DNA from: Kiritimatiellia bacterium
Lineage (GTDB): Bacteria; Verrucomicrobiota; Kiritimatiellia; RZYC01
Length of the DNA stretch: 32,217 nucleotides
Assembly: GCA_028708815.1 (NCBI GenBank)
Contig: JAQVYB010000022.1
Location: 1-32,217, forward strand
Direction: 5' to 3'
Shown one piece after another: positions 1 through 32,217 of this stretch. The translations under genes and the position numbers were made by a program. The notes under the pieces are model-generated. The model made no database searches. It worked only from the letters and a program-made list of their open reading frames with translations, and was not told the origin of the DNA. Numbering within the stretch: the stretch's first letter is position 1; each line of letters begins with the position of its first letter.

Positions 1-35
1 GATGATCACCAGTAGAAAACAGCCATAGGTTGTGC

Positions 36-866
36 ATGAGGCCTTTCTGTTCCATAATCACCCCTTCGCGCAACATGGCCGGACCCCTGAGGTGTTGCGC
101 GGCTTCTGTGTCCGATCAGGCCGCTGCCCAGCATATCATTGTGGATGCCGCCTCCACGGAAGGAACGTTGGAATGGCTGAAAAACAGCAACCATTCCGCA
201 TGGATCAGCGAGCCGGATTCCGGGATGTATGATGCCCTGAACAAGGGATTCGTCCGCGCGTCCGGGGATATTCTGGCTTGGCTGAATGCGGATGAGCAGT
301 ATCTGCCGGGTGCGTTGGAAAACGTGAGAGCCGTTTTTGATCGGTATCCGGACGTGGATATCGTTTATGGTGATTCGCTGGTCGTGGACGCCGAGAACCA
401 ATTGATTTGCGTGCGCAAGGGAGAACCGCTTCGGAGAATATACCTGTTGAATGACTGCTTGCACGTATTGACGTGTGGTATCTTTTTTCGAAGGCGTCTT
501 TGGGATGACGGGTTCCGATTCAATCCCGATCTGCGGTGTGCCGGGGAGAATGATTTTTTTCTGCGGGTATTGAAAGCCGGTGCAAAGACGAAATATCTGC
601 CCGGATTTCTGGCGGCATTTACGGTAACCGGAAGCAATTTAGGCGTCACCGATCTGGCGCGAAAAGAACTGGCAGAATTGCATGCGAATCACCCGGGATG
701 GATAACCATAGCGCGCCCCTTGATCACTCTTTTCCGACGAGTGGAAAAAATTCGAAACGGAGCTTATCGCATGCCTGCTAAACTATTCTATGAACTCTAC
801 GCGCGGGATGAGAAAACACGCCGAGAGTACACCGCAACTTCTGTGACCTACCACTGGCCTCAATAA
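36..866 (+). CDS. GT2-family glycosyltransferase
   Basis: Predicted cytoplasmic glycosyltransferase of family 2 (GT-A fold) that transfers a sugar from a nucleotide donor, probably in surface polysaccharide synthesis. The first beta strand is at residues 6-12 (SIITPSR), the donor-binding VDAASTEGT at 36-44, then SEPDSGMYDALNKGF at 59-73 and the DXD-like NADE at 84-87. These match the pattern of GT2 enzymes ending in 'WISEPDxGxYDAxNKG'. An in-frame stop lies at 3-5, so the gene is complete in the window. The ATG at 36 was chosen because it places the first strand right at the N-terminus; a TTG at 30 is also possible, and no clear ribosome binding site is visible for either. The protein is about 276 residues, normal for a stand-alone GT2 enzyme without membrane segments. 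The acceptor and linkage cannot be told. Confidence 0.85.
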   Translation: MRPFCSIITPSRNMAGPLRCCAASVSDQAAAQHIIVDAASTEGTLEWLKNSNHSAWISEPDSGMYDALNKGFVRASGDILAWLNADEQYLPGALENVRAVFDRYPDVDIVYGDSLVVDAENQLICVRKGEPLRRIYLLNDCLHVLTCGIFFRRRLWDDGFRFNPDLRCAGENDFFLRVLKAGAKTKYLPGFLAAFTVTGSNLGVTDLARKELAELHANHPGWITIARPLITLFRRVEKIRNGAYRMPAKLFYELYARDEKTRREYTATSVTYHWPQ

Positions 867-903
867 GGCGGAGAAACAACATTTCGATCAAAGGAAGATA
901 TCT

Positions 904-939
904 TTCCACAGATTCCACAGATTCCACAGATTTCGCAGA
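904..939. repeat. 9-bp tandem repeat TTCCACAGA
   Basis: Three exact head-to-tail copies of TTCCACAGA (904-912, 913-921, 922-930) are followed by one degenerate copy, TTTCGCAGA (931-939). The array ends directly at the -35 box of the predicted vapBC promoter. Its role is unknown; it may be simple slippage-generated DNA. Confidence 0.8.
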
Positions 940-968
940 TTGACATCACACAATTCGGTGTGTATTTG
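940..968 (+). promoter_or_regulatory. Predicted vapBC promoter with internal operator
   Basis: A perfect -35 box TTGACA (940-945) is followed by a 17-bp spacer and a weak -10 box TATTTG (963-968). The spacer holds an inverted repeat, CACAC-AATTCG-GTGTG (947-962). VapBC complexes usually repress their own promoter by binding such inverted repeats through the antitoxin, so this is the likely autoregulatory operator. Assigned by reading only. Confidence 0.6.
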
Positions 969-987
969 TTTGTGTGGAGGTGAGGCA

Positions 988-1188
988 ATGGCAACGAATC
1001 TTCAACTGGATGACCGTTTGATTGCAAGGGCCGTAAAGCTCGGGGGGCACAAAACGAAAAGAGAGGCCGTGATGTCCGCATTGACGGATTACATTCACCA
1101 TAAAGAGCAGGATAAAATCGTTCATCTGTTTGGAACGATAGATTATTTTTCCGACTATGATTACAAGAAGCAGCGAGCCAAAGCATGA
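988..1188 (+). CDS. vapB: VapB-type antitoxin
   Basis: Small antitoxin of 66 residues, expected to bind and neutralise the PIN-domain toxin encoded directly downstream and to repress the operon. The N-terminal part (TNLQLDDRLIARAVKLGG, then a KREAVMSAL helix) has the ribbon-helix-helix layout of the VapB family in which 'xxxLDDxLIxxAxxLGGxKTKREAV' is typical. The C-terminal tail is acidic and aromatic (IDYFSDYDY), as expected for the toxin-wrapping segment. The ATG at 988 follows a GGAGG ribosome binding site at 976-980. Its stop overlaps the vapC start by four bases (ATGA), showing translational coupling. Confidence 0.85.
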   Translation: MATNLQLDDRLIARAVKLGGHKTKREAVMSALTDYIHHKEQDKIVHLFGTIDYFSDYDYKKQRAKA

Positions 1189-1583
1189 AGGTGCTGGTTG
1201 ACACGAGCGTTTGGTCGCTGGCTTTTCGACGCGAAGCCTCCGCCAATCATCGTTTTGTTTCGGAACTGCGGTCGCTGATTTCCGACCATCGCGTCGAGAT
1301 CATTGGACCCATTCGGCAGGAATTGCTCTCAGGGATAAAGGAGGTCAAACAATTCGACAAATTAATGGCTCATATGAACGCCTTCCCCGATCTCCCGGTC
1401 GTCACCGATGATTATGTTGTTGCAGCAAAATTCTACAACCTTTGCCGGAGCAAAGGAGTTCAAGGGTCCAATACGGATTTTCTTATCTGTGCCGTGGCGA
1501 TTCGATACGATCTTGCAATCTTTACCGCCGACAAAGATTTTCAGCTTTTCAAGAAACACCTTCCGGTCGTCCTGCACCGCTAA
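1185..1583 (+). CDS. vapC: VapC-type PIN-domain ribonuclease toxin
   Basis: Predicted Mg-dependent endoribonuclease toxin of the VapC family, which typically cleaves tRNA or rRNA and is held inactive by the VapB partner encoded just upstream. The four PIN-domain acidic positions are visible: D6 in LVDTSVW, E46 in IRQELLSG, D98 in SNTDFLI and D116 in TADKDF. At 132 residues it is full length and the ending (LPVVLHR) is normal for the family. The stop codon lies in the loop of a small hairpin (CCGC-TAAA-GCGG, 1577-1588) joined to a GGCTCCC motif, so a REP-like element abuts the gene end without damaging it. The toxin appears intact. Confidence 0.9.
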   Translation: MKVLVDTSVWSLAFRREASANHRFVSELRSLISDHRVEIIGPIRQELLSGIKEVKQFDKLMAHMNAFPDLPVVTDDYVVAAKFYNLCRSKGVQGSNTDFLICAVAIRYDLAIFTADKDFQLFKKHLPVVLHR

Positions 1584-1595
1584 AGCGGGGCTCCC
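1577..1595 (-). repeat. REP-like hairpin at the vapC end (degenerate copy)
   Basis: Read on the minus strand this is GGGAGC followed by a hairpin with 4-bp arms (CCGC/GCGG) and a TTTA loop. The arrangement matches the clearer copies at 30862-30885, 31519-31541 and 31802-31825 (GGGAGC head plus hairpin), but the stem is shorter. The vapC stop codon TAA lies in the loop. The assignment rests on this shared design only. Confidence 0.45.
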
Positions 1596-1640
1596 GTATC
1601 CCAATGAAAGCGGGCTGAGATTGCACCCCTCGGCGTTCTC

Positions 1641-1672
1641 GGCTCCGTGTTCTCCAGCGAAGTGGGTGGTGA
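1641..1672 (+). repeat. Dispersed repeat, copy 1 (CTCCGTG..CCAGCGAAG)
   Basis: Contains CTCCGTGTTCTCCAGCGAAG followed by TGGGTGGT. A closely matching copy lies inverted at about 2804-2835 on the other side of the radical SAM gene, and a diverged copy in the same orientation at 2872-2910. Confidence 0.65.
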
Positions 1673-1711
1673 ACATCCCGTTTTTTCCGGAAGTCTTTTT
1701 TAAGGGCCGAA

Positions 1712-2686
1712 TCATCCCATGAAACGGTTCTTCGCAATCCACCACACGACAGGCAAAATATTCTTTTTCATCATGGGGACGGCAGTGCACATCATCCAGC
1801 AGCGGTTTTGACAGGCTGAAACGACCTTGCGTGCTTTTCCCGCCGCCTCGGAGTGCAGGATGCCCTCAAATGATTGTTCCTTCAGGTTGCCCATGCTCAT
1901 TTTTTTGGCCATACCGTGGCAGGGTATGACATCGCCGGCGGGATCAATGAAACAGAATGCTTCGGCGGCGGAGCAGGGAAGCGGACGTGTTTCCCGGAGG
2001 ACGTGAAGCAGCAGTCCGTAACTCAGATAGGCGCGAAACCAGTCTTTGATCCGCAATTTCAGCGAAGGGCGTCGTGAATGAAGAAGCGCATGGATGTATT
2101 TCCGGAATTCGGCGGCCCAGGCGGGCTGATCGGCAATGGCGTTGTCTTCTTTGTGAAAGTAGAATGAGTTGTGCGGAACGGTGACGGACATTTCGATGCC
2201 GAGTGAGCAGGCGAGTTCGTAGAGGGGCATCAGGTCGGACAGGTTTTTCTCCCCGAGGGTCAGGGAAATTCCCACGTTGGAAACGCCTTGATCCAGGAGC
2301 CCCTGAATGGAACGCATGGCCAGCTCATAGGCGCCGGGGGTCCCCCGCATTTCATCGTGAATGGAGGCCCGTCCGTCCAGACTGATTCGGAAAATGGTGG
2401 AAGGATAGCGCGTGGCGATTTCGATGAGTTTTTCAGGTTTCAACCCGTTGCTGATGATTTCAATGCGGCGTCCTTTGGAGAGCAGGACGCGCACAAGTTC
2501 CAATAAGTCCGAGCGCAGAGTCGGTTCGCCGCCGGAGAGCGTGATTTTGTTAAAAACGTCATCGGGCAATTGGCGGGAAAGGACTTCGGGCGTGATTTCC
2601 ACAGACGGCAGTGATGGATGCTGCCAGATGTTGCACATGATGCATCGCGCGTTGCAGCGGTACGTGACAAAGATCGTTAAGTCCAT
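1712..2686 (-). CDS. Radical SAM enzyme with SPASM-like C-terminus
   Basis: Predicted radical S-adenosylmethionine enzyme. The cluster-binding CX3CX2C motif is at C11, C15 and C18 (YRCNARCIMCNIW), and the GGEP motif that binds the SAM amino group is at residues 52-55 (LSGGEPTLR). The C-terminal 100 residues hold further cysteines (LPCSAAEAFCFIDPAG, IPCHGM, then CQNRCWMMC), the layout of a SPASM or twitch domain binding extra iron-sulfur clusters. The ATG at 2686 was chosen because it follows an AAAGGA ribosome binding site (in 2692-2699) and puts the motif close to the N-terminus; a GTG at 2722 would add 12 residues. The substrate is unknown. SPASM enzymes modify peptides or sugars, and similar ones often lie among glycosyltransferase genes as here. 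Confidence 0.85.
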   Translation of the reverse strand: MDLTIFVTYRCNARCIMCNIWQHPSLPSVEITPEVLSRQLPDDVFNKITLSGGEPTLRSDLLELVRVLLSKGRRIEIISNGLKPEKLIEIATRYPSTIFRISLDGRASIHDEMRGTPGAYELAMRSIQGLLDQGVSNVGISLTLGEKNLSDLMPLYELACSLGIEMSVTVPHNSFYFHKEDNAIADQPAWAAEFRKYIHALLHSRRPSLKLRIKDWFRAYLSYGLLLHVLRETRPLPCSAAEAFCFIDPAGDVIPCHGMAKKMSMGNLKEQSFEGILHSEAAGKARKVVSACQNRCWMMCTAVPMMKKNILPVVWWIAKNRFMG

Positions 2687-2962
2687 TAAATTCCTTTGGC
2701 CAAAGAGTTGTATTACATCCACAGATTTTACCTATTCATATGGAGTCGCAGAGCCACACTTATATTTCTTAACAGAAGAAACGCTGATCTTTCTTTTTCC
2801 AACCATCCGCTTCGCTGGAGAACACGGAGTTCACCGAGGTGGTTGAAACATGATGTTTTCAGAATACGCTTCTCTCCGTGCCCTCTGTGCACTCCAGCGA
2901 AGCGGGCGGTTAGCCCTTGTTTTCGCGAAAAAAACGTCTACGTTGCGTCGTTAAAAAACTCC
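2687..2962. other. Intergenic stretch with dispersed repeats
   Basis: This 276-bp gap between two minus-strand genes shows no convincing gene. It holds two copies of the CTCCGTG/CCAGCGAAG repeat: an inverted one near 2804-2835 and a diverged direct one near 2872-2910. A perfect 12-bp palindrome TTTTCGCGAAAA lies at 2920-2931. A promoter for the radical SAM gene should lie near 2700-2780 but I could not identify one clearly. Confidence 0.6.
2804..2835 (-). repeat. Dispersed repeat, copy 2 (inverted relative to copy 1)
   Basis: The reverse complement reads ACTCCGTGTTCTCCAGCGAAG followed by CGGATGG, matching copy 1 at 1641-1672 over about 21 bases without mismatch apart from the edges. Copies 1 and 2 face each other around the radical SAM gene. 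Confidence 0.65.
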
Positions 2963-4267
2963 TTATCTAGCTGAATGAGACAATCTCTTAACCTGATCGA
3001 CAATGTCCTGTAAAGAAATGGATGCCATGCAATCGCGCAATTCAGCCGTTCCGGGTTGTATGCAGGCGGATCGTGGGGGTTCAATGGCGGGGGTGATGCA
3101 GGGTGGACAATCCAGGCTTCCGTGGACATCCGCCACGCGGTCCGGACGGGTCACCGCGCCGGTAAGTGCCACATTGCTTGGGCCGTACAGCGCCACACAG
3201 GGAACGCCGAGGGCCGCGGCCATATGCATGGGGCCGGAATCCAGGGAAACCACCACATCGGCCAGCGCCGTGACTGCCATGAGAGTGGGAAGAGAAACCG
3301 GCGGGAGCGTCAGCACATTATGTGGCATTCGGGCCTTTTTCAGGAGCAGATTCAGTGTTTCACACTGCGGATCCGTGGCAAAAACGACAACACCGAATTG
3401 CGAGGCCAGTTGTTCGGCCAGCCTTAGCCATTGCTGTTCGTCCCAAAGACGGCCCGGCCATTTTGCGCCGGGGCAGATCAGCACAAAATCTTTTGCGACG
3501 ATGTTTCGGGCGTCCAGCAGGCTGGCGGCATCGCACTGCCAGGCGTCGGGGATGGTCAGGTGTGGATGATACGAGGGATTATTCTGGTAGCTGGAATAGG
3601 ACTGATCAGCCTCCTCGGGATAAAACGGCAACAGCGCCCGCTCCATGAGGTGATGCGCGTTTGGTTTGTATGAAACGATGTCGCCGGAATGCGTGGTGCA
3701 TTGAAATTCCGGTCCAAGGTAGCCCATTCGCATATGCGTTTTGAGCCAACGAACAGCAAAGCGTCCGGTTTGGGCAGGGGAAAGAACAGCGCATCCGTCA
3801 TAATCGGTCCGATGCGCCAGCAGACGAAAAGCCAGCCCGACGGCGCGTGGCGCAGTCATGGGCGACGGTAGACTGATCGCTTCATCATACGAGGGACCCA
3901 GCGGCAGAAGCGGAGTCACCTGTCGCCGCACGGCCCAGGAGATACGAATATTGTGATCACGGGTAAAGCGTGCAACCACGTGTTGTGAAAGAATCCAATC
4001 ACCGATGCGTCCGGGTTCTATGAAAAGCCAAGTCATGGTTTCAGCATGGTTGACAATGCCGGGCGATTCAATCCAAAAACGTTGATCGAACCACGAAACA
4101 CCCCGGTTTTCGAAACCAATCCGATTAGGACAATGACCAGCGAATGAAAGGCCCAGCGAATAAATGAGGTCGTGCAGCCAGCGGTCCCGGAAACGAGGTG
4201 CGTCAGGCCACCCGGGGTACAAGGCGGGCACGAGGGGCTGAACTCGTGTCCGCGACGAGGGCGACAA
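2963..4267 (-). CDS. GT9-family glycosyltransferase (heptosyltransferase-like)
   Basis: Predicted GT-B fold glycosyltransferase of family 9, the family of ADP-heptose:LPS heptosyltransferases, acting at the cytoplasmic face of the inner membrane on lipopolysaccharide core or a related glycan. The N-terminal Rossmann start is MTWLFIEPGRIGDWILS at residues 78-94, corresponding to the usual 'xxLIIRxxxIGDxxLS'. The second half has ICPGAKWPGRLW (264-275) and the family signature DSGPMH (343-348) followed by GVPCVALYGPS. Four late cysteines (387, 390, 402, 413) may form a structural pair set. The start is uncertain: family members normally begin where M78 lies (ATG at 4036), but the 77 residues upstream stay open and have coding-like codon use back to a TTG at 4267. 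Neither start has a good ribosome binding site. Confidence 0.82.
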   Translation of the reverse strand: MSPSSRTRVQPLVPALYPGWPDAPRFRDRWLHDLIYSLGLSFAGHCPNRIGFENRGVSWFDQRFWIESPGIVNHAETMTWLFIEPGRIGDWILSQHVVARFTRDHNIRISWAVRRQVTPLLPLGPSYDEAISLPSPMTAPRAVGLAFRLLAHRTDYDGCAVLSPAQTGRFAVRWLKTHMRMGYLGPEFQCTTHSGDIVSYKPNAHHLMERALLPFYPEEADQSYSSYQNNPSYHPHLTIPDAWQCDAASLLDARNIVAKDFVLICPGAKWPGRLWDEQQWLRLAEQLASQFGVVVFATDPQCETLNLLLKKARMPHNVLTLPPVSLPTLMAVTALADVVVSLDSGPMHMAAALGVPCVALYGPSNVALTGAVTRPDRVADVHGSLDCPPCITPAIEPPRSACIQPGTAELRDCMASISLQDIVDQVKRLSHSAR

Positions 4268-4287
4268 CGCCGTCAGAAAGATGCTAA

Positions 4288-4995
4288 ATGTACGAACTTA
4301 TTGTAGTTATGCCGGTTTACAATGAAGAGGGGTGCATTGCCTCCGTGGTAAGGGAGTGGACCGCAATGCTGGATTCACTCAATATGGACTATCAGTTGAT
4401 GGTACTCAATGACGGTTCAAAAGACAAAACAGGGGATGTTTTATCTGCTTTTTCCTCCGACCAGCACATTCGTGTAATCAACAAACCCAATTCGGGTCAT
4501 GGCCCTACTATTTTGCAGGGGTATCGAATGGCTTGCGAGGAAGCTGCTTGGGTTTTCCAGTGTGACAGTGACGGCGAGATGTCTCCCGATGCCTTTCCCG
4601 TTTTGTGGGAAAAGCGTGAAGGCTATGACGCACTTTTCGGTTATCGGAATCATCGCATCCAATCTAGGGGAAGGGCGTTCATTAGTGCGGTTTCACGAAT
4701 GACCGTCCGATTGTTTTTTGGTCCAGGAGTGCATGATGTTAACACGCCCTATCGCCTCATACGGGCGAATGTTCTCAAAACGATCCTTTTACGTACCCCG
4801 GATGACACCTTTGCACCCAACATCATTATTTCCGGAGAATTAGTTCGCCAAAAACACAGGGTTTTCAAGACTCCCGTTGCTACGGTTACGAGGGCCACAG
4901 GACGTAGTTCCATCGTTAAGTGGAAACTATGGAAAGCAGCCGTTCACTCATTCTGGCAAACATGGTGTTATTTTGCTTTGAGTTCCCGGATTTGA
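4288..4995 (+). CDS. GT2-family glycosyltransferase, DPM1/DPG synthase-like
   Basis: Predicted GT2 glycosyltransferase resembling polyprenyl-phosphate sugar synthases, which load a sugar onto a lipid carrier at the cytoplasmic membrane face. Visible elements are MPVYNEEGCI (8-17), the donor-binding NDGSKDKT (41-48), KPNSGHGPTILQGYR (66-80) and the metal-binding DSD at 93-95 in QCDSDGEM. It is 235 residues long and lacks the paired C-terminal membrane helices of GtrB-type enzymes; only a short hydrophobic end (FWQTWCYFAL) is present. The gene diverges from the GT9 gene, whose longest reading frame begins 20 bp away. The ATG at 4288 has no strong ribosome binding site. Such lipid-linked sugars could feed the GT-C membrane enzymes encoded later in the window, but this link is inference. 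Confidence 0.85.
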   Translation: MYELIVVMPVYNEEGCIASVVREWTAMLDSLNMDYQLMVLNDGSKDKTGDVLSAFSSDQHIRVINKPNSGHGPTILQGYRMACEEAAWVFQCDSDGEMSPDAFPVLWEKREGYDALFGYRNHRIQSRGRAFISAVSRMTVRLFFGPGVHDVNTPYRLIRANVLKTILLRTPDDTFAPNIIISGELVRQKHRVFKTPVATVTRATGRSSIVKWKLWKAAVHSFWQTWCYFALSSRI

Positions 4996-5040
4996 TCTGT
5001 CGTGCTTTAATGTGCACTCTATTCGGTTTTAGAAAAAGCC

Positions 5041-5068
5041 TTCAATCATCCGTGGTTTCGGGTATGCT
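5041..5068 (+). promoter_or_regulatory. Possible promoter of the beta-helix gene
   Basis: TTCAAT (5041-5046), a 16-bp spacer and TATGCT (5063-5068) lie about 30 bp before the start at 5097. The -35 match is poor. The same TATGCT -10 box appears in the predicted purD promoter. Confidence 0.3.
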
Positions 5069-5096
5069 TACAACGAAACGAATGGTTGAATAATCT

Positions 5097-7463
5097 ATGA
5101 GTATAAGAAGGCATATTTCACTTATTCTTGCGCTTATGTCAGCGTTTGCATCCACGCCAGCGGTGGGTGCCGCGTATTATGTTGCCACGAATGGCTCGAA
5201 TTCCGCCAGCGGACTATCAACGGGAACGCCGTGGCGGACGATTGGATACGCCGTCAACCGAGTTAATGCGGGCGATACGGTTTATATCCGAGGGGGCGAG
5301 TATCGGGAGTTTGTGGACTGCACTAATACAAGAGGGCGGGTGGATGCATGGATTACCGTTCAGGCATACAGCAACGAAATCCCTGTCATAAAAGGATCCG
5401 ATATCGTCACTGGCTGGGTCCAGCATTCGAGTTCCATATGGAAAAAAACGAATTGGACAGTTAACTCCCAGCAGGTTTTTGTGGATGGGAATCTACTGCA
5501 GCAGATCGGATGGCCGAATGATTATGTCTCAACGAATGCCTTTTCGTGTAGCATGGGCGCCTACGTTTACATTCCTTTCGGGCATTCCTGTACGGAAATC
5601 GATACAAAGAAAAACCCGTTCATAACTATTAATGGGTTGGCTGAAATGGTCCCTTATAGTTTCTTTTACGACAAAAATGCAAAAACGCTCTATATGCGCC
5701 TGAATACAGGTGACGATCCAAGCACTCATCGGGTTGAGGTTAGCACGCGTTACGGGCATTTTTATGCTTGGCAGGATACTAAGTATATCCGGCTGAGTGG
5801 ACTAGGCTTTCGACATAATAGTTCATTTATGGTATCCCCCTACGGTTGGCCGGGGGTCATGCTGGGGAATGCCTGTATTTTGGAAGACAGTGACGTTCAG
5901 TGGTGCGATGCGCCTGCGGTGGCGTTTCACCATAACGCCCAACTATTGCGAACCCATGTCAGTAATAATGGAATGGATGGGGCCCGCGTGGCATCCGCCA
6001 CTAATGTGGTTATAGCCTCTTGTGAAATTACATATAATAACTATCGTCGAGTAAGTGGCAACTATCTCGCAGGTATAAAATGTCATCCTGATTCAAGCGG
6101 TATTGTTGAAAGCAATGAGGTGGCGTGGAATCGCTCAATTGGAGTTTGGTTTGATACTTGCAAGACTGGAAATCCCATCATTATCCGAAATAACAGAATA
6201 CATCATAACAGGCAACAAGTGCCCTGTGCAAACGTCTTGGAATGGAGTGCTCCCGGTATTTTTGTCGAGTATAGCGTGAATGCGGATGTTCATGATAACC
6301 TGATATACAGCAATGCGATTTCTGGGATTGAAATATCAGGCTCTTCAAACTGTCGCTTTTACAATAATACCATAGAGGGAACCTATCGTCCTCAAGGTTT
6401 CCCATCATACGCAAGAACCTATACCATGTTTATGTATGTACATTATTCAACGGAATCGAATATAAACAATCGCATATACAATAATATCTTTGCTTATAAC
6501 AATACTGATTTTGACCTCTATGCATCACCACAGAATAGTATAAATATATCCGGGAATATGATCGATTATAATTGCTACTACAGGCATTCAGAAGCAAGTG
6601 CTTCTAAGCCCTCCCTTGAAAAAGCTTTCGATGCAGGACTTTATTATCCGAGCGAAACATTTTGCAATGCGCTGACGTTCAATAATTCCTTTGGTTTAGC
6701 TTCTGCATGGTCGAATCTGTCAGCGTGGAGTGCAGCAACAGGCTGGGACTCCAACAGCATTGCCGCTGATCCGATGTTGATTCCGGCAGGCCACTTGGCA
6801 ACGAACTCGCCCTGCGTGGATAGCGGGGTGGTGAGTACGTTTATGAATCTGACGGTGGATTTGGACGGGAATCCGAGGATCATGGGTGCGCGGATTGATA
6901 TGGGGGCGTTTGAGCTGGGTGAGTTTCTGTGTGACTTTTCGCAGAATGTGTGGACGGGGCTTTATCCGTTGGCTGTGACATTTACCGGGGCGGGCGTTGG
7001 AACGAATTCCGAGGTGGTGTGGTACGGATGGGATTTTGATGGGGATGGGGCCGTGGATGTCGAGGGAGCTGACGCTTCGTGCGTGACGAATGTTTATGCG
7101 GCACCGGGAAATTACACAGTGGGCCTGTATGTGAGCAACAGTGTGGGGGAGGCGGCCTCCAAAGTCAAAACGGATGCGGTTCGCGCAATGGTTCAATATC
7201 CACCGGGCGTGTTTACCTTTCGAGCGGTGGCGCTGACCAACAGCGTAACGCTTCGTTGGGCATCTCCGGTATCCATCGGCGTTTCCAATGCGTTGGTTCG
7301 TGTCCGATTCGGGACGAATGATTATCCGGCGAGTCTCTCAGATGGGGATTTGCTGACCACCACGACGAATCAGTTTTATACGCATACGAATCTTGTGAGT
7401 GGAACCACATACTTCTACACGATTTGGGTGAGTCACGATGGCGTGAATTTTCATGAGCCGTAA
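5097..7463 (+). CDS. Secreted right-handed beta-helix protein with PKD and FN3-like domains
   Basis: Predicted secreted or surface protein of 788 residues. A signal peptide spans residues 1-25 with likely cleavage after AVGA. Residues 26-600 begin with AYYVATNGSNSASG and TIGYAVNRVNAGDTVYIRGG, the standard opening of parallel beta-helix polysaccharide-binding or lyase-like proteins, followed by many N-rich turns (ITYNNY, IRNNRIHHN, IYNNIFAYNN) typical of PbH1 rungs. A PKD domain follows at about 612-698 (WDFDGDGAVD, APGNYTVGLYVSN), and an FN3-like domain at about 701-788 (VTLRWASP, VSGTTYFYTIWVS). There is no PEP-CTERM or other sorting tail. It could be a polysaccharide lyase/epimerase or an adhesin-like glycan binder; no catalytic residues can be assigned. 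The gene ends just before a strong terminator. Confidence 0.85.
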   Translation: MSIRRHISLILALMSAFASTPAVGAAYYVATNGSNSASGLSTGTPWRTIGYAVNRVNAGDTVYIRGGEYREFVDCTNTRGRVDAWITVQAYSNEIPVIKGSDIVTGWVQHSSSIWKKTNWTVNSQQVFVDGNLLQQIGWPNDYVSTNAFSCSMGAYVYIPFGHSCTEIDTKKNPFITINGLAEMVPYSFFYDKNAKTLYMRLNTGDDPSTHRVEVSTRYGHFYAWQDTKYIRLSGLGFRHNSSFMVSPYGWPGVMLGNACILEDSDVQWCDAPAVAFHHNAQLLRTHVSNNGMDGARVASATNVVIASCEITYNNYRRVSGNYLAGIKCHPDSSGIVESNEVAWNRSIGVWFDTCKTGNPIIIRNNRIHHNRQQVPCANVLEWSAPGIFVEYSVNADVHDNLIYSNAISGIEISGSSNCRFYNNTIEGTYRPQGFPSYARTYTMFMYVHYSTESNINNRIYNNIFAYNNTDFDLYASPQNSINISGNMIDYNCYYRHSEASASKPSLEKAFDAGLYYPSETFCNALTFNNSFGLASAWSNLSAWSAATGWDSNSIAADPMLIPAGHLATNSPCVDSGVVSTFMNLTVDLDGNPRIMGARIDMGAFELGEFLCDFSQNVWTGLYPLAVTFTGAGVGTNSEVVWYGWDFDGDGAVDVEGADASCVTNVYAAPGNYTVGLYVSNSVGEAASKVKTDAVRAMVQYPPGVFTFRAVALTNSVTLRWASPVSIGVSNALVRVRFGTNDYPASLSDGDLLTTTTNQFYTHTNLVSGTTYFYTIWVSHDGVNFHEP

Positions 7464-7500
7464 GCAGATTGCCGGGAAGGTTTGTTGGACGGTGAGTTGA

Positions 7501-7527
7501 CCTGCGCGAAAGCGCGGGCTTTTTTTA
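7501..7527 (+). terminator. Rho-independent terminator of the beta-helix gene
   Basis: The stem CCTGCGC-GAAA-GCGCGGG has seven pairs (one T-G), a GAAA tetraloop, and is followed by C and a run of seven T. It lies 37 bp after the stop of the plus-strand gene. The end of the T-run overlaps the stop codon of the convergent minus-strand gene. The reverse strand has no T-run, so it works in one direction only. Confidence 0.88.
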
Positions 7528-10269
7528 TGGGATGATGGCTTGGATGCGATAGGCGCGATGGCTGTTGGTGGTGGTGTTGGTCCAGGTGGTGGCGGAGTCC
7601 CATCCGCGGAAGGCGCTGGATTCGGCGGCAGACCAGGAGGAGGTCAACAATTCGTCGCGATAGAAGACGTTGTAAAAGCGCAGGGAACTGCCGGGCCATT
7701 GCAGAACGATGTTCGTGGACGCCGAGTCATGTGTAATGGCTGCGGTCAATACGCTGGCCGTATCGGTGGGAACGGTCGAGGCAATGTATTCGGCGAGGTT
7801 GTCGGCTGAATCAATGTCGGTATCTGCCGTGGCGACGGCGTTGGTGGAGCCTCCGAAGTATTGATATTCCCACCAGTCGGGCAGGTCGTCGGAATCGGTA
7901 TCCTGATAAATGATGAGTTGAATCGGATCGCTTAGGGTTCGATGCCCGGCATTGTCCATGGCTTCGGCCTGCACGGTTAATATACCCGGTCCATATTCAT
8001 TGGCGCTGATTGCGGTGTTCCACGGAACGCTGTTGGTCAGCGCCTTTTGTTTGCCCTCCACATACAGCAGTACGCCGGTGATGGTGTTGGGTGAGGAGGC
8101 GGTGACGGTGATGGAAATGGTATCCGTGGCGGGGAAGTTGGCGAGATTTACAGGGGTCGTGATTTGGCAGGCGAGGGGAGTGTTGCTGACGCGGAAGGGT
8201 ATGGTGGTGGAACTCCAGGTTCCGACGCCTGTGCCTTCGCGGGCCAGGAAGGTGAGCGTGTGCAGGCCGTCGGCGAGTTGGGTGGTGTCGAGAGTGAATG
8301 AGGCATTCAAGTTGGTTTTTCCGACGGCAAGGAAGAACATGGCCTTGCCCTTGAGGTCGTCGGCGTTGTCGTTGAAGTTGTCTGAAAAACCGGTATTGTC
8401 CAAGTCGCTGCCAATGGTGGGGATAACCTGAAAATCCACATGGAGGTCCGATCCTTCGTAGGTATTTGTGTGGGCAACCAGGTAGGCTTGATAATAGCTG
8501 AGGAAGGAATAATAAGCCTGCTTGTCCAGATACTTCAACTCACAGCCATAGCTTGTTTGGAGGGCGGCATCCGCCTGCATGGCATCGCGCAATTTTTCAA
8601 AGAGATGGATGGCGTTGTCCCCCTCTCCGGCGACGGCCTCGTTCGTGCGGATTTGTCCATCCAAGGTGGTAATGATCACGCGTATGACATCGCCGCTCGC
8701 CGCTGTTCCGGTCAGATAGAGTTGTTCATAGGCGGGATATTTTGTTTCGAGAAAGTGAGGCGATGCGGAATAGGCGAATAGCGTTTGCTCGGGCGCTGTG
8801 CCGGAGACGGCGGTGACGCCGGAGGTGAGGGAGACCGCAGAAATGCCGGGTGTTTTCTGAAGAATCAGCAGTCGGTCGCCTTTTGCTTCGGCCTGATAGT
8901 CATGAGGAGGATGAGCATTGATGGCCGTGCTTAGACGCTGAGCCGCGCCATAAAGCGTCTCTCCGTTTGTAATGGTGATGGATCGAGTAATGTTGCCCAC
9001 CCGGGCTGTGATTGCGTTTCCGGCGGACGGGGAAAGGTTGGTGAGAGTTCCCCGGAATGTTCCATCTATATAGTAATCCAGGCGGTCCAGGGGTTGATGG
9101 GGGCTGAACGCGGTTGCCTGAACACTCAGAGGGACGTTGCCGGTCAGCGGTTCAGAGGTCAATCCGGTTACGCTGAGTGTTGCTTTCCTGGCAAAGGGAG
9201 CGGTCAGGGGATCACCTGCAAACACCCCCTGATAAGGATTCTTAACGGACATATAGAGCGATTCGCCCAGGCTGAATCCCCGAGCATACCAATAGAGGTG
9301 CCGTGTATCGGGGAATTTCTCGGTATAGGCGCAGGGTTCAACACAAGTTCCGTAGGATCCGGCACATCCGGCTGCGAGCCAATGGGTCAGGCGCATTTGG
9401 CCGTTATGATAAGGATCTTCCGCATAATACAGGTCTCCACCGTAGGAGGTCAGGTTGTGCCCAATCGCACCGGGTGCGTAGTGGTTCTGATACAGATCGT
9501 AAAGAAGACTCATGCGTCCATTGACATAGCCGATAACGTTTGTTGCTCCGGTAACGATATTGGTGTCGAGTAGATTCCGATTCGGTGGTGTTGCGAGGAA
9601 GCGCAGCAGATAATCGGTTCCGAAATATTGTTTCCACTGAACGGCCCGTGCGGAGTCGTCGGGATGGACCAGCAGAATGGTTGGCGTGTTGGTGGTCGAG
9701 ACGCTGTCGGCCTGCACGGCCCGATCAATGATTCGGCGCGAAGCATCCACCTCCGGCATAGTGATCATAAAGCAAAGGCGTTGGGTTGCAGGGGAGTCCT
9801 GCAAGTCAGAAGGGAAGGCCCGCTCCGTTTCATAGTATTGGTTGGTGGTATACACGGGGAGGGCGCAACTGTCGGGCGAGTCCTTGATGCCGTAGAACAT
9901 GGCCGCCGTAATGCTGTTTATGTTCACGAGTGGGCTTTCAGGTGCCGCAACCCGGTAAGGGATGTCTTGAGACAGGACAATGGTGTTTATCTGGTTGGAC
10001 AGGTTGTAATCGTGGATATGATTAAGAATGGGGATGTATACTTCATTGGAGAATGTGGCCCGTAGGATGGTTTGGGTTGGCTGGGTGGTTATGTGGCAGA
10101 TATTCCGCTCCGGGATGCCGCGTTGCTGTGCATAGTAATGGCCGATGGTTTGGGAGGAGGGGCTGGCGTCGTTGACGACGACCAGCGTATGCAACGGGTG
10201 GAGGCCGGCAAGCGCCGAGGTGGACAGCGCAAGCAGGAAAAGTTTAAGCCATATTTTACTCCGCTTCAT
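7525..10269 (-). CDS. TIGR03790-family secreted protein, long multidomain form
   Basis: Secreted protein of about 914 residues with an N-terminal TIGR03790 domain, a family of unknown function that, as I recall its description, occurs in genomes with the PEP-CTERM/exosortase system. The signal peptide is residues 1-21 (KIWLKLFLLALSTSALA). The domain runs from about 23 to 360: LHTLVVVNDASPSSQTIGHY, HNLTSYGG at 271-278, AGCAGSYGTCVEPCAY at 300-315 and AGDPLTAPF at 351-359. Ig-like and unclassified beta modules follow, then a calcium-binding-type linker (DTDSDDLPDWWEYQYFGG) and a C-terminal domain with VLQWPGSSLRFYNVFY. The ATG at 10269 begins the signal peptide; upstream in-frame starts exist at 10299 and 10332. 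The gene is head to head with its shorter paralogue. The three cysteines in the AGCAGSYGTCVEPC loop are absent from the paralogue. Confidence 0.85.
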   Translation of the reverse strand: MKRSKIWLKLFLLALSTSALAGLHPLHTLVVVNDASPSSQTIGHYYAQQRGIPERNICHITTQPTQTILRATFSNEVYIPILNHIHDYNLSNQINTIVLSQDIPYRVAAPESPLVNINSITAAMFYGIKDSPDSCALPVYTTNQYYETERAFPSDLQDSPATQRLCFMITMPEVDASRRIIDRAVQADSVSTTNTPTILLVHPDDSARAVQWKQYFGTDYLLRFLATPPNRNLLDTNIVTGATNVIGYVNGRMSLLYDLYQNHYAPGAIGHNLTSYGGDLYYAEDPYHNGQMRLTHWLAAGCAGSYGTCVEPCAYTEKFPDTRHLYWYARGFSLGESLYMSVKNPYQGVFAGDPLTAPFARKATLSVTGLTSEPLTGNVPLSVQATAFSPHQPLDRLDYYIDGTFRGTLTNLSPSAGNAITARVGNITRSITITNGETLYGAAQRLSTAINAHPPHDYQAEAKGDRLLILQKTPGISAVSLTSGVTAVSGTAPEQTLFAYSASPHFLETKYPAYEQLYLTGTAASGDVIRVIITTLDGQIRTNEAVAGEGDNAIHLFEKLRDAMQADAALQTSYGCELKYLDKQAYYSFLSYYQAYLVAHTNTYEGSDLHVDFQVIPTIGSDLDNTGFSDNFNDNADDLKGKAMFFLAVGKTNLNASFTLDTTQLADGLHTLTFLAREGTGVGTWSSTTIPFRVSNTPLACQITTPVNLANFPATDTISITVTASSPNTITGVLLYVEGKQKALTNSVPWNTAISANEYGPGILTVQAEAMDNAGHRTLSDPIQLIIYQDTDSDDLPDWWEYQYFGGSTNAVATADTDIDSADNLAEYIASTVPTDTASVLTAAITHDSASTNIVLQWPGSSLRFYNVFYRDELLTSSWSAAESSAFRGWDSATTWTNTTTNSHRAYRIQAIIP

Positions 10270-10297
10270 TTCGTAAATAATAGTAGATTCTTTGACC

Positions 10298-11746
10298 ATG
10301 AATGTAAAAGACGCATATTCTCGTTTGCACAATAAAGAGACACCCGGGAAGCGCGGCGACCGCCGGCGGATCGGGCGTTGTGCGTGGTTTTTGGCCTTGC
10401 TGTTTTCCGGGGTGATGGCTGCGCAGGCGTTGGGTCCGCATCAGGTGGTGGTGGTGGTGAATCGCCATGCGCCGGATTCGCAGACGGTGGCCGACCATTA
10501 TGTGAAAATACGCGGGATTCCGCCTTCGCATGTGATTGCTGTGGAGGTACCTGAAAAAAGTCTGAAGCCGCCCTATGCGATCAGTCGGGATGAGTTTATG
10601 TCGGCGATTTTCACTCCGGTGGAGGCCGCAATCAAAGAACGGAATCTTCCTCCGATTTATGCGTGGATTTATTCGGTGGGATTCCCCACCAAGGTGAGCA
10701 CGGGGAGTACCGATGATCTCTCCATTCACGGGATGACGTTTTTGCGCGGGCGTGTGCCGTCTGCGTCCGAGGTCAAGCAGGGTAAATACGCTTCGCCGTT
10801 GTTTGCGGGCCCGGAGATGCCGAAGGGCACCGTGAGCGCGGCGCGTTCGTTTGATGTTTCGATGCGCGGGGCACTCGAGAATTATCCGATTCCAAGTATG
10901 TCGCTGGGGTTTATTGGTCCGGGGGGAAGCACGCTCGAATCGGTCTTGCGGTGTCTGACTCGGGGGGGATTGTCCGACGGAAGCGCACCGGGAGGCACCG
11001 TGTATTTGATCAAAAACTCCGATGTACGCTCGACCGCCCGTGATTGGCAGTTTGCGCCCATTCAGGGAATTCTGACGAAAATGAACATCCGTTGCCAGGT
11101 GTTGACCAATGAAATCAGCGGGAAGACGGATATTCTTGGTCTTCAGAACGGGAGAACGCACATTGATGCCGTGGGCTACGGGCGTTATCTTCCGGGGGCC
11201 ATGGCCGAGCATCTGACCAGTTTCGGAGCGGGGTTCGATGATCCCGGCCAGACTCACTGCACGGACTGGATCAACGCGGGGGCGACGGCTTCCTCGGGTA
11301 CCATCACGGAACCGTATGCGATCTGGACCAAGTTTCCGGCGGCTACCTTTTATGTGTATTACGCACAGGGCTGCACGGTGATCGAGAGTTTCTATCAGTC
11401 GGTGAAATGTCCCTTGCAGCTTTTCATGGTGGGCGATCCGCTGGCGAGTCCGTGGCGTCGGATGTTTTCGCTCACGCTGGTGAGTCTGGAGGACGGCCCG
11501 CTCTCCGGCATGGCTGATTTTTTTGTGCAGGTATTTCCCGCGCCTCCACCTGGTGCGGGCATACGTTTCAGGGCGTATCTGGATGGAGTACCGGTTTTTC
11601 AACCACCCATGGCGTCCGGGATTTCACTGGATACGCGAAAAGTTTCGAATGGTGTTCACCGGTTGCGTGTGGTGGCGGAGTTTGGTGGAAATGTGACGTG
11701 GTCGGCGTATGACGAGCTGACTTTCGAGGTGAAGAACGAGGAATAA
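10298..11746 (+). CDS. TIGR03790-family secreted protein, short form
   Basis: Second TIGR03790-family protein, about 482 residues. A basic N-terminus (GDRRRIGR) and hydrophobic stretch (WFLALLFSGVMAAQALG, ending near 46) form the signal peptide. The family domain covers about 46-390: HQVVVVVNRHAPDSQTVADHY, then HLTSFGAGFDDPGQTH at 305-320, NAGATASSGTITEPYA at 326-341 and MVGDPLASPW at 377-386. These align with the motifs of the longer paralogue encoded divergently. A single Ig-like module closes the protein and there is no sorting signal. The ATG at 10298 is 28 bp from the start of the divergent gene, and a TTG at 10292 is an alternative; no ribosome binding site is clear. It lies 125 bp upstream of the exosortase gene on the same strand and may be co-transcribed with it. 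The biochemical function is unknown. Confidence 0.85.
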   Translation: MNVKDAYSRLHNKETPGKRGDRRRIGRCAWFLALLFSGVMAAQALGPHQVVVVVNRHAPDSQTVADHYVKIRGIPPSHVIAVEVPEKSLKPPYAISRDEFMSAIFTPVEAAIKERNLPPIYAWIYSVGFPTKVSTGSTDDLSIHGMTFLRGRVPSASEVKQGKYASPLFAGPEMPKGTVSAARSFDVSMRGALENYPIPSMSLGFIGPGGSTLESVLRCLTRGGLSDGSAPGGTVYLIKNSDVRSTARDWQFAPIQGILTKMNIRCQVLTNEISGKTDILGLQNGRTHIDAVGYGRYLPGAMAEHLTSFGAGFDDPGQTHCTDWINAGATASSGTITEPYAIWTKFPAATFYVYYAQGCTVIESFYQSVKCPLQLFMVGDPLASPWRRMFSLTLVSLEDGPLSGMADFFVQVFPAPPPGAGIRFRAYLDGVPVFQPPMASGISLDTRKVSNGVHRLRVVAEFGGNVTWSAYDELTFEVKNEE

Positions 11747-11871
11747 TCGGAGGCTTCGCGGGGGTCGGTGTGGTATTGCAGGAATCCATGGGATGGGGGC
11801 TGAATTTGGAAAGACGCCCGGTTTACAAGAGGTGGGCCGGCGTGTATAAGGGGCGAAGTGGATAACGTATT

Positions 11872-12831
11872 ATGAATAAAAAGATACACGAATCGGTATG
11901 GAGTGAGCGCTGGAGGCTGGCCCGTTTGAGCAAGGCGGAGTTGCAGCAGATTGGTCTGGTGGCGCTGATTGTCGGGTTGATTTTTGTGGCGTATCAGTTT
12001 TTCGGAAACAACATCAATTTAAAGATGTATGGTCGTTCGGCGTTTGCGTATGTGGCTGGGCGCTGGTCGGACATGGGCGGAGATTTCTCGCACGGCTGGA
12101 TGATCCCGTTTGTCAGCCTGTTTGTGGTGTGGTTCAAGCGGGTGGAGTTGATGACGGCGGCCCGCAAGGTGGATAATCGGGGGTTGGTGCTGATCATTTT
12201 GGCGTTGACGGCGCATTGGCTGGGCGCCAAGTCGGAGCAGACACGTATTTCGCTGATGGCGTTTATCCTGCTGACGTGGTCCATTCCGTTTTATCTGTGC
12301 GGTTGGGAGGTGGCCAAGTGGCTGGTGTTCCCGTGCGCCTATCTGCTCTTTGCCGTGCCCATGAACTTTCTGGAGAGCATTACCTTCCCGCTGCGTATTG
12401 TGGCGACCGTTATTTCCACGAGCGTGCTGAATGGCATTGGTATTGCGGCGCAGCGCTCGGGGTCGGCGATTCACTCGCTGGCGGCGGGCGGTTTTCAGTT
12501 TGATGTGGCGGCGCCGTGCAGCGGTTTGCGTTCCCTGCTGGCGATGACGGCTCTGACGGCGGTGTATGCCTATCTGACGCAACGAACGCTGGTGAGGCAG
12601 TGGCTTCTTTTTCTCAGCGCGATTCCGCTGGCAATCATCGGCAATGTAGCGCGTATTACCACGGTGGCTCTGGTGGCTCAGGCCATGGGTGAGAAACTGG
12701 CGCTGGGCTTGTATCATGATTATTCCGGTTATATTGTGTTCGGCGTTTCCATCATGCTGATGATTGCCATTGGTGCGCTGATGAATATGAATTACTCCGA
12801 GGTGTTGCAGCGATGGAAACAACAGCTTTAA
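11872..12831 (+). CDS. xrt: Exosortase (transmembrane cysteine transpeptidase/protease)
   Basis: Predicted inner-membrane exosortase that cuts PEP-CTERM-type sorting tails from secreted proteins. The protein has 319 residues and eight or so hydrophobic segments. The catalytic triad of the exosortase/archaeosortase family is visible: C216 in APCSGLRSL, R261 in GNVARI and H282 in YHDYSGY, with the early FSHGWMIPFVSLFVVW segment (72-87) typical of the N-terminal half. The next gene, of the EpsI type, overlaps it by 19 bp, the usual partnership in PEP-CTERM/EPS loci. No protein in this window ends with a PEP-CTERM-like motif, so substrates must be encoded elsewhere. The subtype (XrtA, XrtD and so on) cannot be assigned from reading. 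The ATG at 11872 is preceded by a weak GGATAA. Confidence 0.93.
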   Translation: MNKKIHESVWSERWRLARLSKAELQQIGLVALIVGLIFVAYQFFGNNINLKMYGRSAFAYVAGRWSDMGGDFSHGWMIPFVSLFVVWFKRVELMTAARKVDNRGLVLIILALTAHWLGAKSEQTRISLMAFILLTWSIPFYLCGWEVAKWLVFPCAYLLFAVPMNFLESITFPLRIVATVISTSVLNGIGIAAQRSGSAIHSLAAGGFQFDVAAPCSGLRSLLAMTALTAVYAYLTQRTLVRQWLLFLSAIPLAIIGNVARITTVALVAQAMGEKLALGLYHDYSGYIVFGVSIMLMIAIGALMNMNYSEVLQRWKQQL

Positions 12832-13565
12832 AACCCTATCTCTATATTATCGGTGCGTTGATTGTAACGATTCTGCTGCTGGCGTTCACGGTGGATGTCA
12901 GTGTGTCGAATGAGGCAGGTGTTCTGACATCGCTGCCGGACGAGGTGGGCGAGTGGCATGGCGATGAGTTGCGCTTTTGCCAGAACGGCGAGTGTCAGGA
13001 GGAATTCCTGATGAGCGAGCTGAACGGTTCGGAGGTCTGCCCGAAGTGCGGGGCGCCGCTGGGCGGGATGTCGTATATCGAAAAAGCCATTCTTCCGAAT
13101 GATACGCTGATCGTGAAGAAGAAATACAAGAATCCGGACGGCAAGATGGTGTATGCCTCGCTGGTGATGAGTGGAGAGGAACAGGGCAGCATTCACCGTC
13201 CGCAGCTTTGTCTGGTGGGGCAGGGGCGCACGATTGTATCGGACGAGGTGATTGACGTCGCTCTGCCGGGGCGTGATTCGTTGGGTGTGATGGTGTTGAA
13301 TCTGGATCAAACGGTTCGCGGCGGCGATGTGCCGATGGTTATTCCGCAGTATTATGCCTATTGGTTTGTGGGCAAGGACCGCGAGACCCCGCATCATCTC
13401 GAGCGTATGTTCTGGATGGCCTATGACCGGATTATCCGCAATGTGGCTCACCGCTGGGCGTATATTTCCGTGGCGGGACTTCGGGATGCAAATGGCGGAA
13501 AGCTCTACATTGAAGAGATTGATGATTTTGTGCGGAATTTTTATCCGCAGATTTCGTTGCAATAA
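12813..13565 (+). CDS. epsI: EpsI/DUF3485-type exosortase-associated protein with zinc-ribbon-like insert
   Basis: Predicted exosortase partner of the EpsI (DUF3485) family, 250 residues, anchored by one N-terminal membrane helix (about 9-26) with the rest outside the cytoplasm. Family features are SLPDEVGEWHG (40-50), SGEEQGSIHRPQLCLVGQG in the middle and a C-terminal segment ending in VRNFYPQI. The GSIHRPxxCLxGQG stretch is the most conserved part of EpsI proteins and its cysteine is thought to matter for activity. An unusual insert follows the GEWHG segment: C56-X4-C61-X14-C76-X2-C79, ending in CPKCGAPLGG, which looks like a zinc ribbon. The gene overlaps the exosortase gene by 19 bp, so translation is coupled. 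A 9-bp stem-loop begins right after its stop. Confidence 0.88.
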   Translation: METTALKPYLYIIGALIVTILLLAFTVDVSVSNEAGVLTSLPDEVGEWHGDELRFCQNGECQEEFLMSELNGSEVCPKCGAPLGGMSYIEKAILPNDTLIVKKKYKNPDGKMVYASLVMSGEEQGSIHRPQLCLVGQGRTIVSDEVIDVALPGRDSLGVMVLNLDQTVRGGDVPMVIPQYYAYWFVGKDRETPHHLERMFWMAYDRIIRNVAHRWAYISVAGLRDANGGKLYIEEIDDFVRNFYPQISLQ

Positions 13566-13588
13566 TTTTTTCGCAAAGCGCGAAAAAA
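13566..13588. other. Perfect 9-bp stem-loop after epsI
   Basis: TTTTTTCGC (13566-13574) pairs with GCGAAAAAA (13580-13588) around a 5-nt loop. It starts directly after the epsI stop. There is no T-run after the second arm on either strand, so it is not a classical rho-independent terminator, but it may protect or end the exosortase-epsI transcript. Confidence 0.6.
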
Positions 13589-13661
13589 TGATGCGCGTAC
13601 CGCGTGGAATTTCAGATTTGAGATTGCGGGATGATCAGACAGGAATGTCCGATCTACTCAT

Positions 13662-13692
13662 GGAAGCCCCCACTGCGAGGCCTCGGGGCTCC
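13662..13692 (-). repeat. REP-like intergenic hairpin
   Basis: On the minus strand this reads GGAGCCCC, an inner palindrome CGAGGCCTCG, then GGGGCTTCC, so an outer stem (GGAGCCCC with GGGGCTTCC, one unpaired base) encloses a second palindrome. The CCGGGAGC head is shared with the hairpins at 31519 and 31802. It sits in the 207-bp gap between epsI and cbpM, where no gene is visible. Confidence 0.5.
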
Positions 13693-13772
13693 CGGAAAAT
13701 CCAGTTCCTCCTGCGTACCAAGCCGAAGCTGAGCGAAGGCTGGTTCATCCTGTCAAATAAAGTCCCTCCTAA

Positions 13773-14099
13773 CTACATTTTTTTAATACGGTGAAGTTCC
13801 TCTTCCAGACGGTCGATACGGTCGAGCAGTTGCATGATGAGGGTGAGCGATTGCACTTCCACACCAAGATGCCCGTGAATGCGCAGAGCCTTGATGATGC
13901 GGCGTACGGCAGAGACATCGAACCGTTGCCCGGTGTCGTTTTCTGTGACGGGTTCGATGAGTTCTTCCTCGGCGAGTTGTTGAATGACGAGGGTGGTGGT
14001 TCCGGCGCAGTAGGCCACTTCTTCGAGCGTCATGGTTTGGTGTTCGGAAGGCTCGGCGATGAACTCATTCTGCGCGATACGTTGTTTTGTGGTGTTCAT
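13773..14099 (-). CDS. cbpM: CbpM-like MerR-type chaperone modulator
   Basis: Predicted modulator of the DnaJ-like co-chaperone CbpA, which is encoded just upstream on the same strand. The 108-residue protein has a MerR-like helix-turn-helix (MTLEEVAYCAGTTTLVIQQL, about 23-42), the conserved 'ELIEPV...RFDVSAVRRI' segment and a C-terminal dimerisation helix rich in leucine, glutamate and arginine (LIMQLLDRIDRLEEELHRI). In Escherichia coli CbpM binds the J-domain of CbpA and inhibits both its DnaK stimulation and DNA binding. Only 25 bp separate it from the cbpA end, so the two are probably one transcript. A GGGAG lies about 11 bp before the ATG. The length matches the family. Confidence 0.85.
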   Translation of the reverse strand: MNTTKQRIAQNEFIAEPSEHQTMTLEEVAYCAGTTTLVIQQLAEEELIEPVTENDTGQRFDVSAVRRIIKALRIHGHLGVEVQSLTLIMQLLDRIDRLEEELHRIKKM

Positions 14100-14124
14100 G
14101 GCATTTGGTTCTCCCTGATTGAAT

Positions 14125-15075
14125 CTATGCCCCGGCGCATTTTTTCAGTTCCTCATAGAGTGTGCGTTCTTGTTCCGAGAGGTTTTTGGGCACGGAGATT
14201 TTGATTTGCACGAGCAGGTCTCCGGCTGGTTTTTTGCCTGATGCGGGGAGGCCTCGACCTTTGAGGCGCAGCTGGGCGCCACTGGAGGTGCCGGCGGGCA
14301 GGTTCACCGCGAGCTTGTGTCCATCCAGGGCCTGCACCATGACGCGGGCGCCGAGTGCGGCATCGTACGGGGGGATTTGGAGGGTGGTTTGCAGGTCGCG
14401 TCCTTTGAGTTGAAAGCGGGGATGCGGGAGGATGTGAACGCGCAGGTATAGATGGCCGGCGGGCGCTCCGCCCATGCCGGAGCCACCCTGTCCGGCCAGT
14501 CGGATGCGCGAATGGTCGCCGGTACCCGGCGGGATGGATACCTGCATGTTTTTGGTGGCTCGGATGACCCGTCCATTTTCATCCAGATCGGTGGTTTGCA
14601 GGGCGATGCCTTTTCGCGTGCCGTGCACAGCCTCTTCGAGCGTGATGTCCATCGAGGCTTCGTGGTCCTGTCCGCGCATGCGCCAGTTGGGGGCGCCTCC
14701 TGCGAAGGAGCCGGTCTGAGCGCCTCCGAAGAGGGAGGAGAAGAAGTCGCTGAAGCCGCCGAAGTCTTCGGAGCTGAACGCCTGGCCGGAGAAATCCGTC
14801 CCCATACCGCCGGGAGGATGACGCCACCCGGGCGGGGGCGAGAAGTCCTGTCCGGCCTTCCAATTCGCCCCGAGTTCGTCATATTTTTTACGCTTTTCGG
14901 GATCGCCGATTACGTCATACGCCTCGGTGGCCTCCTTGAATTTCTGTTCGGCGCCGGCATCGTGATTGATGTCGGGGTGAAATTTTCGGGCCAATTTACG
15001 ATAGGCTTTTTTGATGTCCTTTTCGCCGGCGTTTTTGTCGATTCCCAGTATCGCGTAATAATCTTTGTATTTCAC
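14125..15075 (-). CDS. cbpA: CbpA/DnaJ-class co-chaperone
   Basis: Predicted DnaJ-type co-chaperone of the CbpA class that stimulates DnaK ATPase. The N-terminal J-domain ([20 protein letters not shown]) carries the essential HPD at residues 33-35, followed by a G/F-rich linker (about 75-130, [16 protein letters not shown]) and the two C-terminal substrate-binding beta domains ([41 protein letters not shown]). There is no cysteine-rich zinc domain, which separates CbpA from DnaJ. The protein has 316 residues, near the family norm. The start is GTG at 15075, with GGAG about nine bases upstream. Its modulator gene cbpM follows immediately. CbpA is often linked to stress and stationary phase; regulation cannot be read here. 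Confidence 0.92.
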
Positions 15076-15124
15076 GGTATGTTTCTCCGCTGGGTTCCGG
15101 GCATGCGGGTGGGCCCGACCTTGT

Positions 15125-17098
15125 TTATTGAAGGGAAAGAGAGCGAAATGTCAGGGTGGCCGGCGGTTGGTTGGGGGGGAAGAAGAGCTGCAGGGATTCG
15201 ACGGCCTGCATATCCACGATTTTGTTTCCCCGCTGATTGCCGTATCCGGTGTTAAGGCCCATTTCTTTCAGGGGGAGGGTGTAGGGGCCTTCGCCGGGCT
15301 GGATTTCACGGCCGACACCGGTGTAGCCTTCTCCGTCGGCGCCGCCGTATCCGCTGAAGGTCTGGCTGCTTACGGGGCCGCAGCCGGATTCGCTGAGGCT
15401 GGGGCCGACGAGGATGGGGGAGGTGCATTGCAGGTCGACCACGAAGCGGTCGGCGCCAAGCAGCGAAACGGAAGCGTCCGGATTTTTCGGCAGGGCGTCA
15501 CGCGGGAAAAAGGTGATGCCGCAGCCCCATCCGGCGGGATGAATATGCAGGGTGAGGGTGCCGTCGTCGTTTTTTTGTGCGTCGATTTTTCCACCGGCGT
15601 CGGCATCGCCCCAGGTGATGAAGCGCGTGGAAGCGTCGGTAAAGAGGATGGGTTGTGCGAGCGGCTCGTTGGCGCCGCGCAGGGTGGTTTCGCGGAAGTC
15701 GGCGAGTATGTTTGGGTCAACGGGTTGAGGCGTGACTTTGGATTGAGCGTGTATTTCACCGGCGCGTCCATTGATATCGGTGATAACGGAGAGGAGTTCG
15801 TCGTAGGGCTGGTCATAAATATCGAGCAGGCCGTAGTTGGAGTCTTCGCCGTCGAAGCGTCCGGCGGGTGGTTGGTCAAAGAGTTGGAACCAGTGGTAGC
15901 CGAGGATAAACGGCTGTTCGAGGACCTGGGTGGCATAACGGCTGAAGGCATCGGCTCGGTTTTGCTGGGTCGCGACAGTCACATCCGCGCCATGCGTATT
16001 GGGGCACCCGGAGTTGTTTTCCTCGGCGCGCCAGGAGAATTCGGTGATGAGGATGGGCTTGCCGGTCAGGGCGGCCACGGCCCTAAGCAGGGGCAGGTCG
16101 GGTTCGCCGGATTTGCTGTAGGAGTTGATGCTGATGACATCGGCATATTTTCCGCAGGCGGCCATGACCGATTCCTGAGCCCGCCCGGCAAAACGCACGC
16201 CGAGGAAGAGGTGATTGGGGTCGTAGCGTCGGATGGTTTCGGCGCAGAGCTGGAAGTAGCGCTCCGCGACAAGGCCGGCCCAGGCGGCCACGGCCTTGGC
16301 ACTGGTGCGCGCGCCGGAGAGGATGTATTGACGCCCCTGCAGATCTTCGAAGGATTCGGCGCCGGTTTTCCATTCTGCATTGAAGGCCGCAAAATCGTTG
16401 TTGTAATAGTCGCGGAAGAATTTCATCAGGCGCTGTTTTCCGGGTGATTGCGTGGGCAGAAGCATGTAGGAGGTAATGAGGGAAACGCGAGGGGAGGTGG
16501 GCCAGCCGCGTTCGCCGTACCAGGGGAGTTCGTTGTTGGCAAAGTAGCCGATCAGATATTCGTTGGTGGCGTGTGGGGCCACGGTTTTGCGCGCTTCGCG
16601 ATCGACCGCCTCTTCGTAGTCCGGGGAAAATACGTCGGTAAGGCGTCCATCGTTTTTTCCCCAGGGCCCGAGCCAGAGTACGCGGGTGTGCAGCATGGGC
16701 GTTTTTTCATAGAGCACCTCTTCGCTCCATCCGGCCACGGTGTTGAAATTCCAGCTTTTCAGGCGTTCTGCGGCCGTCTGGGCCCAGGCATCGAGATTAT
16801 TCTGATGTTTCGGAAGGGCATTGTAGCGGCGTCCGTCGGACGGTTTCGAACCATCGGCGGGCAGGACGCAGTTGACGCCCAATGAGAGGAATCGTTCATC
16901 GCCCCGTGCGAACCAGGTTTTTCCATTCTCCTGGACCGTTCGTACAAAAGCCGGGTTTTTCATTGCAGGCGCCTCCTTTTCCGAGAGGGGTTCGATGGGG
17001 CTTGATCTGTTGAGGTTGCAGGCGGATGGGAAAAGACCCGTCATGGATGAAAGGATCATAAAGACAATAACCAATGTTTCTTTGATCCTTTTTTTCAT
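15125..17098 (-). CDS. Lipoprotein-like glycoside hydrolase, clan GH-A type (agarase-like)
   Basis: Predicted secreted glycoside hydrolase of about 657 residues with a TIM-barrel. The likely acid/base is E190 in [11 protein letters not shown] and the likely nucleophile E353 in [10 protein letters not shown], the strand-4 and strand-7 pattern of clan GH-A; the 'GYFxxNExxW' stretch resembles GH50-type beta-agarases. The N-terminus has a hydrophobic signal ([19 protein letters not shown]) with C27 as a possible lipidation site, although PSAC is not a perfect lipobox. The last 170 residues form a beta-rich module ([20 protein letters not shown] onward), perhaps carbohydrate-binding. The ATG at 17098 was chosen because it opens the signal peptide; an in-frame upstream ATG at 17137 is less likely. 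The substrate, possibly a marine or mucin-like glycan, is inference. Confidence 0.75.
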
Positions 17099-17209
17099 GC
17101 GAAACCTGCCTTGTTTTGTAAATGAATAGTAATTCATTCGCAGAATAGAAAGATTTGTACGGCCTGTCCATCCCGCAGATGGTACGTGTGCGGGAAAAGC
17201 TGTAGAGAG

Positions 17210-17240
17210 GGCTTGCCAAGCCGACCCGAATCATTATGCT
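17210..17240 (+). promoter_or_regulatory. Predicted purD promoter
   Basis: TTGCCA (17213-17218), a 16-bp spacer and TATGCT (17235-17240) lie 45 bp before the purD start. A small inverted repeat, GGCTT-GCC-AAGCC (17210-17222), overlaps the -35 box and could be a binding site. No purine riboswitch fold was recognised. Confidence 0.5.
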
Positions 17241-17285
17241 CACCCCGGAAGTGCAACCCTGAAATAAAGATGAAGTGGAGAGTTC

Positions 17286-18572
17286 ATGAAGATACTGGTT
17301 GTTGGTAATGGTGGGCGGGAACACGCCCTGGCGTGGAAAATGGCGCAGGATCCCGCCAATCACATGATATTTTGTGCACCCGGCAATGCCGGAACCGCTC
17401 AGTGCGCCACCAACATACCCATTCGCGCGGATGATCTGGAGGGGCTTCGTGAATGGGCCGTAACCGAGGGTCCCGACCTGACCGTGATTGGTCCTGAAGC
17501 GCCGCTGTGTGGCGGTTTAACCGATCTGCTCGAAGCGGAGGGTCTGCGCGTCTTCGGCCCCTCGAAGGCCGCCGCCCAACTCGAAGGGTCCAAGATTTTT
17601 GCAAAGGAAATCATGCTGGCGGCCGGCGTACCGACCGCGCGTGCCGAATTTTTCACGGAGCTGGATCAGGCGTTGGCCTACGTGGAGCGGCAGGGCGTGC
17701 CGCTGGTGATCAAGGCCGATGGACTGGCCGCGGGCAAGGGCGTGGCCGTTTGTTCGACGCTCGAGGAGGCACGCGAGGCGGTTCAATCCATGTTGGGCCG
17801 AGGCGCGTTCGGTGAAGCGGGTCGGCGTATTCTGATTGAGGAGTGCCTGCAGGGCGAGGAGGTTTCCATTCTCGCGTTCGTGGATGGCGAGCACATTGTG
17901 ACGCTGGCTTCCTCTCAGGATCACAAGCGGGCCTATGATGGCGACAAGGGGCCGAACACCGGAGGCATGGGCGCCTATTCGCCGGCCATGATTGTACGGG
18001 AGGAGCTGTGGCCGCTTATCCGAAAAAATGTATTTGAAAAAACCATTACCGAACTCAAGCGTCGAGGCATCGTCTATCGGGGGGTACTTTATGCGGGTTT
18101 GATGATGACGGCGGATGGTCCCCGGGTGCTTGAATTCAACTGTCGCTTCGGTGATCCGGAAACGCAAGTGATCATTCCCCGGCTTGCCTCTGAACTCGTG
18201 CCCGCCTTCGAGGCCTGTATCGACGGCACTCTGAACAACGATCTGGTGCACTGGCACCCGGAAACCGCCGTATGCGTGGTGATTGCTTCGGGAGGCTATC
18301 CCGGCGACTATATCTCGGGCTATCCCATCCAGGGGCTCGATGATGTCGCGGAGATGCGTGACGTGGTCGTTTTCCATGCCGGTACGGCAGAGAGGGACGG
18401 GCCGGTGGTTACGGCCGGCGGGCGTGTGCTGGGGGTCACCGCCATGGGGGCGGACCTCGAGACCGCAATTTCCGAAGCCTATCGCGCCGTAACCGGTATC
18501 GAATTCACCGACGCTTTTCATCGGGAAGACATCGCCTGGCGCGAACTGGAACGACGTCAAGAGGACCAATAG
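17286..18572 (+). CDS. purD: Phosphoribosylamine--glycine ligase (GAR synthetase)
   Basis: Catalyses ATP-dependent joining of 5-phosphoribosylamine and glycine to give glycinamide ribonucleotide, the second step of de novo purine synthesis, in the cytoplasm. The 428-residue protein is the normal bacterial single-function length. It starts MKILVVGNGGREHALAWK (N-domain), then has the ATP-grasp elements VIKADGLAAGKGVAV and ILIEECLQGEEVS, the substrate segment HKRAYDGDKGPNTGGMGAYS, and the metal-binding EFNCRFGDPE. The ATG at 17286 follows GGAGAG at a good distance. It stands alone rather than in a pur operon. All motifs look intact, so it should be functional. Confidence 0.98.
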   Translation: MKILVVGNGGREHALAWKMAQDPANHMIFCAPGNAGTAQCATNIPIRADDLEGLREWAVTEGPDLTVIGPEAPLCGGLTDLLEAEGLRVFGPSKAAAQLEGSKIFAKEIMLAAGVPTARAEFFTELDQALAYVERQGVPLVIKADGLAAGKGVAVCSTLEEAREAVQSMLGRGAFGEAGRRILIEECLQGEEVSILAFVDGEHIVTLASSQDHKRAYDGDKGPNTGGMGAYSPAMIVREELWPLIRKNVFEKTITELKRRGIVYRGVLYAGLMMTADGPRVLEFNCRFGDPETQVIIPRLASELVPAFEACIDGTLNNDLVHWHPETAVCVVIASGGYPGDYISGYPIQGLDDVAEMRDVVVFHAGTAERDGPVVTAGGRVLGVTAMGADLETAISEAYRAVTGIEFTDAFHREDIAWRELERRQEDQ

Positions 18573-18644
18573 CTGCTGGCCTCCTTTTTAATAATCGCGA
18601 ATGAGCGGTGGTGTTTTGGCGATGGGAAAAGGGTAAAATCCGGT

Positions 18645-18723
18645 TTTCCAATGGTTGGAAAAAACATAAAGAAAGTTTCCAATGATTGGAAAAAACACAA
18701 AAAAAGTTTCCAATGGTTGGAAA
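18645..18723. repeat. Three 17-bp palindromes with exact 31-bp period
   Basis: TTTCCAATGGTTGGAAA (18645-18661), TTTCCAATGATTGGAAA (18676-18692) and TTTCCAATGGTTGGAAA (18707-18723) are separated by two A-rich 14-bp spacers (AAACATAAAGAAAG and AAACACAAAAAAAG). The middle copy is a perfect inverted repeat with one central base; the outer ones have 7-bp arms around TGG. The array lies between purD and the GT-C gene, 21 bp before that gene's likely start. It may be an operator array or a dispersed genomic repeat. Confidence 0.9.
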
Positions 18724-18744
18724 AACGCGAAATGGGACGATGAT

Positions 18745-20346
18745 ATGCGGTTTCGTTGGTTAATCATTCTGTTGAGCGTTGCGGCGACTCTTTCCTATGT
18801 GGTTCCGGCCCACTTGTGCCCGCTGAATTATCCGGCGGATGATGCCTATTTTTATCTTCAGGTGGCTTCGCAGGCCTATGAAGGATATGGTTCCACCTTT
18901 AATCAGATCACGCCGACGAATGGGTATCATCCGCTTTGGATGCTGTGCTGCACGGGTTTGTTCTATCTGATGCGCGGGGATAAAATTCTCGCGCTGCATG
19001 CGGCGATAGGATTGCAGCAGGCGATGGGCCTGGCGACGGTGCTGATTTTTCTGCATCTGGGGAAGCGGCTTTCCATTCGTCGTGCCTTTCTTGCGCTGCC
19101 CGTTCTTTTTTTGTTTTATTCCACCCGCCTCTATGCCTCCGAGGCCTATGTGAACGGCTTCTTTCTGCTGCTGATGCTGTGGGCGGGCGTGGCTGTGGCG
19201 GAACGGGTGTTGGCCGGTGAGCGGGTGCCGCTGCTGCGGGTGCTTGGCGTTGGGGTACTCGGCGGTTTGGCGATGTTGGCGCGGCTGGATAACGTGTTCG
19301 TGACGGGGTGCTTCATGCTGTGCACAGCGGGCCTGCTTTGCGGGGGATGTCCGTTTCAGCTTTTTTCGCGGGGTGTGGCTGCGCGCATTGTGTTGCTGGG
19401 CGGGGGGTGTTTGGTGGTGTTTGTGCCGTATCTGCTTTTCAACCGGGCGGTGTTCGGGCACTGGATGCCGGTGAGCGGGGCGATTAAGAGTACGCTGCCG
19501 AATTTGGTGTTTAATCCGGATGGATTGAGTGGAATCGGAAAGGTGTGCGCGCTGACGGGGGTCGGCGGCCTGGCGGGGGCCTTGTTTTTGCGTATGGCGC
19601 CGATACGGCGTTATCTGTTGACGGTTCTTTCCGGGGGCGTGGTGCTGCACGCGGCGCAGATTGTGTTCACCACGAGTCATCATACGCAGTGGCCGTGGTA
19701 TTATGTGGCGGGCGTGATCAATCTGTGTTTTTGCGGGGTGATGTTGGCCGATTGGATCGCTGATATCCGGGGCTTCCGCTCGATCCTTTCCGTGCGTTTC
19801 CTGCTGCCCCTCACCTTGATGCTGGTGACGGTGGTGAATGGGTATGCGGCACTGCGCTACCGCAGTTCCGCGCCGACCATTCGCGAGAGTTTTGAGTTGG
19901 AGCGCCTGGAGGAGGGCATCGATTTACGTTGGCAGCAGCGGGTGGCGGTCTGGCTGAGCGAGACGCTGCCGCCGGAGTCGGGCGTGGCGGTGTATGACTG
20001 GCCGGGCATGTTTGCCTACACCTCGGACCTGCGCATCCTGCCGATCGATGGGCTGATCAATGATTACCGATACAATGATGAGGTACTGGCGGAAGGAATC
20101 GACGCCTTTCTGAAGCATCGGCGTGTGACGTACTGGCTGGGACCATGTGACCCGCTGGAGTTCGAGCGGCAGGCGTGGTATTCGGTGCGGGAAATTCCGG
20201 GGGGGGTGGAGATCGAGGTGATGGCCCCGCTCTACCGGAAAAGCGCCGGAGCATTCCAGGTGCGGGATGCCGATCGGGTGGCCCGCCTGCGCGAGGTGAT
20301 TCATCATCCCGACCTGCCGAACCTGGCCCTGTGGCGCATCCGGTGA
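18745..20346 (+). CDS. GT-C type membrane glycosyltransferase (GT39-like)
   Basis: Predicted polytopic inner-membrane protein of 533 residues, probably a GT-C fold glycosyltransferase using a polyprenyl-phosphate sugar on the periplasmic side. The first loop after TM1 has the acidic motif NYPADDAYFYLQVASQAYEG (D32-D33), followed by ITPTNGYHPLWML; this DD-AYxY...GYHPLW pattern is characteristic of the class. About ten hydrophobic segments follow up to roughly residue 390, then a soluble periplasmic C-terminal domain (VAVYDWPGMFAYTSDLRILP, DGLINDYRYND). The ATG at 18745 was chosen since TM1 follows immediately; an earlier in-frame ATG at 18682 lies inside the palindrome array. It converges with a second GT-C gene 31 bp away. 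Acceptor and sugar are unknown. Confidence 0.8.
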   Translation: MRFRWLIILLSVAATLSYVVPAHLCPLNYPADDAYFYLQVASQAYEGYGSTFNQITPTNGYHPLWMLCCTGLFYLMRGDKILALHAAIGLQQAMGLATVLIFLHLGKRLSIRRAFLALPVLFLFYSTRLYASEAYVNGFFLLLMLWAGVAVAERVLAGERVPLLRVLGVGVLGGLAMLARLDNVFVTGCFMLCTAGLLCGGCPFQLFSRGVAARIVLLGGGCLVVFVPYLLFNRAVFGHWMPVSGAIKSTLPNLVFNPDGLSGIGKVCALTGVGGLAGALFLRMAPIRRYLLTVLSGGVVLHAAQIVFTTSHHTQWPWYYVAGVINLCFCGVMLADWIADIRGFRSILSVRFLLPLTLMLVTVVNGYAALRYRSSAPTIRESFELERLEEGIDLRWQQRVAVWLSETLPPESGVAVYDWPGMFAYTSDLRILPIDGLINDYRYNDEVLAEGIDAFLKHRRVTYWLGPCDPLEFERQAWYSVREIPGGVEIEVMAPLYRKSAGAFQVRDADRVARLREVIHHPDLPNLALWRIR

Positions 20347-20377
20347 GAGAACGGCTTGCGGAACGCCCGCGCTCCAC

Positions 20378-21943
20378 TTATTGGTGCAACCCTTCAGAGG
20401 AGGCGGGGATCAGATCGGAAAGGTCCACCTCAAGGCCTTTGCGGATATACACGGATTTCGGGCGGACGCGGCGTCCGGTGACCGGCCAGAATACCTCGTC
20501 GTTGTCAAACACGTCGCCCCGGTATTCATAGGATTCGAGGAGCGTTTTGGTGTGCCAGGGGAAGTCGAGGATGATGGCGTCGAAGCGTCCGCTCCGGATG
20601 GTCTGGTTGAGTTGGTTGGTGACACCGGCGATGAGCTGCGTGCGGCTGCCGCGCTCGATGTCGTAGTAGGCGACGTGCTGGGCGTGGGCGGGTTTTCCGG
20701 CAAGGGGGGCGAGGTATCCGTGCGCGGGGATGAGGACGTCGCCGGGGAAACGTTGAATCAGGCGGAGCAGGTGGTCGCCTGCGGCGCGGTCGTCCGTCGT
20801 GGGAAGCTGGACGGTGGGGTCATAGAAGAGCGTGAACAACTGGGCCAGGCAGGCGAGCAGAATCACGGCGGGGAGCAGGGGCTTTTCGCACGGAGCGGCA
20901 GCGGAAGGGGATGCGCTTCTGGTGCTCGCGGCATCCATCAACCACTTGACGGCCAGACCGAAGAAAAGAGAAATGCCGACGTGGGCGGGGAGTACGGTGT
21001 TGGCAAAGGAACCGGCCCGGATACGCACCAGCCAGGCGGCGGCGATGAGTCCGCCTGCCGTGAAGAAGAGGAACCAGAAGTCGTTCCATCGGCGTGCACG
21101 CAGCAGGAGCGCGGCATAGATTCCGCCGAACAGAATGGCGATAAAGAGCGGATGGAACATATCCATAAGCCAGAAGGAAATCACGCGAAAGAATACAAGG
21201 TGGTGACCACTCGGCAGTTCAAAGATGTAGAATGAATACCATCCATCGGTTAGGCGGGAGAAAAGGATGGTGCTGAGTGGAATGACCAGCGCAAGGACCA
21301 GAGGGAAGAAAATGCGCCGCCAACCTTTGAGGCAGAAAAGGGCGTAGCAGCTCATGGGAAGGGCCACGAAAAGAGCGGTTTGTTTGCAGAAGAATGCAAG
21401 GCAGAAAGAGAGTCCCGCAAGCAGTGGGTACAACGCACGGCGGTGTCCGCCGCGCAGCAGCAGGATGCCCGCGAGGATGAAAAAGAAGCACCAGGTGTCG
21501 GCTCGCGCGACGGCGTACCACGCGCCGCCCGCCCGATACAGTGCGGCGAAGAGACCGCAGGAGAGGAGCCCGTAAAAGGGTGAGCGGGTTTCGCGCCATC
21601 CGAAAAGAAACAGGAGTCCCAGGCAACCCAGTGTGCCGAGAAAGGCGGTCAGGCGCAGAGACGGAAGTCCGGGACCGGCCAGGCGGGACATCCAGGCAGA
21701 GAAATGAAAATAGAGCGGGGTATAGGTGTAGGGGGTGAAATCCAGGCTGGGCTCGGTGTAGAGTGGTTGCCCGTTGACCACGCGCGCCACGGAGTCGGCC
21801 ATGCCGCCTTCCATCCATTCCAGTTCATAAGGATAGCGGATTTGCTGAACGGCAATGGCCAGAAATGCGGCGATGTAAATCAGGCATCCGGCGCCCACCA
21901 CTCGCTTCAACCACTTCACTGCATCCATATTTGCTGCGTTCAT
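20378..21943 (-). CDS. GT-C type membrane glycosyltransferase (GT39/PMT-like)
   Basis: Predicted polytopic inner-membrane glycosyltransferase of 521 residues. TM1 is at about 13-32, followed by a periplasmic loop with acidic YELEWMEGGMADSV (E42, E45) and TPYTYTPLYFHFSAW, the arrangement in GT39-like GT-C enzymes where an acidic residue after TM1 binds the lipid-linked donor. Some ten further hydrophobic segments reach about residue 380, and the C-terminal 140 residues are soluble (TDDRAAGDHLLRLIQRFPGD; DAIILDFPW). The ATG at 21943 is preceded by GAGG and begins just before TM1; the frame stays open back to 22090 but those residues look non-coding. It is convergent with the other GT-C gene with no recognisable terminator in the 31-bp gap. 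Confidence 0.8.
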   Translation of the reverse strand: MNAANMDAVKWLKRVVGAGCLIYIAAFLAIAVQQIRYPYELEWMEGGMADSVARVVNGQPLYTEPSLDFTPYTYTPLYFHFSAWMSRLAGPGLPSLRLTAFLGTLGCLGLLFLFGWRETRSPFYGLLSCGLFAALYRAGGAWYAVARADTWCFFFILAGILLLRGGHRRALYPLLAGLSFCLAFFCKQTALFVALPMSCYALFCLKGWRRIFFPLVLALVIPLSTILFSRLTDGWYSFYIFELPSGHHLVFFRVISFWLMDMFHPLFIAILFGGIYAALLLRARRWNDFWFLFFTAGGLIAAAWLVRIRAGSFANTVLPAHVGISLFFGLAVKWLMDAASTRSASPSAAAPCEKPLLPAVILLACLAQLFTLFYDPTVQLPTTDDRAAGDHLLRLIQRFPGDVLIPAHGYLAPLAGKPAHAQHVAYYDIERGSRTQLIAGVTNQLNQTIRSGRFDAIILDFPWHTKTLLESYEYRGDVFDNDEVFWPVTGRRVRPKSVYIRKGLEVDLSDLIPASSEGLHQ

Positions 21944-22052
21944 TGTGCCTCGCTCTGTTGGTGCACGCCCCTCCGCCCTGATTGGACGGATAGGCCCGGA
22001 TGCCCGTATGTTAAGGATGCGGGACGGGATAACAAGCCGGAAAACACAGGCG

Positions 22053-22081
22053 TTGACTTGATGAAAGGGGATGGGTATATC
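22053..22081 (+). promoter_or_regulatory. Predicted promoter of the FG-GAP-like gene
   Basis: TTGACT (22053-22058), a 17-bp spacer and TATATC (22076-22081) form a good housekeeping-type promoter 44 bp before the start at 22126. An AAGGGGA ribosome binding site lies about ten bases before the ATG. Confidence 0.62.
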
Positions 22082-22125
22082 TCTCTGCATATAAATTTCA
22101 GCCTAAGCAAGGGGATGGTCGTAAA

Positions 22126-23091
22126 ATGAAACGGACACAGATGGCACGATGCGGACTTCTTTTTCTTTTTTTCATGATGGCCGGGGTGATGGTTTCCTCC
22201 GTGTTTGCCGCGCCCGCCGAGTCGAAGTATGTGTATCGGGCGGGTGATTATGATGGAAACGGCTACGATGACCTCTGTGTGTATTATGCCGCTTCCGGCA
22301 CGTGGACGATCTGGTACAACAACAACGGCACGTTGACCGGTCAGGCGACCACTTCGTTCGGATGGAGCGGTGCAAGAGCCGTACCCGCGGATTACGATGG
22401 CGACGGCAAGACGGACCTCGCCGTCTATGCGCCCTCGAGCGGCACCTGGACGATCAACAGCAGCAAAACGAAAAAAACCTACAGTGTGAATTGGGGATGG
22501 AGCGAGGTGGTTCCCGTGCCTGCCGATTATGATGGCGACGGACGGGACGATATTGCGGTGTTTTACCCGGGCGATGGGTCCTGGTCGCTGCGCCTCTCTT
22601 CCGGAAAAACAAGGACGGTGAAGTACGGCTATTCGGCGGTGATTCCGGTTCCGGCAGATTACAATGGTGATGGGCGGGATGATATCGCGGTGTATATTCC
22701 GGATAGCGGCGCCTGGATGGCGGTGGATGTCCAGACCGGCAAGACGGTTCTGAATCAGAATTGGGGTTGGCCGGCGGCACGCCCCGCTCCGGCGGATTAT
22801 TCGGGCGACGGCAAGGCCGACCCGTGCGTGTATGCGGGTGGAACCTGGTATATCAGCTTCCGCAGCGGTGTGACGATGACCGCGCAATGGGGAGGCGGGT
22901 CGGTTAAACTCGTTCCCGGATTCTATCGGTCCTATTACGGAACGGCCTATCCGCACGCGCAGGTCGGGGTATACACAGCCTCCTCCGGCACCTGGGCGCT
23001 GAAGGAAGTGGTGATTGATTTTCTTGACCCGTGGTTCAAACAAGTCAACTTCGGTTGGAGTCAGGCCCTGCCGCCGCCATACCGACCGTAA
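22126..23091 (+). CDS. Secreted FG-GAP/VCBS-like repeat protein
   Basis: Predicted secreted protein of 321 residues made almost only of repeats. A signal peptide (LLFLFFMMAGVMVSSVFA) ends near residue 28. Five repeats of about 45 residues follow, each starting with a calcium-binding-type loop: AGDYDGNGYDDLCVY, PADYDGDGKTDLAVY, PADYDGDGRDDIAVF, PADYNGDGRDDIAVY and PADYSGDGKADPCVY, each followed by SGTWTI-like strands and a WGW turn. A sixth, degenerate repeat (QVGVYTASSGTWAL, then FGWSQALPPP) closes the protein. Such repeats build a beta-propeller seen in integrin-like and surface binding proteins; D-x-D-G-D-G loops bind calcium. There is no catalytic domain and no anchor or sorting tail, so a binding or structural role is likely. 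A good promoter lies upstream; no terminator was found. Confidence 0.85.
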   Translation: MKRTQMARCGLLFLFFMMAGVMVSSVFAAPAESKYVYRAGDYDGNGYDDLCVYYAASGTWTIWYNNNGTLTGQATTSFGWSGARAVPADYDGDGKTDLAVYAPSSGTWTINSSKTKKTYSVNWGWSEVVPVPADYDGDGRDDIAVFYPGDGSWSLRLSSGKTRTVKYGYSAVIPVPADYNGDGRDDIAVYIPDSGAWMAVDVQTGKTVLNQNWGWPAARPAPADYSGDGKADPCVYAGGTWYISFRSGVTMTAQWGGGSVKLVPGFYRSYYGTAYPHAQVGVYTASSGTWALKEVVIDFLDPWFKQVNFGWSQALPPPYRP

Positions 23092-23145
23092 GCCGTGACT
23101 TGCACATGAGTATGGAACATTCGATCAGGACGTGTTAACCGCGGG

Positions 23146-23221
23146 TGGCACCCCCAACCGGGTTCGAACCGGTGTTACCAGGATGAGAACCTGGCGTCCT
23201 AGGCCTCTAGACGATGGGGGC
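23146..23221 (-). tRNA. tRNA-Glu (anticodon CTC)
   Basis: Read on the minus strand, the 76-nt gene starts GCCCCCATCGTCTAGAGGCC and ends with encoded G73 and CCA. The acceptor stem is GCCCCCA with TGGGGGT (first pair G-T), the D-arm holds CTAGAGGCCTAG, and the anticodon stem CCAGG/CCTGG encloses the loop TTCTCAT with anticodon CTC, reading GAG. The T-arm is ACCGG-TTCGAAC-CCGGT. The GTCTAGAGGCC-AGGAC region matches glutamate tRNAs closely. Only this one tRNA is present in the window. Confidence 0.95.
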
Positions 23222-23238
23222 AACAAAGGATGTCGGGC

Positions 23239-23266
23239 ATAGTAACGGATTTTTTTTAAACGTCAA
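23239..23266 (-). promoter_or_regulatory. Predicted tRNA-Glu promoter
   Basis: On the minus strand, TTGACG (23266-23261), a 16-bp A-rich spacer and TACTAT (23244-23239) place transcription start about ten bases before the mature tRNA 5' end. The -35 box contains the TGA stop codon of the GH13 gene, so the promoter begins inside the preceding gene. Confidence 0.65.
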
Positions 23267-25941
23267 TCCGTCTGATTCTTTTCCATCACCAGGCTTCCGC
23301 CGGGAGGCAGTGCATGAATAAGTGAAACGGCGTCGCCAATCCGGCGGATGCCGGTGCCGGGTACCGTTCGCCAGGCGCCGGGAGAAAGCGGAAGTTCCAC
23401 TTCCGCAGGCTTGCGCCCCGCATTTACGGCAACCAGCACCTCCTGAGTGCCCGCCGTTCGCCGAAACACCAGAACGCCTTCTTCCCCGTTTGCCTGGAGC
23501 AGTTCAAGCTGATCGCCCGATAGGGCCGCATTGTGCGTGCGCAATCGACACAACCCGCGCGTGGCCCGGTAGATCGTCTGGGAGAGGGGTTCGTTCAGCC
23601 GTTCCCAGTGGAGCGGGTTCGGGCCAACGGTTTTTGGGGTGTCTTCGCCCCATTCCTGGCCGGCGTAGAGCATGGGGATGCCGGGTGCGGTCAGCGTCAG
23701 CACCAGGGCGGCGATGGCGCGTCGGGTGGCCTCTTCCGGAGAGTAGACCTTCGAAAACTCAGCGAACGTCCGTTCTTCATCGTGACTCTCGGTGTAAACG
23801 ACATTCTGAAATATGTTCGAGAATCCGGCTCGTTCGGGTTGAAGGAGTCGTTGCATTTCATTGGTGTCGAAGCGCCCTTCTTTGAGCATGTCGCAGATTC
23901 GCCATCGGAATTCAGCGCTCCAGCCGGAGTCCATCTCGGTTTGATTGACGAGATTGGGATCCGACGGCAAGTGCTCCGCAATTTGAAAAGAGGCGGGGTC
24001 CGCTTGACGTCCGCACCAGGCGAACCAGCTTGCGCCGTACTCGTTATAGCCCTTCCAGCCGACCCAGCGCGTGGCATCGTAGCGAAACCCATCCACGCGA
24101 TATTCACGGCTCCAGTAGCGGACCATCTCGTCGACATAGCGTTTGAAGGCGGGTGATTTTTGATCGAAATCCGGGAAGCCCCAGTTTTCGCCTGTGAAGT
24201 GATAAAACCAGGGAGAGGCGTCGTAGTCATCGCCGTAGAGTTGGAAGAGGGGGGACTGGCCGTCCATGTGGTTGAGTACCACATCCATGATCACGGCCAA
24301 CCCGCGCTGATGCGCTTCGCAGATCAGTGTTTTGAGTTCGGAGGGTGTTCCATATGCCGTCTCCGGTGCGAAGTGAAAGGCGGGGTTGTACCCCCAGCTT
24401 TCAGCCCCTGTGAACTCGTTCCAGGGCAATGGTTCGATGGCGGTAACCCCAAGATCCCGGATGTAGTCCAGGCGCTCTATGAGTCCCGTGAAACCGCCGC
24501 GTGAGACGTCTGGAATCGAGCATTCATAAATGATTAAATTCGACAGGGCCGGACGCTGATAGGACGCCGCTTTTTCCCATGAAAAGGGTTTCGTGCCGAT
24601 TTCCAATACCGACTCAGCCAGCTCGGGGCGATACGTCTCGATACCCTTTGCATCCTTCCATTCCACGTCCACGGAGAAGGGGTCGGCCAGGCGTTGCGTG
24701 CCATCAATTAGATACTGGTAGCGTCGGCTTCCCGGCGTGAGTGTGCGCGTAAGCCACCACACCCCGTTGGTGGAATAGTTCATTGGGTCGGCGGCGGGAT
24801 CCCACCCGTTGAAGTCGCCTATCAGCGAGACAAAATGTTTCCCCGGCGCATGCAGGGCGAAGGTGACGACACCATTTGTTGATTCTGTCGCGCCCAGGGG
24901 TGCTTCTTCGGGGTAATCGGACGTGCGGAAGAAGGGGGCGTGCCAAAAGTCGACGGCGGCAAGGGCGCGGTGGCCGGTATCGCCCGACGAGGCTGATAGG
25001 CGATGCAGGCCAAACGTCAGATTGGAGACGACGACGGTGTGACGGAAGGGTTCTTCAGTCAACGAAGCGATGGGTTTTCCATCCATCCAGAGCTGCAGCG
25101 GATCCGCGCTGTTTAGAAGGGCGTTGAAATCGGAAAAAAACAGGTCGCCGTTATCGGGTGCCACAAATTCAATCGCCGGTGTTTTATTCGATGGCGTGAG
25201 GGTGATTCGGGTTTCGTAATTGCGCCCGCCATCCGTATCCCATTCGCCCGCCCAGTGTGCGGCCATTTGCAGCGATGTGACCACCTGGGCGCCATGATCG
25301 AAGGGGCCCAGCATCAAGGTGCTGATGCCGTGTTTATCGGGAGGGGGGAGCGGGGTGTCGATGGCCACACCATCCGGGGTGGGGAAACTGCCGGGCGGCC
25401 AGTAGATCCGAGCGGGAGGTGTCCAGGCATTGCGCCGGATATTCACCCCCCAGCGAAGCAGACCACCCGGCTTGGAGCGCCGCACCTGCACCGTGATGGG
25501 ATCATTTGGACCTGGATTTTCGGGGGTGGTCTCGATGCGTGCCTGCGTGATGGGAATGTGATAATCCTTGCCCTCATTGCTCTCCCAGGTGTTGTCCTTA
25601 AACAGAATGGCAAAATCCACCGTGTTCACGATTTGTGTGGGATGATTGAATGGGCCGATGATTATCTCGGCGACGCCGTCGCGCCCGGGCAGGCGAAAGG
25701 GAGTCTGTATGGCCACGCCGTCCGGGCGCGAGGCGATTGGACGGTATGGAAAGATCGGCTGTTTCCAGGCCGGTCCCTTGGCGTTCACACCCCAGTGGAG
25801 TTTGGCCGGCTGCTGCACATCCGTTAGACGAATGGTGATGCGGTCATCCAGCGTGGGACGCTCCGGCGTCCAGGAAATATCCGCCGCCCACGCCATGAGC
25901 GGATAACACAACAGAATCCCATAGCATATAGTTCTCAACAT
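23263..25941 (-). CDS. Secreted GH13 alpha-glucan-active enzyme with tandem starch-binding-like modules
   Basis: Predicted exported alpha-amylase-family (GH13) enzyme, 892 residues, acting on alpha-glucans outside the cytoplasm. A signal peptide ends at about residue 19 (CYPLMAWA). Two homologous modules of about 110 residues follow (23-132 and 138-248), each with a 'LHWGVN/LRWGVN' strand, a 'DGVAIxTP' segment and an ending like WESNEGKDY, resembling starch-binding CBM25/53. A CBM48-like module (FALHAPGKHFVSLIGDFNGW, 361-380) precedes the catalytic barrel, which has DVVLNH (553-558), nucleophile D622 in GFRYDATRW, acid/base E656 in QIAEH and H720-D721 in ESHDEE. The module order resembles branching enzymes and trehalohydrolases. 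The ATG at 25941 has GAGGA upstream; longer frames reach 26115 but lack coding look. The exact product cannot be decided. Confidence 0.85.
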   Translation of the reverse strand: MLRTICYGILLCYPLMAWAADISWTPERPTLDDRITIRLTDVQQPAKLHWGVNAKGPAWKQPIFPYRPIASRPDGVAIQTPFRLPGRDGVAEIIIGPFNHPTQIVNTVDFAILFKDNTWESNEGKDYHIPITQARIETTPENPGPNDPITVQVRRSKPGGLLRWGVNIRRNAWTPPARIYWPPGSFPTPDGVAIDTPLPPPDKHGISTLMLGPFDHGAQVVTSLQMAAHWAGEWDTDGGRNYETRITLTPSNKTPAIEFVAPDNGDLFFSDFNALLNSADPLQLWMDGKPIASLTEEPFRHTVVVSNLTFGLHRLSASSGDTGHRALAAVDFWHAPFFRTSDYPEEAPLGATESTNGVVTFALHAPGKHFVSLIGDFNGWDPAADPMNYSTNGVWWLTRTLTPGSRRYQYLIDGTQRLADPFSVDVEWKDAKGIETYRPELAESVLEIGTKPFSWEKAASYQRPALSNLIIYECSIPDVSRGGFTGLIERLDYIRDLGVTAIEPLPWNEFTGAESWGYNPAFHFAPETAYGTPSELKTLICEAHQRGLAVIMDVVLNHMDGQSPLFQLYGDDYDASPWFYHFTGENWGFPDFDQKSPAFKRYVDEMVRYWSREYRVDGFRYDATRWVGWKGYNEYGASWFAWCGRQADPASFQIAEHLPSDPNLVNQTEMDSGWSAEFRWRICDMLKEGRFDTNEMQRLLQPERAGFSNIFQNVVYTESHDEERTFAEFSKVYSPEEATRRAIAALVLTLTAPGIPMLYAGQEWGEDTPKTVGPNPLHWERLNEPLSQTIYRATRGLCRLRTHNAALSGDQLELLQANGEEGVLVFRRTAGTQEVLVAVNAGRKPAEVELPLSPGAWRTVPGTGIRRIGDAVSLIHALPPGGSLVMEKNQTD

Positions 25942-26131
25942 GAATTCGTTCCTCGCTTGATTTCTTAAAAGCACGGCATCACCTACACGCTTTTGCATCA
26001 GGAAACCATAAAAAAGCCTATTCGTTTTGGAGGGCCACGGTGATGAAGATAGAACGAATGGGAATCCCATCGGTTGTGCCCAGGATTTCGAAAACGCCTC
26101 GTTATCCTGTCCCACGCCCTATCTCCGTGCT

Positions 26132-26140
26132 TGCTATGAT
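26132..26140 (+). promoter_or_regulatory. Possible extended -10 promoter of the Ig-like protein gene
   Basis: TGCTATGAT (26132-26140) fits an extended -10 element (TGn before TATGAT). No good -35 box is visible at the right distance. It lies 64 bp before the start at 26204, inside the 262-bp gap to the divergent GH13 gene; no promoter was recognised for that gene. Confidence 0.4.
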
Positions 26141-26203
26141 CTTTAAAGGATGATAAAAGCGCCCTGGATGCATACCAGTCCGTATTTCGGTGGAGGGTTC
26201 GTT

Positions 26204-29200
26204 ATGAAAAAGGGGTTCCTTTTATTGATCGTTTCGCTGTTGATCCATGTGGAATCAGCACCAGCTGAACCATTTACGGTTTCTATTCAACAGATTTCCG
26301 CGCAAACCTATGGCCTGGAGTTTCCGGCCCAAACCGATTCCTATTTTCAAGTCTATTCAACCGAATCACTTACATCGGATTGGTCGGTCGTCGACATGGG
26401 ATGGAATGCGGGTTCTTCGGTGGTATGGACCCATGACACGTTCGCGTGGCTTTCGGGTTCCCGTCGGTATTATCGTATTCGCCAGGTGGCGTTGACCAAT
26501 GCGCTGGACGTGGATTCCGATGGGATGGATGACCTGTATGAAATGACGTGGGATTTTCTGGACCCGCTGAGCAATGCCGATGCGCAGCAGGATTATGATC
26601 ATGACGGGCTCTATAATTATGGAGAATATGTCTATCAATCCAGCCCGATCAAACAGGATACGGATGACGACTGGGCTATCGATGGCTATGAAGTCTACGT
26701 GGGTACGCAACCCGTCAGCAGTCAGAGCGCGCCGACGCTGGAGTTTCGTATAAACGGGAATGCGCTTTATACCGCTGATACCAATGTCTCCCTCGTGTTC
26801 GGTGGGTTATCGGCCGATTATGCGGTGCTGGCGGATTCCATCACCATGGCCCACGCCGAAACCAATCCGTTCGGGTCACCCGTTTCCTACAGTTTTGATT
26901 CCAATGATAACGCCTGGCGCACTATTTTTGCCCATCTGCAACGCACCAATGATGGCGCACAAAGTCCCCTGATGACGGCCAGTATTATTTTGGATACGGC
27001 CCCTCCGCAACTCTCTGTCACCAGTCCAACCAACGGCCAGATCACCGACCGTGCCTGGATACGCCTGGAAGGCGTGGCCACGGATACGGCGAGCACGCCC
27101 TCGATTCTGGTGAATGAGACCCGCGCCGATTTAGTGACGCTCCGCTCGTTTGCGCAGGAGAAGATTTTTCTCACCAACGGAGCGAATCTCATCACGGTCG
27201 AAGCCATCGATCAGGCCGGAAACAGCGTGACCCAACAGATCACCGTGATTCAGGACACCTCCTCCGATACCACCCCGCCCTCCATAACGCTCGATTTGGC
27301 GTCGGACTTCACCGTTGCGGGAGGGGTGACCAGTGTGCTGGCGCAAACCACCGTTGGGAATGTGGATGTGTTGCGATTGAACGGATCAACCGATGATGAA
27401 ACAGCCACGGTGGAGTTCTATGCCATTCACCAGCAGGGCACCAACGGTCCATTCGCGGGGACGCTCTTTGGCACGCAGGTGGTCGCAGAGGTCATGCTGG
27501 GATTCGGGGAGAATACGCTGCGGGCGGTAGCCGCGGATGCCGCCGGAAACCAGACGGTCGAAACCTATACCATCCAGGCGGATTACGCGTTTGATTTTGA
27601 AATAACGAATCCCGCGCCGGGACAACTTGTCAGCGCCACGCAAATGGTGGTGTCCGGCCGGGCGTCGTTGTTCTTCACCAATGCCGCGCTATCCGTCAAC
27701 GGCATTGCGGCGGTCGTTACATCCGTGACCAACGAGGAGGTGCAGTTTTCAACGGTAGCTGCTGTTCCCATGGGTTCCGGTGTCACCCCGCTTCGGGCGC
27801 AGGCCGTGTTAGACGGACAATCCTACAGCGTTCAGGCCTCCGCGTTCCGGTATGAACATCTGTCCTGGCACCGTGATTACAGTAACTACTACAGTTCTCT
27901 TTATTGGAATGCCTTCGGGAATCACTTTACGGTGGAAGGATGGTGGAGCCGTGACGATTCGTGGCTTTCTGAAACCGCAGAAAAAACGGCGCACCACAAG
28001 CAGGATGTCACCTATTGCGATTATTACATTCTGGGCGGACAGGATTGTGATACGGACATTCGCGATGAAACGGTGGTCACCGCCGACTCGCCTCCCATTA
28101 CCTACGGCTATTTCGGCACGGAAAACATTCGCTATGACTACACGGCAACCACCGCAAGCGGCAACAAAGCAGCATGGGATCATGACACCATCCGCCTGAA
28201 TGACGAGCTGACCTTCGTTCGGCACGCCCCGCCGGAATATCTTCGCGCCCCCATGTGCCTGCAGTTTGAAAACATGTCCTACTACCGCCCGCCCGGAACC
28301 GATGTGGTGGCCAGTCAGATCACCTTCAACGGACGCAGCGGGTTCCTATGCAATGGAAATATTTCCTTTCTGGTCCCGGTCATGCCGAATGTCACCAACG
28401 TGATTTCGGAAGCCAATTTCACTTGGCCGGCGTTCCAATACTTCGGCGAACGCAAAGAGCGGCGCGAATGGTATGAAGCGGGTACCATCAGCAAAGTACA
28501 TGTGCTCAATTTCACCGGGTTCCACAGCGACCCGATATACATGACCTTTAAACAGACCGCCGAGGGCGATTACGGGTACGGCAGTTACCGTGTGGACAGC
28601 GTGAAAGAAATCCAGATCGGCCAAACCAAACAGTATGTGGGTTTCTCCTTTCCCGCCGGCACGCTGGGCGATGAAAACTCATGGGTGGCGACCATTCAGC
28701 CGGCCGTTCCCAGTGAGGCGAATCTCTATATTCAGCGCAATGGCGTGACCAACCCGCTGTCATGGAACGGTACGCCGGCCACCATTCACTTTGTGGATGG
28801 CGAACTGGATGTCCCGGTACGCATGCTGCAGGGATCGGGGGCCTCCCCCGTCGCCTCGGAAAATAATGGAGCGATAGAAATCGCCCACCTGAAACCGCGC
28901 GACAGCGTGGTCGTCGAACATGTCCTCACGGGGGTTCGATCCGAAATACGGGTCATCGGAAATTTCGGATGGGAAGAAGCCCAGGCGCTGGGCCTGAACC
29001 ACATCAGCATGGTCCCCGAGCTCGCCGGGTTAAGTCCCTTGATACAATCCAATCTGATAAAGACTCTTTCCTACGCGCTCGACCAGACTCCCGGCTGTCG
29101 GCAAGCCCAGGATCGCGAAGCCATGGCCCTTTTATACGCTCCGCTTGCCACGGCGAACGCGCCTTCCGCTCAGGGTATCGGCGCCTTCGCGCCCGACCTT

Positions 29201-29743
29201 TTTCATCTGCACATTTGCTTTACCGGAAGCATCCCTGCCTCCGCCCAGCAGTTGAAAGACGCCTATGTCGCCGGCGAAAATGCTTTCCGACAGGGGCTGT
29301 ATAATGGATCCGAGCAATATGCCGCCAAAGCGGTACGCGACTCCATTGTGCGCCTGTGCGAGCTATCCCGTCCGGCGCTGATTACCTTTCTCAACGCGCT
29401 GGCTGCGGAACCCGGCATCGTTTTTCTCTATCATTCCTACGAGTGGATTGATGATGGCTATGGCGGGATTGACCCCGAATTCCAGCCCAACGATCCCATA
29501 CGCAATCTGCTCACCAATCTATCCGCTGCGGATACCGCCTTGTATGGCGCACTCAACGATCCCCATCTGATTTATCCCGGGAACACCTCCAATGATGCGT
29601 ATGATACGTTTGATCTGCAGGAATTGATGGCCCTCAAATTTCATCTCACCGAAAACGGCCAACTCCAACTCTACGCCGCACCGCAGGGCACCTACTACGG
29701 CGGGATTGCCGCCATGCAATTGCATGAGTTGACCGACGAATAG
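26204..29743 (+). CDS. Large secreted Ig-like protein with calcium-type repeats and unknown C-terminal domain
   Basis: Predicted secreted protein of 1179 residues. A signal peptide covers 1-21 (LLLIVSLLIHVESAPA). The first domain (24-98) has the YGLEFPAQTDSYFQVYST layout of a beta module that in related bacteria usually sits at the C-terminus. Acidic calcium-type repeats follow at 102-168 (DVDSDGMDDLYE, DYDHDGLYNYGEY, DTDDDWAIDGYEVYVGT), then several Ig-like modules up to about 575 (PPQLSVTSPTNG; NLITVEAIDQAGNS; ITNPAPGQL). A tyrosine- and tryptophan-rich central region (HRDYSNYYSSLYWNAFGNHF) and a final helical-looking part of about 230 residues (LSPLIQSNLIKTL; ALITFLNALAAEPG) are not recognised. 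No sorting or anchor motif is visible. The ATG at 26204 follows GGAGG. The function may be adhesion or substrate handling. Confidence 0.82.
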   Translation: MKKGFLLLIVSLLIHVESAPAEPFTVSIQQISAQTYGLEFPAQTDSYFQVYSTESLTSDWSVVDMGWNAGSSVVWTHDTFAWLSGSRRYYRIRQVALTNALDVDSDGMDDLYEMTWDFLDPLSNADAQQDYDHDGLYNYGEYVYQSSPIKQDTDDDWAIDGYEVYVGTQPVSSQSAPTLEFRINGNALYTADTNVSLVFGGLSADYAVLADSITMAHAETNPFGSPVSYSFDSNDNAWRTIFAHLQRTNDGAQSPLMTASIILDTAPPQLSVTSPTNGQITDRAWIRLEGVATDTASTPSILVNETRADLVTLRSFAQEKIFLTNGANLITVEAIDQAGNSVTQQITVIQDTSSDTTPPSITLDLASDFTVAGGVTSVLAQTTVGNVDVLRLNGSTDDETATVEFYAIHQQGTNGPFAGTLFGTQVVAEVMLGFGENTLRAVAADAAGNQTVETYTIQADYAFDFEITNPAPGQLVSATQMVVSGRASLFFTNAALSVNGIAAVVTSVTNEEVQFSTVAAVPMGSGVTPLRAQAVLDGQSYSVQASAFRYEHLSWHRDYSNYYSSLYWNAFGNHFTVEGWWSRDDSWLSETAEKTAHHKQDVTYCDYYILGGQDCDTDIRDETVVTADSPPITYGYFGTENIRYDYTATTASGNKAAWDHDTIRLNDELTFVRHAPPEYLRAPMCLQFENMSYYRPPGTDVVASQITFNGRSGFLCNGNISFLVPVMPNVTNVISEANFTWPAFQYFGERKERREWYEAGTISKVHVLNFTGFHSDPIYMTFKQTAEGDYGYGSYRVDSVKEIQIGQTKQYVGFSFPAGTLGDENSWVATIQPAVPSEANLYIQRNGVTNPLSWNGTPATIHFVDGELDVPVRMLQGSGASPVASENNGAIEIAHLKPRDSVVVEHVLTGVRSEIRVIGNFGWEEAQALGLNHISMVPELAGLSPLIQSNLIKTLSYALDQTPGCRQAQDREAMALLYAPLATANAPSAQGIGAFAPDLFHLHICFTGSIPASAQQLKDAYVAGENAFRQGLYNGSEQYAAKAVRDSIVRLCELSRPALITFLNALAAEPGIVFLYHSYEWIDDGYGGIDPEFQPNDPIRNLLTNLSAADTALYGALNDPHLIYPGNTSNDAYDTFDLQELMALKFHLTENGQLQLYAAPQGTYYGGIAAMQLHELTDE

Positions 29744-29773
29744 GCGCACTCATTGCCTCCCGTTCACTCGACT

Positions 29774-29791
29774 GATTTTGCGGCTGCAAAA
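29774..29791. other. Small stem-loop between convergent genes
   Basis: TTTTGC-GGCT-GCAAAA, a 6-bp stem with a 4-nt loop, lies in the 139-bp gap between the Ig-like gene and the convergent DUF2161 gene. It has no T-run, so it is not a clear terminator. Confidence 0.45.
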
Positions 29792-29882
29792 CGGCATTTG
29801 AGGCGACGCGGGCACGAAAAGTTCACCAAACAGCCTGTTGAAAGGCGTTTTGAGGCGCGAATCAGGAACGTCGGGGTGGCTT

Positions 29883-30539
29883 TTACCAGCGCTGGATTTC
29901 CTGCATGCCACGCGGGGACAGGGCATAAATACCGGTCGAGGGACGGTCGAACCATCCGTAGACATTTCGATAAAGAATCGCCCGGGCTTTCGGTTCCTGG
30001 AGGGCCTTACTGATCGCGGAAGCTTTACTCGGGCCCTGCTGTTGCAGGAACCGGGCAATCGCGAGCGCTTGCTGCCGGTAGGCCGTCATGAGCCCCTTGC
30101 GACGGTCCGTGCCGCCGGAATTCGGGTCGCCCACGCGCTGCGCAAATTCACCGAGCAGGCGTTCGCGTCGGTGTTTGGAGGGACGGGGTTTGTATTCGCC
30201 GGGATCAATCAGCACGGAAACACGACCCTTGCCCTCGGGATCATCGACGACGAGTAAACCAAGCCCCAGCATCCTGTGCAGTTTGAGGATGTGTTTTCGG
30301 CGTCGCTTCAGCATCTTGCAGGACTTCGGTACGCCGATATACACCTTGGAGGTCAGCGCCAGCCGTTCCGCCGCCTGAAGGACGACTTCAAGATTAAACG
30401 AGAGTTTGAGTTCCACGATCACCGGTTCTTCATCACCCCGCACGGCCAGAGCATCGCAATCCTGTACCTCGCCCTTCACCTCGTAATCCTGCGATTCGAG
30501 GAATCGTTTCACCGGCAAATAGAGATCCGATTCTTTCAT
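29883..30539 (-). CDS. DUF2161-family PD-(D/E)XK-like protein
   Basis: Predicted member of the DUF2161 family, proposed PD-(D/E)XK-type nucleases or phosphodiesterases of unknown role. The 218-residue protein starts with ESDLYLPVKRFLESQDYEVKG and has the restriction-nuclease-like core D29 (QDCDALAV), then E43-x-K45 in PVIVELKLS, followed by LQAAERLALTSKVYIGVP. The C-terminal third (YRQQALAIARFLQQQGPSKA) looks like a winged-helix segment (SKALQEPKARAILYRNVYGWF) with YALSPRG near the end. The ATG at 30539 follows AGGA; an upstream ATG at 30560 is less likely. The catalytic-type residues are present, so activity is possible. It stands alone on the minus strand and nothing nearby explains its job. 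Confidence 0.82.
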   Translation of the reverse strand: MKESDLYLPVKRFLESQDYEVKGEVQDCDALAVRGDEEPVIVELKLSFNLEVVLQAAERLALTSKVYIGVPKSCKMLKRRRKHILKLHRMLGLGLLVVDDPEGKGRVSVLIDPGEYKPRPSKHRRERLLGEFAQRVGDPNSGGTDRRKGLMTAYRQQALAIARFLQQQGPSKASAISKALQEPKARAILYRNVYGWFDRPSTGIYALSPRGMQEIQRW

Positions 30540-30861
30540 GCTGATTTCCTGTATGGGCACCGAGTCTTATCATGCAACGTCGGGATTGTCAGTCGCTATT
30601 CCGGAAGTGCTTTTTCGAGTAGCGAAGCGATAGTCTGGCGCCAGACATCGGTTTTCTGTGCCAGAGTCAGCGAGGCCATCGTCCGTGCGATAGTCATACG
30701 AAAGAAGTACCATCGAGTCTGGAAGAGCGACAAGTCCTATGTGCAACGAGCACTGCGAAGAAGAGAATGCTCCAACGAATAACATCGTCAGCAAAATCCC
30801 GTCGATTGAGTCAAACAAGCCGCGTTTAACCGGATTTCCTGGAGGGCGGCAGGCCTATCCT

Positions 30862-30885
30862 GGGAGCGCCGATCGTCTGATCGGC
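30862..30885 (+). repeat. REP-like hairpin, copy D
   Basis: The head GGGAGC (30862-30867) is followed by a perfect hairpin: GCCGATC, loop GTCT, GATCGGC (30868-30885). An identical 24-bp copy in the same orientation lies at 31802-31825, on the other side of the toxin-antitoxin pair. Confidence 0.85.
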
Positions 30886-31044
30886 CACATTCATTCATCG
30901 CTTTGCCTTGAGGAAAACACCGAGTGCTCGCGAAATATCCGGAAGTCCCAAAATGGAGGAGAATCCGGCTTGGGTTGTGCTGTTTATTGTCCGCAGACGT
31001 GTCGCGCCGAAGCTCGAAGAGCGCAGGCGGATGAACATTAAGTT

Positions 31045-31072
31045 TTGCTGGTGATTTGGGTACGATTATTGT
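31045..31072 (+). promoter_or_regulatory. Possible promoter of the antitoxin-toxin pair
   Basis: TTGCTG (31045-31050), a 16-bp spacer and TATTGT (31067-31072) lie about 43 bp before the antitoxin start. Both boxes are imperfect. Confidence 0.4.
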
Positions 31073-31114
31073 AGAAAAAACTATGTTTGGATGAAAAAGG
31101 CATCAGGAGGCGAT

Positions 31115-31321
31115 ATGTTGGCTGTAAAAGCGGAATATGAAAATGGGCAGGTGCGGTGGTTGGAAAAACCGCCGGTTGCGCAGCCGCAGGATGTTATTGT
31201 TGTTTTTCAGATGGAAAATGACCCTGCAGAACACCTGCGCAAGGGGTGGATGAACGCACAGTCAGAAGCCTTGGAACACGCATGGGATAATGACGAGGAT
31301 GCGGATTATGACCAGCTTTAG
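31115..31321 (+). CDS. Putative antitoxin of a MazF/PemK-type pair
   Basis: Small protein of 68 residues directly upstream of a MazF/PemK-like toxin gene and overlapping it by 14 bp. It begins MLAVKAEYENGQVRWLEKPP, a short beta-rich opening resembling the 'xxVxAxYENGxxxxLE' start of small antitoxin families such as DUF104/DUF2281-like proteins, and ends in an acidic tail (WDNDEDADYDQL) suited to masking a basic toxin. The ATG at 31115 has a strong AGGAGG ribosome binding site; an in-frame ATG at 31091 lacks one. The antitoxin role is inferred from size, position and acidity rather than a decisive motif. Confidence 0.7.
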   Translation: MLAVKAEYENGQVRWLEKPPVAQPQDVIVVFQMENDPAEHLRKGWMNAQSEALEHAWDNDEDADYDQL

Positions 31322-31553
31322 CAAGGGGGATATCGTACTGGTTCGTTTTCCGTTTACTGATTTTTCTTCAACAAAAAAGCGCCCGGCAGTTGTTATAAAT
31401 ACAGATGACTACACAAAACGATACCATGATTACATTCTGGTGCCGTTAACCAGTGTGCAGCAAGCTGACGAACAAAGACTCTCTCAGTGGCAACGTGCCG
31501 GATTGCTGAAACCGACCCGGGAGCGCCCGCGGCTCGCGGGCACCCGCATGTAG
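31308..31553 (+). CDS. MazF/PemK-like toxin, truncated at the C-terminus by a REP-like element
   Basis: Predicted endoribonuclease toxin of the MazF/PemK fold: FSKGDIVLVRFPFTDFSSTKKRPAVV is split here as GDIVLVRFPFTD (7-18), KKRPAVVIN and DYILVPLTSV, the standard strand pattern. Family members run to about 110-120 residues; this one has only 81. After QWQRAGLLKPT the frame enters a GGGAGC-headed hairpin (31519-31541), which supplies about a dozen foreign residues and the stop at 31551-31553. The last third, including the usual closing strand and helix, is missing and is not found just downstream. It is therefore probably inactive or altered. The start at 31308 overlaps the antitoxin gene by 14 bp, showing coupling. 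Confidence 0.8.
   Translation: MTSFSKGDIVLVRFPFTDFSSTKKRPAVVINTDDYTKRYHDYILVPLTSVQQADEQRLSQWQRAGLLKPTRERPRLAGTRM
31519..31541 (+). repeat. REP-like hairpin inside the toxin gene end, copy C
   Basis: The head GGGAGC (31519-31524) is followed by GCCCGCG, loop GCT, CGCGGGC (31525-31541), a perfect 7-bp stem. The head matches copies D and E while the stem sequence differs but remains fully paired. Confidence 0.82.
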
Positions 31554-31663
31554 AGGAATTATTCCAACGAATGAAGAAAGCAACGAAGGCGCGTGAGCCC
31601 ATCCTTTGCCGAGGCTATGGAGCGCAAGTCCGCCGCCGTCCAAAAGAGGAAGGATTTTGGACG

Positions 31664-31790
31664 AAAAATGGCATAAAAAACGTCGAAAATGCCAAAAAAC
31701 GGCCAAAAAACGGCCAAAAACGGGCCAAAAATCGAAAAAACGCCGAAAAATGCCGTCAAAAACCTCAAAACAGCCTCAAAACGGAAAAAA
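31664..31790. repeat. Helically phased A-tracts (predicted bent DNA)
   Basis: Thirteen A-tracts of 4-6 bases, partly within imperfect 11-bp units such as GGCCAAAAAAC, have centres at about 31666, 31677, 31687, 31696, 31707, 31718, 31729, 31737, 31748, 31760, 31768, 31779 and 31787. The mean spacing is about 10.1 bp, one helical turn. Such phasing is known to curve DNA strongly. Confidence 0.8.
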
Positions 31791-31801
31791 TTGGCTTTCC
31801 C

Positions 31802-31825
31802 GGGAGCGCCGATCGTCTGATCGGC
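31802..31825 (+). repeat. REP-like hairpin, copy E
   Basis: GGGAGC followed by GCCGATC, loop GTCT, GATCGGC; identical over 24 bases to the copy at 30862-30885 and in the same orientation. It directly follows the phased A-tract region. Confidence 0.85.
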
Positions 31826-31978
31826 AAATGGTGTATAAATTCGCAGATGCGCCCGATGGAGAAGTTCCCCCCAAACGCCACTTTACAATCCCGCACCCTC
31901 TTTCGATAATCCGACCTCGTGTAGGGGCGCGATGAATGCCAGAAGAATCCTGTGAAGATAACATACTCTTGAGATGCT

Positions 31979-32107
31979 ATGACGAAACGTAAACGGAAAC
32001 TGACAGCCGCAGAGAAGGCTGAAAAGAAACGTCGCCAGCGGGAATATATGACGATCTTTGTCAATGGAAAGCAAAAGCGGGTGAAGCGTCTGAAAATTGT
32101 AGTTTAA
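31979..32107 (+). CDS. Very small basic protein with NGKQKRV motif
   Basis: A 42-residue, strongly basic protein beginning MTKRKRKLTAAEKAEKKRR and continuing with YMTIFVNGKQKRVKRLKIVV. The layout, a Lys/Arg/Ala-rich start followed by 'IFVNGKQKRV', resembles small conserved proteins I remember from planctomycete and verrucomicrobial genomes, where a longer C-terminal part usually follows. Here the frame stops soon after the motif, so this is either a short variant or a truncated copy. It may bind RNA or DNA given its charge, but no function is established. The start ATG at 31979 has only a weak GAG upstream. The coding call rests on the motif and the reading frame. Confidence 0.6.
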   Translation: MTKRKRKLTAAEKAEKKRRQREYMTIFVNGKQKRVKRLKIVV

Positions 32108-32199
32108 AGTTTCGCGTGGGGATTAAGAAGGCGTTCCATGCCGGAAGTCGCTATCGTTGGTGGTCTTTGAAGAGAAAAACCAAAGAAGGAGACCCCGAC

Positions 32200-32217
32200 A
32201 TGGAACAGGACAAGACT
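32200..32217 (+). CDS. Start of a further gene, cut by the window end
   Basis: An ATG at 32200 follows AAGGAG (in 32186-32191) at a usable distance and opens a frame reading MEQDKT to the window edge. Too little is present to identify the product. Confidence 0.5.

Follow-up and report, generated by a model that had tools for sequence, protein, structure and literature searches.

Two divergent TIGR03790-family genes beside an exosortase in a Kiritimatiellia genome: a possible rearranged exosortase and surface-glycan locus

Exosortases are, to our knowledge, widespread, yet the receiver of the proteins that they sort is poorly known, and we likewise know of no function assigned to TIGR03790, a family that tracks with exosortase and is restricted, according to its family note, to exosortase-bearing genomes. 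A literature search found no mention of TIGR03790. In the PEP-CTERM/exosortase (EpsH) system, exosortase genes lie almost always among exopolysaccharide genes, and EpsI was without known function at the time of that description (Haft et al. 2006, PMC1569441). The window analysed here, meaning the whole 32,217-nt stretch of contig JAQVYB010000022.1 (assembly GCA_028708815.1), carries two TIGR03790-family genes, termed P1 and P2, head to head and beside an exosortase–EpsI pair, with the following features:

2963-4267, minus strand: glycosyltransferase family 9 protein, heptosyltransferase-like, possible glycan context (PF01075, 89.1 bits)
4288-4995, plus strand: glycosyltransferase family 2 protein, possible glycan context (PF00535, 65.2 bits)
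7525-10269, minus strand: P1, TIGR03790-family protein of 914 aa (NCBIfam TIGR03790, Pfam Big_7, AlphaFold2), with a signal peptide, the TIGR03790 domain at about residues 28-342, beta/Ig-like domains, a DxDxDxLPDWWE Ca-type repeat and a C-terminal domain
10270-10297, no strand: gap of 28 bp between the divergent starts
10298-11746, plus strand: P2, TIGR03790-family protein of 482 aa (NCBIfam TIGR03790, AlphaFold2), with a signal peptide, the TIGR03790 alpha/beta domain at about residues 44-385 and an Ig-like domain at 391-480
11872-12831, plus strand: exosortase (PF09721, 170.8 bits; TIGR02602, 154.6 bits)
12813-13565, plus strand: EpsI/DUF3485 protein, overlapping the exosortase gene by 19 bp (PF11984, 36.6 bits)

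A sequence-only reading of this stretch had described a divergent pair of about 914 and about 482 residues with starts 28 bp apart, and the coordinates bear this out: the ATG codons of P1 (10269, minus strand) and P2 (10298, plus strand) are separated by 28 bases; should P2 begin instead at the in-frame TTG at 10325, which would retain the signal peptide, the separation would be 55 bp (range 28 to 55). Both signal peptides were read by eye at the N-termini. P2 reads into the exosortase and EpsI genes, as had also been described. The exosortase exceeds both of its profile cut-offs (25.7 for PF09721 and 105.55 for TIGR02602) and retains the Cys/Arg/His residues C216, R261 and H282, and the EpsI protein scores above the cut-off of PF11984 (26.1) and below that of TIGR02914 (20.4 vs 42.8). 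Elsewhere in the window, a secreted right-handed beta-helix protein with a PKD domain (5097-7463, plus strand) lies tail to tail with P1, and there are genes for a DnaJ/CbpA-type chaperone (14125-15075, minus strand), a secreted, lipoprotein-like protein of 670 aa with no Pfam or NCBIfam match (15125-17137, minus strand) and an FG-GAP repeat protein (22126-23091, plus strand). An Rfam scan of the window returned nothing but one tRNA (23149-23221, minus strand).

Family membership, for which a profile search had been named as the test, holds for both proteins, whose whole-protein scores (139.3 bits for P1 and 101.7 bits for P2) exceed the curated NCBIfam cut-off of 67 bits. They are the only TIGR03790 genes in the 4.0-Mb assembly, with no third copy, and for this reason chance adjacency is very unlikely. 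The shared motifs LTS, G...GT...EP and GDPL do occur in the same order in both proteins, and the exact strings proposed earlier need correction: HLTS-(F/Y)-G describes P2 (EHLTSFG) but not P1 (GHNLTSYGG, with Asn at the aligned His), and AG-x-A-x-S-x-GT holds for P1 but is not an exact description of P2 (AGATASSGT). Similarly, the Ig-like elaboration ascribed to P1 is present as a Pfam Big_7 domain (residues 701-767), but the AlphaFold model of P2 has an Ig-like domain at its C-terminus as well. Across 171 sequences comprising canonical, P1 and P2 members, Ser308, Glu338, Pro339, Gly300, Gly328, Gly334 and Gly358 (P2 numbering) are invariant, and Ser308 and Glu338 are the likely functional site of P1 and P2. 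Canonical TIGR03790 (loci L238-L267) is single-copy in many Verrucomicrobiota, including one genus with genomes of ~2.2-3.3 Mb.

A tree of 68 domains, built by a quick method, resolved P1, P2 and canonical sequences as separate groups (SH-aLRT of 91, 98 and 100, respectively), the P1 of the window grouping with that of the sister genus G001 and its P2 with those of G001 and G002. Because of this separation, together with the 30% identity between P1 and P2 of the source genome, the two are, on these comparisons, old paralogues from two ancient subfamilies with no recent local duplication, and the earlier description of them as duplicated partners was misleading. In-place duplication was rejected on the basis of this quick tree. 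A broader proposal, that the head-to-head pair arose by in-place duplication, shares one bidirectional promoter and forms a dedicated two-partner module, could point to the 28-bp gap and the overlapping promoter-like matches within it; however, these matches were at or near chance level (promoter and terminator scans were uninformative), the proteins belong to different old subfamilies, and the two genes are adjacent in 3 genomes only (the source genome, G001 and G173), in differing layouts, so that we regard this proposal as very improbable. About a dozen genomes carry both genes, and togetherness in 3 of them rules out a conserved dedicated pair; the head-to-head module suggested by the sequence-only reading is thus not conserved. 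P2 relatives occur in 76 of the 113 genera sampled in the class (weak matches counted), and full-length P1 is rarer. Tandem P1 copies lie near glycosyltransferases at L095 (G024) and L104 (G132).

Gene order was compared at 80 P2 loci from public genomes, for which all counts are lower bounds, some contigs ending within the flanks. A GmhB-like HAD phosphatase neighbours P2 in ~30 of these loci, with a 4-bp start-stop overlap between the two genes in ~14, a WbaP/EPS-type glycosylphosphotransferase lies upstream of P2 in about a dozen, and an exosortase lies within 8 kb in 12, for which we estimate an expected chance of ~1% from genome size and copy number. The conserved run in relatives is a WbaP-type glycosylphosphotransferase, P2, a GmhB-like heptose phosphatase, exosortase and EpsI, and WbaP and GmhB are the more conserved partners, which the sequence-only reading had missed. 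The substrate of the GmhB-like phosphatase is uncertain because its score falls under the equivalog cut-off. At other P2 loci, a GHMP kinase-nucleotidyltransferase fusion and a sugar-nucleotide SDR are encoded downstream. The linkage of TIGR03790 to exosortase expected from the earlier reading therefore recurs for P2 (these 12 loci) and for P1 in four genomes including the source genome, but not for the pair beyond the 3 genomes named above; P1 is usually not near an exosortase, and neither are many P2 genes of the class. In the Pontiella group (loci L190-L237), P2 is longer (~565 aa) and adjoins TsaE/TsaB-like or hydrolase genes, named by eye, rather than GmhB.

These relatives also suggest how the 28-bp gap may have arisen. 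In G001, P1 is divergent from WbaP-P2-exosortase-EpsI, and a count on the sequence puts 60 bp between the P1 and WbaP starts; G024 has a pair of P1 genes divergent from WbaP-exosortase-EpsI; and in G173 all genes are co-directional in the order WbaP-P2-P1-GmhB-exosortase-EpsI. In the source genome, a draft assembly of unordered contigs, the closest relative of WbaP is encoded on contig C217 (34162-35541), shares 59% identity with the G001 copy and is immediately followed by a GmhB-like gene. The likely ancestral layout would be P1 divergent from WbaP-P2-(GmhB)-exosortase-EpsI. Once WbaP (and GmhB where present) had moved off in the source lineage, 28 bp would have remained between P1 and P2, and control signals would now overlap the coding ends. 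Because WbaP and GmhB are neighbours on a different contig, the 28-bp spacing is probably derived, a scar left by the removal of WbaP from between P1 and P2, the order of rearrangement being drawn from few genomes.

With regard to function, TIGR03790 and exosortase co-occur above expectation among 57 genomes of relatives (43/2/7/5, Fisher p=0.003, related genomes not being independent), in support of the earlier remark that TIGR03790 tracks with PEP-CTERM systems; the 2 of 45 TIGR03790 carriers in which no exosortase was detected are both draft assemblies. The source genome encodes ~18 PEP-CTERM proteins, all on contigs other than that of P1 and P2. Neither P1 nor P2 matched a PEP-CTERM family in Pfam or NCBIfam scans, and their tails, on reading, are without a PEP-TM-basic end; since they have no such tail in a genome with this many PEP-CTERM proteins, P1 and P2 are themselves probably accessory factors rather than exosortase substrates. 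From the absence of these tails, the co-occurrence with exosortase and the association of exosortases with exopolysaccharide genes (PMC1569441), we infer that P2, and probably P1, would be exported periplasmic or surface accessory proteins. They would act at the point where a lipid-linked, possibly heptose-containing glycan begun by a WbaP-type enzyme and the PEP-CTERM proteins that exosortase releases come together, and would help attach or retain these proteins on the glycan or matrix, a link to the glycan that is suggested by gene neighbourhood. We give about an even chance to this reading as a whole, in which the window holds part of a rearranged Kiritimatiellia exosortase/surface-glycan locus and P2, probably with P1, is accessory to the step between glycan and PEP-CTERM proteins. 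P1 and P2 could instead be ordinary secreted matrix- or cell-wall-binding proteins of polysaccharide clusters, near exosortase through shared envelope-gene clustering and with no common pathway, as their Ig-like domains, the lack of a known catalytic motif, the non-conserved neighbours of P1 and the frequent distance of P2 from exosortase might suggest. The invariance of Ser, Glu and Pro across distant subfamilies, the co-occurrence with exosortase and the repeated operonic order with exosortase-EpsI, including the 4-bp GmhB overlap, argue against this possibility, which we consider distinctly doubtful.

A search for a peptidase-like fold had been proposed. AlphaFold2 predicted a confident alpha/beta domain and an Ig-like domain for P2 (mean pLDDT 88.6), and the same alpha/beta domain with further beta domains for P1 (pLDDT 82). 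Searched against the PDB with both models, Foldseek found no credible counterpart of the alpha/beta domain, its hits being Ig-dominated or poor at full length (query TM-score ~0.2 or less), and PDB sequence searches with P1, P2 and their profiles recovered nothing beyond Ig-like modules. That proposal thus yielded confident models and a weak profile similarity to peptidase C25, but no fold named by Foldseek. When the TIGR03790 profile was compared with ~35 families, its best match apart from TIGR03790 itself was to C25, represented by profiles of C25 peptidases taken from the same genomes (score 26.9-28.8, E 0.005-0.011), and a colinear local alignment, which can extend to GDPL/GDPA, sets HLTS...AGATAS against TPTC...GGAVAV so that invariant Ser308 faces the C25 catalytic Cys. 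Gingipains have an alpha/beta domain followed by an Ig-like domain, an order and a size that P1 and P2 resemble. P1 and P2 may on these grounds have a remote C25/gingipain (clan CD) fold and take part in PEP-CTERM maturation as a peptidase/transpeptidase that is either Ser-based or dead, with a role like that of the type IX sortase PorU. However, the HHalign probability was just 4-7%, the global alignment score varied with the input alignment (17.9 vs 3-7), no gingipain appeared in the Foldseek top 50, and neither protein matched PF01364 (C25) in Pfam, the Cys of the His-Cys dyad being replaced and the His not conserved (the P1 of the window lacks it); we therefore think this explanation unlikely. 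The combined scheme, in which TIGR03790 has a gingipain/PorU-like fold with Ser for Cys and acts downstream of exosortase in joining PEP-CTERM proteins to a heptose-containing surface glycan that WbaP initiates, seems to us quite improbable, although, if true, it would make TIGR03790 the counterpart, in another sorting system, of the type IX secretion sortase. C25 peptidases are common in the class, and the source genome has three C25 (gingipain-family) genes on other contigs (C217:66337-67533, C245:2042-3238 and C11:12259-13467).

Two points are new and useful, the conservation of the run WbaP-P2-GmhB-exosortase and the invariance of Ser and Glu. They place the P2 subfamily with a glycosylphosphotransferase, a phosphatase of the heptose type and exosortase-EpsI, and with Ser308 and Glu338 as candidate residues they offer a possible, testable link from sorted proteins to a surface glycan. 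Compared with peptidase C25 (gingipain, PorU), P1 and P2 share a possible colinear profile similarity, a GDP motif and an alpha/beta domain followed by an Ig-like domain, but are without the catalytic His-Cys dyad, and the similarity is statistically not firm. With canonical verrucomicrobial TIGR03790 they share a homologous domain scoring over the cut-off, in which GA...S, G...G...EP and GDPL are kept; canonical members have HIHS/HLHS and another C-terminal region, whereas P1 and P2 have [HN]LTS, Trp324, KF and Ig-like C-terminal domains. Finally, the locus resembles the PEP-CTERM/exosortase (EpsH) system (PMC1569441) in its exosortase with adjacent EpsI, its scattered PEP-CTERM proteins and its polysaccharide gene context, and differs from it in being divided between two contigs, in its additional P1 and P2 TIGR03790 subfamily genes and in its WbaP-GmhB neighbourhood.
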